The translations under genes were made by a program, and so were the position numbers. This document shows, piece after piece, positions 1 to 64,000 of a DNA stretch of 64,000 bases. Numbering within the stretch: the first letter of the stretch is position 1; each line of letters begins with the position of its first letter. Origin of the DNA: Hyphomicrobium sp. CS1GBMeth3 (GTDB lineage Bacteria > Pseudomonadota > Alphaproteobacteria > Rhizobiales > Hyphomicrobiaceae); assembly GCF_900117455.1 (NCBI RefSeq), contig NZ_FPHO01000002.1, positions 1,456,002 through 1,520,001 of the forward strand, written 5' to 3'. The notes beneath the pieces are model-generated. The model saw only the letters and a list, made by a program, of their open reading frames with translations. It was not told the DNA's origin and searched no databases.

Positions 1-1
1 C

Positions 2-148
2 CATTTCGGTGTGCCGGTCTTGCCCCCCGAGCGCATCCCAGATGACATCGAGGTGCTCTTCATCGGGCTCAACCCGCTCAAGGCGAAAGACGTGATCGCC
101 GTGCAGCCTTGGCTGAACCGCGCCGGGCTTCACCACGTCTGGATCTAG
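2..148 (+). CDS. C-terminal end of an unidentified protein (partial)
   Basis: An open frame enters from the left edge and ends at TAG 146-148, giving the last 48 residues of a protein ending in HHVWI. The composition (PERIPDDIEVLFIGLNPL, then KAKDVIAVQPWLNRAGL) reads like a genuine folded protein and its codon use matches the neighbours. I do not recognise the family. No obvious terminator hairpin with a T-run follows, and the next gene starts 200 bases downstream. Confidence 0.5.
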   Translation, partial: HFGVPVLPPERIPDDIEVLFIGLNPLKAKDVIAVQPWLNRAGLHHVWI

Positions 149-348
149 GTCGGATCTCGATCGACCGGAGGCACGGATAGCGTGCCGACGAGTGGCAGAA
201 CCATCGGGACGGATGCCAGATGATGGTCTCTCCCAAAAACAACATCATGTCACGGCTGCTAAAATGGCCGCTATAAGCGGCGCCGATTCCTAGACACTTG
301 ACGCTGTGGCAGATTTGGTTTGCCCTATGACAGATCTGAGTTCATGAC

Positions 349-987
349 TTGAACATCGCTGTTCCGATAGAGCCCCTGGTGGCACCGTCCAACCCTGACT
401 CGACCCTTAAGATCCTCGTCATCGACGAAAACCCGATCCGGCGCGCCATCATCGAGGCGGGGCTCAAGGAGGCGGGCTTTACGGCGGTGACCATGCTTGT
501 CAACACCACCCGCCTCGTGGATCATATTTACAATCTCGACCCGGATGTTGTGCTGATCGATCTCGAAAATCCGAGCCGCGACGTGCTCGAGCAGATGTTT
601 CAAGTCTCGCGCACCGTGCGCCGCCCGATCGCCATGTTCGTCGATCGCAGCGAGAAAAGTGAGATCGAGGCCGCCATCGAGGCCGGCGTTTCCGCCTACA
701 TCGTCGATGGCCTCAAGAAAGAGCGCGTCAAGCCGATCCTCGACATGACGGTCTCGCGCTTCCACGCGTTCAACCGGCTGCGCGCCGAGCTCGACGAGGT
801 CAAGGGCGCCCTCAAGGACCGCAAAATCATCGAAAAAGCCAAGGGCATCCTTATGAAAAGCCGCGGCATAGACGAGGAGCACGCCTATGACCTCTTGCGC
901 AAGACCGCAATGTCGCAAGGCAAGCGCATCGCGGACGTTGCAAAGGCCCTTGTTAGCGCCGCTGATCTCCTGAATGGCGAGGGCTAG
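349..987 (+). CDS. nasT: NasT, ANTAR-domain nitrate response antiterminator
   Basis: A protein of 212 residues with a CheY-like receiver domain (about 20-135, with ILVIDENPIRRAIIEAG and the phospho-acceptor region DVVLIDLENP) and a C-terminal ANTAR RNA-binding domain (about 140-205, containing EKAKGILMKSRGIDEEHAYDLLRK). ANTAR proteins bind paired hexaloop hairpins and stop premature termination. The chosen start is TTG 349. An ATG at 344 opens only a three-codon frame, and GTG 379 is an alternative. nasS follows after 3 bases, and the likely target RNA lies just before nrtA at 2433-2560. In known NasST pairs NasS holds NasT inactive until nitrate or nitrite binds. Confidence 0.9.
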   Translation: MNIAVPIEPLVAPSNPDSTLKILVIDENPIRRAIIEAGLKEAGFTAVTMLVNTTRLVDHIYNLDPDVVLIDLENPSRDVLEQMFQVSRTVRRPIAMFVDRSEKSEIEAAIEAGVSAYIVDGLKKERVKPILDMTVSRFHAFNRLRAELDEVKGALKDRKIIEKAKGILMKSRGIDEEHAYDLLRKTAMSQGKRIADVAKALVSAADLLNGEG

Positions 988-990
988 CCC

Positions 991-2256
991 ATGACCGAAA
1001 GAGCCACCATCGCCGGATCGGGCCGGAAGCGCGAAATTCACGCGGGCTTCATCCCGCTCTCCGACTGTGCACCGCTCGTCATCGCCTCGGAGCTCGGGTT
1101 TGACCGCCGCTATGGGTTCTCGCTCGTGCTGCATCGCGAGGCGTCGTGGGCAAATATTCGCGACAAGGTCGACGTCGGCGCACTCGACTGCGCGCATATG
1201 CTGGCGCCGATGCCGATCGCTGCGCATCTTGGGCTTGGCCGGGCGACCGAGCCGATCATCGCGCCCATGGCGCTGAGCCTCAACGGCAACGCGATCACGG
1301 TCTCGACCAAGCTCTATGAGGACATGCGCGCGGCCGATGGGCCGGCGGCCCTGGCCGGCGGCATGATGGCAGCAAACGCGCTGGCCGCCGTGGTGCGCGC
1401 TCGCCAGCAGGCCGGTCGCGAGCCGCTGACGCTCGGCATGGTCTATCCGTTCTCGTGCCACAACTACGACCTGCGCTACTGGCTTGCCGCCGCCGGCATC
1501 GATCCCGACAACGACGTCAATCTCGTAGTGGTGCCGCCGCCGCTGATTGCCGAGAACCTCAAGGCGGGCCGCGTCGACGGTTTTTGCGTCGGGCAGCCGT
1601 GGAACAGCCTGGCTGTTGCCGAGGCCGATGGCGTGATTGTCGCGACGAAGAGCCAGCTCTGGTCGATGAGCCCGGAAAAAGTGCTTGGCGTTCGCGAGGT
1701 GTTTGCCGAACGTGAGCCCGATCTCGTTCGCGATCTGGTCCGCGCCCTCGTCGCCGCTGGTCAATGGCTCGACCAACCCGAGAACCGGCCGGACGCAGCC
1801 CGTATCCTCGCGCGTCCCGAATTCATCGGACTCAAGGAAGAGATCATTGCGCCACCTTTGACGGGCATCATGAAGTGCGGCGGCCAGCAACCAGACGTCA
1901 TCGACCCTGATCTCGTCGTGTTTCATCGCGGCTTCGCAAACTTCCCGTGGCGCTCGCACGCCGTGTGGCTGATGACGCAGATGATCCGCTGGGGCCAGGT
2001 GCGCGAGCCGTTCAATCTCGAGGCCGTCGCCGAGCGTGTTTTCAGAACAGACCTTTACCGTGAGGCCGTAGCGGCCGACGGCGGTGCCGTTCCTCCGTCC
2101 GACTACAAGGCGGAGGGTGAGGCGGCGGAAAAATCTCCTCCGCACTTTTTTGGAGGCGAGAGCTTCGATCCCGCCGCGGCGCTCGCCTATCTGGATCGGC
2201 TTCCGATCCGGCACGCAGGAGCTGAGCTCGAGGCATTCGCGGCGCTCAATCGCTGA
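991..2256 (+). CDS. nasS: NasS, cytoplasmic nitrate/nitrite sensor of the NrtA/CmpA family
   Basis: A protein of 421 residues of the nitrate-binding NrtA/CmpA fold (HAGFIPLSDCAPLVIASELG near the N-terminus, YDLRYWLAAAGIDPDNDV and VDGFCVGQPWNSLAV mid-protein, then MIRWGQV). It starts MTERATIAGSG with no signal peptide or Tat motif, unlike the related NrtA at 2602. That difference marks it as the cytoplasmic sensor NasS rather than a transport component. It lies 3 bases after nasT, so translation is probably coupled. The order nasT-nasS is the reverse of the nasS-nasT order known in some bacteria. The role is inferred from family and context. Confidence 0.87.
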   Translation: MTERATIAGSGRKREIHAGFIPLSDCAPLVIASELGFDRRYGFSLVLHREASWANIRDKVDVGALDCAHMLAPMPIAAHLGLGRATEPIIAPMALSLNGNAITVSTKLYEDMRAADGPAALAGGMMAANALAAVVRARQQAGREPLTLGMVYPFSCHNYDLRYWLAAAGIDPDNDVNLVVVPPPLIAENLKAGRVDGFCVGQPWNSLAVAEADGVIVATKSQLWSMSPEKVLGVREVFAEREPDLVRDLVRALVAAGQWLDQPENRPDAARILARPEFIGLKEEIIAPPLTGIMKCGGQQPDVIDPDLVVFHRGFANFPWRSHAVWLMTQMIRWGQVREPFNLEAVAERVFRTDLYREAVAADGGAVPPSDYKAEGEAAEKSPPHFFGGESFDPAAALAYLDRLPIRHAGAELEAFAALNR

Positions 2257-2398
2257 GCCGGGCCGGACCTCCCACTGCCAAACGACTCGGCATTTTTTCT
2301 TCGCATTGCACAAACGGCGCGCAGCCGCCTGCCTGTGGCAGGTCGACGCTTTTTTATTTAACATACTGAAAACGCATACAAAATTCAATCATTCCGAT

Positions 2399-2415
2399 TT
2401 GGCACGATCCTTGAT
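2399..2415 (+). promoter_or_regulatory. Putative sigma-54 (-24/-12) promoter of the nrt/nas operon
   Basis: The sequence TTGGCACGATCCTTGAT matches the sigma-54 consensus YTGGCACGRNNNTTGCW at every fixed position except A for C in the -12 TTGC. A start about 12 bases past the -12 element falls near 2425, just before the first leader hairpin at 2433. That fits NtrC-type nitrogen control of nitrate assimilation. I did not find a convincing NtrC site upstream. Confidence 0.65.
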
Positions 2416-2432
2416 CTTAAACATCCCGAGAC

Positions 2433-2484
2433 GGGCAGTGCGGGCTGCCCGGCATTCGACATAGCGGCTCAACGGCGGGCCGCT
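2433..2484 (+). promoter_or_regulatory. Paired ANTAR-type hairpins, putative NasT RNA target
   Basis: Two hairpins lie 12 bases apart. P1 is GGGCAG (2433-2438) pairing with CTGCCC (2445-2450) around the hexaloop TGCGGG. P2 is an 8-bp stem with one G-U pair (2463-2470 with 2477-2484) around the hexaloop AACGGC. ANTAR targets are known to be two hairpins with hexaloops carrying A at position 1 and G at position 4. P2 fits exactly, and P1 has the G4 but U1. The pair sits between the sigma-54 site and the terminator at 2494-2560. Confidence 0.7.
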
Positions 2485-2493
2485 CCACATGGC

Positions 2494-2560
2494 AACGCTG
2501 CCTCGACGAAACGGGACCGATGTTCGGTCACGGCTCTTCGATGCGGCGTTTTTTGTTTTT
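2494..2560 (+). terminator. Leader intrinsic terminator, probably overcome by NasT
   Basis: A long imperfect hairpin has an outer stem AACGCTGC (2494-2501) with GCGGCGTT (2543-2550, one G-U) and an inner stem GACCGA (2515-2520) with TCGGTC (2524-2529). It is followed at once by TTTTTTGTTTTT (2549-2560). It sits 41 bases before the nrtA start, inside the leader, as expected for an attenuator rather than an end-of-gene terminator. Confidence 0.75.
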
Positions 2561-2601
2561 GGCGCGGCCATGAGGCCCGCGCACGGGACGGGAGAATCGG
2601 A

Positions 2602-3924
2602 ATGACGGGTTCGAAACGTGGAGCAGGCCTCTTCGGAAACGGCGCGGGCCTCTCGCGGCGCGCGATGCTCAAGGGGACGGGCACAGCGGCGTTGATCGCG
2701 GCTGCAAAAACGTTGGTGCCGGGAGGTGCCAATGTGGCGTGGGCGGCCGGACCGGAGACGACAAAGGCCGTGCTGGGTTACATCGCGCTGACTGATGCCG
2801 CCCCGCTGATCATCGCCAAGGAAAAAGGCCTCTTTGCCAAGTACGGGCTCCCGGATGTCGAGGTTCTGAAGCAGGCCTCATGGGGAGCTACGCGCGACAA
2901 CCTCGTGCTCGGCTCGGACTCGAACGGCATCGACGGCGCCCACATCCTGACCCCGATGCCCTACCTGATCTCGACCGGCAAGGTCACCCAGAACAACGTG
3001 CCTGTGCCGATGAGCATTCTCGCGCGCCTCAACTACGACTGTCAGGGCATTTCCGTCTCGAAAGAATACGAAGCGCTCACCGTCGGGGCCGACGCCTCGG
3101 CCCTGAAAGAGGCGTTCGCCAAGAAGAAGGCCGAAGGCAAGGAGGTGAAGGTCGCCATGACCTTCCCCGGCGGCACCCACGATCTGTGGCTTCGCTACTG
3201 GCTGGCCGCCGGCGGCATCGATCCCGACAAGGATGTCTCGACCATCGTTGTTCCCCCGCCGCAGATGGTCGCGAACATGAAGGTCGGCAACATGGATGCC
3301 TTCTGTGTCGGCGAGCCGTGGAATGAGCAGCTCGTCAATCAGGGCATTGGTTTCACGGCTTGCACGACGGGCGAGATCTGGTTCCGCCATCCCGAGAAGG
3401 CGCTCGGCATGCGCTCAGCGTGGATCGACAAGAACCCGACCGCCGCGCGCGCATTGCTGATGGCCGTGATGGAAGCCCAGCAGTGGTGCGAGGCAATGGA
3501 CAACAAAGAGGAGCTGGCCACCATCCTCGGCAAGCGCCAATGGTTCAACGTGCCGCCGGCCGACATCATCGGCCGCATCAAAGGCGACATCAACTACGGC
3601 CGCGGCCGCAAGGAAATCGGCACCAAGCTGCTGATGAAGTTCTGGGAGGATGGCGTCGTCTCCTATCCGTTCAAGAGCCACGATGCGTGGTTCGTGACCG
3701 AGGACATCCGCTGGGGAAAGTTCGCTCCCGATACCGACGTCAAGGCGTTGGTCGACAAGGTGAACCGCGAAGATATCTGGCGGGAGGCTGCCGGCGCCCT
3801 CGGCATCACCCCCCCGGAGAGCACCTCGCGCGGCAAGGAGACTTTCTTCGACGGCAAGGTCTTCGACCCTGACAACCCGCAGGCCTACCTGGCATCGCTC
3901 GCGATCACGCGCGTCGCGGCCTGA
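2602..3924 (+). CDS. nrtA: NrtA, periplasmic nitrate-binding protein of the ABC transporter
   Basis: A protein of 440 residues of the NrtA/CmpA family. The N-terminus carries a twin-arginine signal, LSRRAMLKG at about residues 17-25, followed by a hydrophobic stretch to about 50, so it is probably exported folded by Tat. Family motifs include YDCQGISVSKEYEAL, HDLWLRYWLAAGGIDPDKDV and MDAFCVGEPWNEQLV. It captures nitrate (or nitrite/cyanate-like anions) for NrtB and NrtD. GACGGGAG lies just before ATG 2602. It is the first gene after the leader, so its expression should depend on antitermination. Confidence 0.92.
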   Translation: MTGSKRGAGLFGNGAGLSRRAMLKGTGTAALIAAAKTLVPGGANVAWAAGPETTKAVLGYIALTDAAPLIIAKEKGLFAKYGLPDVEVLKQASWGATRDNLVLGSDSNGIDGAHILTPMPYLISTGKVTQNNVPVPMSILARLNYDCQGISVSKEYEALTVGADASALKEAFAKKKAEGKEVKVAMTFPGGTHDLWLRYWLAAGGIDPDKDVSTIVVPPPQMVANMKVGNMDAFCVGEPWNEQLVNQGIGFTACTTGEIWFRHPEKALGMRSAWIDKNPTAARALLMAVMEAQQWCEAMDNKEELATILGKRQWFNVPPADIIGRIKGDINYGRGRKEIGTKLLMKFWEDGVVSYPFKSHDAWFVTEDIRWGKFAPDTDVKALVDKVNREDIWREAAGALGITPPESTSRGKETFFDGKVFDPDNPQAYLASLAITRVAA

Positions 3925-3958
3925 CCCCCATGCCCCTCGAACAGGAGCTCTCATTCTG

Positions 3959-4888
3959 ATGAACGCGATATCCACCCGGCCCATGTTGGTCGACGCCGCG
4001 GGCACCGGACCGGCGGAGGCCAAGGCGGCACAGCCGAAAGCTGACGAAAGCAAAGTCGTGCCGCTCGAGACACCCCGCGCCCGCAGCGCCTCGCGCGTTG
4101 TCTCCGCGCTCCGCGAGACGACGGCAACCGTCGTCCCGCCGCTCATCGTGCTGGCCATGTTGCTGCTCGCCTGGCAGCTCGCTACCGACAAACCCGACTC
4201 ATCCCTGCCGTCGCCGCTCAAGATCTGGACCGACGCCAACGATCTCATCGTGTCGCCGTTCTTTAATTACGGGCCGCAGGATCTCGGGCTCGGATGGCGT
4301 GTGCTGACCAGCCTCGAGCGCGTGTTCTATGGTTTCGGCCTCTCGGCGATCGTCGGCGTGGTAATGGGTGCGATCGTCGGCCAGAGCGTGTGGGCGATGC
4401 GCGGCCTCGATCCAATCTTCCAAGTGCTGCGCACCGTGCCGCCGCTGGCCTGGCTGCCGATTTCTCTTGCCGCCTTCCAAGACAGCGGCCCGTCTGCTGT
4501 GTTCGTGATCTTCATCACCGCCGTGTGGCCGGTGATCATCAACACCGCCGTCGGCATTCGCAACATCCCGCAGGACTATCGCAACGTGGCCGAGGTGCTG
4601 CGCCTCAATCCACTCGAGTACTTCTGGCGCATCATGATCCCATCGGCGGCGCCCTACATCTTCACGGGTCTTCGCATCGGCATCGGACTGTCGTGGCTGG
4701 CCATCGTCGCGGCCGAGATGCTGACCGGCGGCGTCGGCATCGGCTTCTTCATCTGGGACGCCTGGAACTCATCGCGCCTCTCCGACATCGTCGTCGCCCT
4801 CATCTACATCGGCGTCGTCGGCTTCGTGCTCGACCGGTTGGTCGCGCTTGTAGGACGCATCGCCACCCGCGGCACCGCCAGCGCCTGA
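3959..4888 (+). CDS. nrtB: NrtB, nitrate ABC transporter permease
   Basis: A protein of 309 residues with a hydrophilic N-terminal leader of about 55 residues and a BPD_transp_1 permease core. The segments run from VVPPLIVLAMLLLAWQLAT to VALIYIGVVGFVLDRLVALVG. The coupling loop EVLRLNPLEYFWRIMIPSAAPYIFTG matches the EAA motif of inner-membrane permeases. It lies 34 bases after nrtA and 10 bases before the ATPase gene, in the same operon. It forms the transmembrane channel for nitrate uptake; the substrate is inferred from the operon. Confidence 0.9.
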   Translation: MNAISTRPMLVDAAGTGPAEAKAAQPKADESKVVPLETPRARSASRVVSALRETTATVVPPLIVLAMLLLAWQLATDKPDSSLPSPLKIWTDANDLIVSPFFNYGPQDLGLGWRVLTSLERVFYGFGLSAIVGVVMGAIVGQSVWAMRGLDPIFQVLRTVPPLAWLPISLAAFQDSGPSAVFVIFITAVWPVIINTAVGIRNIPQDYRNVAEVLRLNPLEYFWRIMIPSAAPYIFTGLRIGIGLSWLAIVAAEMLTGGVGIGFFIWDAWNSSRLSDIVVALIYIGVVGFVLDRLVALVGRIATRGTASA

Positions 4889-4898
4889 GGAGATCATC

Positions 4899-5708
4899 AT
4901 GACTGAGACATCGCAAAAGCCGTTCCTGCAGTTGCAGGACGTCCGCAAAATCTTCAGCCGTGGCGGAACGGAGACGGAGGTTCTGCACGACATCAGCCTC
5001 GACATCGCCGAAGGCGAATTCATCTCGATCATCGGTCATTCGGGCTGCGGAAAGTCGACGTTGCTGAACCTGATCGCGGGCCTAACCAGGGTCACGACTG
5101 GCGCCGTTCTTCTCGATAACCGAGAGGTCAACGAACCGGGACCCGAGCGGGCGGTCGTGTTCCAAAACCATTCTCTGCTGCCGTGGCTCACGGTCTACGA
5201 GAACGTACGTATCGCCGTCGACAAGGTGTTCGGCAGGGCGAAGAGCCGCGCAGAACGCCATGCCTGGACGCTCCACAACCTCGACCTCGTGCAGATGGTG
5301 CATGCGAAGGACAAACGTCCGGCGGAGATCTCGGGCGGCATGAAGCAGCGCGTCGGCATCGCCCGTGCGCTCGCCATGGAGCCGAAGGTACTGTTGATGG
5401 ACGAGCCGTTCGGTGCGCTCGACGCGCTGACGCGCGCGCATTTGCAAGAATCGGTCATGCAAATCCACGCCCGGCTCGGCAACACGGCCATCATGATCAC
5501 GCACGATGTGGACGAGGCGGTGCTGCTCTCGGATCGCATCGTCATGATGACGAACGGGCCGTCGGCGCGCGTGGGCGAGATCCTGGACGTGGACCTTCCA
5601 CGTCCGCGCAACCGGCTCGAGCTGGTGTCGGACGCACGCTACATCCACGCCCGCGAGGCGGTGCTCAAATTCCTCTATGAGCGCCACCGCTATATCGAGG
5701 CCGCATAG
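4899..5708 (+). CDS. nrtD: NrtD-type nitrate ABC transporter ATPase
   Basis: An ABC ATPase of 269 residues with Walker A GHSGCGKSTLL (about 47-57), Q-loop VVFQNHSLLPWLTV, signature ISGGMKQRVGIARAL and Walker B LLMDEPFGALDAL. The switch His is in MITHDVDEAV. It is a single-domain NrtD/TauB-like subunit without the NrtA-like C-terminal domain of cyanobacterial NrtC. It starts at ATG 4899 after GAGGAG and energises uptake with NrtA and NrtB. Confidence 0.9.
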   Translation: MTETSQKPFLQLQDVRKIFSRGGTETEVLHDISLDIAEGEFISIIGHSGCGKSTLLNLIAGLTRVTTGAVLLDNREVNEPGPERAVVFQNHSLLPWLTVYENVRIAVDKVFGRAKSRAERHAWTLHNLDLVQMVHAKDKRPAEISGGMKQRVGIARALAMEPKVLLMDEPFGALDALTRAHLQESVMQIHARLGNTAIMITHDVDEAVLLSDRIVMMTNGPSARVGEILDVDLPRPRNRLELVSDARYIHAREAVLKFLYERHRYIEAA

Positions 5709-5749
5709 GTCTCACGTCTTCACGATCTACCGCAACGAAGCGAGACACG

Positions 5750-6970
5750 ATGAGCGAACCCCTCGTCATAATCGGCAATGGCATGGCCGCGACACGCCTC
5801 GTCGACGAGCTGACGACGCTGGTGCCCGGCCGCTACGCGATCGCCGTCATCGGCGAGGAGCCGTCGCTGGCCTACAACCGCGTGCTGCTGTCGTCGCTGC
5901 TCGCGCGTGAGATCGACGAGGAGGCGGTCATCCTGAAGGACGCCGCGTGGTGGCGTGATCGCGGCGTGACGCTCGTTTACGGGCGACGCGCTGTCGAGAT
6001 CGACACCCGCGGCAAGTTCGTGCGCCTGCGGGGCGGCGCAAAGCTCGACTATTCCAAGCTGGTGCTGGCACTGGGCTCGGAAGCGGTGCGGCTGCCGCTG
6101 CCCGGTGCCGACTTGCCGGGCGTCGTGACCTTCCGCGAAAAGTCCGACGTGGACGCGATACTGTCGCGCGCCCGCCCTGGAACTCGGGCCGTCGTTATCG
6201 GCGGTGGGTTGCTCGGCCTCGAAGCGGCTTATGGTCTCACGAAAGCAGGCGCCGATGTTTCGGTGGTCCATCTCATGGATCGCTTGATGGAGCGCCAGCT
6301 CGATGCCGAGGCTGCCGGCTTGCTCGAGGCTGCTCTCGAGGACCGCGGCATCCACGTATTTCTGAATGCCGAGAGCGAGGCCGTGCAGGGCCGCCGCAAG
6401 GTTGCGGGTCTGCGCCTCAAGGACGGGCGCAACATTCCGGCCGATCTGATCGTGATGGCAGTGGGTATTCGCCCCAACGTGCGGCTCGCACGTGGAGCCG
6501 ATCTTACGGTCAACCGCGGCATCGTGGTCGGCGACGATCTCGCAACCGATGACCCCGACGTTTATGCGCTCGGCGAATGTGCCGAGCATCGCGGCACCTG
6601 CTATGGCCTCGTGGAACCGGCTTACGAGCAGGCGCGTACTCTCGCCCGCGCACTCGCGGGACACGACGCCCGCTATCAAGGATCACTGCTCGCGACAAAT
6701 CTCAAGGTGTCCGGCGTCAACGTCTTCTCGGCCGGTGATTTCCTCGGCACCCCAGGATCGGAGCCGATCGTGCTGCGAGACCCAGGACGCAAGAGCTACC
6801 GCAAGCTGGTGATCAACCAGGATCGGCTGACCGGCGCCGTGTTGGTCGGCGATACCACGGACGCACTCTGGTACCTCGATCTGATCCGTTCAGGCGCACC
6901 GATCGAGCAGTTGCGCGATGGCCTCGTTTTCGGACGCGCCTTCGCCGAGCCGCCGGCGCGCGCAGCTTAG
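5750..6970 (+). CDS. FAD-dependent NAD(P)H oxidoreductase of the nas operon
   Basis: A protein of 406 residues of the pyridine nucleotide-disulfide oxidoreductase class, like the NirB N-terminal half and rubredoxin/ferredoxin reductases. The FAD-binding motif IIGNGMAATR is at the N-terminus and the NAD(P)H motif VVIGGGLLGLEAAYGL at about 145-160. The FAD contact region has YALGECAEH. It lacks the sirohaem and Fe-S domains of NirB. It sits between the transporter and the nitrite reductase, so it probably feeds electrons to NasA or NirA. Which partner it serves cannot be read from the sequence. NasB- or NasC-like reductase is a reasonable description. Confidence 0.8.
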   Translation: MSEPLVIIGNGMAATRLVDELTTLVPGRYAIAVIGEEPSLAYNRVLLSSLLAREIDEEAVILKDAAWWRDRGVTLVYGRRAVEIDTRGKFVRLRGGAKLDYSKLVLALGSEAVRLPLPGADLPGVVTFREKSDVDAILSRARPGTRAVVIGGGLLGLEAAYGLTKAGADVSVVHLMDRLMERQLDAEAAGLLEAALEDRGIHVFLNAESEAVQGRRKVAGLRLKDGRNIPADLIVMAVGIRPNVRLARGADLTVNRGIVVGDDLATDDPDVYALGECAEHRGTCYGLVEPAYEQARTLARALAGHDARYQGSLLATNLKVSGVNVFSAGDFLGTPGSEPIVLRDPGRKSYRKLVINQDRLTGAVLVGDTTDALWYLDLIRSGAPIEQLRDGLVFGRAFAEPPARAA

Positions 6971-6983
6971 GGAGAGGAGAACG

Positions 6984-8747
6984 ATGAGCGCAGAATTCTC
7001 CGCCGAGCAGAAACGCTACCTCGAAGGCTTCATGTCGGGCGTTCAGGCGGGACAATTGTCTCAGGGCCTGAAGCCTGCTGCCGCGCCGGCTAGCGTGCCG
7101 ACGGGGCCCGATGCCGACCATTTCAAGGCTCAGGACGCCACCAAGGCCGCCGGAAAGAAACTTGTCGATCAAGAGATCTGGAAACGCGAGGAGCATCCGT
7201 TCGACGCCTATGCCCGTCTCAAGGCACAGGCCGACAAGGGCGAGTATCCGAAGCCGCCGGACAATTTCCGCTGGCGTTACTACGGCCTCTTCTATGTGGC
7301 ACCGGCGCAGAACAGCTACATGTGCCGGCTCAGAATCCCGAACGGCGTCCTGACCCACTGGCAACTCGCTGGGCTCGCCGACGTCGCCCAGTCGTTCGGC
7401 GGCGGATACGCACACGTCACCACACGTGCCAACTTCCAGATCCGCGAGATCGAGGCGTCCAACGCCGTTAAAGTTGTCGAAGCCATCCAGGACCTCGGGC
7501 TTTGCTCGCGCGGCTCGGGTGCGGACAATATCCGCAACGTCACCGGCACGCCCACCGCAGGCATCGATCCCGACGAGTTGCTCGACACGCGTCCTTATGC
7601 ACGCGAATGGCACTTTCATGTGCTGAACGACCGCTCGCTCACGGGACTGCCACGCAAGTTCAACGTGGCCTATGACGGCGCTGGAACCATCGCGGCACTC
7701 GAGGAAACCAACGACATCGGGTTCCAGGCGGTCGAGGTGGCGGAGGGTGCACCCGTTCCCGCCGGCATTTATTTTCGCCTCGTGCTCGGCGGCATCACCG
7801 GCCACAAGGACTTCGCGCGCGACACCGGAGTTATCCTGCCGCCGCACGATGCCACTCGCGTCGCCGACGCCATTGTTCGCGTCTTCATCGAGCACGGCGA
7901 CCGCACCAACCGCAACAAGGCTCGCCTCAAGTACGTACTCGATACCTGGGGCTTCGAGAAGTTCCTGGCTGCCGTCGAGGAAAAGCTCGGCTTCAAGATG
8001 ACGCGGATTTCGACGGAGCACGTAAAGCCGCGCAAATCACCGAACCGAACGGCCCACATCGGCGTACATGCCCAGCGCCAGCAGGGGCTCAATTGGATCG
8101 GTCTCGTGTTGCCAGTCGGAAAATTGACGGTGGAGCAGATGCACGCAATTGCATCGCTCGCCCGTGATCTGGGAGACGGCGATATCCGTCTCACGGTTTG
8201 GCAAAATCTGCTCGTCTCCGGCGTCCCGGACTCAAAGGTGTCGGAGGCGCTATCCCGCATCGAGGCCATGGGCCTATCTGCCGAGGCAACCGCGATCCGC
8301 GCCGGCCTCGTCGCCTGCACCGGCAATACCGGCTGCAAGTTTGCTGCTGCCAACACCAAAGGCACGGCGGAGAAAATTGCCGCGCACGTCGAGGGCAAGC
8401 TCACGCTCGACACGCCTGTCAACATCCACTTGACCGGCTGCCATCATTCCTGCGCCCAGCATTACATCGGCGATATTGGCCTGATCGGCGCAAAGGTCCC
8501 GCTTAACGACGACGGCGATACTGCCGAGGGCTTTCACATTCTGGTCGGCGGCGGATCCGGGGCTGACGCAACGATCGCACGCGAACTCTGGCGCGACATC
8601 AAGAGTGAGGACTGCCCGGCCGCGGTCGAGCGTCTGCTCGCCGCCTACTTGGCACACCGCCAGGATGCGAGCGAAACCTTCTTCGCATTCGCCAATCGCA
8701 CCGATACCGAAACGCTGAAGCGCCTCGCCGAGGAGCACGCCGCATGA
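6984..8747 (+). CDS. nirA: NirA-type assimilatory nitrite reductase (sirohaem, 4Fe-4S)
   Basis: A protein of 587 residues of the nitrite/sulfite reductase family, with the duplicated ferrodoxin-like half domains. The Fe-S/sirohaem ligands are C445 and C451 (CTGNTGC) and C486 and C490 (GCHHSC). Sirohaem-contact basic residues lie in HVTTRANFQIREI and GSGADNIRNVTG. I chose ATG 6984, 13 bases after the previous stop and preceded by GGAGAGGAG; an in-frame ATG at 6918 would overlap the oxidoreductase gene. It reduces nitrite to ammonium by six electrons. Sulfite reductase is an alternative by homology, but the operon argues for nitrite. Confidence 0.88.
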   Translation: MSAEFSAEQKRYLEGFMSGVQAGQLSQGLKPAAAPASVPTGPDADHFKAQDATKAAGKKLVDQEIWKREEHPFDAYARLKAQADKGEYPKPPDNFRWRYYGLFYVAPAQNSYMCRLRIPNGVLTHWQLAGLADVAQSFGGGYAHVTTRANFQIREIEASNAVKVVEAIQDLGLCSRGSGADNIRNVTGTPTAGIDPDELLDTRPYAREWHFHVLNDRSLTGLPRKFNVAYDGAGTIAALEETNDIGFQAVEVAEGAPVPAGIYFRLVLGGITGHKDFARDTGVILPPHDATRVADAIVRVFIEHGDRTNRNKARLKYVLDTWGFEKFLAAVEEKLGFKMTRISTEHVKPRKSPNRTAHIGVHAQRQQGLNWIGLVLPVGKLTVEQMHAIASLARDLGDGDIRLTVWQNLLVSGVPDSKVSEALSRIEAMGLSAEATAIRAGLVACTGNTGCKFAAANTKGTAEKIAAHVEGKLTLDTPVNIHLTGCHHSCAQHYIGDIGLIGAKVPLNDDGDTAEGFHILVGGGSGADATIARELWRDIKSEDCPAAVERLLAAYLAHRQDASETFFAFANRTDTETLKRLAEEHAA

Positions 8748-10348
8748 CCATCCAGTCGCCGCCGCCGGGCGTCGCTCTGATCCCGGAGAGTGCACCATTC
8801 ACGCCGGACCAGAGAGCCTGGCTCAACGGCTTCTTCGCCGGCATGCTCTCGCTAGACGGCAGTGGCCCGGCACCATCAGACGCCATGACCGGCGCCACGC
8901 CAGTGGCCGGAGACGGCGATGACGGTGCGGCCCCCTGGCACGATCCGACGCTCGAAATCGACGAGCGCATGACACTCGCTGAAGGTCGCCCGTTGCGCCG
9001 CCGCATGATGGCGGCCATGGCGCAGCAGGATTGCGGCCAGTGCGGCTACAATTGCGAGGACTACGCCAACGCCATCAATGAGCAGGCGGAGCCGCGCCTC
9101 AATCTGTGCGTTCCCGGGGGCAAAGCGACGGCGCGCATGCTGAAGCAGCTCGTAGAGGAGATGGGCGGCGGCGTGCTCGATCCCGACGAGAAGGCCGCCA
9201 AGGAGGGCGCAAAGCCGGAGAAAGCCACAGATGTCCAACCCGGACGTTCGCGCGAGGCGCCGGTGCTGGCGCGCTTCGTCTCCCGTCAGCGTCTCAATGG
9301 AGCCGGATCCGAGAAGAGCACCAACCATATCGAGATCGATCTCACTGAGTGCGGCCTCGACTACGAGCCGGGCGACAGCTTCGGCATCCTGCCGCGCAAT
9401 GATCCAACGCTCGTCGACCAGATCCTCGCTGCCATCGGCGCACCGGCGGACTTTCCGATCGGCGACAAGACGCTGCGCGACGCCCTGATCGAGGACACGT
9501 CGCTCGCGCCTGCGCCCGACGCACTGTTCCTGCTCATCTCGTACCTGACCGGCGGCGAGCGCAAACGCAAGGCTCAGGCACTCGCCAAGGGCCAGGATCC
9601 GGACGGCGACGCCGCGACGCTCGACGTACTCGCCGCGCTCGAGAAGTTTCCGGGCCTGCACCCCGATCCCGAGGCCTTCTACGAGGTGCTGGAGCCGCTG
9701 CAGCCAAGGCTCTATTCGATCTCATCGTCACTCAGGGCCAATCCGGGACGTGTCTCGCTGACCGTCGATGCCGTCCGCTACAAAATCGGAGAGCGCGAGC
9801 GGCACGGTATTGCTTCGACCTATCTCGCCGATCGCATCGAGCCCGGCGCGCATGTAAAAGCCTACGTGCAGAAGGCACACAACTTCGCCCTGCCCAAAGA
9901 CGGCGCGGCGCCGATCATCATGGTCGGCCCCGGAACCGGCATCGCGCCATTCCGCTCATTTCTGCAGGAGCGCCACGCAACCGACGCAACGGGCCCGGCG
10001 TGGCTGTTCTTCGGTCATCAGCGCCGCGCGAGCGACTTCTTCTATGAGGCCGAGCTCGGCCTGTTCATGAATGCCGGCACGCTCACCAAGCTCTCTCTCG
10101 CCTGGTCGCGGGATGGGCAGAAGGTCTACGTACAGGATCGCATGCGGGAAGAAAGTGCCGAGCTGTTCGCATGGCTCGAAAATGGCGCACATTTTTACAT
10201 CTGCGGCGACGCCAAGCGCATGGCCAAGGATGTCGAGGCGGCGCTGACCGATGCGGTCGCACAGCACGGCAAAGTCTCGCCCGACGACGCCAAGGCCTAT
10301 ATCGCAGCGCTCAAGAAGGTCGGCCGCTATCAAGCCGACGTCTACTAG
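8744..10348 (+). CDS. CysJ-like FAD/NADPH reductase with N-terminal 4Fe-4S domain, electron donor to NirA
   Basis: A protein of 534 residues that overlaps nirA by ATGA, so the two are translationally coupled. Residues about 95-125 form a PF04060-type 4Fe-4S domain with C97, C100, C104 and C122 (QDCGQCGYNC, then NLCVPGG). From about 165 on comes a sulfite reductase flavoprotein-type module with FAD motif RLYSISSS, NADPH motif GPGTGIAPFRSFL, and C-terminal YVQDRM and YICGDAKRMAKDV. The usual FMN/flavodoxin domain of CysJ is absent and an Fe-S domain stands in its place. The probable route is NADPH to FAD to 4Fe-4S to NirA. Confidence 0.82.
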   Translation: MTIQSPPPGVALIPESAPFTPDQRAWLNGFFAGMLSLDGSGPAPSDAMTGATPVAGDGDDGAAPWHDPTLEIDERMTLAEGRPLRRRMMAAMAQQDCGQCGYNCEDYANAINEQAEPRLNLCVPGGKATARMLKQLVEEMGGGVLDPDEKAAKEGAKPEKATDVQPGRSREAPVLARFVSRQRLNGAGSEKSTNHIEIDLTECGLDYEPGDSFGILPRNDPTLVDQILAAIGAPADFPIGDKTLRDALIEDTSLAPAPDALFLLISYLTGGERKRKAQALAKGQDPDGDAATLDVLAALEKFPGLHPDPEAFYEVLEPLQPRLYSISSSLRANPGRVSLTVDAVRYKIGERERHGIASTYLADRIEPGAHVKAYVQKAHNFALPKDGAAPIIMVGPGTGIAPFRSFLQERHATDATGPAWLFFGHQRRASDFFYEAELGLFMNAGTLTKLSLAWSRDGQKVYVQDRMREESAELFAWLENGAHFYICGDAKRMAKDVEAALTDAVAQHGKVSPDDAKAYIAALKKVGRYQADVY

Positions 10349-10361
10349 GGAGCGCGGCCCA

Positions 10362-13061
10362 ATGAATGCCCCGTTGCAGGCCAAGCCCGTCAAGACGACG
10401 TGCCCTTATTGCGGGGTCGGATGCGGCGTGATCGCGCGGCCCGACGGCTTCGGCGGCGCGCAGGTGCAGGGCGATCCCGAGCATCCGGCAAACTTCGGGC
10501 GCCTGTGCTCGAAGGGCTCGGCCCTTGGCGAGACGCTGTCTCTCGACGGGCGCCTGTTGCATCCGATGGTGCGCGACGCCGAGGGAACGATGGCTCGCGC
10601 CTCATGGGACGACACGCTCGACGCCGTCGCCAAGGGTTTCCGCGACGTCATCACGCAACATGGCCCTGATGCGGTCGCCTTCTACGTTTCCGGCCAGCTT
10701 CTGACCGAGGACTACTACGTCGCCAACAAGCTGATGAAGGGCTTCATCGGCTCCGGCAACATCGACACCAACTCGCGTCTCTGCATGGCCTCGTCCGTCG
10801 CCGGTCACCGCCGTGCGTTTGGTGCTGACACCGTGCCCGGCTGCTACGAGGACCTGGACCAAGCCGACCTCCTGATCCTGACCGGATCGAACGCAGCCTG
10901 GTGCCATCCGATCCTGTTCCAGCGCATGCTCAGGAATAAGCGCGAGCGCGGCGCACGCATCGTCGTCATCGATCCACGCGCCACGCCAACCTCCGACGAA
11001 GCCGATCTGCTGATCCAGATCGCGCCGGGCACGGACTCGGTACTATTTTCGGGTCTCCTCGCCTACCTCGCGGACCAAGCTGTCCTCGACCGCGATTATA
11101 TCCGCGACCACACCGACGGATTCTCGGAAGCGCTCGCGCGTGCCCGCCACATCGCCCCCGAGATCGAAGCGGTCGCCGAGCAGTGCCAGGTATCCCGGGT
11201 AGATGTCGGGACGCTCTATTCCTGGATTGCCGCTACGCCAAAGACGGTCACGCTCTATTCGCAGGGCGTCAATCAATCGGCGCAGGGAACCGATAAGGTC
11301 AACGCGATCATCAACTGTCATCTGGCAACAGGGCGCATCGGAAAGCCCGGCATGGGGCCGTTCTCGCTGACCGGACAGCCAAACGCGATGGGCGGGCGCG
11401 AGGTCGGCGGTCTCGCCAATCAGCTCGCCGCGCACATGGACTTCGAACCGAGCAACGTGGAGCGCGTCCGCCGGTTCTGGAACGCAGAGACCGTTGCCGC
11501 GCAACCCGGCCTAAAGGCCGTCGAAATGTTCGAGGCAGTGGCCCAGGGGCGTATCAAGGCGCTATGGGTCATGGCTACCAATCCGGTCGTGAGCCTTCCG
11601 CGCGCCGATGCGGTTCGCTCCGCCCTCGGCAACCTCGAACTCTTGGTCGTGTCCGATGTCGTGGAGGCGACCGACACCATCAGGTCGGGCGCTCATATCC
11701 TGTTGCCGGCTGCTGGCTGGGGGGAAAAAGAGGGCACGGTCACCAACTCCGAGCGGCGCATCTCGCGCCAGCGCGCTTTTCTTGTGACGCCCGGCGAGGC
11801 GCAGCCGGATTGGTGGATTGTGTCGGAGGTCGCAAAGCGCATGGGCTTCGCCGATGCGTTTGCCTACACCTCGGCGGCAGACATATTTGCCGAGCATTGC
11901 GCGCTCTCGGCATTCGAGAACGACGGCGCACGCGACTTCGACCTCACGGGTCTTAGCCGGCTTTCGCCCGATGGCTACGATACGCTCGAACCTGTTCAAT
12001 GGCCCGTCGCCACGATAGAGAAGCCGGGCCGCAAGCGCCTCTTTTCGCACGGCGGCTTCTATACGCCCGACGGACGCGCGCGCTTCATCGCCGTTGCCAA
12101 GCCGAAACTTGCCAACGCGTCTGCTCGCTATCTTCCACTACTCCTCAACACGGGGCGGATCCGCGACCAGTGGCACACGATGACCCGGACCGGAAAATCT
12201 CCCCGGCTGGGCGCTCATATCGATGAGCCGCGTATTTCAGTGCACCCTGACGATGCGCGCACCGCTGGCGTCGCGGACGGTGTGTTCGCGCGCGTATCGA
12301 CCTTGCACGGAAGCGCCATTCTGCGCGTCACCATTACGGCCGCACAACGGCGCGGCGAGATCTTCGCCCCCATTCACTGGAACGGCGAGACCGCGTCCGA
12401 CGCCCGCATCGGCGCCCTCGTGCAAGCAGCCTGCGATCCCATCTCAGGCCAGCCGGAGCTCAAGGCAACAGAGGCCACGCTCGCTCCCGTCGAGTTCGCC
12501 GTGCACGGCTTCTTCCTCTCCCGCAATCGGGTCACGATGCCCGATCACATCTGGTGGGCGCGTTCGGCGGTCGAGGGCGGCTTCGGCTACCGCATCGCGG
12601 CTCCGGCCGGAACGATGCATTGGGCTAACCTCGCGCGCGAGCTTCTCGGCGCCGACGAGAGCTACGCCGAGCTACTCGACGAAGGCCAGGGCCGCTACCG
12701 CGCAGCGATTATTCGCGGTGATGGCCTCGAATCCTGCGTGTTTCTCGCCAAGTCGCCTCACGCCCTGCCAGGCTGGGAATGGCTGAAGCAGCAGCTCGCG
12801 TCTCCGACGTTGACCGATGCTGCGCGCCGTGCCCTCCTCGCCGGCCGTGCCCCCGAAGCCGGCAGTGACAACGGCCCGATCGTATGTGCCTGCTTCGGCG
12901 TTGGCCGTAATGCAATCTGCCGCGCCATCTCAGACCAACACGCGACGTCGCTCGAAGCCATCGGCCGCGCACTCAAAGCCGGCACCAACTGCGGCTCCTG
13001 CATTCCGGAGCTTCGCCGGATCATCGCCGAGACACAGCCGCAGGCGGAACAAGCCGTCTGA
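10362..13061 (+). CDS. nasA: NasA, assimilatory nitrate reductase catalytic subunit
   Basis: A molybdopterin oxidoreductase of 899 residues. The N-terminal 4Fe-4S cluster ligands are C14, C17, C21 (CPYCGVGC) and C49 (LCSKGS). Molybdopterin-binding segments include DTNSRLCMASSVAGHRRAFG and LTGQPNAMGGREVGGLANQL. The C-terminus carries a BFD-like [2Fe-2S] domain (CACFGVGRNAIC, then GTNCGSC), typical of NasA/NarB forms that take electrons from NAD(P)H reductases. I chose ATG 10362, 13 bases after the previous stop; longer in-frame starts lie inside the flavoprotein gene. There is no signal peptide, so it is cytoplasmic, and it reduces nitrate to nitrite for NirA. Confidence 0.92.
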   Translation: MNAPLQAKPVKTTCPYCGVGCGVIARPDGFGGAQVQGDPEHPANFGRLCSKGSALGETLSLDGRLLHPMVRDAEGTMARASWDDTLDAVAKGFRDVITQHGPDAVAFYVSGQLLTEDYYVANKLMKGFIGSGNIDTNSRLCMASSVAGHRRAFGADTVPGCYEDLDQADLLILTGSNAAWCHPILFQRMLRNKRERGARIVVIDPRATPTSDEADLLIQIAPGTDSVLFSGLLAYLADQAVLDRDYIRDHTDGFSEALARARHIAPEIEAVAEQCQVSRVDVGTLYSWIAATPKTVTLYSQGVNQSAQGTDKVNAIINCHLATGRIGKPGMGPFSLTGQPNAMGGREVGGLANQLAAHMDFEPSNVERVRRFWNAETVAAQPGLKAVEMFEAVAQGRIKALWVMATNPVVSLPRADAVRSALGNLELLVVSDVVEATDTIRSGAHILLPAAGWGEKEGTVTNSERRISRQRAFLVTPGEAQPDWWIVSEVAKRMGFADAFAYTSAADIFAEHCALSAFENDGARDFDLTGLSRLSPDGYDTLEPVQWPVATIEKPGRKRLFSHGGFYTPDGRARFIAVAKPKLANASARYLPLLLNTGRIRDQWHTMTRTGKSPRLGAHIDEPRISVHPDDARTAGVADGVFARVSTLHGSAILRVTITAAQRRGEIFAPIHWNGETASDARIGALVQAACDPISGQPELKATEATLAPVEFAVHGFFLSRNRVTMPDHIWWARSAVEGGFGYRIAAPAGTMHWANLARELLGADESYAELLDEGQGRYRAAIIRGDGLESCVFLAKSPHALPGWEWLKQQLASPTLTDAARRALLAGRAPEAGSDNGPIVCACFGVGRNAICRAISDQHATSLEAIGRALKAGTNCGSCIPELRRIIAETQPQAEQAV

Positions 13062-13116
13062 TCAGGTCCTCCCGGCCCAATCTTCCGACCCCCACCAGAC
13101 AAACAGAACAAGAAAT

Positions 13117-13158
13117 CGCCATCCCTCCCACCAGCGGTGGGAGGGATGGCGTCTTTTT
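13117..13158. terminator. Strong bidirectional terminator between nasA and the porin gene
   Basis: A near-perfect hairpin has 16-bp arms (13117-13132 with 13136-13151, core CCATCCCTCCCACC) and loop AGC, followed on the plus strand by CTTTTTC. On the minus strand the hairpin is followed by a T-rich stretch. It ends both the nas operon and the convergent porin gene. Confidence 0.85.
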
Positions 13159-13171
13159 CCGTCGGAATAGA

Positions 13172-14467
13172 TCAGAAGGCGATCAACCCGCCGAAGCTCA
13201 CGAAATCCGCGTCCTCGAATTCCGTGAGGCCGTCCACGTCGGCCTGGTAGTGCTGGTACTTCAAGTAGAGCGTCATGGCCGCGGCGTCGATCTCCTGCGC
13301 GACGCCGCCGCCGAAGCGCTCGAGCGTGCTCGATGTGGCGCCAGCAGCCAATGCGGCCGGTCCGAGCTGATCCAGATAGGCAGCGTAATCGCCGTAGACG
13401 ACCGTCGCACCAAGCGGCAGCCACTTTCGCCGGATGCCGGCCTTGACGTAGTAGTGCTCGCTGTCGGGCTCGGTGAAGCCATTGGCAAGCAACGTGTCGT
13501 TGTTGTCCTCGTTGCCGTAGGCGCCATGGATGAAAAGACCGGTCGCGAGGTGCTCCGCATAACCGCCGACCTGGAAGAAATGCGAGTCCTTTGGCGTCAG
13601 CGTCGGCACGAAAGCGGACGTCGCCTCGCTGCTCATCTCCGTATATCCCGCGCCGAATGCGAGTTTGAAGCCAGCAAGCGTGCCCGCATAGCGCAGACCA
13701 ACCTCCCAGAAGTCGTCCTCACCCCAGCTCGCGGAGGCCGAGAATCCGGCAAACACAGGTGTATCGTAGCGCACACCGTTCATAACGATACCATTGCAGT
13801 CGCCGCCGAGCGGCACGCCCTGGGTGTAGCAGAAGCCAAGCTGCCCCCAAGTCAATGGCGAGAGTGCGCCGGAAGCCTCGCGCAGGCGGAACTGCGGGAA
13901 GCCGGCCAGGAACGTGTAATTGTCGATGATCTGCGTGCCGGAGAGATCAGTGAACATCGCCGCGCTCTTGGCGGCATGGGCCAGGCGTCCGACGCTGACC
14001 TTGCCGTAATTCTCGCTTTCCAAATACCAGAAGGACATCTGCGTGTTCAGATTGTCGTTCTTCGTGGCGTTGTTCTGGTTGATGGCGTCGGCGCCGCCAC
14101 CGAACGCATTGCCGGTGAGATCCTGGATGCGCAGCATGTAACCCGCCGTCCAACCAGGGCTGATCGTAGCTTTGCCATTGAACTTCACGTGCGACGTTTG
14201 CGTGGGACCGAGCCCATGCACATAGGCGTTTCGCTCGTCGCCGTCGTCCCAGACCGTGATCTCCTGGGCGATGTATCCCGAGATGGTGAGCGAGACCTTA
14301 CGGTTTCCTTTGCGAGCTGTCGTGGCTTCGAGCTCGGCTATCCGCTCCTCGAGATCAGCGCAGCAATCTCCGCTCAAGTCGGCGGCCCGAACCGCGGGCG
14401 CGGCCGCGAGCGTCGAAACGACCGAAGCTGCAAGCCATCCGAAGGCGTAACAACTTTTCTTATTCAT
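13172..14467 (-). CDS. Outer-membrane porin (alphaproteobacterial type)
   Basis: A protein of 431 residues with a signal peptide (MNKKSCYAFGWLAASVVSTL, cleaved after AVRA). A short coiled-coil-like segment DLEERIAELEATTARK follows, then a beta-barrel with alternating hydrophobic residues starting VSLTISGYIAQEITVWDDG. It ends in aromatic F (GGLIAF), the usual outer-membrane C-terminus. ATG 14467 was chosen; ATG 14476 is in frame and equally possible, since neither has a clear ribosome site. It would allow passive uptake of small solutes. Convergence with the nas operon suggests, but does not show, a role in anion uptake. Confidence 0.82.
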   Translation of the reverse strand: MNKKSCYAFGWLAASVVSTLAAAPAVRAADLSGDCCADLEERIAELEATTARKGNRKVSLTISGYIAQEITVWDDGDERNAYVHGLGPTQTSHVKFNGKATISPGWTAGYMLRIQDLTGNAFGGGADAINQNNATKNDNLNTQMSFWYLESENYGKVSVGRLAHAAKSAAMFTDLSGTQIIDNYTFLAGFPQFRLREASGALSPLTWGQLGFCYTQGVPLGGDCNGIVMNGVRYDTPVFAGFSASASWGEDDFWEVGLRYAGTLAGFKLAFGAGYTEMSSEATSAFVPTLTPKDSHFFQVGGYAEHLATGLFIHGAYGNEDNNDTLLANGFTEPDSEHYYVKAGIRRKWLPLGATVVYGDYAAYLDQLGPAALAAGATSSTLERFGGGVAQEIDAAAMTLYLKYQHYQADVDGLTEFEDADFVSFGGLIAF

Positions 14468-14691
14468 TCCCCTCATCCGCTGATCGATTTCCGATGTAGT
14501 CAGCGTAGAAAGCTTTACCCTCAATCCCAAAAAAGTTCGGCACATCTAACGAGCCGCCAAACCCCAGTGTGGCATCGGCGACGCACATTGCCGATCAGAC
14601 GAGCAATTCGCCCCATGATTGACCAAACGCACGGCGGAACTCTCTCAGAGAGCCGCGACGGACCGACGCAGTAAATGTTACTCTCGCGCGC

Positions 14692-16401
14692 CTAGGAGGC
14701 TCGCTTTCTGTCGGGTGACAACTCCGCACCAAGCCGCTTCAGCGCCTCGGACGTATCGAAGCGATCAAGGATGATCTCGATCAACGCCGGCCCCTGGTTG
14801 CTGGCGCGCGCTTCGGCAAGGGCATGGTCGAGTTCCTCCTCGGTCATCACGCGCCGGCCCCATCCTCCACCAAAAACCTCCGGGAGCTGGTGATAAGCCC
14901 AAGGCTGGATATCGTTGTAGGGGCCTTCATGGATGATGCGCTCGGTCGTATAGCCGTCGTTGTTCATGAGAACAATAATGGCGTTGGCCTTGCGACGACA
15001 GAGCGACGACAGTTCCTGAACCGTCATTTGAAAAGCACCGTCTCCGATGAGCGCGAGCGTGCGGCGCGACGGCGCGGCCAGTGCGGCACCGAGCGTTGCC
15101 GGCAAGGCATATCCGATCGACAGATAGAAGGCCTGCCCGATGAAGGCGACGTCATGGTGCATGACGAGGTCGGCAGCCGCAAAGATCGAATCCCCCGTCT
15201 CGGCAATGACGGTCGTGTCCTGCTCGAGAAAGGCATTGATCCGCTTCATGACGCGGCTGAGGGTAAGCTTGCGGCCAGGCTCGGATATGAAGCCGGTGTC
15301 GAGGACCTGTGAGACGCTTTTGAATGGCGGGTGCGCGAGTCCGCCCTTCGGCATGCGGTCGGCCAGGCCAGTCAGGACGTCACCGATCCAGACCTGCTCG
15401 TAAACATGATACTGGATTTTCAGGCGCCCCGAGTTGGCGAGCACCATATGGCGGTCCGCCAGCCGGGCCGTGTAGATGCCGAAGTTCATGTCGCTGATCC
15501 ACGCACCGAGGCAGAGCAACACGTCCGCGTTCTCAACGATGTCGCGGATTTCCCGGCGCGACATCCCACCCTCGTAGACACCGATGGCCTGTGGATGGTG
15601 CTCAGATATGACGGCCTTGCCGAGCAGCGTTGTGGCAACCGGGAGACCGCTTGCCTCGACGAGCCGCAGAAACTCGCTCATGAGGCCGTAGCGATGCAGC
15701 TCGACTCCGCCGAGGATCACAGCGCGGCTGGCGTTCGAAAGCAGAGCCGTGGCCTCATCGAGTGCTTCCGCGAGCGCATCCGGATCGGAGGGCGGACGCG
15801 CGGGGACGGAGAATGGCTTCAGCGCCTGGCACGGCTGATCCACCATGTCGGCCGGGATCTCGATCATGATTGGCCGCTTCTCGATGAGGCAACGAGCAAG
15901 CGCGCGATCGATCCGCTGCGGCGCCTCCGCAGGGTCATCGAGGAGCACGGACGCCGCCGTGATGTGGCTGAAGGCTTGCTGCATCGTCCCTGAGTCGCCG
16001 ACGGCGTGGTGCAGCAGCATCGAGGAGCGTCTCTGCGTGGTCCTCGGACCACCCACGAGAAGCACAAGCGGGACTTGCTCGGCATAGGCGCCGGCAACAG
16101 CGTTCATGGCGCTGAAGCCTCCGACGCCCCAGGTGACGCAGACGCATCCAATGCCGTTGATCCTGGCATAGGCGTCGGCGGCGTAGCCAGCGTTGAGCTC
16201 GTTGCAGGTGCCGACGAGATCGATGCCCTGCGCGATCAGGCGATCCATGAACGTCAACACATAGTCGCCGGGGACGCCAAACGCATGCCTAAGGCCGGCC
16301 TGCTTCAGGCGCTCGATAAGGTAGTGGGCTACGGTGACAGGAGCGTCCGACAACCTCAACCTCGATTTTCGCGACCAGTGGGACGATTCGACATCCCTCA
16401 T
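14692..16401 (-). CDS. Thiamine-diphosphate-dependent 2-oxo acid decarboxylase (indolepyruvate/pyruvate decarboxylase type)
   Basis: A protein of 569 residues with the three TPP-enzyme domains. The catalytic Glu is in GTCNELNAGYAADAYAR near residue 68. The central domain lies at about 205-350. The C-terminal TPP/Mg motif begins GDGAFQMTVQELSSL and ends with NND. The overall pattern matches pyruvate, phenylpyruvate and indolepyruvate decarboxylases rather than acetolactate synthase. The first 20 residues are non-conserved, and a start nearer the SDAPVTVAHYLIERL segment is possible. The gene stands alone. Substrate (pyruvate, phenylpyruvate or indolepyruvate) cannot be decided here. Confidence 0.82.
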   Translation of the reverse strand: MRDVESSHWSRKSRLRLSDAPVTVAHYLIERLKQAGLRHAFGVPGDYVLTFMDRLIAQGIDLVGTCNELNAGYAADAYARINGIGCVCVTWGVGGFSAMNAVAGAYAEQVPLVLLVGGPRTTQRRSSMLLHHAVGDSGTMQQAFSHITAASVLLDDPAEAPQRIDRALARCLIEKRPIMIEIPADMVDQPCQALKPFSVPARPPSDPDALAEALDEATALLSNASRAVILGGVELHRYGLMSEFLRLVEASGLPVATTLLGKAVISEHHPQAIGVYEGGMSRREIRDIVENADVLLCLGAWISDMNFGIYTARLADRHMVLANSGRLKIQYHVYEQVWIGDVLTGLADRMPKGGLAHPPFKSVSQVLDTGFISEPGRKLTLSRVMKRINAFLEQDTTVIAETGDSIFAAADLVMHHDVAFIGQAFYLSIGYALPATLGAALAAPSRRTLALIGDGAFQMTVQELSSLCRRKANAIIVLMNNDGYTTERIIHEGPYNDIQPWAYHQLPEVFGGGWGRRVMTEEELDHALAEARASNQGPALIEIILDRFDTSEALKRLGAELSPDRKRAS

Positions 16402-16565
16402 GGATTAAACACCGGACTGCTTAACAAGCGATAGAAGGTCTCGTACATAGCGCGCAGATTCCCGTGAAACAGCGCGCGCGTGGCCCCGACAGATTTCGAT
16501 CGTCGCGGGATAAAACTGGCGTAACCCTACGCGATCAGAGAGATTCTGAGCCCTCGTGCTGGGTG

Positions 16566-16892
16566 TCAGTCCGCTTTCGGCGCCAGGGCTCCGCGCGCAG
16601 GCGGAGAAGCCGGGCGGTGCGCCACGCGATCGTAGCACTTTAGCCGAAGATCGGCGTTGTCAATCGCAGCACAGTCCGGCGCGGTGACCGGAGACAAGCT
16701 CTCCATAAGCAGAGCGGCCGCGCCGCCGAGCAGCAACAGCGCAAGCCCCGCTGTCAGCATGATGCGGCTGGCGGCAACCAGCTCGAATCGTCGTCTCCGT
16801 CGATGGTCGAGATGTTCTCCGTATCGGCGTTGTGCATCGATCCGCTCATGCCATGCAGACTCTCCTCGCCAACAAAATAGGAGGCTCGCCAT
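16566..16892 (-). CDS. Small single-pass membrane protein of unknown function
   Basis: About 108 residues: a very basic cytosolic N-terminal part (HLDHRRRRRFELVAASR), one transmembrane helix (MLTAGLALLLLGGAAALL), then a short tail with DCAAIDNADLRLKCYDRVA. The C..I.(D/N)D..RLKCYD pattern recurs in small Rhizobiales envelope proteins, but I cannot name a function. The start is uncertain: ATG 16892 is used, ATG 16919 is in frame, and neither has a convincing ribosome site. Confidence 0.45.
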   Translation of the reverse strand: MASLLFCWRGESAWHERIDAQRRYGEHLDHRRRRRFELVAASRIMLTAGLALLLLGGAAALLMESLSPVTAPDCAAIDNADLRLKCYDRVAHRPASPPARGALAPKAD

Positions 16893-16949
16893 AAAGATTC
16901 GAGGTGGAATGTGGTGCAAGCTTATAGTGGTCGCGTGTTAGCGGCGTCA

Positions 16950-17290
16950 CCCGGCTATTGCCTTGTAGAACGCGGGCTCGCCGTCGACGGCCGCTCGCCT
17001 TGCACCTGGAGCTCCGCCACAGCGCGCTTAAGCGCCGCGCGGGGCAGATGGTTGAGCACGACGAAATTGCAGAGCACGATGTGGAACGCGCGGTCGTCCC
17101 AGGGAAGAGGCTTGGCGAGGTCATGCTCGATGAACTCGAGGCGCGGGCCTCTGCTCTGCCGGCAGGGACGCGCGGAGTTTCGCTGCCTGATCGCGAGCAA
17201 TGACGAGCTGGCCGTTCGAGATATCAATTCCGGTGGCCTCGGGAGTGTTTCGCACCCGACACGCTGCGATCAAAGTACGCTCACGAAGAG
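16950..17290 (-). pseudogene. Decayed SAM-dependent methyltransferase
   Basis: Two minus-strand frames together resemble a class I methyltransferase. One has the motif I-like ATGIDISNGQLVIARDQAAK. The other, after a frameshift near 17155, has FIEHDLAKPLPWDDRAFHIV and then CNFVVLNHLPRAALKRAVAEL, a motif IV/post-motif IV pattern. No intact start or glycine-rich motif is present upstream, so it is a remnant. The rest of 16893-17558 has no convincing gene. A plus-strand frame ending at 17371 with DGSFTIIYEPDGLELCGP looks like part of another lost gene. Confidence 0.5.
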
Positions 17291-17558
17291 AGCATCGACG
17301 GCAGTTTCACGATCATCTACGAACCGGATGGTCTTGAATTGTGTGGGCCTGAGCCCAGGTGGGCAACCTAGCTCGCGTTTTCCCCTCCCAGGTTAAATTT
17401 TCCAGCCGGGTGGGTCTCCACGATGATCAGTCAACTAACGTTGACCTTAATCAAAGAAGTTCGCAGTGACGACGGTAGGGCTGGCCTGCTTTAACATTCA
17501 AGGCCGATCCCGTTGCCCGATATGCGCGGCGCTCTGACACCCAGCCGGAGAGATCTGC

Positions 17559-18632
17559 ATGCAATTCGACTTTGCGTCCTATCGGCTAGCGGCGGCGGCG
17601 GCGCTCGCGCTGCTCGTCGCGATCTACATCGGCTGGAGCGCCTATTCGAACACGGGATTACCGGCCGGCATCGTGAGCGGGAACGGGCGCATCGAGGCCG
17701 TCGAGATCGACATCGCCACCAAGATCGCCGGGCGCATCCGTGAGATCCTCGTCGACGAGGGTGACTTTGTGACTGCGGGACAGGTGCTGGCGCGCATGGA
17801 CACCGATGCCCTCCAGGCCCAGCGGCGCCAGGCCGAGGCTCAGCTCAGGCGGGCGCTGATCGGGGTCGACACCGCAAACAGCCTCGTGGCGCAGCGCGAT
17901 GCAGAGCAGCGCGCTGCCGTCGCCGTCGTCGCACAACGCGAAGCCGAGCTCGATGCCGCCGAGCGCAAGCTGGCCCGCAGCGAGGTGCTGGCCAAGCAGG
18001 ACAACGTCTCGCAACAGGTGCTCGACAACGACCGCGCCAGCGCCCAAAGCGCCAAGGCCGCCGTCGCTGCCGCCGAAGCGCAGCGGGCTGCTGCGGAAGC
18101 CGGCATTGGTGCTGCTAAAGCGTCGGTTGTCGATGCCGAGGCCGCGGTCGAGGCTGCACGCGCTGCCATCGACAATCTCACGGTCGAAATCGAGGACAGC
18201 ACGCTCAAGGCTCCGCGCGACGGACGCGTGCAGTACCGCGTTGCCCAGCCCGGCGAGGTGCTCTCGGCAGGCGGACGCGTCCTGAACCTCGTGGATCTCG
18301 GTGACGTCTACATGACGTTCTTCCTGCCGACCGCCGAGGCGGGGCGTGTCGCCATCGGCGCCGACGTACGCCTCGTGCTCGACGCTGCGCCCCAGTACGT
18401 GATTCCGGCCAAGGCGACGTTTGTCGCCGACGTGGCGCAGTTCACGCCCAAGACGGTGGAGACCGAGGAGGAGCGTCAGAAGCTGATGTTCCGCATCAAG
18501 GCGCACATCCCGAAGGAGCTGCTCAAGAAGCACATCGAGCATGTGAAGACCGGCCTCCCCGGCATGGCCTACCTCCGCCTTGATCCGAACGTGGATTGGC
18601 CGAAGAGCCTTTCGGATAACCTGGTCCAATGA
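17559..18632 (+). CDS. HlyD-family membrane fusion protein of an ABC exporter
   Basis: A protein of 357 residues with one N-terminal membrane anchor ([20 protein letters not shown]). A split lipoyl/biotinyl domain begins with [20 protein letters not shown] and closes with [20 protein letters not shown]. Between them is a long Ala/Gln-rich coiled-coil hairpin (about 90-205). It resembles the E. coli YhiI-type fusion protein. The start ATG 17559 follows GGAGAG. Its stop overlaps the start of the ATPase gene (ATGA, 18629-18632), so the two are coupled. It would bridge the inner-membrane exporter to an outer-membrane channel, which is not encoded here. Confidence 0.88.
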
Positions 18633-21436
18633 GCGCGCACCCGGCTCACGCCACGCCATACTCCACTTCCCCCGTGGCGCGTCTCGAGTCGGTGAGCCTG
18701 TCCTATGGCAAGGTCCGTGCCCTCGAGGACATCACGCTTGATCTGCCGGCAGGCTGCATGGTCGGCCTGATCGGCCCCGATGGCGTCGGCAAATCGAGCC
18801 TGCTCGCGCTTGTTGCCGGCGCACGCGAGATCCAGGACGGGCGCGTGCACGTGCTCGGCGGCGACATGGCCGACGCCCGCCATCGCGATACCGCCTGCCC
18901 CCGCATCGCCTACATGCCGCAGGGGCTCGGCAAGAATCTCTATCCGACGCTCTCCGTGTTCGAGAATGTCGACTTCTTCGGCCGGCTGTTCGGGCATGAC
19001 CGTGAGGAGCGCCACCGGCGCATCGGCGAGCTTCTGGAAAGCACCGGCCTGGCCGCGTTTTCAGACCGGCCGGCTAACAAGCTCTCGGGCGGCATGAAGC
19101 AAAAGCTCGGCCTCTGCTGCGCGCTGATCCACGATCCGGATCTTTTGATCCTCGACGAGCCGACAACGGGCGTCGACCCGCTGTCGCGGCGGCAGTTCTG
19201 GGAGCTGATCGACGATATCCGCCACGCCCGCGACGGCATGAGCGTCGTCGTCGCCACGGCCTATATGGAGGAGGCCGCCCGCTTCGACTGGCTGGTGGCC
19301 ATGGACGCGGGCCGCATTCTCGCCACCGGCACGCCCGACGACCTGTTGGCGCGGACCGGCGCCGACAACCTCGACGCCGCATTCATCGCCCTCTTGCCCG
19401 AGGAGCGCCGCCGCGGACATCGCGAGGTGGTGATTCCGCCACGCCCACCGGACGGCGAGACCGACATTGCCATAGAGGCCGAGGGGCTCACCATGCGCTT
19501 CGGGAGCTTCACTGCCGTTGACAACGTGAGCTTCCGCATCCCAAAAGGCGAGATCTTCGGTTTCCTCGGCTCCAACGGCTGCGGCAAGACCACGACCATG
19601 AAGATGCTGACCGGGCTCTTGCCCGCCAGCGCCGGCATCGCCCGCCTGTTTGGCCGCGAAGTCGATCCTCGCGACATCGAGATCCGCCGCCGCGTCGGCT
19701 ACATGTCCCAGGCGTTCTCGCTCTACACGGAGCTGACCGTGCGCCAGAACCTGGACTTGCACGCGCGCCTGTTCGGCATGGACCCAGACGTCATCCCAGG
19801 TCGGATCGCCGAGATGTCTGAGCGTTTCAGCCTCCAGGACGTCATGGACGCACTGCCCGACGCCCTGCCGCTCGGCATCCGCCAGCGCCTGTCGCTGGCC
19901 GTGGCCATGATCCATGCCCCCGACATCCTGATCCTCGACGAGCCGACCTCCGGTGTCGATCCTGTTGCGCGCGACGGCTTTTGGCAGATCCTATCCGATC
20001 TCTCGCGCAAGGACGGCGTGACGATTTTCGTCTCCACGCACTTCATGAACGAGGCCGAACTCTGCGATCGCATCTCGCTGATGCATGCAGGCAAGGTGCT
20101 GATCAGCGACACGCCGGACGCGATCAAGAAGACGCGCGGCGCGGCGACGCTCGAGGAGGCCTTCATCGCCTATCTTGAGGATGCCATCGGCGAAGCGCAG
20201 GACGGTGGTCAGAAGAAGCTGGCTGTGCCCGCCGCCATCGTTGAGCCTGCCGGAGCACCTCCCCTCTCCTCCGCCCAGCCTCCCTTGGACGCCCGCAAGA
20301 GCCGGGCCTTTTTCGACCGCCGCCGCATGTTCGCCTATACGCAGCGCGAAGCGCTGGAGCTCAGGCGCGATCCCATCCGCGGCACGCTAGCGACGCTCGG
20401 CACCGTCATCCTGATGTTCGTCATCGGCTACGGCGTCAACATGGACGTCGAGAACTTGTCCTTCGCCGTACTCGACCGTGACGACACGACGCTCTCACGC
20501 GACTACGCGCTGCAGCTCTCGGGCTCGCGCTATTTCACCGAGAAGCCGCCGATCACCGACTACGCCGATCTCGACCGACGCATGCGCAACGGCGAGCTAA
20601 GCCTTGCCATCGAGATCCCGCCGGGATTCGCCCGCGACGTCGCGCGTGGCCGCACGGTCGAGATTGGCGCTTGGATCGATGGCGCCATGCCGACGCGCGC
20701 CGAGACAGTACGCGGCTACGTGCAGGGTATGCACGCTACCTGGCTGACGCAGAAGTCGCGCGAACTCTACGGAGATCGGGCAACCGTGGGCGAATTCCAA
20801 CTCGCGCTGCGCTATCGCTACAATCCGGACGTGCAGAGCCTCGTTGCCATGGTCCCGGCGGTGATCCCGATGCTCTTGATCATGATCCCGGCCATGCTGA
20901 CCGTGCTGAGCGTGGTGCGTGAGAAGGAACTCGGCTCCATCATCAACTTTTACGTGACGCCGGTCACGCGGCTCGAGTTCCTTCTCGGCAAGCAGATCCC
21001 CTACATCGGGCTTGGTCTCTTGAACTTCTTCCTGCTCGCGGCGTTTGCCGTGTTCATCTTTCGCGTGCCGCTCACTGGCAGTTTCCTGACGCTGACCGCT
21101 GCCGCCTTCGTCTACGTGATCGTGACGACGGGCTTCGGCCTTCTGATGTCGACGTTCATGAAGAGCCAGATTGCAGCCATCTTCGGCACGACGCTGCTAA
21201 CGCTGATACCCGCCGTGCAGTATTCCGGTATTACGGACCCCGTCTCCTCGCTCCAAGGCGCGGGCTACCTGATCGGCCAGATCTATCCCACGACGTATTT
21301 CGTGACCATCTCGCGCGGCACGTTCTCGAAAGCGCTCGAGTTCGGCGATCTTGCCGCCAGCTTCGTGCCCATGCTGCTCGCCATTCCGGTTCTGCTCGGC
21401 CTCAGTGCGGCGTTCCTCAAGAAACAGGCAGCCTGA
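18629..21436 (+). CDS. rbbA: RbbA-like double ATPase fused to an ABC-2 permease
   Basis: A protein of 935 residues with three modules. The first ATPase (about 15-240) has [22 protein letters not shown] and [15 protein letters not shown]. The second (about 285-515) has [11 protein letters not shown] and [15 protein letters not shown], but its signature is the degenerate [12 protein letters not shown]. An ABC-2 permease (about 570-935) follows, with a long extracytoplasmic loop after the first helix and a cluster of helices from [17 protein letters not shown] on. This architecture is that of RbbA/YhiH. E. coli RbbA is described as ribosome-associated, but the operon with HlyD and a second permease points to export. 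Confidence 0.87.
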
Positions 21437-21438
21437 CC

Positions 21439-22551
21439 ATGCGGAAATCCAACGTCCTGGAGCTCGGCATCAAGGAGCTGCGCGGCCTGTCCCGCGACCC
21501 CATGCTGTTGATCCTGATCATCTACGCCTTCACACTCTCGATCTACACCGCCTCGCGGGCCATGCCGGAGACATTGAACCGGGCCGCCATCGCCATTGTC
21601 GATGAGGATCGCTCGCCGGCTTCTCTGCGCATCGTCTCGGCGTTCTACCCGCCCTACTTCCTTCAGCCCGAGCTCATCTCGCAGCACGAGATGGACACGC
21701 GCATGGATGCTGGCCTCGACACGTTCGCGCTCGACATCCCGCCGAATTTTCAGCGCGACCTGCTGGCCGGTCGCTCGCCGACGATCCAGCTCAACATCGA
21801 CGCCACCCGCATGACACAGGCCTTCACCGGCGGCGGCTATGTACAGACAATTGTCTCGAGCGAAGTCAGCGAATTTTTAAACCGCTATCGGGCGGAGACC
21901 ATCGCCCCCGTCGATCTCACGCTGCGCGCACGCTTCAACCAGGAGCTCAACAAGAGTTGGTTCGGCGCCATCACCAACGTCATCCAGTCCATTACCATGC
22001 TCTCGATCGTGCTGACGGGCGCCGCACTCATCCGAGAGCGCGAGCACGGCACCATCGAGCATCTCCTCGTGATGCCGGTGACCCCCGTCGAGATCATGCT
22101 GAGCAAGATCTGGTCGATGGGCATCGTCGTGCTGGCCGCCGGCTCGTTCTCCCTCATCTTCATCGTTCAGGGTCTGCTCGCCGTGCCGATCGAGGGTTCG
22201 GTCTCGTTGTTCCTCACCGGGGCGGTCCTGCACATCTTTGCAACCACGTGCATGGGCATCTTCCTGGCGACGGTCGCGGGGTCCATGCCGCAGTTCGGCC
22301 TTCTCCTGATGCTCGTGCTGCTGCCGCTACAGATCCTTTCCGGTGCCGTCACACCACGCGAGAGCATGCCGGAGGTCATCCAGTATCTGATGCTGGCCGC
22401 ACCCAATACGCACTTCGTTATTCTCGCTCAGTCGGTCCTTTTCCGTGGCGCCGGCCTTAGCGTGGTCTGGCCGCAGTTCCTGGCGCTGTTCGTGATCGGC
22501 GCCGCGTTATTTCTCTTCTCGCTGCGGCAGTTCAGGCGCTTCCTGCGTTAG
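21439..22551 (+). CDS. ABC-2 type permease (YhhJ-like)
   Basis: A protein of 370 residues with an N-terminal helix (MLLILIIYAFTLSIYTAS), a large periplasmic domain (about 45-170) and five more helices. The cytoplasmic motif IREREHGTIEHLLVMPVTPVEIMLSKIW is typical of ABC-2 permeases (DrrB/YadH type). It begins 2 bases after the RbbA-like gene and completes a YhiI-RbbA-YhhJ-type exporter, probably as the partner of the fused permease. The cargo is unknown. Confidence 0.88.
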   Translation: MRKSNVLELGIKELRGLSRDPMLLILIIYAFTLSIYTASRAMPETLNRAAIAIVDEDRSPASLRIVSAFYPPYFLQPELISQHEMDTRMDAGLDTFALDIPPNFQRDLLAGRSPTIQLNIDATRMTQAFTGGGYVQTIVSSEVSEFLNRYRAETIAPVDLTLRARFNQELNKSWFGAITNVIQSITMLSIVLTGAALIREREHGTIEHLLVMPVTPVEIMLSKIWSMGIVVLAAGSFSLIFIVQGLLAVPIEGSVSLFLTGAVLHIFATTCMGIFLATVAGSMPQFGLLLMLVLLPLQILSGAVTPRESMPEVIQYLMLAAPNTHFVILAQSVLFRGAGLSVVWPQFLALFVIGAALFLFSLRQFRRFLR

Positions 22552-23521
22552 AGAATTCGGGCGCCTCGGAGAAAGCGACGTCATTGGTCACGACCAGAGT
22601 ATCGAGAGGCTGATCTCGAATGCCGGGGAGTAGAGAACATCACAATCGCTCCGAAGATCACGAGCTTGAGATGCACTCGCGCTTGCCATGACTGATCACG
22701 CCGCAAGACATGCTTACGGGGCTCAAACGTGGGACAGAAGCGGGAATGGCCGGCCAGACGATCATCGATGATCGTCAGCATGCAGCGTCGGCGTGATGGG
22801 GTTCTGCGGGAGCGCTCTAGATGACACCGTCTACGAATACGACTGCCATCGACTGGAGACCGGACGGGTCGGAGAGGCGAACTACGTCTCTCACTACCCC
22901 ATTGGAACAGACGTTCCGGGTAGCCATGTAGCGGACGACTTCAACAGTGCCGAGTTATGCCGACATTCCGGCGGTGCGGCCGACGGTCAGAATTGCTGTC
23001 GAACACTAGGTTCGCTCTACGTGGGCAGACGTCGGCCGACAGAGGACTGGTGGAGGGGGCTTCCGCCCAGGACAATTGATTTTATTCTGTATTTTTTGTC
23101 TGCCCCACATTTTTGCCCACACTTGTTTTCGCTTTGGGCAGGCCAAGTGGAAGAAGGCCAATTAGGTTTGCGAGCGAGCTGGTAGTCCCCGCTCGCAACG
23201 CTTTCACTCCTTGGGCGAATATCTGACACTTCGGTTGCAGCACCCAGAAAATCCTCTTTCTCTACGCCGCTCTGCACAACGCGCATGCGCCCGGCGTCGC
23301 AGGTGCGCACCAGGCTGAACGCGGCCTCCAGGGCGCCGGTGGTCCAGGTCCCAAAAAATTTGCTTCCTTGGAGAGCAGCACCAGCGTTTCGACTTCATCG
23401 TCAGGAAGGCGTAGACGTAGACAACTATAGTTAAGGACGAGGCGCGGCGACGATGCTATAATCCGCCCGCTGTTCATTTGAGCTTGGAATTTATGCTTTT
23501 CGAATAAGAGGCGGTCGCTGT
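22552..23521. other. 970-base interval without a convincing gene; holds one copy of a dispersed repeat
   Basis: Several short open frames occur on both strands, but none has a ribosome site together with recognisable protein character. The stretch at 22970-23160 is locally AT-richer than the rest of the window. It carries a 42-base element at 23019-23060 repeated at 35191-35232. The promoter of the downstream caspase gene is presumably in the last 100 bases. Confidence 0.5.
23019..23060 (+). repeat. Dispersed 42-base repeat, copy A
   Basis: It begins ACGTGGGCAGACGTCGGCCG and runs through CTGGTGGAGGGGG. Copy B at 35191-35232 in the same orientation differs at only a few positions and single-base indels. 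Both lie in gene-free intervals. I see no inverted ends or transposase. Confidence 0.65.
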
Positions 23522-26500
23522 ATGTGCCGTGTCTCTTGCTTATTGGCACTTGCGTTCGGGGTATTTGCATTGGCGCCGCCCGCAGAGGCGGCGAAGCGGG
23601 TGGCGCTCGTCATCGGTAATGCCAGCTATACCAACACGGCCGCGCTCGCCAACCCGAAGAACGACGCAACCGATTTCGGGGCTGCCATAAAATCTTTCGG
23701 CTTTGAGGTGATCGAAGGTCTCGATCTCGACAAAGCCGGCATGGACCGCAAACTGCGCGAATTTGCGGACGCGCTCGAAGACGCTTCCGTCGCCGTCCTG
23801 TTCTATGCGGGGCATGGATTGCAGGTGGACGGCATCAACTATCTTGTGCCTGTCGACGCAATGCTTTCCAAGAAGGCGGCTCTCGAGTTCGAGATGGTTC
23901 GTTTGGACAGTATCCAGCGGCACATGGAATCCGAGGAACGCACGAGCATCCTCTTTTTCGACGCCTGCCGCGACAACCCGCTGGCGCGGAACCTCGCCTC
24001 GAGCATGGGGACGCGATCCGTGAGAGAAGGAGCGGGCCTTGCTCAACAGGAGGCGGGCGCGGGCACTCTGATCAGCTACTCGACGGCACCCGGTCGGACT
24101 GCGCTCGATGGTTCCGGGCGAAATTCGCCCTTCACCGGAGCACTCGTCAAGCAGATGCTGAGCAGCAAGGACCATCTCGCCGAGATGCTCTACGAGGTTC
24201 GCAACTCGGTGATGAAGTCGACCAACGGCAGCCAGGTGCCTTGGGACGTGTCCGCTCTCACTCGACGCTTCTATTTCAAAGAGCCGGCGCAGCCGCCGAT
24301 GGTCGCGGCATTGCCTCCGGATGTCGGTATGCCGGCGCTCCCCAGTGCACCGGCGGCAACGGATGCTGCGCTGCCGAGAAAGTCGACCGATCCGGACTTT
24401 CCTCCGCTTGAACCCCTCGTTCCGCTGGCGCCAGGGATCATCGATAACGGTGACATGGCGGTTTCCGGGTTTTCGGGCACAAAGCTCGCCATGGATCGCT
24501 TGAAGCCCGGCGTTTATCCGATCGACACGACGGTAATCGACCCCGATGGCGCCTCAGTACGTGTGTTCAACACAGCGATGCTGCAGCCGAAGGATGCCGC
24601 GGTCTTGAAACCCGCGATCAAACTCGAGGTCAAGGCGGGGGACATCGGTCAGGTCTTTAGTCTCGCATACGGCACGCCGGAAACGGCGGGGGACAGGCCG
24701 AACCTGTTTGCAGCAGCGACGTCTCGCTTCGGATTGCAGATCGTGGGCCCCGATGCGGACGCCGATGGTATGCCGGATCGGCTTAAGCAGGGCGCGCCGG
24801 GCGCTGTCTTCATGGAGGGACAGTTCGGCACGAAGCTCGGCGGCGGTCCCGGCGCAATCTGGAAGATCGATGGTGCGAGCGGGGTTCCTTCGCTCTTTGC
24901 CAATGTCATGCTCGATGACGTGCAAAACAGCGGTGCTGGGCTTGGCGGCCTTGCCTTCGATCCGCAGAGCCGCAATCTTTATGTTTCCGATCTCGACACC
25001 GGTATGATCCATAGATTCGATCCGGCCGGCACGGAGCTTGGCCGTTTCGATCACGGGGTCGACGGCCGCAAGGCCTTGCAACTTCCGCCGATACCGGACG
25101 ACGGGCAGCGCCTCGACATTTCGATGCCGCGATTCAAGCCCGAGGAACCTGCCACTTGGGGCCTTACGCCCCTCGCACGTCAGGTCCACGGACTAGCGAT
25201 ATTCGGTAGGCGCCTCTACTACGCGGTCGGCGAAGGGGCCGAAATCTGGTCCGTTGGCCTCGATACGACGGGGGGCTTCGCCTCCGGTGCGCGCCGGGAG
25301 ATCCGCCTTGCCGACGTCAAGAGCGCGGAAGCGGCCACCGCCCTGCCTGTAACCGATATTCTCTTCGATTCCGGGGGGCGCATGACGGTCGCGCAACGCG
25401 GCCGTCTCCGCAATCCGTTCGACTATGCGCAGTTCGCCGAACCCGATCGCGCGCGCGTGCTTCGTTACCTACCGGCGAAATCAGGAACGGACGGTTGGGC
25501 GCCCGAGCCGGAAGAGTATGCGGTCGGCTTCGGCGGCGATTATCGGCAGGCCACGGGCGGCATCAGCCTGGCGTTCGGGCGCAAGGAGGATGGATCGATC
25601 GATCTGTCGAAATGCGAGGTTAACCTCGTCGCCACCGGCGATGCGCTGCGCGACAATCCGAGCTTTGCACCGCGGCTAAGAGCCGGCGGTCCGTCCATCG
25701 TGCACGGCCTACAGATCGTTCCGGCTGGTCGCTTGCGCCCCGCCAACGCCCCGCCTCTCGAAAGTCTCTTTGTTGACTTCGATGGAGTTTACGAAGACGC
25801 TAGCCTGCGAGGGCAGGTTGGTGACGTCGAAGTTTTCCGCGATTGCACAGGCACGTATTTTCCGCCTATCGTCGCGGGAATGTCGCCAGACCAGACCGAC
25901 AAGCCTCCCGGGGCGCTAGCGGATCTGGCGCCGCCGAGCGAGAGCCTCGAGGGCACGGGTGGTGCGCTGAGCCCCGCGACCGTCGTTTCCCCTTCCGGCA
26001 TCAGAATTGATAAAAAGCCGGCAGGAGCCGATTGCACGGACGAACGCGGCTGCACGTTCGAGATTGCCGTCACCAACACCCTCTCCACTCCCATCAACGG
26101 ACCGATCGTCATCGATGAAATCGTTACGGTCGGGAACGCGGATCTTTCCCACGCCGTGATGACCAGCGACAACGAGCCGACGTGGATCTGCACTCGCGCG
26201 CCGCCGTTCTTCTGCACGCATCCGGAACCCATCTTGCCGGGCGTTCGCGTGTCCCTTACGGTCCACGTCAAACTGCCCGCCGCTGGAGAGGCACGCGAGC
26301 TTACGAACTGTGCCTCCCTCCATACGCCGCCCGACAACAGGCAGCCACCGACGACGGCGACCATCGGTGGCCTGTCGTTGAAGCCGACCATGCAGCAAGC
26401 CGTCTGCTCGGAATCGGGCGGATGTGCGCTCAATGTGGCGCTGACCAATACGACGGGTAAGCCATTCCGTGGTCCGGCGACGGTGATCGCACTGATTTCC

Positions 26501-27766
26501 GGCCATCGCGGCAAGATCGCAGCCGGGCTCGACAACAACGCCACGCTCGAGCAACTTCCCACGGCGCCCTGGACCTGCACCCGCGTCGGGTTGCCTTGGC
26601 GCTGCGTGAACAACACCCTGGCGCTTGCTCCCGGAACCTCGACAGAGCTCAAGCTTATGTTCAAGCCCGGCACGCTTGGACCTGAGGATCGCTTCCTTGG
26701 CACGAGCACGGCGCTCGAATTGCCCAACGGCAACGTCTCCGCGACTTCGGACTTCGTGCCGGCGAGCTTTCTGCTGCAGCGGTCCGATGCAAGGGCCTTC
26801 GAGATACAGCGGAGCCGGTCCGTCGGCAGCAAGAACGGACAGGCGTGCGGAACGATTATGCTTGGACCACAGGTATCGCGCCTACCGGACGCGCCGCGCG
26901 ACCCTTTCAGTCTGCGTGTCATCAAGTCGGGCGTTGGCACGTGCGCGCGCGGGGGCACGTGCGAGTTCAGGCTGACCCTGCTTAACGATGGAACCGTCGA
27001 TCATAACGCGCCGGTGACGTTCACCGACGCGATGAGTGACGAGGTGCCGAGCATGGCCATTGTCTCCATCAATCCACCCCTGCCGTGCGCGGAGCAGCCT
27101 CAAAGCATTCCTTTCACCTGCACGACTCCTGGGCGCTATCCCCTCGCGACCGGCCGGCACGAGAATTTCACCATTGTCACGCGTTTGCCCACCGCGGGTT
27201 TGCCCGACACCCTCAAGAACTGCATGGCGATCACGAAGCCTTGGAATGCCGCGCCGGAGTTCGCGTCGTTATCCAAACCGCCTGTGGACGCGGAGTCCGG
27301 GAGCTACGAATGCCACGAGGTTGCAGTCGGTCCGGAAGCACTGTCGTGTTTCGGTGGCATGGTGTTGACGGCAGGCGACCTTTGCCAATGCCCAGAGGGA
27401 ACGGCGTGGAACGGGCGCACCTGCGCGGCTGCACCAACGGCCCACTGTCCCGATGGATGGACCGGAACGTATCCATATTGCTGCCAAGCGGGGCAGGAGT
27501 ACCGCGACGGCGCTTGCAAGGAGGCGGTGGCAATGCCGGACGTTTGTCCGCCTGATAGGCCCAACGGCGACTATCCGAATTGCTGTCCGGCGCGCACCTA
27601 CTACAGCAACGGATCGTGCAGATACCGCAAGACTACCGAAAGCAAGCCAAAGCCGACGAAGCGTCGCGAAACAACCACCACCAATCAGGGGCCGACCATC
27701 ATGCTCAATCCCTACAAGGATTGCTACGGCAAGCCGATTCCGATTTGGAAGAAGTGTAAGTACTGA
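23522..27766 (+). CDS. Giant secreted caspase-family (C14) protein with propeller-like and Cys-rich repeat regions
   Basis: A protein of 1414 residues. A signal peptide (MCRVSCLLALAFGVFALAPP) precedes a metacaspase-like p20 domain (about 25-250) with catalytic His98 in YAGHGLQ and Cys149 in FFDACRDNP. Residues about 330-800 have repeated NLYVSDLDTGMIHRFD-like strands suggestive of a beta-propeller. Then come three Cys-paired, DUF11-like beta-sandwich repeats (about 830-940, 940-1060, 1110-1220, each with ...VTNT or LLND). The last 170 residues are rich in CPDGWTG/CCQAG-type Cys clusters. ATG 23522 follows AGAGGCGG. It is probably periplasmic or surface-exposed. Caspase-like proteases cut after Arg/Lys in known bacterial cases; the substrate here is unknown. 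Confidence 0.85.
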   Translation: MCRVSCLLALAFGVFALAPPAEAAKRVALVIGNASYTNTAALANPKNDATDFGAAIKSFGFEVIEGLDLDKAGMDRKLREFADALEDASVAVLFYAGHGLQVDGINYLVPVDAMLSKKAALEFEMVRLDSIQRHMESEERTSILFFDACRDNPLARNLASSMGTRSVREGAGLAQQEAGAGTLISYSTAPGRTALDGSGRNSPFTGALVKQMLSSKDHLAEMLYEVRNSVMKSTNGSQVPWDVSALTRRFYFKEPAQPPMVAALPPDVGMPALPSAPAATDAALPRKSTDPDFPPLEPLVPLAPGIIDNGDMAVSGFSGTKLAMDRLKPGVYPIDTTVIDPDGASVRVFNTAMLQPKDAAVLKPAIKLEVKAGDIGQVFSLAYGTPETAGDRPNLFAAATSRFGLQIVGPDADADGMPDRLKQGAPGAVFMEGQFGTKLGGGPGAIWKIDGASGVPSLFANVMLDDVQNSGAGLGGLAFDPQSRNLYVSDLDTGMIHRFDPAGTELGRFDHGVDGRKALQLPPIPDDGQRLDISMPRFKPEEPATWGLTPLARQVHGLAIFGRRLYYAVGEGAEIWSVGLDTTGGFASGARREIRLADVKSAEAATALPVTDILFDSGGRMTVAQRGRLRNPFDYAQFAEPDRARVLRYLPAKSGTDGWAPEPEEYAVGFGGDYRQATGGISLAFGRKEDGSIDLSKCEVNLVATGDALRDNPSFAPRLRAGGPSIVHGLQIVPAGRLRPANAPPLESLFVDFDGVYEDASLRGQVGDVEVFRDCTGTYFPPIVAGMSPDQTDKPPGALADLAPPSESLEGTGGALSPATVVSPSGIRIDKKPAGADCTDERGCTFEIAVTNTLSTPINGPIVIDEIVTVGNADLSHAVMTSDNEPTWICTRAPPFFCTHPEPILPGVRVSLTVHVKLPAAGEARELTNCASLHTPPDNRQPPTTATIGGLSLKPTMQQAVCSESGGCALNVALTNTTGKPFRGPATVIALISGHRGKIAAGLDNNATLEQLPTAPWTCTRVGLPWRCVNNTLALAPGTSTELKLMFKPGTLGPEDRFLGTSTALELPNGNVSATSDFVPASFLLQRSDARAFEIQRSRSVGSKNGQACGTIMLGPQVSRLPDAPRDPFSLRVIKSGVGTCARGGTCEFRLTLLNDGTVDHNAPVTFTDAMSDEVPSMAIVSINPPLPCAEQPQSIPFTCTTPGRYPLATGRHENFTIVTRLPTAGLPDTLKNCMAITKPWNAAPEFASLSKPPVDAESGSYECHEVAVGPEALSCFGGMVLTAGDLCQCPEGTAWNGRTCAAAPTAHCPDGWTGTYPYCCQAGQEYRDGACKEAVAMPDVCPPDRPNGDYPNCCPARTYYSNGSCRYRKTTESKPKPTKRRETTTTNQGPTIMLNPYKDCYGKPIPIWKKCKY

Positions 27767-27853
27767 CGTCGATCGTTCACGTATGCTTTCGCATTGCGTA
27801 AACGACTGCAATCGGTGGGCAGGGTGTTCAGTCAGAATTGCAGGACATCACAT

Positions 27854-28444
27854 ATGAGTAAATTCGACATCGCGCGTCGTGCGCTTACCCCCGGGGCCGC
27901 TGCTCTCGTTTGTCTCGCGCTCGTTATTCCTCCTGCAGCCGCGGGCAAGAGAGGTGTCAGCGTCGGTGCAGGAGTGGCGGGTGCCGTTCTCCTCAACGAG
28001 CTTGCGAAAGGCACCGGCAAGCGGAAAGCGGCCAAGCCTCAACGATCGAAGAAAGGCATTGCGACCAAGCCAAAGAAGCAACGCCAACGCCCGAAGGAAA
28101 CGACGCCAGAGGTCACAGACGATGTTGCCGCCGTCAAAAAGGCTCCTGCGAATAGCTCTCCCCCCAAGAATGCATTGACCACCGGCGCAACGGCAAAGCC
28201 CGCCGCCGCGGTTGGCGGGGCAAGTATCATCTCACGGCCCGATGAAATAAAGGCCGCCCAACAACATCTCAGATTCATGGGCTACGACGTTCCGAACGAA
28301 AGCGGCACGGTGGACGTCAAGACAAAATCCGCCGTGATGCAGTTCCAGGATTCGATCGGGGTTCCGGTGACCGGTGATCTCACCTCTGAGCAACTGCGGG
28401 TGCTCTTCATGAAGGTCGCAGGGAAGAAAGAGGGCCCGCAATAG
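27854..28444 (+). CDS. Secreted peptidoglycan-binding (PG_binding_1) protein
   Basis: A protein of 196 residues: signal peptide (ALTPGAAALVCLALVIPPAAA), a Gly-rich segment (VSVGAGVAGAVLLNELAKG), a very basic Lys/Pro/Thr linker (about 50-115), and a C-terminal PG_binding_1 domain (about 135-190, IKAAQQHLRFMGYDVPNESG and then AVMQFQDSIGVPVTGDL). ATG 27854 follows AGGA by 8 bases. It lies 87 bases after the caspase gene on the same strand and shares its export, so a joint role at the cell wall is plausible but not shown. Confidence 0.78.
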   Translation: MSKFDIARRALTPGAAALVCLALVIPPAAAGKRGVSVGAGVAGAVLLNELAKGTGKRKAAKPQRSKKGIATKPKKQRQRPKETTPEVTDDVAAVKKAPANSSPPKNALTTGATAKPAAAVGGASIISRPDEIKAAQQHLRFMGYDVPNESGTVDVKTKSAVMQFQDSIGVPVTGDLTSEQLRVLFMKVAGKKEGPQ

Positions 28445-28582
28445 CCGGCAGCCTCAACCCGATGATGACTTGCAGTCATTGGCGACGACTAACGTCTCTC
28501 CGTGACCCCTCGCTGCCTTACGATCGCTACTGACTGCCCAGGCCGACAATGGCCGAGGCTATCGCCGTGAAGGACTTTACTG

Positions 28583-28765
28583 TCAGCTCACCGCCTGCGC
28601 GTCCAGGAATGTCGAGGCGCCGTTCAGACTCTCGGCGCGAGGCCGGTAGAGCCGCACGGTGTAATTCCAGCCTTTCACGATCGGCAGGCAGTTGGGCACC
28701 TGGCCGTCGGACCCACCGAATTGAATGGCGATCGCCTGGCTGAGAGCCCGGGGAACGATCTGAGC
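28583..28765 (-). pseudogene. C-terminal remnant of a DUF1254/DUF1214 protein
   Basis: A minus-strand frame ending at TGA 28583-28585 reads IAIQFGGSDGQVPNCLPIVK, then GWNYTVRLYRPRAESLNGAS. This is the conserved C-terminal pattern of DUF1254 proteins. Nothing upstream continues the gene, so only about 60 codons survive. An intact but different family member lies at 51379-52848. The rest of 28445-28790 holds nothing I can support. Confidence 0.6.
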
Positions 28766-28790
28766 ATTCTAAAACCTTCATAGGCGGCCG

Positions 28791-29558
28791 CTACTCCGCA
28801 ATGAACGTCGTGCGGTCCAGGCCGGTGTTGCCGTTCGCGGGGTCATGGGCGTAGACGAGAACGTCATAGGTTCCCGGCACCTCGACAGGCAAGCTCGCTG
28901 CGAACTGACTGATCTCGCCGGTGAAGTGCAAGGGGATGCGGGCCACGGGACTACCGTCACGCCGCACGATAGCTTGCACCTCATATTTGTCGGCATTCCA
29001 GAGACCGGCGGGCTCGATAGGGCAGCCGCACATCATCACCACATTGACGCGAACGTCGACGGTGGTCACGCCTTTCAGCTTGATGTGGGCTGGAGGTGAC
29101 AGAACGTCGACGGCAAAGCCCGGCAGCTCGAGCACCCATCCGTCGCCGTCCGCGTGTCCGCGACCAGGGATGACCCACTGACTCGAAACGATGCGGTGTG
29201 CAGCCTGGAGCTGTGCCAACGGACCGTACGCCTCTACCTCGATAAGGCGCGGCTCGGCCAGGTCTAGGGTCACTGCGAACTTTGCGGATGACGCATCAGA
29301 CAGGCTTGCGCGGCGCCCTCCGTTCTGATGCATGAGGCGCTTGGTATCACCGGTGCCGCCCTGCGTTGTGCCGCTGGCAAGAACTTCGTCGGTATGGGCA
29401 TCGCGCAGCGTCACACGCATGCCGCCCATGCTCGTGCCGATGAATTTCGCATCCTTGCTGAGCACGCGGACGATGATGTCTGTGGGTTCGGCATGGGCGG
29501 CGGAGGCAAAGACGGCAAGTCCGGCCGCCAGCCATAGGTTGGAACGGTGATTTCGCAT
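28791..29558 (-). CDS. Secreted protein of unknown function
   Basis: A protein of 255 residues with a signal peptide (MRNHRSNLWLAAGLAVFASA, cleaved after AHA). The mature part looks all-beta: an N-terminal domain with DIIVRVLSKDAKFIGTSMGG, and a C-terminal one ending VPGTYDVLVYAHDPANGNTG, like proteins that carry immunoglobulin-like folds. A conserved-looking VVMMCGCPIEP segment has two close Cys that could bind a metal. ATG 29558 follows GAGGAGAC; longer frames upstream overlap the next gene. It lies downstream of the haem protein and ArsR genes on the same strand and is probably in their operon. Confidence 0.7.
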   Translation of the reverse strand: MRNHRSNLWLAAGLAVFASAAHAEPTDIIVRVLSKDAKFIGTSMGGMRVTLRDAHTDEVLASGTTQGGTGDTKRLMHQNGGRRASLSDASSAKFAVTLDLAEPRLIEVEAYGPLAQLQAAHRIVSSQWVIPGRGHADGDGWVLELPGFAVDVLSPPAHIKLKGVTTVDVRVNVVMMCGCPIEPAGLWNADKYEVQAIVRRDGSPVARIPLHFTGEISQFAASLPVEVPGTYDVLVYAHDPANGNTGLDRTTFIAE

Positions 29559-29598
29559 GACTGTCTCCTCGCACAACTCGTTGCGGACTGTGGCGACC

Positions 29599-30306
29599 TC
29601 ACTCGAGCTTCTGTTTGACTGTGAAGGCGCCACGCAGGCTCCCAGGCGCAAATCCAGTTGCCTGATCGTTGGGATAGAGGCGGAGTATCTCGGCCTTGAG
29701 CACAGGTTCCAGATTTGATCCGTGGCAGGTCAGGCACGGTTCTGCTGCGGTTGGAATGGCCTTCATGTATCGGAACACGTTCTCGCCGTTGTCCCTGACC
29801 GTTTCTGCGTACTCTAGCTTGGTCGGGTCAGCACCAGCCTCGATTTGGCGCACGAAATCCTCCAAGACCCTCCGCTCGAATGCGTCTGGGGCATTGGCCG
29901 TATTGCGTACCCTCAAGGCCGTACGTGCGATGCTGACGCCATGCGCCCGGGATTGATCCTTGGCGATCTGCGGAGCGATGGTGTGGCAGACGTCTACTGC
30001 CGCGACGGGCCCCCCGGCCTCTATCGCTGCAACAAGCTGCGTCTTCAGCGTCTCGCCCAATCCTTTGATGGCAGCACGCGCGCTTGCGAGAGAGGCTGCG
30101 TCGGCGGCAGCAGGATCTTTCGCAAGCGCTGCATCGTTTGCCATCAGAGGCAGCATAAGAAGTGGCGAAAGCCGAACATTCGCATAACGCCTGGGCCGCG
30201 GGATCATGGCACACCTTTTCTTGTGGCGCATGATCTGGCGCAAGGTTCCAGCGGCTAGGAGGACAGATGTTGCTGCTAAGCAAACAGCAATGACTGCGGG
30301 GCTCAT
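29599..30306 (-). CDS. c-type haem protein, DUF3365 (Tll0287-like)
   Basis: A protein of 235 residues with an N-terminal hydrophobic helix (SPAVIAVCLAATSVLLAAG), a second hydrophobic stretch (LSPLLMLPLMA) and a periplasmic DUF3365 domain (about 70-220). The haem c site is CLTCHGS near residue 194. DUF3365 domains bind haem and act as redox or gas sensors in some proteins; here it stands alone with no kinase. Its start ATG 30306 follows AGGAGG and overlaps the ArsR gene stop by ATGA, so the two are coupled. A shorter start within the second hydrophobic stretch is possible. Confidence 0.82.
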   Translation of the reverse strand: MSPAVIAVCLAATSVLLAAGTLRQIMRHKKRCAMIPRPRRYANVRLSPLLMLPLMANDAALAKDPAAADAASLASARAAIKGLGETLKTQLVAAIEAGGPVAAVDVCHTIAPQIAKDQSRAHGVSIARTALRVRNTANAPDAFERRVLEDFVRQIEAGADPTKLEYAETVRDNGENVFRYMKAIPTAAEPCLTCHGSNLEPVLKAEILRLYPNDQATGFAPGSLRGAFTVKQKLE

Positions 30307-30629
30307 TTTGACCTCCTGGAGGGGCGCGATTGGGGCGAGCTGCAGAAAAGATCATGCAGCACAGAGATGAGCCGCCCGACGCGTACATCGACAAGGGAGT
30401 AATAGATGGTTTGCGCATCTCGCCGCGTCGCTACGAAGCTGCCCTCCCGCAGCTTGGCCAGATGCTGCGAGAGCGCAGATTGGCTCAGGGGAACAACAGC
30501 CTCGAGTTCTGACACCGAGCGCTCGCCCTTCATCAGCTCGCACAGGATAAGAAGCCGGTACGGATTGGCCAGCGCGCGCAGCAGCTCCGCCGCGTCCTCA
30601 CAGTTCGCTTCGAGCTCTTGAATATTCAT
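30303..30629 (-). CDS. ArsR-family repressor of the SqrR/BigR persulfide-sensing type
   Basis: A winged-helix protein of 108 residues. The recognition helix region is PLSQSALSQHLAKLREGSFV and the wing is TRRDAQTIYYSL. Cys30 (RLLILCEL) and Cys96 (HDLFC) are 66 residues apart, the same spacing as Cys41/Cys107 of SqrR, which form a polysulfide bridge. The arsenic/zinc site ELCVCDL of classical ArsR is absent. It is divergent from the RND genes with an AT-rich palindrome between them, and is therefore likely to repress both directions until sulfane sulfur appears. Confidence 0.82.
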   Translation of the reverse strand: MNIQELEANCEDAAELLRALANPYRLLILCELMKGERSVSELEAVVPLSQSALSQHLAKLREGSFVATRRDAQTIYYSLVDVRVGRLISVLHDLFCSSPQSRPSRRSK

Positions 30630-30632
30630 GTT

Positions 30633-30645
30633 ATCTAATTTAGAT
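30633..30645. promoter_or_regulatory. Putative ArsR/SqrR operator
   Basis: The palindrome ATCTAATTTAGAT (arms of 6, 1-base centre) lies 4 bases upstream of the regulator start, in an AT-rich 75-base divergent promoter region. A related half, ATTCTAATA, follows at 30647-30655. Confidence 0.5.
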
Positions 30646-30704
30646 TATTCTAATACATAGTCAAGCTGCCTTCGCGTGCCGCAGCACAGAAACGGGAGTC
30701 GCAT

Positions 30705-31730
30705 ATGAGGGGTGCTCACCTCGCCGCGCTGGTTCTGGCGAGCCAAATGATTGGGTTGAGCGGAAACGTACTCAGGGCCGAAGTGCTATCTGCTCCCCAA
30801 AGCATCGAGGTGAAGATCGAGGAGATCGATGATCTCAAGTCGGTCTATGCGACCGTACGGAGCCGCGACCTGATCGATGCTCGCGTTCGTACCCCGGGCA
30901 CAATTGCCACGCTCAAGGTCGATGAGGGCGATTCCGTCACACAAGGCGAGGTGCTGGCCCTCGTAGGCGACACGAAGATCGCACTGCGAATCAAGGCGCT
31001 CGATGCGCGTATCGTGGCACTCGAGTCGCGTGTTGAGACGAGTGATGCAGAGCTGAAGCGTTCCTTGACGCTGAAAGAAAGAGGCGTGGCCTCGCAAGCG
31101 CGCGTCGAGCAGGCGCAGACCACTTACGACGTAGCTCTGAATGAACTCAAGTCGGCGCGTGCTGAGCGGTCCGTCATCGAGACCGAGAGCGAGGAAGGGC
31201 AGGTGCTGGCGCCGGCGTCTGGGCGGGTGCTCAAGGTTCCCGTCACCGAGGGAAGTGTGGTGCTCGTGGGCGAAAGTATCGCCACCATTGCCGCCAAAGG
31301 TTACCTTCTGCGTTTGGAGCTTCCCGAGCGGCACGCCCGGTTCATCAAGGTTGGCGATCCGATCCGCGTCGGCGCACGCGGTCTCGGGCCGCAGGACGCT
31401 CCGTTGGCAGCCGGCCGGATCACACAAGTCTATCCTGAACTCAAGGGTGGTCGCGTCATCGCGGATGCGGAGGTGCCAGACCTTGGCGGCTATTTCGTCG
31501 GCGAGCGTCTCCTTACGTGGATTTCCGCGGGCAAGAGGCAAAGCTTCGCTGCACCCCGCGCCTACGTCTTCAAGCGCTATGGCCTCGACTATGTGCGGCT
31601 CGATGAAGGCAGCGGAAAGGTTGCCGATGTGGTCGTGCAGACGGGGCGCACGATGAGAGATGCAGATGGCGTCGAGTTGATCGAACTGCTCGCCGGTGTC
31701 GAGGCTGGTGACAGGCTGGTGAACCCATGA
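30705..31730 (+). CDS. RND efflux periplasmic adaptor (membrane fusion protein)
   Basis: A protein of 341 residues with a signal-like N-terminus (AALVLASQMIGLSGNVLRAE). A lipoyl half-motif VRTPGTIATLKVDEGDSVTQ is split from its second half (APASGRVLKVPVTEGSVVLV) by a short alpha-helical hairpin (about 95-155). It ends in a beta-barrel and membrane-proximal domain. It overlaps the pump gene by ATGA (31727-31730). It is shorter than typical AcrA adaptors. Its divergence from the persulfide sensor suggests induction by reactive sulfur or a related stress. Confidence 0.87.
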   Translation: MRGAHLAALVLASQMIGLSGNVLRAEVLSAPQSIEVKIEEIDDLKSVYATVRSRDLIDARVRTPGTIATLKVDEGDSVTQGEVLALVGDTKIALRIKALDARIVALESRVETSDAELKRSLTLKERGVASQARVEQAQTTYDVALNELKSARAERSVIETESEEGQVLAPASGRVLKVPVTEGSVVLVGESIATIAAKGYLLRLELPERHARFIKVGDPIRVGARGLGPQDAPLAAGRITQVYPELKGGRVIADAEVPDLGGYFVGERLLTWISAGKRQSFAAPRAYVFKRYGLDYVRLDEGSGKVADVVVQTGRTMRDADGVELIELLAGVEAGDRLVNP

Positions 31731-34700
31731 ACGAAGGCCACAGACTCGGCATCTCGGGCCAATTGACGCGCTACTTCATCCAGTCGCCCCTCACACCGTT
31801 GATCTTGCTGACGGGACTTGCTCTGGGATTGGTCGCGCTCTTGTCTCTGCCACGAGAAGAGGAGCCGCAAATCTCCGTGCCGATGGTCGATATTTTCATC
31901 ACGGCCAACGGCTTGAAGGCGGAGGATGCTGTCAAGCTCGTGACTGAGCCACTGGAGACGATCGTCAAGGCTATCAACGGCGTGGAGCACGTCTACTCCA
32001 ATACGGAAGACGACCGCGTCGTGGTTACCGCCCGGTTCTTCGTCGGAACGTCGGCCGACGACGCGATTCTGCGCGTGCACGAAAAGGTTCGCGCCAACTA
32101 CGATAGAATCCCACTCGGCATTCCCGATCCTTTGATCGTCGGCCGAGGCATCGACGATGTCGCCATCGTGACCCTGACGCTCGCACCCAAGCCCGGCATC
32201 GCGCGCTTTCAGGACAATGCGCTTTACCACATTGCCGAGAACTTGCAGGTCGAGCTCGCGAAGCTGGACAACATCGGGCTCAGCTACATCGTGGGCGGGC
32301 GTCCCGACCAGATCCGGGTCGAGCCTATTCCAGAGAGTCTCGCACTCTACGGTATCACGCTGAAGCAGTTGGTCGGCAAGGTGAAGGAGGCCAATCGGTC
32401 GTTCATGGCCGGACGCGTGCGCGGGCGCAACGAGAGCGTCGCCGTCGCCGCTGGACAAACACTACAGGGGATTCCCGACATCGGCCTTTTGCTTCTCACC
32501 ACCCGCGACGAGCGGCCGGTATATGTGCGCGACGTGGCCAATGTCGTTGTGGGCGCCAAGCCCCTTGACCGGCTAGCTTGGCATTACGCCAAGGACGCGG
32601 ACGGCCGGTTCCAGCGTAGCCCCGCAGTAACGGTTGCGCTGGCCAAGCGGGCGGGCGCCAACGCTGTCGTCGTCGCGGACGAGATCGTGGAGCGACTGCA
32701 TGCGCTACAGGGCGATCTGGTGCCGGAGGACGTTTCCGTCACAATGACTCGCAACTACGGCGAGACAGCAAACGAGAAGGCGAACGAGCTGCTGTTCCAT
32801 CTCGGCCTGGCAACGCTCTCGATTGTGCTGCTTGTCGGGCTCGCAATCGGCTGGCGCGAGGGCGTGGTTGTGCTCGTGGTCATCCCGGTGACGATCCTGC
32901 TCACGCTCTTCGCGTCGTGGCTGTTCGGCTACACGATCAATCGTGTCAGTCTCTTTGCGTTGATATTCTCGATCGGTATCCTGGTGGACGACGCTATCGT
33001 CGTCATCGAGAATATCGCACGCCACTGGGCCATGGACGATGGACGCAGTCGCGTCGCCGCTGCCATCGATGCTGTCGCCGAGGTCGGCAACCCCACCATC
33101 TTCGCCACGCTGACGGTGGTTGCGGCACTGCTTCCTATGCTGTTCGTTTCCGGGCTGATGGGGCCTTACATGAGCCCCATCCCCGCCAACGCCTCGGCAG
33201 CGATGGTGCTGTCGTTCTTCGTGGCCGTGATCATTACGCCGTGGCTGATGCTTCGCATCGGGGGCGCTGGCGCAACTCACGTCGCGTCGCGGCGGGAAGG
33301 ACGGCTAGCGCGGACCTACATCGCGACCGCGAGCCCCATCATCGCGCAACGCCGTACCGCGTTCGTGTTCCTCCTTCTTGTGGGTGTGGCGACGCTGCTT
33401 TCTCTTAGTCTGTTCGCCACCAAGGCCGTCACCGTGAAGCTTCTTCCCTTCGACGACAAGTCGGAGCTGCAGGTGGTCATTGATCTGCCGCGCGGGTCCA
33501 GCCTCGAAGAGACCGATCGCGTGCTCGACGCCGCTGCACGAAGGCTAACCGACCTTGAGGAGCTGGCGTCGATCCAGGCCTACGCAGGAACTGCGGCACC
33601 GTTCAACTTCAACGGTCTCGTTCGCCACTACTACCTACGCAGCGAGCCGCAACATGGCGACTTACAGGTCAACTTGGCGCCGAAAGGCGAGCGCCACAGG
33701 ACGAGCCACGAGATTGGGCTCGACGTGCGCCAGCGCCTAAAGGGGCTTCCGGCTCCAGAAGGAACCTCTGTTGCTGTCGTTGAGGTTCCTCCTGGACCAC
33801 CGGTGATCGCCACGCTGCTGGCGGAGATCTATGGCGCGGATGCCGAGCAGCGGCGCGAAGTGGCGCGCAGGGTCCGCGAAATATTCCGCTCCGTGCCCTA
33901 TATCGTCGACGACGACGTAAGCTTCCGGCAGCGCGGGCCTCGGCAGCGGTTTGTCATCGACCAGGACAAGCTCGAATTCCATAAGGTCGAGGAGAGTGAC
34001 GTCTACGACACCATCGCAGCCTATCTCGGCCGCACCCCGGTGGGGTACTCGCATAAGGGTGCTGGCCGCCATCCGGTGGAGATAGCAGTCGAACTGCCCA
34101 AGAAGGACCTCGCGCTTACCGAGTCGACGCTGTCGACGCCGGTTCCCGCCAATGCTCTCCCTGGTGAGCGTGGCGTGGTCGAACTCGGAGATGTGGTGAG
34201 GCTCGAGCACGAGGAGGCCTCCTACCCGATCTTCCGCCACAATGGACGTGCGGCAGAGATGGTGACAGCAGAGCTCGCGGGTGAATATGAGGCGCCGATC
34301 TACGGAATGCTGGCCGTTGGCGATCTCATCGACAAGACCGATTGGGGAGCGCTTCCCAAGCCCGAGGTGCGCCTTCACGGACAGCCGCTCAGCGAGCGAA
34401 GGCCTGTGCTTCTCTGGGACGGAGAGTGGGAGGTGACATACGTGACCTTCCGCGATATGGGCGCGGCATTCGCGTTGGCGTTGCTCGGTATCTATGTGCT
34501 GGTCGTCGCGCAGTTCCGTTCCTTCACGCTGCCCCTCGTCATCCTAACGCCCGTACCGCTCACGCTCATTGGCATCATGATCGGGCATTGGCTATTCGAA
34601 GCGCCGTTCTCGGCGACGTCGATGATCGGCTTCATTGCGCTGGCGGGCATCATCGTGCGCAATTCCATATTGCTTGTCGATTTTATCCGTGAGCGCCGCA

Positions 34701-34948
34701 CGGGCGGTGCGCCATTGAGAGATGTCCTGCTGGAGGCGGGTGCCATCCGCTTCAAGCCGATACTGCTCACAGCGCTCGCCGCCATGATTGGAGCAGCGGT
34801 GATACTGACCGACCCCATCTTCCAGGGTCTCGCCATCTCTCTATTGTTCGGTCTTGCCTCATCAACGCTGCTGACGGTGCTCGTCATTCCGGCAATCTAC
34901 ATCGTGCTGCGCGATGACGGACGTTCACCGGCAAGGGCTGCGCCCTAG
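31727..34948 (+). CDS. RND-family inner-membrane efflux pump
   Basis: A protein of 1073 residues with the 12-helix RND layout: TM1 near 30-50 (FIQSPLTPLILLTGLALGLV), a large periplasmic loop, and TM2-6 from about 355. The proton-relay helix holds GILVDDAIVVIENIARHW (Asp pair). A second loop is followed by TM8-12 from about 910 (FALALLGIYVLVVAQFRSF). It is of the AcrB/HAE or uncharacterised RND group rather than the metal CusA group. With the adaptor at 30705 it forms the pump core; no outer-membrane channel gene is beside it. Confidence 0.9.
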   Translation: MNEGHRLGISGQLTRYFIQSPLTPLILLTGLALGLVALLSLPREEEPQISVPMVDIFITANGLKAEDAVKLVTEPLETIVKAINGVEHVYSNTEDDRVVVTARFFVGTSADDAILRVHEKVRANYDRIPLGIPDPLIVGRGIDDVAIVTLTLAPKPGIARFQDNALYHIAENLQVELAKLDNIGLSYIVGGRPDQIRVEPIPESLALYGITLKQLVGKVKEANRSFMAGRVRGRNESVAVAAGQTLQGIPDIGLLLLTTRDERPVYVRDVANVVVGAKPLDRLAWHYAKDADGRFQRSPAVTVALAKRAGANAVVVADEIVERLHALQGDLVPEDVSVTMTRNYGETANEKANELLFHLGLATLSIVLLVGLAIGWREGVVVLVVIPVTILLTLFASWLFGYTINRVSLFALIFSIGILVDDAIVVIENIARHWAMDDGRSRVAAAIDAVAEVGNPTIFATLTVVAALLPMLFVSGLMGPYMSPIPANASAAMVLSFFVAVIITPWLMLRIGGAGATHVASRREGRLARTYIATASPIIAQRRTAFVFLLLVGVATLLSLSLFATKAVTVKLLPFDDKSELQVVIDLPRGSSLEETDRVLDAAARRLTDLEELASIQAYAGTAAPFNFNGLVRHYYLRSEPQHGDLQVNLAPKGERHRTSHEIGLDVRQRLKGLPAPEGTSVAVVEVPPGPPVIATLLAEIYGADAEQRREVARRVREIFRSVPYIVDDDVSFRQRGPRQRFVIDQDKLEFHKVEESDVYDTIAAYLGRTPVGYSHKGAGRHPVEIAVELPKKDLALTESTLSTPVPANALPGERGVVELGDVVRLEHEEASYPIFRHNGRAAEMVTAELAGEYEAPIYGMLAVGDLIDKTDWGALPKPEVRLHGQPLSERRPVLLWDGEWEVTYVTFRDMGAAFALALLGIYVLVVAQFRSFTLPLVILTPVPLTLIGIMIGHWLFEAPFSATSMIGFIALAGIIVRNSILLVDFIRERRTGGAPLRDVLLEAGAIRFKPILLTALAAMIGAAVILTDPIFQGLAISLLFGLASSTLLTVLVIPAIYIVLRDDGRSPARAAP

Positions 34949-35972
34949 CCGATCGGGCCGATTGCGCGGCTGACCTTTGGTCTCCACTACTGGAACACTT
35001 TCTCGGCGGTTTCTGAGGGCGAAGCAGACGTAGAATGCGACGACGCAGCCAGCGGGCCCGGAAGGCCGCTTCCTCGGCTGAACGGTCTTTCCGACCAGTG
35101 GGCAGCCACCGCCTCGCCCGTGTGGATGCCCTGCGCTTTCATCTAGCAGAGGCAAACATCAATGAAATCAGACTTCTTAGGCAATGGCCGACGTGGGCAG
35201 ACGTCGACCGACAGAGAGCTGGTGGAGGGGGGCGGCTCCCCTTTGCTGGCGTAAGCTTCTGATTCGCACTATCTTCTCGGTTCGATCTTCGGCGTTACCC
35301 GGTCTTTTACCGGATAATCCGCCGCAAGATCATCAGCATAATGTTAGATATTTTCTTCCACATCGCTGAGTTCGTAGCTTAACTTTATCCTTTCATCCCT
35401 GCCAAGCTCTATGCGACGCCGCTCGAGGGCCAGCGGACACCGAGCCCCACTCTCACTTTCCGGATCCAGCTGCGTGCTTTCCGCACCTCAGGATCAGGTT
35501 GGCTCGCCTTCAATACAGCAATTTGGCCCCTGCCTCGTCGCAAGCGCGCACCTATCCAGTCGCCTCCGCGTCATTTTCAACACGTGCTCGCAACACGCTC
35601 ACTCTTCGCCGAGCAATTGCGCTCCAGCTATGGGATGGCTTGACTACGAACGAACGCGAAGCCGAGAAAGCCGTCATCTGTCGATCGCGGTATGCAGTGA
35701 TGGGATTGGCGTCAACCCATGGCCGCAGCACCTCGGTCAGTGGACACCATCCGGAGCGAGCAGTGGGTCTCGCTGATAGAGCGCCCCTCCGCGATGCTCG
35801 CCAATGGTCTGAGACGACCGTTGAGCGGCCGACGACTTGGGGCCATAAGCGGTCGCGCGCCGCTTTGCGCTAGGTTATTTGTTCAATCCTGTCTCACATC
35901 ACAACGTGTGGCGAGGCAGAGCCGGTCACCGACTACGGCGATTTCGGTCAGTCGATGGCTAGGTATGACGAA
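34949..35972. other. 1-kb interval without a convincing gene; holds repeat copy B
   Basis: Open frames here are short, lack ribosome sites and have no recognisable protein pattern. A plus-strand frame at about 34970-35145 (LTFGLHYWNTFSAVSEGE) could be a remnant but is not attributable. The repeat at 35191-35232 matches 23019-23060. No inverted repeats, transposase or RNA gene was seen. Confidence 0.5.
35191..35232 (+). repeat. Dispersed 42-base repeat, copy B
   Basis: It begins ACGTGGGCAGACGTCGACCG and runs through CTGGTGGAGGGGGG, nearly identical to 23019-23060 and in the same orientation, 12 kb apart. Sequence on either side is not shared. Confidence 0.65.
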
Positions 35973-36428
35973 CTAACTCACAATTGGTCTTGCACCCGCT
36001 TCCTCGATACCGGCCGCACTTTGCGCATCAAGACCTTTGGCTGCTGCTTGTGAATCTTGGAATTCTTCCAGGGCATGCACTTTGCCCCACCGCAGGGTGA
36101 ACACATGAAGTCCGCGGTTGATGTAGGCCTCGCTGTTGAGCAGCGTTGCTTTGCCGTCCCACTGCGCGAACACTTTGGTGTTCCATGGCGAGCCCTTAAC
36201 CGTGATTTCGGTGAGAGTAATTTGCAGATTTGGAAGGACGCGGCCGAGGCGCTCGAACCAGAGGCGGACCGAGTCTTTGTCGTGACGCTCACCACCGAGC
36301 GCGTGGGCGCCGGAAACACGGTGATGGACATTCGGCGTGACAGCTTCCAACGCCTTATCCCAGCGATGATTGTTCACGTGGTCGAAGGTCTGCCGTATTT
36401 TCATCCGAACGATGGAACCGTAGATCAT
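35973..36428 (-). CDS. NTF2/SnoaL-like protein
   Basis: A protein of 151 residues with an NTF2-like cone fold pattern: an N-terminal helix (IRQTFDHVNNHRWDKALEAV), HHRVSGAHALGGERHDKDSV, then beta strands such as VFAQWDGKATLLNSEAYINR and LHVFTLRWGKVHALEEFQD. This family includes SnoaL cyclases, limonene hydrolase-like enzymes and many unknowns. ATG 36428 follows GGAGAAGAG. It stands near a GST, a hydrolase and a thiolase on the same strand, which hints at degradation of an organic compound. Confidence 0.72.
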   Translation of the reverse strand: MIYGSIVRMKIRQTFDHVNNHRWDKALEAVTPNVHHRVSGAHALGGERHDKDSVRLWFERLGRVLPNLQITLTEITVKGSPWNTKVFAQWDGKATLLNSEAYINRGLHVFTLRWGKVHALEEFQDSQAAAKGLDAQSAAGIEEAGARPIVS

Positions 36429-36598
36429 ATCTCTTCTCCAATTTCAGAAGCCATACCGTGGTCGCCCGTAGGACTCTCGTTCGAGTCTCACATGCCGATC
36501 GCTGCTCTCTTTCTTGAGGTGCCGCTCATCGCCAAGAACTATCCGGCACTCGAATGGCTGATTAGCCATTGCCAAACCGCAGGGATCTCCGAGGCGGC

Positions 36599-37261
36599 TC
36601 AGCTCTTCCATCCCCAGCCCGTGCTCTGCATCGCGCGGGCATAGGCTGATCGAGACTTCAGGTTGGCGACCCACGCCTGGATCGATGGACGCGCCTCGAG
36701 CAAACCGATGTCCTGAGCCCACGCCATCAGCGAGCCGTTCATGATGTCAGCCGCCGTCATGCGATCACCAAGCAGGGAGGGCTGCTCCGCGAGATGGAGC
36801 TCCATGTAGGAAGCCACGTTGTTGAATGGTGTCAGGGCTGGCCCCAGACCGACGGAGGCAATACCCCGCTCCTCGGCCTTTTTTGCGCGCACCTGCTCGA
36901 AGATGGCCGGCTCCAGCGTCCCGGCGGAAAATGCCATCCAAGTGCTGTAGCTCGCTCGGCGCGCCCTGTCGGTCACAAGCGGCGCGAGCCCAGCGTCTGC
37001 AAACCGATCAGCAAGATACAGACAGATCCCGAGAGATTCGAAGACGATCGTGTTGTCGATCTCAAGCGCCGGGACCTTTCCCAATGGATGGATCTTTAGA
37101 TAGTCTTTGCTCTTGTGTGCGCCCCGCCAGAGGCTGACTACGTGCAGGTGGTAAGGAACGCCGATTTCCTCCAGAAGCCATCGCACCCTGACGGCACGTG
37201 TCCCGGGGGAAAAATGCAATCGGATGCGTTCCGGATCAGCTTCGACGTTTGTCAGTGACAT
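36599..37261 (-). CDS. Glutathione S-transferase family protein
   Basis: A protein of 220 residues with an N-terminal thioredoxin-like domain (RIRLHFSPGTRAVRVRWLLE). The cis-Pro lies in HPLGKVPALEID and the gamma-Glu site is FESLGICLYLADRF. The C-terminal helical domain includes SLLGDRMTAADIMNGSLMAW. The residue after SPGTRA suggests a Ser/Thr rather than Cys active site. ATG 37261 is chosen over an upstream in-frame ATG at 37303. It probably conjugates or reduces an electrophile; the substrate is not evident. Confidence 0.87.
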   Translation of the reverse strand: MSLTNVEADPERIRLHFSPGTRAVRVRWLLEEIGVPYHLHVVSLWRGAHKSKDYLKIHPLGKVPALEIDNTIVFESLGICLYLADRFADAGLAPLVTDRARRASYSTWMAFSAGTLEPAIFEQVRAKKAEERGIASVGLGPALTPFNNVASYMELHLAEQPSLLGDRMTAADIMNGSLMAWAQDIGLLEARPSIQAWVANLKSRSAYARAMQSTGWGWKS

Positions 37262-37307
37262 TCTCTTGCTTCGCTGTGTGAGGTTGGCCCGCGTGTGCGC
37301 CACCCGT

Positions 37308-38165
37308 TCAGTGAGGACTGCCAGCGAGAATAACGTCTGCTACGCCGCGGGGGTTTTCGACTGACGAGAAATGTCCCGTACTGGGAAGCGTGAACAAGCG
37401 AGCGCCTTTCAGCGCGGCCTTGGTGCGCTCCCGCTCGGGGACGCGTGACCAGTCCTTGTCACCATAGATCAGCGTTACAGGGGCTTTGATGGTGGAATAG
37501 CGCTCGCGGGATTTGGGCCAGGACCGCCACTGCTGAAGGACTTTGCGAGCGACGCGCTTGTAGTGCCGCCGGCGTGCGACGGTATCGAACTCGGTGAGAA
37601 GGTCCGCCGGGAGCTTTCGCGGGTCCACGAAGCCGCCCCCCATGATCGTGCCCAGGACGAAGCGGTTTTCGAGAGCTCCTCCAATCGGGCCGAAGACAGG
37701 AACCTGCAGGCCGCCAATGATGACGTTCGCAAACCAGTTGCCCCGGCGGATACCATCTCCAAACCGGGTCTCGTAGTCGTAGGTATTGAGAGCGTAGACC
37801 GCACGAATGCGATCGGGAACCTCGGACGCAGCCGTCAGCGCCAGCACAGCGCCGATGGATTCACCTACCAACGTCACGTCACGCAGATCGAGCGTTTCGA
37901 GAAAGCCCACGATGCCGCTTCGCATATAAGGCTCGTCGAACGGCGCCGTAGGATTGATTGGAGAATGACCGTGTCCGGGCAAGTCGACCGCGTAAACAGT
38001 ATACTTCTCGGCCAGAAGCGGCGCCAGGTCGCGAAAATACTCAAGCTGGGTGCGGATGGTGTGCAGAAGCACCAGAGCCGGGCCTTCGCCGAGCTTCACA
38101 TAGCGAAGGCTCAACTTGTCGGAAATTCTCAATAGCGTGGGTTCGCGGCCAGAGATCGTGAGCAT
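37308..38165 (-). CDS. Alpha/beta hydrolase
   Basis: A protein of 285 residues with the alpha/beta hydrolase core: the oxyanion region ALVLLHTIRTQLEYF, AVDLPGHGHSP, the nucleophile elbow LVGESIGAVLAL (Ser), the acid in TLIYGDKDWSRVP and the His in LPSTGHFSSVENP. HTIRT replaces the usual HGxP motif. ATG 38165 follows AAGGAAAAG. It lies 46 bases upstream of the GST gene, probably in one transcript. Esterase or haloalkane/epoxide-type hydrolase activity is possible. Confidence 0.85.
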   Translation of the reverse strand: MLTISGREPTLLRISDKLSLRYVKLGEGPALVLLHTIRTQLEYFRDLAPLLAEKYTVYAVDLPGHGHSPINPTAPFDEPYMRSGIVGFLETLDLRDVTLVGESIGAVLALTAASEVPDRIRAVYALNTYDYETRFGDGIRRGNWFANVIIGGLQVPVFGPIGGALENRFVLGTIMGGGFVDPRKLPADLLTEFDTVARRRHYKRVARKVLQQWRSWPKSRERYSTIKAPVTLIYGDKDWSRVPERERTKAALKGARLFTLPSTGHFSSVENPRGVADVILAGSPH

Positions 38166-38251
38166 TGTTCTTTTCCTTTTGGTTCTAGTTATTGAATGCA
38201 GCTCGGCTTTATCGTGGGCTCTGTGTTGACTTAGGAATGTGCGGGGATGCT

Positions 38252-39436
38252 TTAGAGAGCCTCCAACGCCAACGCGATACCCTGGCCGCCGCCTATGCAA
38301 AGGGTCACGACGCCTTTTTTCAGCCTATTGCGCCGCATCGCGTGCACGAGACGGGTCGTCAGCACCGCACCGGTGGCGCCAATCGGGTGGCCATGGGCAA
38401 TGGCGCCGCCCTCGACATTGATGATCTCTTCGGGAAGGTGAAGCTCCTGGGCGACGGCCAGCGGCACTGCGGCGAAAGCCTCGTTGATCTCGATGCGATC
38501 GACGTCGCTGATCTTCCAGCCCGCTCGTTCGAGAGCGATTCTGACCGCCGGGACGGGGCCGAGGCCGAACAGTCCCGGCTCAACCGCCGCGATGCCGTAG
38601 GAGACAAGTCTCGCCCACGGCGATATCCCGAGTGTCTCGGCGTGTGAGCGATCCGAGACGATCATGGCGGCCGCTCCGCTATTCAGTCCCGGTGCATTCC
38701 CAGCGGTGATTGTGCCGTCTTCGCGAAACGCCGGACGAAGCCTCGCCAGTGCCTCGTATGTGGTATCGGGCCGATTAGCCTCGTCCTTCGCGAAAAGCTC
38801 CTCGCCCTTCTTGCCTTTGATTTTCACCGGCACGATTTCAGCGTCGAATGTCCCTTCAGCTTGCGAAGCAGCGAACCGCATTTGAGACCGCTCGGCCCAG
38901 CGATCCTGACGCTCCCGCGTCAGTTGCGCCCTGCTCACGAGGTCCTCAGTGTGCCAGCCGGAGTGCTGGCCTGAGAACGCATCGACGAGGCCGTCGTGCA
39001 GCATGCTGTCATGGATCTCGGCGGGCCCCATCCGATAGCCCCACCGGCCGCCATCAAGCAGATATGGAGCGCGGTCCATGTTCTCCATGCCGCCGGCGAT
39101 TGCGAGCTCTACGTTCCCCGATAGGATTTCTTGAGCCGCCGACACGATGGCCTGTGCGCCAGACCCGCAAACGCGGTTGACGGTAAGGGCCGGTGTCGAG
39201 ACGGGGACACCACCACCAACGGCCGCCTGTCTTGCGGGGTTCATGCGGTTGCCGGCTTGTACGACATTCCCCATCGTCGCCGACTGGACGTCGTCAGGAG
39301 CGATCTTGGCGCGGCGCAACACCTCGGCGATGACGACGCTGCCGAGTTCGGTTGCAGCCCTACTCTTCAGGCTGCCGTTAAAGGCGCCGATTGGTGTTCG
39401 CACAGCCTCGGCAATAATGATTTCTTTGTTCGACAT
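38252..39436 (-). CDS. Acetyl-CoA C-acyltransferase (thiolase)
   Basis: A protein of 394 residues, full length for thiolases. The acyl-accepting Cys90 is in NRVCGSGAQA, the catalytic His in GGAIAHGHPIGATGA and the second Cys in TLCIGGGQG. It is closest in look to the biosynthetic/degradative AtoB/PhaA/FadA group. It heads a minus-strand series thiolase, alpha/beta hydrolase, GST, NTF2-like. This is consistent with a short beta-oxidation or xenobiotic pathway, though no other beta-oxidation gene is near. Confidence 0.9.
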   Translation of the reverse strand: MSNKEIIIAEAVRTPIGAFNGSLKSRAATELGSVVIAEVLRRAKIAPDDVQSATMGNVVQAGNRMNPARQAAVGGGVPVSTPALTVNRVCGSGAQAIVSAAQEILSGNVELAIAGGMENMDRAPYLLDGGRWGYRMGPAEIHDSMLHDGLVDAFSGQHSGWHTEDLVSRAQLTRERQDRWAERSQMRFAASQAEGTFDAEIVPVKIKGKKGEELFAKDEANRPDTTYEALARLRPAFREDGTITAGNAPGLNSGAAAMIVSDRSHAETLGISPWARLVSYGIAAVEPGLFGLGPVPAVRIALERAGWKISDVDRIEINEAFAAVPLAVAQELHLPEEIINVEGGAIAHGHPIGATGAVLTTRLVHAMRRNRLKKGVVTLCIGGGQGIALALEAL

Positions 39437-39489
39437 TCTAAGTCCCTATCGCCGAGGAAAATATCGCTGCGCTTGCAGCGCGAGATTGG

Positions 39490-39514
39490 CCGGGCACGGC
39501 ACTGCCGTGCCCGG
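39490..39514 (-). terminator. GC-rich hairpin after the small peptide genes
   Basis: A near-perfect inverted repeat (CCGGGCACGGCA around a central C with TGCCGTGCCCGG) lies 5 bases past the stop of the second small peptide gene. There is no T-run, so it may end transcription weakly or stabilise the mRNA end. Confidence 0.5.
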
Positions 39515-39518
39515 CCGT

Positions 39519-39698
39519 CTAGATGTCGAGCCGACGTTTGAATTCGTCACCCGTAATCTCGTCTTGGATGTGCTGATCAAAGGTGCGCGGAGCGAACTGG
39601 CTGCGTTGGCTGAACTTCACATCAGCAAAGTCGGAGTAAGCCTGGGCCACGCCGGCAAGAACCAACAGGGCCAGGATACTCATGACGGCGGTCCGCAT
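39519..39698 (-). CDS. Small secreted peptide, 59 residues
   Basis: It opens with a clear signal peptide (MRTAVMSILALLVLAGVAQA) and has a short mature part (YSDFADVKFSQRSQFAPR, then DQHIQDEITGDEFKRRLDI). Its ATG at 39698 overlaps the TAA of the preceding small gene by one base (TAATG), so translation is almost certainly coupled. Similar small Rhizobiales envelope peptides exist, but no function is known to me. Confidence 0.68.
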   Translation of the reverse strand: MRTAVMSILALLVLAGVAQAYSDFADVKFSQRSQFAPRTFDQHIQDEITGDEFKRRLDI

Positions 39699-39856
39699 TA
39701 CTGCCGGTCCTGGTGCCAGACACCGTTTGCGGGACCAGTCGGGTGGATGTAGGAGCCTGCGCCTACCGCCTTGTCGGTTTCGTTTCCAGCCGATGCCGTG
39801 TGGGCGCCGGTGGATAGGGCGAGGGCGAGGGTGGCGGCGATCATAAGAGTGCGCAT
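39698..39856 (-). CDS. Small secreted peptide, 52 residues
   Basis: A signal peptide (MRTLMIAATLALALSTGAHT) precedes a mature part of about 28 residues, GNETDKAVGAGSYIHPTGPA then NGVWHQDRQ. ATG 39856 follows a perfect AAAGGAG; the upstream in-frame extension lacks such a site. It overlaps the next peptide gene by one base. The pair lies opposite the TetR gene at 40143 with palindromes between, so it may be controlled by that regulator. Confidence 0.68.
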   Translation of the reverse strand: MRTLMIAATLALALSTGAHTASAGNETDKAVGAGSYIHPTGPANGVWHQDRQ

Positions 39857-39930
39857 CGTATTTCTCCTTTGCTCGTAAGATTTAAGAACCAGCGACCTAG
39901 GAGGCGGGATGACCGCCGTTCCTGGATTTA

Positions 39931-40122
39931 GATGACATATATCATCTGCACTGATAGATGTCATACGTACGCTAAATAGTCAACACCCCAGAGAGTATTT
40001 TTTTCACGACGACGTGATTCAGGGCCATAAAGTGCCTTGTTTCGCACTCACTGGCGGGGGAACGGATAGGGATCTGTTGCCCCATAATAAGATTATTATT
40101 ATAATCCAACTAAATCAGTTGG
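39931..40122. promoter_or_regulatory. Divergent promoter region with several palindromes, probable TetR operators
   Basis: Inverted repeats present: ATGACAT (39932-39938) with ATGTCAT (39958-39964); GATTATTATTATAATC (40091-40106); and CCAACTAAATCAGTTGG (40106-40122), which ends 20 bases before the TetR start. The last two share a base and look like a self-regulated operator. Which is bound cannot be decided from sequence. Confidence 0.5.
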
Positions 40123-40142
40123 ACATCCGGAAAGGCACATTC

Positions 40143-40727
40143 ATGCGCATGTCACGTGAAGCGATGGCGGAACACCATCAAGAGATCGTGGAGGTTGCCG
40201 CCCGCATGTTGAGAGAGCGGGGCATCAAGGGTACAAGCGTCGCCGACCTCATGCAGGCGGCCGGGTTGACGCACGGCGGCTTCTACCGGCATTTCGAGTC
40301 GAAGGACGCGCTGGTGGCGGAGGCGGTGCAATCCATCCACGATACGCTTGTGAAGCGTCTTGAGACCAAGGCGGACAGGGCGAGCGAGGCAGGCGCCGTC
40401 GAGGACTATGTGGCGAAGTACCTTTCGCAGGGCCACGTCGCCAATCCGGGCGTTGGCTGTCCAATGGCAGCGTTCGGCGTCGAAGCCGCCCGTGAGACCG
40501 CAGAGGTGCGAAGGGCGTTTGCCAATGGGACCCAGAGAACGATCGACAAGCTCTCGGCCGGACTTTCAGGGACGCCGGCCGAGCGACGGACCAAAGCTAT
40601 CCGGATGTTCGCGTCATTGGTGGGCGCGGTCGTCATTGCGCGTGCCGTCGGTGATGGCGCCTTGAGCGAGGAGGTGCTCGTTGCCAGCCGCGAAGCACTC
40701 GGCGCCTCGGCGGGGCGCAAACGATAG
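40143..40727 (+). CDS. TetR-family regulator
   Basis: A protein of 194 residues. The N-terminal TetR DNA-binding domain has KGTSVADLMQAAGLTHGGFY followed by RHFESKDALVAEAV. The C-terminal domain, with GVGCPMAAFGVEAARETAEVR, is like the TetR_C group often seen with AcuR/YxaF-type regulators. ATG 40143 follows GGAAAGG; ATG 40149 is also in frame. It faces the two small secreted peptide genes and converges on fabF. The ligand is unknown. Confidence 0.87.
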   Translation: MRMSREAMAEHHQEIVEVAARMLRERGIKGTSVADLMQAAGLTHGGFYRHFESKDALVAEAVQSIHDTLVKRLETKADRASEAGAVEDYVAKYLSQGHVANPGVGCPMAAFGVEAARETAEVRRAFANGTQRTIDKLSAGLSGTPAERRTKAIRMFASLVGAVVIARAVGDGALSEEVLVASREALGASAGRKR

Positions 40728-40762
40728 TCAGGCGATGCTGCTGGATTGATCTTGCCGCGCGT

Positions 40763-42025
40763 TTAATTGGGACGGCGAAAGATGATGCTCGCGTTGACGC
40801 CGCCAAAGCCGAAGCCATTCGATATGGCATGCTCCATCGTCATAGCTCGGGCTTGTCCGCCGATGAGGTCGAGCCCGCCGGCAGCCGCGTCCGGGTTGTC
40901 CAGATTGAGGGTCGGCGGGGCAATCTGGTCGCGCAGTGCAAGCACGGTGAAGATCGCCTCGAGACCGCCCGCCGCGCCGAGCAGGTGTCCGGTCGCCGAT
41001 TTGGTCGCGCTGACTGCAATCTTTGCGTCTCGGCCGAACACGGCCTTGATCGCTGCGAGCTCGCCGACATCTCCGAGCGGGGTCGATGTGGCGTGAGCAT
41101 TCAGATGCTGAATATCGGACGGGGCGAGTTGGGCCTGGCGCAAAGCGACCTGCATGGCACGGCGTGCGCCGTCGCCATCCTCCGGGCCCGCGGTCATGTG
41201 ATGGGCGTCGGCTGTCGTGCCGTAACCGACGATCTCCGCGATTGGGGTGGCGCCACGCGCCAGAGCGTGCTCGCGTTCCTCGATCACCAGGATTCCGGCG
41301 CCTTCGCCCATGACGAATCCGTCCCTGTCGCGGTCGTAAGGACGCGAGGCGCGATGCGGTGTCTCGTTAAAGCCGGTTGAAAGCGCACGCGCAGCCGCGA
41401 AGCCCCCAAGGCTGACGAGATCGATGCAAGCTTCACTTCCGCCGCACACCGCGACATCCGCTTCACCTCCCCGGATCAGACGCGCAGCATCGCCGATAGC
41501 CTGCACGCCTGCGGCACAGGCCGTGACAGGCGTGCCGATCGGCCCCTTGTAGCCATGACGGATGGAGACATGACCGGCCGCAAGGTTGGCAAGGAAGGAC
41601 GGGATTGTGAACGGCGACAAGCGGCGCACGCCGCGCTGATCGGTCGTACGGACCGAGTCCACGATGGCAGGAAAGCCCCCGATGCCCGATGCGATGACGG
41701 TTGCGGTGCGTTCGAGCGCCCGGGCATCGGCCGGCGCCCATCCGGCCTGAGCGATGGCCTCTGCTGCCGCGACAAGCGCGAACAGAATGAAGCGATCCAT
41801 CTTGCGCTGGTCTTTGACGGGAACGGCCAAGTCGGGATCGAAACCGCCTTCCGGATCCTCATCCTTGTTCAACACGATGCCCGCGATCTTGGCGGGAAGG
41901 GGAGCCGCCCAGTCCGGCAGAGGCCGCAACCCGGATTGGCCCGCGAGCAATCGTGCCCAGGCGATCTCTGCACCGGACCCCAACGGCGATACCACTCCTA
42001 AACCAGTCACCACCACACGCCGCAT
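40763..42025 (-). CDS. fabF: Beta-ketoacyl-ACP synthase II-like enzyme
   Basis: A protein of 420 residues of the KAS II family, with the active-site Cys in TPVTACAAGVQAIG and catalytic His in NAHATSTPLGD and KSATGHLLGAAGG. It ends with the usual NGFGFGGVNASIIF. ATG 42025 is preferred because AGGTGA lies 5 bases upstream; GTG 42034 is in frame. It follows a TetR gene on the same strand and lacks acpP/fabG neighbours, so it is probably an accessory copy for a special fatty acid rather than the housekeeping enzyme. Confidence 0.87.
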   Translation of the reverse strand: MRRVVVTGLGVVSPLGSGAEIAWARLLAGQSGLRPLPDWAAPLPAKIAGIVLNKDEDPEGGFDPDLAVPVKDQRKMDRFILFALVAAAEAIAQAGWAPADARALERTATVIASGIGGFPAIVDSVRTTDQRGVRRLSPFTIPSFLANLAAGHVSIRHGYKGPIGTPVTACAAGVQAIGDAARLIRGGEADVAVCGGSEACIDLVSLGGFAAARALSTGFNETPHRASRPYDRDRDGFVMGEGAGILVIEEREHALARGATPIAEIVGYGTTADAHHMTAGPEDGDGARRAMQVALRQAQLAPSDIQHLNAHATSTPLGDVGELAAIKAVFGRDAKIAVSATKSATGHLLGAAGGLEAIFTVLALRDQIAPPTLNLDNPDAAAGGLDLIGGQARAMTMEHAISNGFGFGGVNASIIFRRPN

Positions 42026-42034
42026 ACCGGTCAC

Positions 42035-42658
42035 CTAACTTGGAGTTACGCTAAGCAGTCTCGGCGCGACGTCCGCGATTAGCTCGCGAACATCGAGGCC
42101 GGGCGCCACGCGCTCGTAGTCGCTGTCGATTTCGAGGCACGACGCCCCATGCACGAATGTCCAAAGCCGGATGGCGACCCGCTCCGCGTCGACCTTCTGG
42201 CTGTGCTTGCGACTGCAGGCCGCCACCTCGTTGATGACATTTTTCAGGCACTGGTTGCCGCTCTCGTCAACGTGTTGGGCCTTCCTGAGATCGGACTTGT
42301 GACCGAACATGAGGCGGAAGACCGCCGGCTGCGCGACGGCAAAATCGAGATAGGAAATCACCATCGCGGTTATGCCTGCGAGCGTGCCTGGCCCGCCCTC
42401 AGCCACGGCCTTTGCATTGGCGGCCGTCAGCTCATCGAAGCCGCGTGAGATAATCTCCTGGAGAACCTCTTGCTTGCCACGGAAATGCTTGTAGGGTGCG
42501 GCCGTCGTGACGCCGGCGCGGCGGCACGCATCAGCGAGCGTGAAACCATCCGGCCCGTGCTCTTGGAGCAGCTCTCTCGTGGCAGCGACAAGCGCCTCGC
42601 GCAGATCACCGTGGTGGAACCGCTGCTTGGTATGCAGGGCCTTTTTTGCACGCGGCAT
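42035..42658 (-). CDS. TetR-family regulator upstream of fabF
   Basis: A protein of 207 residues. The N-terminal HTH has GFTLADACRRAGVTTAAPYK then HFRGKQEVLQEI. The C-terminal region holds VFRLMFGHKSDLRKA, a pattern seen in the TetR_C_33-like group. ATG 42658 follows GGGAGG. Its TAG stop is followed directly by the GTG-ATG region of fabF, 9 bases before ATG 42025, so the two form an operon and the regulator probably controls lipid synthesis through FabF. Confidence 0.85.
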   Translation of the reverse strand: MPRAKKALHTKQRFHHGDLREALVAATRELLQEHGPDGFTLADACRRAGVTTAAPYKHFRGKQEVLQEIISRGFDELTAANAKAVAEGGPGTLAGITAMVISYLDFAVAQPAVFRLMFGHKSDLRKAQHVDESGNQCLKNVINEVAACSRKHSQKVDAERVAIRLWTFVHGASCLEIDSDYERVAPGLDVRELIADVAPRLLSVTPS

Positions 42659-42711
42659 CACTAAATCCTCCCAACGCGCATACCGTTGTGATGAAGCACT
42701 GCTGCCCCCGG

Positions 42712-42939
42712 TCATTCGGCCTCCGCACTGCGCGGCGGAGTCGACGCGCCGCTCGCGTCTGATCCGCGGAGGCGCGCGACTTCGTCTTCCAATCGGCTGA
42801 CTCGAGTCTCCAGCATCAGAAGAAACTCTCCTCGCGGGTCGTCCGCTCCATCCATGGCTTCGACCCACGGGCGCACTTTTCCAAATAGCCGTTCCAACAT
42901 CTGTGACCTCTTGGTTCCTTGTTGCTCATCCTCCCTCAT
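42712..42939 (-). CDS. Small coiled-coil protein coupled to the RND pump
   Basis: A protein of 75 residues: a polar N-terminus, LERLFGKVRPWVEAMDGADD, and a short heptad-like helix EFLLMLETRVSRLEDEVARL. Its ATG at 42939 overlaps the RND pump stop (ATGA, 42936-42939), so it is the third cistron of that operon. An internal ATG at 42900 is possible. Function unknown; it might assemble with or regulate the pump. Confidence 0.6.
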   Translation of the reverse strand: MREDEQQGTKRSQMLERLFGKVRPWVEAMDGADDPRGEFLLMLETRVSRLEDEVARLRGSDASGASTPPRSAEAE

Positions 42940-45900
42940 GCTGCCGCCTCTGCCTTTCCGAGTTCCGGTCCGGCGGCGGTCCCCATCGTTGTCTGAACTT
43001 CATTTGCCGTGGGCTTTATGCGGAACCAAGCGGCGTAGAGCGCCGGCAAGAACAGTAGGATCAGTACGGTGCCGACAGCCGTGCCGCCGATCAGCGTGTA
43101 GGCCATCGATCCCCAAAAGACAGAGGTCGTGAGAGGGATGAAGGCCAGCACGGCGGCGATCGCGGTCAGGATCACAGGCCGCGTCCGTTGAACCGTCGCC
43201 TCGATGACGGCGTGATAGTCATCAAGGCCTGCGGCCTGGTTCTCCTTGATCTGCTCGGTCAGGATCAAGGTATTGCGCATGAGGATGCCGGCAAGCCCGA
43301 TCAGTCCCAGAATGGCGTTGAAGCCGAAGGGCTGGTTGAAGAGGACCAGCGCTGGAACGGCACCGACGAGACCTAGCGGCGCCGTCAGCATGACCATGCT
43401 CATTGTGGAGAAGGATCGCACCTGTAGCATGATGACGATCAGCATGGCGGCGATCATAGCGGGAAAGACCGTCGCCAACGCGTCATTGGCCTTTGTCGCT
43501 TCCTCGATCGATCCACCCGTCTCGATACGGTAACCGGCCGGCAGCGATGCGATCAGCGGCTGAAGGGCCGTCATGATCTCCTTGGAGACCTCCGGAGGCT
43601 GGGTCGCCTCGTTGATGTCCGAACGGATCGTGATGACGGGTGTGCGATCGCGCCGCTTCAGGATCGACTCTTCCAGACGAACTTCCGAATGCCCGATCTG
43701 GTCGAGCGGAATACGACCGCCGTCGCGGCTGAAGAGCGAAAAATCCGCCAATCTGGCCGGATCCAGGCGGTTGTCGCCGGCGCTGCGCGCCACGACGGGC
43801 ACGTTGCGGATATTCTCGCGAACCTGCGTGACCGAAATGCCAGTGAGCAAGAACTGCAGCTGCTGGGCCGCCTCCGTCGTGGAAAGGCCAATGAGGCTCA
43901 GCCGATCCTGATCCGGAACGAAGCGCAACACGGGCGTTCTATTGCCCCAGTCGCGGTTCGCCTGCCTGACGTCCGGGACGTTCCGCATGATCTCGAGAGC
44001 TTTCTCCGAGATCTCGTACAATTTTGCGGGATCGGGTCCCATGACCCGGAACTCGACCGGGAACGGCGTGTAAGGGCCAAAAACCAGCTGCGTGACGCGC
44101 ACATAGGCTTCGGGTGTGAGCCCTTCGGATAACGCATTCCGGAGCCGGTTCTTCAAGCTCTCGCGAGCCTCCGCATCGGGTGTCAGCACCACGATCTTGG
44201 CGAAGGCCGGATCGGGCAGCTCCGGCGCCATGGCGAAGAAAAATCGCGGAGCGCCCTGTCCGATGTAGCTGGTGACGATCTTTGCATCCGGCTGGTCCTT
44301 GAGCCAGCGTTCGAGCTTCCCGACCGTGGCCGTCGTCGTCTCGATGCTGGTCCCTTCCGGCAGGCGGACCTCGACCAGAACTTCGGGACGGTCGGAGGTG
44401 GGGAAGAATTGCTGCTTCACCGTGCCCATGCCGACGACGGAGAGCGCGAAGGCAATGCCGACAACTGAGCATGTCAGGAACTTGTGGCGCACGGCGAAAC
44501 TGATGATGCCGCGCAGGCGCCGGTAGTTCGGCGTATCGTAAATCGCATGATGGCCGCCCTCGACCGGTTTGATCGCCGGCAGCATCTTAACGCCAAGGTA
44601 GGGTGTGAAGATCACCGCGACGACCCAGGAGACGGTGAGGGCAAAGCCCACGATCCAGAAGATGTTGCCGGCGTATTCTCCGGCCGACGAACTCGCGAAA
44701 CCGACGGGCAAAAACCCGACAATCGTCACGATGGTTCCGGACAGCATCGGCGCCGCAGTGTGACTCCACGCATAGGCTGCCGCCTTGATGCGGTCCATGC
44801 CCTCTTCCATCTTCACGACCATCACCTCGATGGCGATGATGGCGTCGTCGACGAGAAGGCCAAGCGCGAGGATGAGAGCGCCGAGCGTGATGCGGTCGAA
44901 GAACCGGTCGGTTTCCAGCATGATGAGGAACACGACGGCAAGCGTCAGAGGGACGGCAGCCGCCACGACGATACCAACGCGCCAGCCGAGGCTGAGCAGG
45001 CTCACCAACAGCACCACGCCGAGCGCCATCGCGAACTTCATCATGAATTCGTCGACGGCATGCGTGATGTTGACGGCCTGATCGGTCACCTTGGCGAGCG
45101 TCATCCCGAGCGGCAGGGTCTCGGCGATCGCCGCGGATCTCTCTTCCAGAGCCTTGCCGAGTTCCAGCCCGTTCCAGCCTTTCTGCATCACCACAGCGAG
45201 CATGATGGCTGGCTCACCCTCATGGCGGATAATGTATGTTGCGGGGTCCTCGTAACCGCGACGGACATCGGCAACGTCAGAGACCTTCAGTGTGCGTCCG
45301 GCGGCCACAATTGGAGTGTCGGCGATGGCCTCGACGCTGTCATAGGCGCCATCGAGCCGGATGAAGACCTGGGGGCCCCGCGTATCAATCGAGCCTGCGG
45401 GCGTGAGGGTGTTTTGCCGTTGCGCGGCAGCAGCAATGTCCTGCGGCGACAGCCCGAGGGTTGCCAGTTTGGCATGGGAAAACTCGACGTAGATCCGTTC
45501 GGGACGCTCGCCAAGGATGTTGATCTTCTTGACGCCGGGCACGTGCAGAAGATCCTGGCGGATGACTTCGGCCTGCCGGACCAGTTCGCGCATCGGCATG
45601 CCCTTTGCCTTCAGCGCGTAAAGGGCAAAGCTCACATCGGAGTATTCGTCGTTGACGAAAGGCCCCAAGACGCCAGGGGGTAAAATCCGAGCCTCATCGC
45701 CGAGCTTTTTGCGGGCCTGGTAAAACTCCTCCTCCACCTGGGATGGCGGCGTGCTGTCTTTGAGCGTGACCGTGAGGAAGGCATACCCTGGGCGCGTTAT
45801 CGTCTCCACGCGGTCGTACCAGGTCAGCTCCTGGGTTCTTTTTTCAAGCGGTTCGGCGACCAGATCCTGCATTTCGCGCGCGGTTGCGCCGGGCCATACG

Positions 45901-46052
45901 GCCGTGACAGTCAGGGTCTTGATGGTGAAGGAGGGATCTTCCGCCCGCCCGAGCTTGACGAAAGCGTAGACGCCTGCGGCCGCCAACAGCATGATGAAGA
46001 ACAGGGTGACGGCTCGCTCGCGGACCGCGAGTGCGGAAAGGTTGAGGCTCAT
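42936..46052 (-). CDS. RND efflux pump, second system
   Basis: A protein of 1038 residues. TM1 is VTLFFIMLLAAAGVYAFVKL and the periplasmic part starts RAEDPSFTIKTLTVTAVWPG. The TM4 relay motif GLLVDDAIIAIEVMVVKMEEG shows the conserved Asp pair. C-terminal helices end with ILLFLPALYAAWFRIKP. It fits the hydrophobe/amphiphile efflux RND family. Its start overlaps the adaptor stop by one base (TGATG). It is only distantly similar to the pump at 31727. Confidence 0.9.
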   Translation of the reverse strand: MSLNLSALAVRERAVTLFFIMLLAAAGVYAFVKLGRAEDPSFTIKTLTVTAVWPGATAREMQDLVAEPLEKRTQELTWYDRVETITRPGYAFLTVTLKDSTPPSQVEEEFYQARKKLGDEARILPPGVLGPFVNDEYSDVSFALYALKAKGMPMRELVRQAEVIRQDLLHVPGVKKINILGERPERIYVEFSHAKLATLGLSPQDIAAAAQRQNTLTPAGSIDTRGPQVFIRLDGAYDSVEAIADTPIVAAGRTLKVSDVADVRRGYEDPATYIIRHEGEPAIMLAVVMQKGWNGLELGKALEERSAAIAETLPLGMTLAKVTDQAVNITHAVDEFMMKFAMALGVVLLVSLLSLGWRVGIVVAAAVPLTLAVVFLIMLETDRFFDRITLGALILALGLLVDDAIIAIEVMVVKMEEGMDRIKAAAYAWSHTAAPMLSGTIVTIVGFLPVGFASSSAGEYAGNIFWIVGFALTVSWVVAVIFTPYLGVKMLPAIKPVEGGHHAIYDTPNYRRLRGIISFAVRHKFLTCSVVGIAFALSVVGMGTVKQQFFPTSDRPEVLVEVRLPEGTSIETTTATVGKLERWLKDQPDAKIVTSYIGQGAPRFFFAMAPELPDPAFAKIVVLTPDAEARESLKNRLRNALSEGLTPEAYVRVTQLVFGPYTPFPVEFRVMGPDPAKLYEISEKALEIMRNVPDVRQANRDWGNRTPVLRFVPDQDRLSLIGLSTTEAAQQLQFLLTGISVTQVRENIRNVPVVARSAGDNRLDPARLADFSLFSRDGGRIPLDQIGHSEVRLEESILKRRDRTPVITIRSDINEATQPPEVSKEIMTALQPLIASLPAGYRIETGGSIEEATKANDALATVFPAMIAAMLIVIMLQVRSFSTMSMVMLTAPLGLVGAVPALVLFNQPFGFNAILGLIGLAGILMRNTLILTEQIKENQAAGLDDYHAVIEATVQRTRPVILTAIAAVLAFIPLTTSVFWGSMAYTLIGGTAVGTVLILLFLPALYAAWFRIKPTANEVQTTMGTAAGPELGKAEAAA

Positions 46053-47170
46053 CAGTTCGACCCCTCTGCCTTGGAGCTGGTCCTGACGGTCGCTCCCTCC
46101 GTCAGGAGATGCGCACCGAGCGCGACGATCGGTTGCCCGACCTCGATGCCGGAGACCACCGCGGTTTCGTCGCCGAGCCGTTTAATCTTGACGGGAGCGA
46201 AGCGCACAGTTGTGGCGTCCTGATTCAGGATCCAAACACCTGTGCGATTGCCGTCATCGAGCACCGCGCCGATCGGCACTTCCACATCGGAATGTTGTCC
46301 GTTGACCCTAAGTCTGATCGTTACCGTGGCCCCGAGGGGTGAGGAGGCGGCTTCGCCGTCAAGCACGTAACGCGCTTCATACGTACGGGTCTGGGGATCT
46401 GCGGAATTCGCCATCTGGCGAAGGCGCGCTGTCCCACGCTGCCCGTTGCTGCCATAGACGCTGGCTTCTGCCTCCGAGCCGATCGCTGGCCGGATGGTTT
46501 CAGGAAGCGCAACGAGCGCCTCGCGCGGTCCGGCGTGCGCCAACTGAACCACGGTTTGCCCCGCCGCGACGACCTGTCCTGGTTCCCCGAGCGTCGCGAC
46601 AACGGTTCCGTCGGCATCGGCCACGAGAGTGGAGTAGGTCGCTTGGTTCTCAGCGACTTTCGCTTCCGCTTCTGCCGCCGCGAGTTGCGCCTCAGCCGTG
46701 TCCAGCGCGGCCTTAGTTTGCTCATAGCGCTGCTCGCTCGCGGCAAGCCCGCCCTTAACGAGCGTGGCATAGCGCTTCTCGTCCGCGCGCGCCTGAACGA
46801 AGACCGCGCGTGCCGCGATGACCGCGTTACGCTTGGCGGTCAAGGCAAGGCGCAAATCGGTGTCGTCGATGCGCATGAGAGGCTGACCGGCCTTGACCTC
46901 CTGGCCGTCATCCACGAGCCGTTCCACGATCTTGCCGGGGACGCGAAACCCCAGATTGCTCTGCACCCGTGCTGCGATCGTTCCGGTGAAGGAACGCTCA
47001 ACGCCGGCAACGTTGGTGGCGTTGATGACCTTCACCAGAAGCGGGTTGGTGCGGGGATCGGCGCCAGCTGATGTCGTCGGTTCCGGTGCATTCAAAAAGA
47101 ACGCGGCGGCCGCGATGCCGGCGGCCGTCAGCGCGAGCGCGCCGAGGAAAAAAAACAATCTGCGCCACAT
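46052..47170 (-). CDS. RND efflux adaptor (membrane fusion protein), second system
   Basis: A protein of 372 residues with an N-terminal membrane anchor (LFFFLGALALTAAGIAAAAF). A lipoyl domain has ARVQSNLGFRVPGKIVERLV and then STLVADADGTVVATLGEPG. An alpha hairpin (about 100-165) and beta-barrel follow. ATG 47170 follows GGAGG by 8 bases; a TTG at 47185 is less likely. The gene is divergent from the TetR gene at 47351 with direct repeats between them. It forms a tripartite pump with the RND protein; no TolC-like gene is present. Confidence 0.88.
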   Translation of the reverse strand: MWRRLFFFLGALALTAAGIAAAAFFLNAPEPTTSAGADPRTNPLLVKVINATNVAGVERSFTGTIAARVQSNLGFRVPGKIVERLVDDGQEVKAGQPLMRIDDTDLRLALTAKRNAVIAARAVFVQARADEKRYATLVKGGLAASEQRYEQTKAALDTAEAQLAAAEAEAKVAENQATYSTLVADADGTVVATLGEPGQVVAAGQTVVQLAHAGPREALVALPETIRPAIGSEAEASVYGSNGQRGTARLRQMANSADPQTRTYEARYVLDGEAASSPLGATVTIRLRVNGQHSDVEVPIGAVLDDGNRTGVWILNQDATTVRFAPVKIKRLGDETAVVSGIEVGQPIVALGAHLLTEGATVRTSSKAEGSN

Positions 47171-47191
47171 ACCGCGAACCTCCAAAATTGG

Positions 47192-47237
47192 TTGTCGTTC
47201 GCATTCTATATCTCACTTAGATGTCGTTCGCAATCTA
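47192..47237. promoter_or_regulatory. Direct repeats in the RND/TetR divergent promoter
   Basis: TTGTCGTTCGCATTCTA (47192-47208) is repeated as ATGTCGTTCGCAATCTA (47221-47237), with 29 bases from start to start. A further CAATCTAAGAAT lies at 47326-47337. They are candidate binding sites for the divergent TetR repressor. Confidence 0.5.
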
Positions 47238-47350
47238 AAAATTAGATCAAATGGCCGCACGATTCGTTTGTCGCGCCCTTCTATAGCTTGCAAACGACCG
47301 CTATTTAGGATAAAGAAGTCAGGCACAATCTAAGAATAGGATGGCCCAAG

Positions 47351-47929
47351 ATGCGTGTAAGCCGCGCTCAGGCTGAGGAAAACCGTCAAAACGTGATCGA
47401 TGTCGCAAGCCGCCTGTTCAGGCAGCACGGCTTTGACGGCATCGGACTGAAGGACCTGATGGAAGCCGCCGGGATGACCCAGGGCGCCTTCTACAAACAG
47501 TTCGCGTCCAAAGGTGACCTGATTGCCGAGGCCTCGGCGCGGGCCTTGGAGAGTGCCACAAACCGATGGTCGAACGCAGTTGTCGCAAATTCCAATGACC
47601 CGCTCGGCGCGGTGATCGCGTTCTACCTGTCCAACGGACACCGCAAGGAAAAAATGGAGGGCTGCCCGCTCGTGGCCCTCGGCGCGGATGCCGCAAGGCA
47701 AAGCGCTGAAGTCAAAGCTTCGTTCGAAGCCGGGATCAGAGAGCATCTTCGCGTCCTCACCCGCCTGTTGTCGGAAGCCGACAACGATGAGAAGCACGAC
47801 AAGGCCATGGCCATCCTCTCGACGATGGTTGGGGCCGTCACGTTGTCGCGGGTCGTCAACGATCCTCGCCTCGCGCAATCGTTCCTGGATGCGGCAGCCG
47901 AAAGCGTTCGCGAAGCCGCCTCTTCGTAG
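47351..47929 (+). CDS. TetR-family repressor of the second RND system
   Basis: A protein of 192 residues. The HTH region is IGLKDLMEAAGMTQGAFYKQ, followed by FASKGDLIAEA. The C-terminal domain has KMEGCPLVALGADAARQSAE, the same class as the regulator at 40143. It is transcribed away from the adaptor gene, the classical arrangement for a local repressor of efflux genes. Confidence 0.86.
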   Translation: MRVSRAQAEENRQNVIDVASRLFRQHGFDGIGLKDLMEAAGMTQGAFYKQFASKGDLIAEASARALESATNRWSNAVVANSNDPLGAVIAFYLSNGHRKEKMEGCPLVALGADAARQSAEVKASFEAGIREHLRVLTRLLSEADNDEKHDKAMAILSTMVGAVTLSRVVNDPRLAQSFLDAAAESVREAASS

Positions 47930-48050
47930 GTGTACAGGCGCTTAAGAGCGCCGTTACGGCTGACCCGAGGGTCCGCCTGCTGCGAGCGAGGGCTTGCAAA
48001 CGGTGAAGCTATGCCCTGCGCCGGCAATGCGCAGAACCGATGGAGAAAAC

Positions 48051-48684
48051 ATGTCACGGAGCAGCTTCACTGGAAAACGGGCGCTGATCACTGGAGCGTC
48101 GAGTGGGATCGGCGTAGAGTTCGCCCACGCTCTACTACGGTGATGAGCTCGGTCTCGAAGACGTCGCGATCCAGGCAGAAGAGCTGCAAGATCCGTTTGG
48201 CGTGATCAGTCGCGGCAGCGAACTGGGAAGAGATCCCGAGCGCACGCCCATGCCATGGGACCAATCCCCTAATGCTGGCTTCACGATCGGCCATCCGTGG
48301 CTGCCTCTTGGCAACGAACATCCGGGGATAAGCGTGGAGGTACAAAAGCGGGAGCCTGGGTCGATGCTTTCTCTGACCCGCGCGCTGCTTGCGTTACGCA
48401 GACGGGAACCGACATTGTCGCTGGGCGACTGGGCACCGCTGCAAACAACAAACGGTGTTCTTAGCTACACCCGCGCATGCGCCGATCGACTATTCGTAAT
48501 TGCGCTCAATTTGGACTCGATACCCAAAGCCATCCGGTTTGAACCTTGCCTTCATGGGACGATCGAGCTTTCAACCAATGCGAAGCGCACTGGAGAACCG
48601 GTATATGAACGTCTTGACTTGAGCGCAGACGAGGCTGTCATCGTCAGCGCGATCCAGGTCTCGCCGGTGGTCCTGACTTACTGA
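48051..48684 (+). pseudogene. Fusion scar: SDR N-terminus joined to alpha-glucosidase C-terminus
   Basis: ATG 48051 opens a short-chain dehydrogenase start (MSRSSFTGKRALITGASSGI, with the TGASSGIG cofactor motif) that stops after about 30 codons at 48143. From about 48127 a different frame reads TLYYGDELGLEDVAI, GRDPERTPMPWDQSPNAGFT and LLALRRREPTL to TGA 48682-48684. That is the C-terminal part of a GH13 oligo-glucosidase/trehalulose-type enzyme, including its C-terminal beta domain. The catalytic barrel and the rest of the SDR are missing. Both genes appear truncated at one junction near 48125, as after a deletion. A GTG at 48202 could still start a non-catalytic 160-residue product. Confidence 0.72.
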
Positions 48685-48704
48685 CATTCCTAGTAGGGGT
48701 AAGG

Positions 48705-50204
48705 CTACAAAGCAGGTTCACGGCTCAGCGTGCGGGAAACCGCGTCTCGCCACCTCGCGATCCGGCTCCGTCGCTCTTCTACCGCCATGCTTGGCGCGAA
48801 GGGGCGGTCCAGCGCCCAGGTTTCTGCAACCCGATCGGGCTCGGCATAGAGGCCTGCCTGCAGTCCCGCCAGATAGGCCGCGCCGAGTGCTGTTGTCTCG
48901 AGCACAGTCGGCCGGTCCACTGCTGCACCGAGCAAATCGGCCAGCCGCTGCATTGTCCAATCTGAAGCGACCATACCGCCATCGACACGCATCACCGTTT
49001 CGCCGACGGTTCCCCAATCGCGGTGCATGGCGTCGACAAGGTCGGCAGTCTGAAAGCAAACGGCCTCGAGCGCGGCCCGCGCCAGCTCGTTAGGCCCTGC
49101 TCCGCGAGTCAGCCCGAATATGGCGCCACGTGCTTCCGCGTCCCAATACGGAGCACCCAACCCGACGAACGCTGGCACGAGGATCACGTCCTGCTCGGGA
49201 TCGGCCTGCGCGGCCATCGACCCGGCCTCGGCCGCCGATTGCAAAAGGTGCAACTCATCGCGTAGCCACTGAACGGCGGCGCCAGCTATGAAGATCGAAC
49301 CCTCAAGCGCGTACGTCGTTACACCGTCGAGCCGGTAGCCGATGGTGGTCAGGAGCCGGTTCTTTGAGGCAATAGCCTTGTGTCCGGTGTTGAGGACGGC
49401 GAAGCATCCCGTGCCGTAGGTCGATTTCATCATACCGGGTTGGAAACAGCCCTGGCCAATCAGCGCGGCCTGCTGATCACCCGCCATGCCAAGAATCGGG
49501 ATGTCGCCACCGAGGTGCTCCGGCGCCGTGTGTCCGAAGGAGGCGGCGCAGTCGCGTACTTCAGGAAGGAGGCTCATGGGCACATTCAGAAGCTCACAAA
49601 GCCCCGCATCCCATTCGTTGCGGTGAATGTTGAACAACAGCGTGCGGGCGGCGTTGGTGACGTCGCTCGCATGCACTCGACCGCCGGTAAGCCGCCAAAG
49701 TAGGAAGCTATCGATCGTGCCAAAGGCCAGTTCTCCCCGATCGGCCTGCTCGCGCGCGCCGGGCACGCGGTCTAGGAGCCAACCGATCTTGGTGCCCGAG
49801 AAATAGGGGTCGACCAGTAGCCCGGTAGCGGCGGAGATGCGCGGTTCGTGGCCGTCGTCTTTCAATTGCTGGCAAACGTCGGCCGTACGTCGATCCTGCC
49901 AAACGATGGCGCGGTGAATTGGCTGGCCAGTCGCACGCTCCCATATCAAGATTGTCTCGCGCTGGTTGGTGATGCCTATGCCGGCAATCTCGCGCGCAGT
50001 GAGCCCTGCCCCAGCGAGCGCGGATCGAGCTGTTGAGAGTACGGTGCGCCAGATGTCCTCCGCATCGTGCTCGACCCAGCCTGGTGCCGGATAATGCTGT
50101 GGCAACTCCTCCTGAGCGATGGCCACGATCGTCATGTTGGCGCAAAATACGATGGCTCGCGAGGACGTAGTGCCCTGATCGATGGCGAGGACGTAGCTCG
50201 TCAT
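48705..50204 (-). CDS. glpK: Glycerol kinase
   Basis: A protein of 499 residues, full length for FGGY kinases. The N-terminal ATP/phosphate motif is [14 protein letters not shown]. Glycerol-contact segments include [17 protein letters not shown] and [13 protein letters not shown]. It also has [16 protein letters not shown] [14 protein letters not shown] and the C-terminal [20 protein letters not shown]. It makes glycerol 3-phosphate. It is alone here, without glpF, glpD or a transporter, so in this damaged region it may be the survivor of a larger glycerol locus. Bases 50205-50496 upstream hold nothing convincing. Confidence 0.92.
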
Positions 50205-50496
50205 GTCTCGCTATCCCCGTGTCGGGAGAAGATTGGCAAACGGGACTGTACCCGATCCTGTTTACACCCGGAAGTCGGTCCAGCGCCCACAGGTTGGCGT
50301 CAAAGACCGCATCGCCGCAACTCTGCGAAGTGCACTGCACTGCCACGGTTCGCATGGGAGGCGTCGCCTCGCATGTTCATTCTGCCGATTTCGGAGCGGC
50401 AGTTGACGGGTATGGATTAGCGCCGAGTGCAATTCTACCGCTCGCCGGCCCGATTGAGGCGTCAGGCATCTCGCGAAGCCTGCGAGGTTGGCTTCG

Positions 50497-50987
50497 TCAG
50501 CATAAAAAAAGGGCGTCCTTGTTGTCCCAAGGCACACTTTCGAAGCCGAGCTTCCGCAGGACATGATGCGAGACCACATTTTCTGGATATGCGGTCGCCC
50601 TAAGCTCCGAACAGTTCAGTTTCTCGAAAGCGAAGCGGACGAGGCCTGCGACAATCTCGGTACCGTAGCCATTTCCCCATGCGCACTTCTCGAAACCGTA
50701 GATGATCTCCTCGGGCGCGTCTTCCGGACGCGCAAAGCCCGCCCAGCCAATAAAGCGGCCGCTCGATCTCTCGATCAAGGCGCCGGTTCCGTATCCGAAC
50801 TTTTCCACGTTTTGGCGGGAGCGCACAATCCAGAGCTCTGTGAGGTCTCGACCTAGAGGCTTTCCATCGTCGGTAAATCGTACGACGTCGGGTCGGATGA
50901 AATGCGCGCGAGATCATCGAGATCGTCCGTTGCAAAGGGACGAACGGTCAGACGGCTGTGCGGAAGAACTCTTCGACCATCGAGCAA
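50497..50987 (-). pseudogene. GNAT acetyltransferase with a frameshift
   Basis: The N-terminal part (PHSRLTVRPFATDDLDDLAR) ends at a TAG at 50853-50855. The frame resumes at once as GRDLTELWIVRSRQNVEKFG and continues through RFIGWAGFARPEDAPEEIIY, GNGYGTEIVAGLVRFAFEKL and NVVSHHVLRKLGFE, the acetyl-CoA-binding and C-terminal RimJ/RimL-type motifs. One frameshift near 50852 therefore splits an otherwise complete gene of about 163 codons. A sequencing error is possible. The start is uncertain (TTG 50987 suggested). Confidence 0.65.
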
Positions 50988-51012
50988 GCTTACACGATTT
51001 TGCAGCCAAGCG

Positions 51013-51321
51013 TCACTCTCGCGCCGCACTGCTGGTCGCCCCCGGCTGTGGAAAGTCAAGCACCTCACTCGTAAGCTCTCGACTGCTTGGCTGAAGGACG
51101 TCCCATCCTTCAGCGTCCCGTTGCTCCAGGAGGAAGCGAGGGATGTCGAGCGTGCCCGAGCTGGCCTCCGGCAGAGCGGCTCCCATATCCCAACCCTGCG
51201 GCAACGGCGACCAGAAGATGTGCCGGTACGCTCTGGGACAGACCGCCAACCGGCTTCTGCCGATCCTGCACTGCCGCGATGCCCCAAAACCCGCCACTTG
51301 GCTGTTGGCTCGCAGGGCCAA
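51013..51321 (-). other. Possible protein fragment, unidentified
   Basis: A minus-strand frame includes YRHIFWSPLPQGWDMGAALP and then DIPRFLLEQRDAEGWDVLQP. These look more protein-like than the opposite strand, but there is no ribosome site and no family I recognise. It may be another remnant in this scarred region; otherwise 51008-51378 is empty. Confidence 0.25.
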
Positions 51322-51378
51322 AAGCCTACATCAGTCGGCCTTCCGCGTCCGCGAAGCAGCATCCATCGCGCCGCAAGC

Positions 51379-52848
51379 TCACTCCTTCCCTTCCACTCCT
51401 GCGCTCGTTCCAACCGCAGCGCTTCCGCTCCGCGTCACGGCCGGCGGAGACCATTTTCCGGTGAGCGCGTCGGACTTGGGTCCATAAAGACGCATGGTGA
51501 GATTGAATAGTCCAGTCGGCGCCGGCAGCCAGTTGGCTTCCTTGTCGGCGCCCGGGCTCTGGTTCTGGAAGTAGAGATCGAGAGAGCCGTCAGCGTTCAA
51601 CTTAAACGGCATCCAGCTCGAGACCGCGAAGCGGTTGAGCGGGTTCGCGACCTGGAAGCCCTCTGTGTCGTAGAGCGTTACCGACCAGAAGGCTGATACG
51701 GGAGGCATGTCTCCCTTGGCGAAATGAAGGACATAGTTGTTGGTGCCGTCGAGTGGCTTGCCGGTCGAGTCACCGAGGTTCAGCGGGTAGATCGCATCTT
51801 CGGGAAGGTTGGCGCCGAGACCAATTTGCGCAACGAGCGCGCGCTTCAGATAGTAGTTGCCGTAAACACCCATCGTGTCAGTGTTCATCGACCAGCCATT
51901 CGCGACGCGGGCCAGGGTCGGAACCTTCCGCGCCATGAGTTTCTGCGCTTCGGCCGGCGCATCTTCTAACGCTTGCTGAACGGCGGGGTCGAGGCTGGCG
52001 ATATCAAGGCTCTTTCCGGGCTCGATTCCTATCCGCTTCATCTGAGCTATGATCGGTTGATCGGTGATCTGCGGCGGATGCATCTTGAGTAGCTCGGCGG
52101 CGTACTTGAAGTAGGTGTTAGCCGCCATCGTATCGACCTGACGCTTCGGCGGCGTCTTCATGTCGATGCTGGGATCGATCTTGGCTTCGATCGGCTTTGG
52201 CTTTTTGCCCCACTGCGAAAGCGGCGTGATCTTGTAGCCCGCCTGGATTTTGTGGACGGCGTCATAATCAGGCAGCCCGTCCGTCTTGGTACGGCCGATG
52301 ATCCAGACGTAAGGAGTGGGTGCGTCGATCCGAGTGATGCCCGCCGGAACCGCTCCGGTCCAGCCGGGTGGTGTCACGATGAAGTCACCCGCCTGCGTTC
52401 CGGTGGTTCGTGACCCGGGCGAAGCAAACACGTTGGTCCACATGTCGAGCATGGGGAGCAGATAGTAGCGACCGTTCGTATCGGGCGCGGACACGACGAC
52501 CGGCTCATTGGTGAGATCGAGCCATGCGCTTGAATAGAGCGTATCGAAGTTGGGCCGTACGACGGCCCTCATATCGGCGGTCGGAAACGCCGGGACGTTG
52601 TTGAACAAGTTCATCGGTCCGCCGATTTCCGATTTTCCGGCTTCGATGTTCGTAAGTTGCTTCCGCGTGACATCCATTGTGATCAGCGGATAAAAATAGA
52701 TGTACGCGTCGCGTGCGATGCTCTGCGCATCCTCGGGAGTGACGGTATCGGCGCGCGGTGCCGTGTTCATGAACGGCGCGAGACTTAAAGTGACCAGTAG
52801 AACACTGCCGCGCAGCATCCCGGCTTTGAGAACGGACATATCGGACAT
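51379..52848 (-). CDS. Secreted DUF1254/DUF1214 protein
   Basis: A protein of 489 residues with a signal peptide (MLRGSVLLVTLSLAPFMNTA). DUF1254 (about 45-175) has AYIYFYPLITMDVTRKQLTN and VVRPNFDTLYSSAWLDLTNE. DUF1214 (about 350-460) has FWSVTLYDTEGFQVANPLNR and LNADGSLDLYFQNQSPG, ending with the LFNLTMRLYGP motif. ATG 52848 follows GGGAGG. The family is widespread in soil bacteria and its function is not established. A remnant of a relative lies at 28583. Confidence 0.82.
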   Translation of the reverse strand: MSDMSVLKAGMLRGSVLLVTLSLAPFMNTAPRADTVTPEDAQSIARDAYIYFYPLITMDVTRKQLTNIEAGKSEIGGPMNLFNNVPAFPTADMRAVVRPNFDTLYSSAWLDLTNEPVVVSAPDTNGRYYLLPMLDMWTNVFASPGSRTTGTQAGDFIVTPPGWTGAVPAGITRIDAPTPYVWIIGRTKTDGLPDYDAVHKIQAGYKITPLSQWGKKPKPIEAKIDPSIDMKTPPKRQVDTMAANTYFKYAAELLKMHPPQITDQPIIAQMKRIGIEPGKSLDIASLDPAVQQALEDAPAEAQKLMARKVPTLARVANGWSMNTDTMGVYGNYYLKRALVAQIGLGANLPEDAIYPLNLGDSTGKPLDGTNNYVLHFAKGDMPPVSAFWSVTLYDTEGFQVANPLNRFAVSSWMPFKLNADGSLDLYFQNQSPGADKEANWLPAPTGLFNLTMRLYGPKSDALTGKWSPPAVTRSGSAAVGTSAGVEGKE

Positions 52849-53414
52849 AACGTCCTCCCTTGGGTTTTAAGGAGGGAACACGGCGCTCCCACCTCAGCGT
52901 GATCAGTGGCAGTCACGTGCAGCGTAGGATGGTATTGGGGCCAAGTGCCCTCCCGCTCGCGACGACGCTTCAGGTCGTGCGCGTGCCACATGATCCGGCC
53001 GCCACGAGGGTCTCGCAGTGACGCGCAGGAACCTGGAATGGAAAGTTCGGAGACTAAGCTGGAGGGATGCTTGCGGTTGCCGCGGGGCGCACTGAGTTTG
53101 AACGCTTAAAAATCGCATCCTAGCCTCCAGCCAGGTGCGGCAACTCCCCATGGGCCGGCACCATACCAGACCGTCACAAAATAAAAACCCTCTGTGGTCT
53201 TTAGTCGGATAATTGGCTAACAGCACACTTCTACATTGCAGTCAAAAGGGACCCCGCAGCCTGGTCCCGGGGGGTTATAGATAGAACCACTGATCATTGA
53301 GAGCACCCGGTCCATACATTTGGGTCAAAATTCCCGTACGGCTCACGTCCGCCAAGTCGGCTCCACGGCCAAATCCCCCAATTGGGGGACTTCATAAAAG
53401 GTTGAAGGGAATTT
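52849..53414. other. 566-base interval with no gene seen
   Basis: Open frames are short and random in character. The last 150 bases are less GC-rich than the surroundings. A promoter for the DUF1254 gene should lie in the first 100 bases; nothing else can be supported. Confidence 0.45.
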
Positions 53415-53879
53415 TTAGTTTCGTCCCGGCGGTCCAATCAGTGCACGTCGCGCTTGGCGCGGCTGAAGGCGGAACCTAGGAGAAGGGAACACCATGATGG
53501 GTTGGTCGGTCACGTTGGTCCGCCTTTTCGGAACAGAAGTGCGGATCCACCTAACGTTTTTTCTGCTGCCAGCATGGTTTGCGGTCATGCCGTCCGTATG
53601 GTCGGCCATGTAGGAGCAGCTCTTGCAGCCCTCGTTCCAGCCCGGTGCCAGCATGAAATGCTGCACCAGAAGCTGGCTGCGGCCGGCGAACAGATCGGCC
53701 AGCGATATTTTTCCATCTGGCCCGTCGAATACGTAGGATTTCTCGACACGCACCCAGGGCAGCTTTCTCCGCAGATCAGCCACTTGGTCGCTACGGTGCG
53801 TCAGGTCCTTTTCCACGGCAAGCAGGTCACGCCGCGCTTCCAACCACTTGTCCCGTGATACGATCGCATGCGTCGTCAT
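53415..53879 (-). pseudogene. DUF899 thioredoxin-like protein, truncated
   Basis: The first 95 residues match DUF899 proteins: IVSRDKWLEARRDLLAVEKD, LRRKLPWVRVEKSYVFDGPD, LFAGRSQLLVQHFMLAPGWN, then EGCKSCSYMADHTDGM with the CxxC pair. After about 53590 the family pattern is lost and the frame runs antisense through an M50 protease fragment to a stop at 53415. Complete DUF899 proteins are about 230-260 residues, so the C-terminal half is missing. A short novel-ended product of 154 residues could still be made. ATG 53879 is divergent from the regulator gene at 54006. Confidence 0.7.
53494..53613 (+). pseudogene. N-terminal fragment of a site-2 (M50) metalloprotease
   Basis: ATG 53494, preceded by AGGAGAAGGG, opens MGWSVTLVRLFGTEVRIHLT, then FFLLPAWFAV. 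This is the start of Rip-type M50 proteases with CBS domains (GTxVRIHxTFxLLxAW). The pattern breaks near 53585 and a stop follows at 53611-53613. The HExxH site and later helices are absent. It abuts the truncated DUF899 gene head-on. Confidence 0.68.
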
Positions 53880-54005
53880 GATGGGTCTCCGTTTGTTGAC
53901 CGGGATTCACTGCCGCATTGGCCGTGATGTCCCTGGCGTTGATCGTGAGGTAGATATATTGGCCATCACGGACCCACTGGGAGTGACAAGTGTGTCGGGA
54001 TTTGA

Positions 54006-55226
54006 ATGGACTCGCTGATCACAGCAGGCGCCCGCGCGCTCGCATCGGGTGATGCGCTTGGCGCCCTGAACTACATCGCCCTGCGCGATGATCCGCCGGC
54101 GCTCGCACTGCGCGGCATTGCCATGGCCCAGCTTGGCGATCTTGCCAGAGCAAGGATGCTCCTGCGGCAGGCTGCCCGTGCCTTCGGCCCGAGAGAAGCC
54201 CTCGCCCGCGCACGGTGCGTCACTGCCGAAGCCGAGATTGCCCTCGTCTGCCGCGATCTCGGCTCACCCCTGAAACCGCTCGACAATGCCTTTCAGGTAC
54301 TTCGTCGCCATGAAGATCACGCCAACGCCGCGCATGCACGTTATTTGAAAGCCCGCTATCTGCTTCTAGTCGGACGACTGGATGAGGCTGAGCGCCTGCT
54401 CGCAGCATTTAATCCTGCGCCGCTGTCACCTGCATCACGAGCGTCTTTCGAACTCGTCAATGCCGGCATCGCCATGCGGCGGCTGCGCATCAAGGCGGCC
54501 CGTGCCGCCCTGGAGCGGGCGAGCGCGATTGCGCGTCAAACCGGCATCGCATCGCTCGCTGCCGAGGTCAAAAGCGCAGCCGAGAGTCTCGAAATTCCTG
54601 CTGCGCGGATGATCGCCCGCGGCAAGCAGAACACGGTCCGGCTCGAAGATGTCGAAACGCTGCTGGCATCAAAGGCGCTCGTCATCGATGCTTGCCGCCA
54701 TGTCATTGCTCAAGCTGGACAAGTGATCCCACTCGAGACCCGGCCTGTGCTCTTTGCTCTGGCGCGCAGCCTTGCCGAGGCTTCCCCCGGCGGCGCATCA
54801 CGGGCAACGCTTCTCTCCCGCGCATTCGGCGCGAAGCACGTGGATGAATCGCACCGCGTGCGGCTGCGCGTCGAGATCGGCAGGCTCCGGAAATTGCTCA
54901 GCACTATCGCCAGCATTGAAGCGACTAGCGACGGCTTTTCGCTATGCCCGCGTGGTGCGCGTGATCCCGTGGTGCTAGCCCCTCTGACGGGCGAAGCCAA
55001 CGCACATGTACTCGCACTTCTCGGAGATGGCGAGAGCTGGTCGAGCTCGGCGCTTGCATTGGCGCTCGGAGCAAGCCAGCGGACCGTGCAGCGCGCGCTG
55101 GATGAGCTTCTTGCAGCGGGAAAGGTGCAGGCGGTCGGCAAGGCGCGGGCGAGGCGCTGGATGGCGCCGCCCGTGCCCGGATTCCCGACAAGCTTGTTAC
55201 TCCCGACCGCGATGCCCAGCAGCTAG
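54006..55226 (+). CDS. TPR-like and winged-helix transcriptional regulator
   Basis: A protein of 406 residues. The first 200 are Ala/Leu-rich helical repeats of TPR type (ALRGIAMAQLGDLARARMLL and ARYLKARYLLLVGRLDEAER). Residues about 215-320 look like an OmpR-like winged helix (LLSRAFGAKHVDESHRVRLR then VEIGRLRKLLSTIASIE). A third, C-terminal HTH lies at about 335-390 (ALALALGASQRTVQRALDEL). It is divergent from the DUF899 fragment and 38 bases upstream of the propeller gene. It probably regulates one or both. Confidence 0.68.
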   Translation: MDSLITAGARALASGDALGALNYIALRDDPPALALRGIAMAQLGDLARARMLLRQAARAFGPREALARARCVTAEAEIALVCRDLGSPLKPLDNAFQVLRRHEDHANAAHARYLKARYLLLVGRLDEAERLLAAFNPAPLSPASRASFELVNAGIAMRRLRIKAARAALERASAIARQTGIASLAAEVKSAAESLEIPAARMIARGKQNTVRLEDVETLLASKALVIDACRHVIAQAGQVIPLETRPVLFALARSLAEASPGGASRATLLSRAFGAKHVDESHRVRLRVEIGRLRKLLSTIASIEATSDGFSLCPRGARDPVVLAPLTGEANAHVLALLGDGESWSSSALALALGASQRTVQRALDELLAAGKVQAVGKARARRWMAPPVPGFPTSLLLPTAMPSS

Positions 55227-55264
55227 GTTGTGAGCACGATGGATCTTGCGAAGGCAGGTGAACC

Positions 55265-55897
55265 ATGAAGCGCTCAACAGCGGAAATCGTGCGCGAATAC
55301 GGCCCGTTTCCCGATGTCGATCAGGTGGGTGGAGTGAGCTATGACGGCACCAATATCTGGATCGCAGCCGGAGACACGTTGAAGGCAGTCGATCCGGAGC
55401 GCGGCACGACAGTGAGGTCGCTCAATGTCCCGGCGCATGCCGGAACCGCATTTGATGGCAAATACCTGTTCCAGATTTCGGGCAACCGTATCCAGAAGGT
55501 CGATCCGGAGAGCGGCCGCGTCGTGTCATGCATCCCGACGCCCGACGGCGGCGCCTCGGGCATGGCCTGGGCCGAGGGTTCGCTCTGGGTCGGGCAGCAT
55601 CGCAACCGCAAGATCCATCAGGTCGATCCGGAGAGCGGGAAGATCCTCCGCACCATCGATTCGAACCGCTTCGTGACCGGCGTTACCTGGATTGACAAGG
55701 AGCTTTGGCACGGCACCTGGGAAGAAGAGAAAAGCGATCTTCGCCGGGTCGATCCGCAATCGGGCGAAGTGCTGGAGCTGATCGAGATGCCGCAAGGTGT
55801 TGGCGTATCGGGCCTTGAATCCAATGGCGGCGATCTCTTCTTCTGCGGCGGTGGCACCGGCGGAATGGTGAGAGCTGTGCGCAAACCCAAGCGTTAG
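55265..55897 (+). CDS. Beta-propeller protein (glutamine cyclotransferase/SMP-30-like)
   Basis: A protein of 210 residues built of repeats such as GVSYDGTNIWIAAGDTLKAV, MAWAEGSLWVGQHRNRKIHQ and VTWIDKELWHGTWEEEKSDL, each followed by VDPESG or VDPQSG. This is a small propeller of about five blades. There is no signal peptide, so it is cytoplasmic. It follows the regulator gene and is probably co-transcribed. In related genomes such proteins accompany DUF899 genes; the enzymatic role, if any, is unknown. Confidence 0.68.
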   Translation: MKRSTAEIVREYGPFPDVDQVGGVSYDGTNIWIAAGDTLKAVDPERGTTVRSLNVPAHAGTAFDGKYLFQISGNRIQKVDPESGRVVSCIPTPDGGASGMAWAEGSLWVGQHRNRKIHQVDPESGKILRTIDSNRFVTGVTWIDKELWHGTWEEEKSDLRRVDPQSGEVLELIEMPQGVGVSGLESNGGDLFFCGGGTGGMVRAVRKPKR

Positions 55898-55899
55898 TC

Positions 55900-56836
55900 C
55901 TAGGCCGTTCCGGCCGAATGAGCCATGCGGCACGAGGCATTCGCTGCAGCTCTGTACGGTTGACCTGAACCGGCTCCAGGACACATGTCCGAAGCTAGAG
56001 GACTTGCGGTCGTGTTCCGAGACATTCCTTTAGCTGATTGTTCATTAAGATCCGCAGCCGTCTGCCAGTTCTGGGATTGGTTCAGCAGTCGGCGGGATCG
56101 GATCGCTTCGCGCTTCCGGTCCATTTCAGCGCGACAACGCTCTTCTTGCCTAGCTCGTGCCTCGGCTTCGTGAACACAGATAAGGCGAAGTTCCTCGAAT
56201 ATTCCGGCGAGTCCCGCGACCGCTTCATCAAGCCTCTTCTCAAGCGGCGAATCCAGCGTCTCCCGCCACTCCTTCATCATGTGGTATCTGTCAGGGTTCT
56301 TGAACGTCAGGACCAATTCGCCGGTCGGTACTTTTTCCTGGGTCCATCTCTCACTCGTGGAGAGATGGACCCGGTCCGTTTTCTCTTTCTCGGTAAGTTT
56401 GCGTCGAACCTGTTGAATGCGCTCGGTCAGCTGCAGGTCGACCTTCTCATCGCCAAGCACGATCTGCACACCACGGCGATTGTATTGGTCAACGACGAGC
56501 TTGTATCCGCGCACCTCCAGTCAGAATGCGTATCCGGCGTTTGTCGAGATCGGTTGCATCAATCGCCTTGTACAGATTGCGGCGCCAGGGATCGTAGCGA
56601 CTCTCTCGTCGCTTCTCCCGGTCGTCCTGCAGCCAGGTCGCGACAATCCGGTGCGGACTTGATAGCGTTGCCGGAACGATGATGGGCTTGCCTGTCGTCA
56701 GCTCGTTTTCGATCGCTTCGCGCACACTGGTTGGGACAGGTGGCGGCTCCGGTGACGGAGGCCGCTTGCTCGGGGGATGTATGATGACGCGCGCTGGCGT
56801 ACCCGCCTTCAATGGTGGCAGGGGCTTCTTGGACAC
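55900..56836 (-). pseudogene. Frameshifted gene of unknown family
   Basis: The upstream half, possibly from GTG 56836 (VSKKPLPPLKAGTPARVIIH), reads IENELTTGKPIIVPATLSSP, ATWLQDDREKRRESRYDPWR and AIDATDLDKRRIRILT before stopping at 56489. The other half resumes in another frame near 56515 as LEVRGYKLVVDQYNRRGVQI, then TGELVLTFKNPDRYHMMKEW and a Glu/Arg-rich coiled coil. About 6-7 residues seem missing at the break, suggesting a small deletion. The family is not one I can name. It lies beside a tRNA 3' fragment, typical of island-borne genes. Confidence 0.6.
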
Positions 56837-56927
56837 ATCCTGCCAGCCTGTTGCTTTGCCCAATAGCCGCGTTCGGGAACCGGTCTGGGGTGCCTGAGAC
56901 ACGGGATGTGTAAGTCTCTGAGATAAA

Positions 56928-56955
56928 TGGTCGGAGCGGGAGGATTTGAACCTCC
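56928..56955 (-). tRNA. 3' end of a tRNA gene only (T arm, acceptor 3' strand, CCA)
   Basis: On the minus strand the T arm GGAGG-TTCAAAT-CCTCC is followed by CGCTCCG, discriminator A and CCA. The matching 5' acceptor strand CGGAGCG and a D arm are not found in the 100 bases upstream. It is therefore a fragment, as left at the far attachment site of an island that integrated into a tRNA gene elsewhere. A degenerate or unusual RNA gene is a less likely alternative. The rest of 56837-57353 has no gene. Confidence 0.5.
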
Positions 56956-57298
56956 GTCCCCCAGTCCCCCCGGGAAAGTTTCGCCGCTGTAACGCGTTAG
57001 ATGTTTGGCTCGCACCCTTACCGCGCGTGCGTTTGCAAACCGGGCCAGTCGCGCCTCCCTGCCGAAGCGCGGAGGCGTGGCAACAATGAAATGTTGCCTG
57101 CTCTTTGCTCTTCGCGCGAAGCAAACCATGCTTTGAAAGGTGCTTACGCGACCTGAGCGTATTGCCGCCGCGACACGTGTGGCAGCCACCTCCCCATGCT
57201 AAGTCCGCAGGGCGGCGCCTAAGTCATTGATATCCCCAGCCCGGACATTCTTCCCATCTCTGGCATGGTGGCTGCACCCAAGCTGCTGCCGACCTCAC

Positions 57299-57318
57299 GG
57301 CGATCCGCTCGGATCGCC
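57299..57318. promoter_or_regulatory. Perfect inverted repeat upstream of the PQQ dehydrogenase gene
   Basis: GGCGATCCG and CGGATCGCC (9-base arms, 2-base gap) end 35 bases before the start at 57354. No T-run follows on the plus strand, so it looks more like an operator than a terminator. Confidence 0.45.
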
Positions 57319-57353
57319 CAAAAATAGCATAGCAGTTAGGGAGCGACACTTAA

Positions 57354-59078
57354 ATGAAGGGCTGGAGAAATAGCCTCAAGGGCGCATTGCTGGCAAACGC
57401 AGCAATAAGCATTTGCACGTCACCTGCGGTTTCACTCGGCGTCTCGACGCTCGATGGCAAACACGTCGAGTACTACGTCACCGAGGACATGCTGTTGAAT
57501 GCGGACAAGGATCCGAACAACTGGCTTATGTATGGCCGCGACTACGAGAGCACGCGCTATTCGCCTCTCTCGCAGATCAACGCGGAGAATGTCGGCGATC
57601 TCGTCGCCAAATGGAACCTTTCGTTCGGCGTTCTCGGCGCGCAAGATTCCCAGATTACAGCTGTGAACGGCCGCCTTTACGTATCATCGAGCCAGAACCG
57701 CGTCTTCGCCATCGACGGCGTCTCCGGCAAGGTTCTCTGGCGCTATGATCGCAAGCTCCCTCCCGATCTTGGTCCGAAGCTCTGCTGCGGCGACGTAAAC
57801 CGCGGCGTGATCGCCTATGAGGATAAAGTAATTCTCGCGACGCTCGACACACACGTCGTTGCGCTCGACAACCACACCGGTGAGGTCGTTTGGGAAACGA
57901 AGCTCGGCGATTACAGGACCGGCGAGATCTTCACCTCCATGCCGGTCGTCGTCGACAACAAGATCCTGATTGGAAACTCGGGTGGCGATGTCGGCGCCAA
58001 CCCGGGCACGATTTACGCTCTAAATGGCGACGACGGAGAGGAAGCCTGGAAGACACACACCGTTCCCGTGACGGGAAAGGAGGAGATTGCAAATACGTGG
58101 GGCGGCGACTCCTGGAAGACGGCGGGTGGAACGCCGTGGCTCCCGGGGTCCTATGACAAAGAAACGGGTCTCTTGCTTTGGGGCGTGGGCAATCCGGTCC
58201 CGGACTTCGACGGCAGCGTTCGCCCCGGCGACAACCTGTATACGGGATCGACAATCGCAGTCGATGTGAAGTCCGGTGCGATCAAAGGCCACTTCCAATA
58301 CACCCCTCACGATGTGTGGGACTATGACGGAACCAACGAGGTCATCCTCATCACCGACAAGCAGAACCGCAAGGTGTGGCTCCACGCCGATCGGAACGGG
58401 CATCTCTACTCGATCGATCGGGAGACCTACAATTGCAACTGGGTCGCGGCAATGCAGCGGGTCAATTGGGTGAAGAGCTGGGGTGATAACTGCCGGCCGG
58501 AGGCCGATCCCAACAAGATCCCGACCTACGGCAAGGAGACCAAAGACATCGCGCCCGTTCTCGACGGTGGCAAGGAATGGGTGCCTGCCGCCTACAGCAA
58601 GAGAACCGGGTACATCTATGTTCCCGGTCGCGACATGTCCATGGACCTCGCCGCGAAGAAGCAGGAGTTCAAACCAGGTCAGTGGTTCTTGGGAACGGAC
58701 GTTTTGCGCCTCAATCCTGGCGGCGGATATGTGAAGGCATTCGACGGCACGACGGGTGAGCTGGTGTGGTCCCGCCGTCAGAATACACCCGCAACGGGCG
58801 GAATGCTGGCGACTGCCGGCGGCCTCGTCTTCAACGGCGATGCCGAAGGTGTCTTCCGCGCCATCAAGGACGATACGGGTGAGACGCTGTGGGAGTTCAA
58901 TGTGGGAACGGGCATCCACTCCAACCCCACGACCTTCATGGTGGGTGACACCCAGTACGTCGCCATCCTGGCGGGACCGGGCGGCGGCAGCATCTGGCCG
59001 CTAGTCTATGGCGAATGGCTCAAGACACGCCAGCTCGGCGGCAGCCTGTTCGTATTTGCAATCCACAAGGGCAAATAG
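57354..59078 (+). CDS. PQQ-dependent alcohol dehydrogenase with lanthanide-type Asp pair
   Basis: A protein of 574 residues, an eight-bladed quinoprotein of the methanol/ethanol family. The signal peptide runs to about residue 28 (LLANAAISICTSPAVSLG). It has the adjacent disulfide Cys144-Cys145 (KLCCGDVNRG), catalytic Asp323 and the extra Asp325 (VWDYDGTNEV) that in XoxF, ExaF and PedH binds a lanthanide. Asn280 (GVGN) is a further ligand. The metal Glu of GxGAExG is Asp212 here (NSGGDVGANPG), which is unusual. It oxidises a primary alcohol in the periplasm and passes electrons to cytochrome c, encoded 65 bases downstream. Whether it is a true XoxF or another alcohol dehydrogenase is open. 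Confidence 0.88.
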   Translation: MKGWRNSLKGALLANAAISICTSPAVSLGVSTLDGKHVEYYVTEDMLLNADKDPNNWLMYGRDYESTRYSPLSQINAENVGDLVAKWNLSFGVLGAQDSQITAVNGRLYVSSSQNRVFAIDGVSGKVLWRYDRKLPPDLGPKLCCGDVNRGVIAYEDKVILATLDTHVVALDNHTGEVVWETKLGDYRTGEIFTSMPVVVDNKILIGNSGGDVGANPGTIYALNGDDGEEAWKTHTVPVTGKEEIANTWGGDSWKTAGGTPWLPGSYDKETGLLLWGVGNPVPDFDGSVRPGDNLYTGSTIAVDVKSGAIKGHFQYTPHDVWDYDGTNEVILITDKQNRKVWLHADRNGHLYSIDRETYNCNWVAAMQRVNWVKSWGDNCRPEADPNKIPTYGKETKDIAPVLDGGKEWVPAAYSKRTGYIYVPGRDMSMDLAAKKQEFKPGQWFLGTDVLRLNPGGGYVKAFDGTTGELVWSRRQNTPATGGMLATAGGLVFNGDAEGVFRAIKDDTGETLWEFNVGTGIHSNPTTFMVGDTQYVAILAGPGGGSIWPLVYGEWLKTRQLGGSLFVFAIHKGK

Positions 59079-59142
59079 CCTCAAGCGGCACGTTGGCCTA
59101 TGCCGACGTGCCACTTCTCTCAGATCCAGGAGCCGCCGGAAG

Positions 59143-59535
59143 ATGAAACAATGGACGGCTGTGCTGTCGATGACGACGGCACTGCTACTTGCTGCAGGCG
59201 CAGCGCACACATTTGCTGACGACGCTGCGGAGAAGAAGAACCCGCTCGAAGGTCAAGCCGCGGCGATCGAGGCCGGCAAGACTCTCTATAGTAACACCTG
59301 TCTCTTCTGCCATGGCCCCAACGGCCTCGGCGCCCGCGCACCCAACCTCATCGAGGGCCTGTTCCGCCCCAACGGTGGAGCCGACGACACAATCGTGTTC
59401 GACATCATCCTCAACGGGCGGCCTGGCACCCTCATGGGCGGGTTCGAGGGGACCTATTCGGAAACGGAAATCTGGCAGGTCATCTCCTATCTTCGACAGG
59501 AGGGGATCGCGCGCGCCAAGCCGAAATCGAAATAG
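59143..59535 (+). CDS. Class I cytochrome c, probable electron acceptor of the dehydrogenase
   Basis: A protein of 130 residues with a signal peptide (VLSMTTALLLAAGAAHTFA). It has one haem c motif CLFCHGPNG and a probable Met axial ligand in GTLMGGFEG, and ends ETEIWQVISYLRQEGIARAK. ATG 59143 was chosen over a longer frame that overlaps the dehydrogenase region. Its place and size fit a XoxG-like or cytochrome cL-like partner, though it is shorter than typical cytochrome cL. Confidence 0.85.
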   Translation: MKQWTAVLSMTTALLLAAGAAHTFADDAAEKKNPLEGQAAAIEAGKTLYSNTCLFCHGPNGLGARAPNLIEGLFRPNGGADDTIVFDIILNGRPGTLMGGFEGTYSETEIWQVISYLRQEGIARAKPKSK

Positions 59536-59689
59536 CTTCCTGCTGTACGCGCTCAAGCTGTGTGCGGAGTAAAAGTCGCAGCTGCTGTGAAATTCGACAC
59601 AGACTCGACTTTGGAGGAATTGACCGACCACGGTGAGAATTGCTCCCGTGTGATGGCTGAGTCGGTGCGCGTCTTTCGACGGGTGAACA

Positions 59690-61153
59690 GTGAACAAGCC
59701 CTGCAACCTCACGATCGAAAAGCCGGTCATCGATAGCTCCAAAGGCACGGCGCCGGAAAGCTCGATTTCGACAGGCGGAATCATCCGGCGCTTCGCCTCG
59801 GAAGCGAGTGGAGTGGGTCACGGCATCGTGGACGTCGCCTGCAGCGTGGGCGAGCTTGCTGACCGGATGCAGAGGCAGGCCGGGCAGCTCTCGGAGATCC
59901 GAACCGAGATGCACGAGCTTGGCGCCGACAACGCGCGGATCGCCGACGGTGCCGCCTCCAGTCTCAGGATCGTCGAGGACGCGCGGACAGAGGTTGCGCA
60001 GTCTCTTGCAAAGCTCCGGGACTCCATCGACGGAGTGGACGCGCTCGTCGGTACCGTCTCGCAGCAACGCAACCTTCTCAGCGGCGTGCAGGAGGCCCTG
60101 GGCAAGGTGGGCAAGGTCGCGAACGGGATCAATGCAATCGCGAGTCAGACGAACCTGCTGGCGCTGAATGCCACTATTGAGGCCGCGCGCGCCGGAACAG
60201 CGGGAAAGGGTTTTGCGGTCGTTGCATCGGAGGTCAAGGCGCTCGCCGGACAAACCGCAGCGGCTACGCGCGAAATCGCGCTGACGATGAACGATCTGGC
60301 CCTCGAGGTGCAACAACTGATCGAACAAAGCCAGTGCAGCGCCGAGATCGCCGCTGCCGTGAGCACCAGCAACGCCCACCTTGCCGCTACGTTCGACGGT
60401 ATAGAAGCAACTGTCGTTGGCATTGCGGAGGAAACCTCGGGCATCACGACGCGCGTCGCTGCCATCGAAGAGCGCGGGCGAATGCTCGTGGACGGGATCG
60501 ACCGTCTCGCGAACGGGTTCGGAGAGTCGGCGCTCAACATCGCCCATATCGACAAGCGCCTCACGGTGCTGGAGCGTTCGGGCGAGAAGCTTCTAGCGAT
60601 TACCGTCGACTCCGGCATGCAGTCCACCGATACACCCTTTGTTCAGGAGGTGATGCGGCGCGCAGCCCTCGTATCCAAAAAGCTCGACGAGGCCGTCGCT
60701 AACGGCGCACTGACCTTGGACGATGTCTTCGATACGGACTACGTGCGTGTGCCCGGCACCAACCCGGAGCAATTCAATACCCGCTACGTCGATGCCTTCG
60801 ATCGCATCCTCCGCGACCTGCTTGAGGATGCCCAGTCCTTCAGCGATCGAGTCGTCTTCTGCGTCCCCATAGACAGGAACGGGTACATCCCGACGCACAA
60901 CAGCAAGTTCTCTCAACCCCAAGGCTCGGACCCGGTCTGGAACGCAGCCAACTGCCGCAATCGGCGGATCTTCAATGACCGAGTCGGCAAGGCGGCCGGA
61001 AGCAATCGCGATCCGTTCCTGGTTCAGACTTATCAGCGCGACATGGGGCAAGGTCGCAAAGTCCCGATGATGGACGTGTCGTCCCCCGTGCTCGTCGCTG
61101 GCCGTCATTGGGGCGGCCTAAGGCTTGCCTATGCCGCTGAGGGGCGCTCCTAG
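59690..61153 (+). CDS. Soluble methyl-accepting chemotaxis protein with a C-terminal sensor domain
   Basis: A protein of 487 residues without any transmembrane helix. The signalling hairpin tip lies at about residues 145-195 ([20 protein letters not shown], then [20 protein letters not shown]), flanked by coiled coils from about 45 to 300. Residues about 305-485 form a ligand-sensing-like domain with [40 protein letters not shown] and the end [13 protein letters not shown], resembling C-terminal domains of cytoplasmic or energy-taxis receptors. Cys410-like VVFCVP is notable. Its position beside the alcohol dehydrogenase suggests sensing of the metabolic state of alcohol oxidation. This is inference. 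Confidence 0.85.
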
Positions 61154-61209
61154 GACGCCTTATTCAAGAAGCTCGCGGCTTGCCCTATACACGGGGCAGC
61201 GCGACATTG

Positions 61210-62148
61210 TCACTTGCGCGCAGCGCGAAGGCGATCGAAATCTTCATCGGCATGATGCGACGAGCGGGTCAGCGGTGACGACGAGACTAGAAGGAACCCT
61301 TTCGCCAGTCCGACCCGGCGGTAGGCGTCGAACTCCTCGGGAGTCACATAGCGGACGAGCGGCGCGTGCTTGAGCGTCGGCTGGAGGTATTGGCCGATCG
61401 TCAGGAAATCGACGCCGGTGGACCTCAGGTCATCCATGACCTGATGAACCTCGTCTCGCTCTTCGCCGAGCCCCACCATGATGCCCGATTTCGTGAAAAC
61501 GTCGGGGTTTAATTCCTTTGCGATTTGCAGCAATCTAAGGGAATGGAAGTAGCGTGCGCCTGGACGGATCTTGAGGTAGAGCGATGGAACAGTCTCAAGG
61601 TTGTGATTGAATACGTCGGGCTGGGCAGACATCACCGCCTCGATCGCACCACTCTTGCGCAGAAAATCCGGCGTCAGCACCTCGATCGTAGCGCCCGGTG
61701 CGCGAGCGCGTACAGCCTCGATCGTTTTTGCAAAATGTTCCGCGCCTCCATCCGCGAGATCGTCGCGATCCACGGATGTGATGACGACGTGCCTGAGACC
61801 CAGCTTGGCGACAGCCGACGCGACCTCCTCCGGCTCATGATCGTTCAATGGCCGCGGAATTCCCGTCCTGACGTTGCAGAAGGCGCACGCGCGCGTGCAC
61901 GTATCGCCCATGATCATCAGCGTAGCGTGCCGCTTCGACCAGCACTCGCCGAGATTGGGACATGCGGCTTCCTCACAGACCGTCTTGAGCCTGTGTTCGC
62001 GCACGATGGAGAGCGTCTGGTTCAGCTCAAGGACGGATGAGAGCGTGACGCGAATCCAGTCCGGACGCGGCGGAGGGGGCGAATCCGGCCGCTTCACTTT
62101 CTCGGGATGTCGAGGCCGATTCTTGAGCGTATCTATGAGGGTGACCAT
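61210..62148 (-). CDS. lipA: Lipoyl synthase
   Basis: A radical SAM enzyme of 312 residues with the auxiliary cluster Cys motif [12 protein letters not shown] and the radical SAM motif CTRACAFC. It has [39 protein letters not shown] and the C-terminal [10 protein letters not shown] with the Ser ligand. It inserts two sulfurs into protein-bound octanoate. It lies 57 bases after thiG on the same strand, so it may share the thi transcript. lipB is not present. Confidence 0.95.
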
Positions 62149-62205
62149 AGGAACCTGGAAGGGTCTAAGTTGAATTGGCTGCGATGATCGACGCCCGAAC
62201 TCCCA

Positions 62206-62985
62206 TCATTGACCTGCCAGAAGCGGCCTACCCACGATCGGGCTCGATGGGTGGGCCATGTCACGTGGCTCGAGCGCGCCGGAGAGAAAGGCAAGTCGCC
62301 CTGCCTCGACTGCCTTCGAGAAGGCCAGCGCCATCTGCGGTGGATCGACCGCTTTGGCCACGGCGGTATTCAGCAGAATGCCATCGCATCCGAGTTCCAT
62401 GGCCTGCGAGGCATGGCTGGGAACACCGAGCCCGGCGTCCACGATGATCGGGATGTCCGGAAAGTGCGCGCGAAGGGTCCGCAATCCGTAGGCGTTGTTG
62501 AGGCCCCGCGCGGAGCCGATCGGCGCACCCCAGGGCATGAGAACCCGGCAGCCCGCGCTGAGCAACCTCTCCGCAACCACCAGATCTTCGGTCGTGTAGG
62601 GAAAGACCTGAAACCCTTCCTCGTTGAGGATGCGCGCGGCTTCTACGAGGCCGAAGACATCTGGCTGCAGCGTGTCCTGCTCGCCGATGACCTCGAGCTT
62701 GATCCAGATGGTGTTGAAGATCTCGCGCGCCATGTGGGCGGTCGTGACAGCTTCCTTCACCGTCTGGCAGCCGGCCGTGTTCGGCAAAATAGGCAGCCGC
62801 AGCTCCAGCAATTGGTCCCAGAAGCGGCGCGACGTCTGAGCCTTACCAACGGACTCGCGCCGGATCGACGCTGTCACGGCGCCCGCCTTCCCGACTCGGA
62901 TCGACTGAGCCATGACCGAGGGAGACGGATAGAGAGCAGTACCGAGCAACAGGCGGGACGCGAGTTCTTGTCCGTAAACAATCAC
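62206..62985 (-). CDS. thiG: Thiazole synthase ThiG
   Basis: A protein of 259 residues starting at GTG 62985 ([20 protein letters not shown]), preceded by GGAGGG and 4 bases after the thiS stop; longer frames run antisense to sense through thiS and are not used. The catalytic Lys is in [17 protein letters not shown]. Phosphate-binding segments include [20 protein letters not shown] and [20 protein letters not shown]. It forms the thiazole of thiamine from DXP, ThiS thiocarboxylate and dehydroglycine. Confidence 0.94.
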
Positions 62986-62989
62986 CAGT

Positions 62990-63187
62990 CTACCCTCCTG
63001 GCCGGGCTGCGACGATCTCGACAAGGTCGTCATCCGCGAGGCCAACCACATCACGCCGCGCCGCTGCCACGAATTCGCCATTGACCGCCGTCGCCACGGC
63101 AGTGCCCGCATAGCCGAGAGCTGCGACAAGCTCAGACAACGTGGAAACGTCGGCCATCAGATCGGAGCCGTTCACGACCAAGTGCAT
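62990..63187 (-). CDS. thiS: Sulfur carrier protein ThiS
   Basis: A ubiquitin-like protein of 65 residues: [30 protein letters not shown], ending in the essential GlyGly (VAARPGG). It is thiocarboxylated and gives sulfur to ThiG. Its ribosome site AGGA is partly inside a hairpin (63197-63227), and a terminator-like hairpin stands just upstream, so its expression may be attenuated. Confidence 0.93.
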
Positions 63188-63196
63188 CGGGTCATC

Positions 63197-63227
63197 CTGT
63201 CAACGCGCTGGCAGCGCGGGCTGACAG
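63197..63227 (-). promoter_or_regulatory. Hairpin overlapping the thiS ribosome site
   Basis: The outer stem is CTGTCA/TGACAG (63197-63202 with 63222-63227) and the inner stem CGCGCT/AGCGCG (63204-63209 with 63213-63218), with loop GGC. The thiS Shine-Dalgarno AGGA (63195-63198) overlaps the outer stem by two bases, so folding could hinder translation. Confidence 0.5.
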
Positions 63228-63240
63228 CAATCGGAAACGG

Positions 63241-63299
63241 AAAAAACGTGAGGCGGCTCGCCTCGTCGATTGGGAGAAGGGTGTAAGGCGAGCCGCCTC
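63241..63299 (-). terminator. Terminator-like hairpin in the thiS leader (minus strand)
   Basis: A perfect 13-bp stem, GAGGCGGCTCGCC (63250-63262) with its complement (63287-63299), has a 24-base loop. On the minus strand it is followed by ACG and TTTTTT (63246-63241). It lies 53 bases before thiS with no minus-strand gene upstream, so it is a good candidate attenuator. No canonical TPP-riboswitch core precedes it. Confidence 0.65.
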
Positions 63300-63807
63300 C
63301 CCCCTGGAAAACCTCGCAGCCTTCCCAAGGGCCACGAAACGAGCATCGAATTCGCAATCAGCTGCGTGAACCCTGACCGTGCCGTGCTCGTCTCGAAGAA
63401 CGTTGCATCTTCAGTATATTGAAGTATTTCAGGCTCCCAACAACGACAATATGAGGCGAGACAGCAAACGCCCCAGCGCTCTTCGCCAGCAAGTGGCGTG
63501 CCAAGCGAACGCCGCTCATTGAACCCGAGTGCGAGCCCTGTGCATTCGACGGAAATAACGTGCTGCCCCTGCCTTCATTGCTTCCTCTGGGCGCCCCGGT
63601 GGAGGAACGACGGACGAAATCAAACGTCCAGCGCGCGGTCCTTATGAAACGCGAATGCGACAGTCCGCTGCAACACGTGACGCAAGCGGGTGAGCTGCGC
63701 AGGAAATTCCTGCAAAAAAGGCCGGTTGTCCTTGGCACGCGCTTTGCGCTCCGACTAACACGCTTGTCGACGCGATAGTCGGCGGAACATATAGGAGCGC
63801 ACGTTCG
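63300..63807. other. Divergent thiS/thiC intergenic region
   Basis: About 500 bases hold the promoters for thiS (minus) and thiC (plus). I looked for TPP-riboswitch signatures (CTGAGA and ACCTGA..CTGG..AATGCCAGCG) on both strands and found none. A hairpin CAGGAAATTCCTG lies near 63700 on the plus strand, followed by AAAAAA. No gene is convincing here. Confidence 0.5.
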
Positions 63808-64000
63808 ATGAACAAGCCGACACGCACGGCCGACATGACGCCCGTTAAGGTCACCACGGGCGCGCTCCCGAGTTCGCGCAAGCTTTACGTCGCACCGGAA
63901 GCCGCACCCGACCTCGCCGTACCGCTTCGCGAGATCACGCTGACACCGGAGAGCGGCGAAGCCCCGGTAAGGGTCTACGACGCCTCAGGCCCCTACACGG
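63808..64000 (+). CDS. thiC: ThiC, phosphomethylpyrimidine synthase, N-terminal part (cut by window end)
   Basis: ATG 63808, with AGGAG about 13 bases upstream, opens the ThiC N-terminus: [34 protein letters not shown] and [11 protein letters not shown]. This is the conserved domain preceding the (beta/alpha)8 barrel. The radical SAM-like CxxCxxxxC site lies beyond the window. It makes the pyrimidine of thiamine and is divergent from thiS-thiG. Confidence 0.9.

Follow-up and report, generated by a model that had tools for sequence, protein, structure and literature searches.

Whether the replacement of a metal-binding glutamate by an aspartate changes the choice of metal ion in a PQQ-dependent alcohol dehydrogenase is the question raised by a gene at 57354..59078 on the forward strand of the window, which is the whole stretch of 64,000 nucleotides of Hyphomicrobium sp. 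CS1GBMeth3 DNA that was analysed. This gene encodes a PQQ-dependent dehydrogenase of the methanol/ethanol family, 574 residues long, with an N-terminal signal-like segment. According to sections of a 2024 review, the metal-site residues of the rare-earth alcohol dehydrogenases are conserved, and the basis of metal preference is sought in the pocket size, the hydrogen bonding and the surrounding structure (PMC11845868). When compared with this reviewed conservation, a direct ligand that is changed, and is fixed as such in a clade, is unexpected.

Active site of the 574-residue enzyme

The identification as a PQQ alcohol dehydrogenase in the earlier note is confirmed by the match with the TIGR03075 model (526.9 bits, cut-off 480.05), and the sequence also qualifies as an eight-bladed PQQ propeller fold; two pqqE genes score above cut-off in the same genome. 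Two sets of rows are used for the comparisons of the active site. In the protein search, 7997 candidates were scored, giving 3898 relatives, and the best 120 of these 3898 were aligned with the query (the best-120 alignment, 121 rows with the query); the tree set consists of 77 hand-chosen rows. The features described below are all on the forward strand.

The two cysteines of the vicinal disulfide pair above PQQ, Cys144-Cys145 (57783..57788), are both present in 121/121 rows of the best-120 alignment, and in the phmmer comparison they are aligned with the CC pair of the PDB relatives. Asp98 (57645..57647; Asp in 106/121 rows of the best-120 alignment) shares its alignment column with Glu55 of XoxF, which we take to be a PQQ contact. 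This is another departure from XoxF, where a glutamate is found, and in the tree set the column is Glu or Gln in 27/28 rows outside the superclade. Asn280 (58191..58193), a metal ligand by homology, is invariant (121/121 rows of the best-120 alignment) and is aligned with the asparagine of XoxF 4mae. The motif Asp323-Tyr-Asp325 (58320..58328), in which Asp323 is presumably the catalytic base and Asp325 is the lanthanide-type aspartate, has Asp323 in 121/121 and Asp325 in 116/121 of the best-120 rows. Both aspartates match Asp299 and Asp301 of XoxF 4mae, so that the lanthanide-type pair described in the earlier note is indeed present. In the table of the review, the ligands of 4mae corresponding to these residues are Asn256 and the pair Asp299/Asp301 (PMC11845868).

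An extra cysteine pair, Cys361 and Cys380 (58434..58493), surrounds Asn371-Trp372 and is complete in 121/121 rows of the best-120 alignment. In the tree set each of these cysteines is found in 34/34 rows of the Asp clade (defined below) and in 13/15 Glu-bearing neighbour rows, and in 28/28 other family rows there is a cysteine at neither position. It is possible that these residues form a second disulfide bridge beside the PQQ site, common to the close homologues with Asp and with Glu.

The enzyme is also shorter than usual, as noted earlier: its core (residue 45 to 572) has 527 residues, as compared with medians of 552 and 583 in three ExaF/PedH-type and three Xox rows, respectively. A large part of this difference is found in the segment of residues 232-249 (58047..58100), which has 17 residues here and medians of 32-34 in the ExaF/PedH-type and Xox rows. 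The nearest Glu-bearing group is equally short (median core 526, 15 rows), so the shortness is not tied to the aspartate.

Occurrence of Asp212 and its loop

Asp212 (57987..57989) is part of a GGDVG motif, which in the phmmer alignment is opposite to GGEFG of PedH (6zcv, 6zcw) and of XoxF (4mae, 6dam); a glutamate is present in this column in PedH, XoxF and 1flg. As listed in the table of the review, this glutamate binds the metal ion, being Glu172 in 4MAE and 6FKW, Glu197 in 6DAM and Glu199 in PedH 6ZCW, and the metal-binding residues are Glu, Asn, Asp and Asp in XoxF and PedH, and Glu and Asn in MxaF (PMC11845868). The proposal of the earlier note that Asp212 takes the place of the metal glutamate is thus in agreement with these alignments. 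The usual glutamate was also looked for elsewhere, as its presence would argue against a replacement, and there is none in residues 205-219 (LIGNSGGDVGANPGT). The spacing from Thr194 to this column has a median of 18 residues in all groups compared, apart from the single putative Mdh2 row (24). With a loop without glutamate and an unchanged spacing, the metal glutamate has not been displaced.

The aspartate is accompanied by a changed loop. In the best-120 alignment the metal column is Asp in 67 rows, including the 574-residue enzyme, and Glu in 54. The loop 213-218 (VGANPG; 57990..58007) has an inserted residue, 217, and an asparagine, Asn216, in 67/67 Asp rows (GGDVGANPG), and it has an arginine and no extra residue in 54/54 Glu rows. 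An alignment slip is ruled out, as there is no nearby glutamate, the spacing is constant and the insertion is bounded by Gly214 and Gly218, which are invariant in these 121 rows. The larger set of 223 rows, which is the 121 rows and 102 further frames from 82 loci, has 113 rows with Asp and the insertion, 12 with Asp and no insertion, 84 with Glu and no insertion, one with Glu and a loop insertion, three with Lys or Gln and 10 with a gap at the site. The one Glu row with an insertion (L007) is the same gene as L092, and its extra residue shifts to another column upon realignment; Asn216 is replaced by threonine in 1/113 rows with Asp and the insertion. The recurrence of the aspartate and the identical insertion in 67/121 and 113/223 rows rules out a sequencing error. 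All 12 Asp rows without the insertion belong to groups other than the Asp clade, showing that the insertion is not always required; within the Asp clade, the joint appearance of Asp and insertion counts as one evolutionary event.

Homology of Asp212 with a known aspartate of XoxF1 is likewise ruled out. In XoxF1 the aspartate precedes the glutamate rather than replacing it, and this arrangement is described as diagnostic for XoxF1 in part of the relevant article (PMC8546591). Two XoxF-like paralogues of the own genome (L093, L094) have GGDEF, with both Asp and Glu, in adjacent columns. When considering all 13 enzymes of this genome, the metal column is Glu in 10, Asp in two (the 574-residue enzyme and L086) and Arg in one (L095, with a long-insertion loop).

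When searching with the Asp-clade alignment, matches are found in 6/103 genomes of the family (E 1e-150; Asp and the insertion in 9/9 loci), in 4/397 sampled genomes of the order (E 1e-200; the two new loci also having Asp and DYD) and in 1/398 sampled genomes of the phylum (E 1e-200), which is the own genome. The hosts of the Asp clade include Hyphomicrobium, Rhodomicrobium, Neptuniibacter, Methyloversatilis, Zoogloea, Methylibium and Azohydromonas. The clade is apparently uncharacterised: among the titles and opening parts of abstracts listed for the open-access PMC literature, none mentions it, or a natural Asp at the metal Glu, and it may be numbered in Keltjens 2014 or Good 2020.

The tree was calculated from 503 columns of the 77 rows, leaving out the metal-loop, DYD and position-98 columns, by a quick search without bootstraps, in which the long branch of the THG group is attached to a second long branch; the XoxF5, MxaF and PedH-type rows were named by their best PDB match (L089, L091 and L085, respectively). 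In this tree the 34 rows with Asp and the insertion form one clade (SH-aLRT 99), located amid Glu rows and separate from the XoxF, MxaF, ExaF/PedH and putative Mdh2 rows, and the larger group of this clade and its Glu-bearing relatives has an SH-aLRT of 99-100 for the chosen rows. The residues Arg150, Thr194, Trp262, Asn280, Asp323, Arg347 and Asn371 are kept in 34/34 of its rows. Clearly, Asp212 characterises an entire clade, where it is fixed, and is not a one-off, and the Asp clade is a well-supported sequence variant; as it is nested among Glu rows, Glu is likely the ancestral state there. The Glu neighbour rows serve as a comparison group in the 77-row tree, being not an established clade.

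The view of the earlier note that Glu is present in nearly all family members agrees with the structures of the review table, but the 77-row tree requires at least three changes between Asp and Glu at the metal column, and Asp has arisen repeatedly there within the family. Constraining the 43 Asp rows to a single origin is rejected by the AU test (p-AU 4.0e-5), as is one group of the 25 DYD rows of the Asp clade (p-AU 8.4e-6), both tests being weakened by the choice of these groups once the tree was known.

The nine rows with Ser325 form one subclade inside the Asp clade (SH-aLRT 99), having the D-x-S motif of the calcium ethanol dehydrogenase ExaA/PedE (1flg); 1flg differs by its retained Glu, and the 574-residue enzyme has D-x-D. 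In the ExaA/PedE type, the residue equivalent to 325 is Ser or Thr according to the review (PMC11845868), and a D-x-A/D-x-D motif is used for sorting enzymes in passages of another article (PMC11996626). As the Ser state is derived inside the Asp clade, the change of Glu into Asp and the switch of the motif at 325 are separate events. Asp212 is older than the choice at 325 and is not its determinant, and with Ser325 members nested in the clade it does not decide between lanthanide and calcium. The phylogeny proposed as a check in the earlier note establishes Asp as a clade trait, but it does not sustain the idea that Asp marks a different ion, since DYD and derived DYS enzymes both occur in the clade. 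Copies of both types are found together in at least four genomes. Three genomes of the same genus (G066, G067 and G068) have one DYD and one DYS member each, the DYS copy of G066 being cut by a contig end, and in Methyloversatilis universalis EHg5 the order is DYD gene, solute-binding gene, cytochrome c, DYS gene, cytochrome c; the own genome has the DYD form only.

As Asp is fixed across the whole branch, the clade can be used for testing metal choice. It provides a natural experiment, in which the length of the ligand can be separated from the effect of the extra Asp by means of the Glu relatives and the DYD/DYS pairs of single genomes, and which has a bearing on the tuning of proteins for rare-earth separation.

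The nearest of these Glu relatives (for example P0065, P0093 and loci of marine Alphaproteobacteria), which are uncharacterised, are 55-62% identical to the 574-residue enzyme among the matches listed. They have the same core length, DYD and, in most, Cys361/Cys380, as well as a CxxCH frame downstream in 18/20 of the hits for which the sequence extends more than 1 kb beyond the gene. They differ in the AEYGVR-G loop, with Glu and no insertion, and in the absence of Ser325 (0/54 rows of the best-120 alignment). XoxF (4mae, 6fkw, 6dam, 6oc5, 7o6z) is more distant, with 32-37% identity in the structural alignment; its Asn and Asp-x-Asp ligands and its partner cytochrome c are shared, whereas its Glu is kept and the Xox rows are on a separate branch. 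The lanthanide-dependent ethanol dehydrogenase PedH/ExaF (6zcv, 6zcw) has Glu199, as given in the review table (PMC11845868), and no loop insertion in the phmmer alignment, and the PedH-type rows form a separate clade with a longer 232-249 segment and without Cys361/Cys380.

Metal binding and alternative explanations

From these sequence comparisons, the most probable reading (with a probability of roughly 0.7) is that of a working periplasmic PQQ alcohol/aldehyde dehydrogenase that is lanthanide-type (DYD), belonging to a clade that has swapped Glu for Asp together with an insertion and an Arg-to-Asn change. In this family the alcohol is oxidised by PQQ, which is polarised by the ion, with the first Asp acting as base and the electrons going to a cytochrome c. 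In the 574-residue enzyme, PQQ and the metal ion would be seated in the eight-bladed propeller, the metal would be held by Asp212, Asn280, Asp323 and Asp325, the substrate proton would be taken by Asp323 and the electrons would be passed to the cytochrome c of the adjacent gene. Given Asp325, a light lanthanide is the most likely ion. We infer that Asp212 still binds the metal, aided by the insertion. A shorter arm needs a closer backbone, and the co-changed loop offers the means for such compensation: the insertion probably brings the backbone inward, such that the shorter Asp would reach the ion with the same carboxylate charge. The metal identity, the ligand geometry, the substrate and the activity of this enzyme are predictions.

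It is unlikely that the Asp ligand shifts the metal selectivity, with larger early lanthanides or another ion preferred when compared with XoxF and PedH, as envisaged in the earlier note. The substituted residue is a direct ligand in the characterised enzymes and Asp is fixed in the clade rows examined, as such a shift would have it, but the same Asp is retained in the calcium-looking DYS members, and the insertion may compensate for its length. Moreover, the loop at the metal Glu is rearranged in XoxF1 (Asp172) with almost identical coordination, as stated in part of that article (PMC8546591). A loop in which Asn216 always goes with Asp (67/67) and Arg always with Glu (54/54) in the best-120 alignment may have been remodelled in one piece, and this pattern also fits with a site to which Asp212 contributes no ligand and in which the shell is filled by the Asn216 side of the inserted loop, by water or by PQQ alone. 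The AlphaFold2 model, where the loop is uncertain, leaves room for such a site: the mean pLDDT is low (65) for residues 211-220, and with a value of 63 in the Glu relative P0065 the comparison of the two loops, being equally uncertain, is uninformative. We regard a non-ligand Asp212 as distinctly improbable, because the presence of Asp in 67/67 insertion rows of this alignment is what a retained ligand would predict. The further possibility of a rebuilt first shell, consisting of Asp212 and the Asn-loop, with a new coordination number, a distinct lanthanide selectivity, a later calcium-type (DYS) partner of its own and hence a further, independent lanthanide/calcium enzyme pair on a scaffold without the Glu, is put forward tentatively and is unlikely.

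Two other proposals concern the identity of the protein. TIGR04528, the model of the acido-empty-quinoprotein group, is the second-best NCBIfam match, which could suggest a degenerate, PQQ-free member; however, its 331.8 bits are far below the cut-off of 650, the cofactor and catalytic columns are conserved clade-wide and the cytochrome partner is retained, making this highly improbable. Identity with Mdh2, the PQQ methanol/ethanol dehydrogenase of methylotrophic Burkholderiales and Rhodocyclales, is suggested by the presence of Asp-clade members in Methyloversatilis and Methylibium. In M. universalis FAM5, XoxF3 and Mdh2 are three gene numbers apart, XoxJ3, XoxG3 and an aldehyde oxidoreductase are near, and the genes after Mdh2 encode a solute-binding protein and a cytochrome (PMC5023235). 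The Asp-clade cassette of EHg5 has this same succession of dehydrogenase, solute-binding protein and cytochrome. However, the FAM5-like arrangement of EHg5 is at another locus (L119), 1.7 Mb from the Asp pair, in whose 6 kb upstream there is no second dehydrogenase. At L119, the order is an AFOR_N aldehyde oxidoreductase, a solute-binding gene, L109, two genes, L113, one gene and a cytochrome, where L109 is an ExaF-like DYD enzyme and L113 an ExaA-like D-F-S enzyme, both having Glu. L113, which is taken as Mdh2 by gene order alone and with one mismatch to FAM5 (the following gene encodes a pentapeptide-repeat protein, not a solute-binding protein), is on a different branch of the 77-row tree, grouping with the PedH-type rows outside the Asp clade. 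The 574-residue enzyme is thus probably not Mdh2, an identity that we consider very improbable. Mdh2 itself is called NAD-dependent in a passage of one article (PMC13300288) and is treated as PQQ-dependent in passages of others, such as PMC5023235.

Gene neighbourhood and other variant enzymes

The gene of the 574-residue enzyme is followed, after 64 nucleotides, by a gene for a c-type cytochrome (59143..59535, forward strand; PF13442 and PF00034), with a CLFCH motif at 59299-59313, which is the likely electron acceptor. By raw count, a CxxCH frame starts within 1.2 kb downstream in 42/46 hits of the Asp clade; of the four hits lacking one, L017 and L064 run into the end of a contig, whereas L029 and L049 have downstream sequence without such a frame. 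The gene lists of the inspected loci were made by a simple codon-position heuristic. Among the eight loci inspected, a gene for a solute-binding protein directly follows the dehydrogenase in L019, L020, L031 and L051, the last being a Glu relative, and there is none in this position in the window, L010, L042 and L046. The Pfam model SBP_bac_3 scores above cut-off for L019, L020 and L031 and slightly below for L051, and the matches of L019 and L051 to MoxJ-type NCBIfam models are far below the cut-offs of these models. The gene order of the xox system is xoxF-J-G. The dehydrogenase/solute-binding/cytochrome arrangement resembles it by analogy, with a MoxJ-like solute-binding gene in some relatives of the 574-residue enzyme.

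A second group of PQQ dehydrogenases, THGLQATP-like, also has Asp at the metal column (GGDQP), with no insertion, without the vicinal Cys pair and mostly with DFD or DYD; its member in the own genome is L086 (G000:C3:2490973-2492538). In 12/45 loci a gene of this group is no more than about 6 kb away from the Asp-clade gene (L020, L023, L025, L026, L027, L032, L033, L035, L037, L042, L044 and L050), at least two of the 12 being partial; the neighbour in L043 appears to belong to another, glucose-dehydrogenase-like group and is outside this count. A third Asp group, from Acidobacteriota (L075, L076), has GGDYPSR or GGDFPSR, without insertion and with DYD retained. In L095/L096 of the own genome (C3:1620060-1621742) and in L116 of M. 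universalis EHg5, 23 extra alignment columns of the metal loop are filled, the metal column is Arg or Lys and WGYDVASPP replaces WDYDG; these are possibly metal-free members.

A scan of 53000-62500 of the window with Rfam gives zero matches. A tRNA-Pro(GGG)-like 3' end occurs twice, at 56928-56955 on the reverse strand of the window, about 400 bases upstream of the dehydrogenase gene, and at G000:C3:2481477-2481504 on the forward strand, at a distance of about 1.25 kb from L085, the PedH-type gene. ARAGORN finds an intact tRNA at neither of these loci, but does find one at L126, a third site that is nearly identical. Over a 77-base stretch the two loci are 93.5% alike, and it is possible that the two 3' ends are scars of integrative elements.
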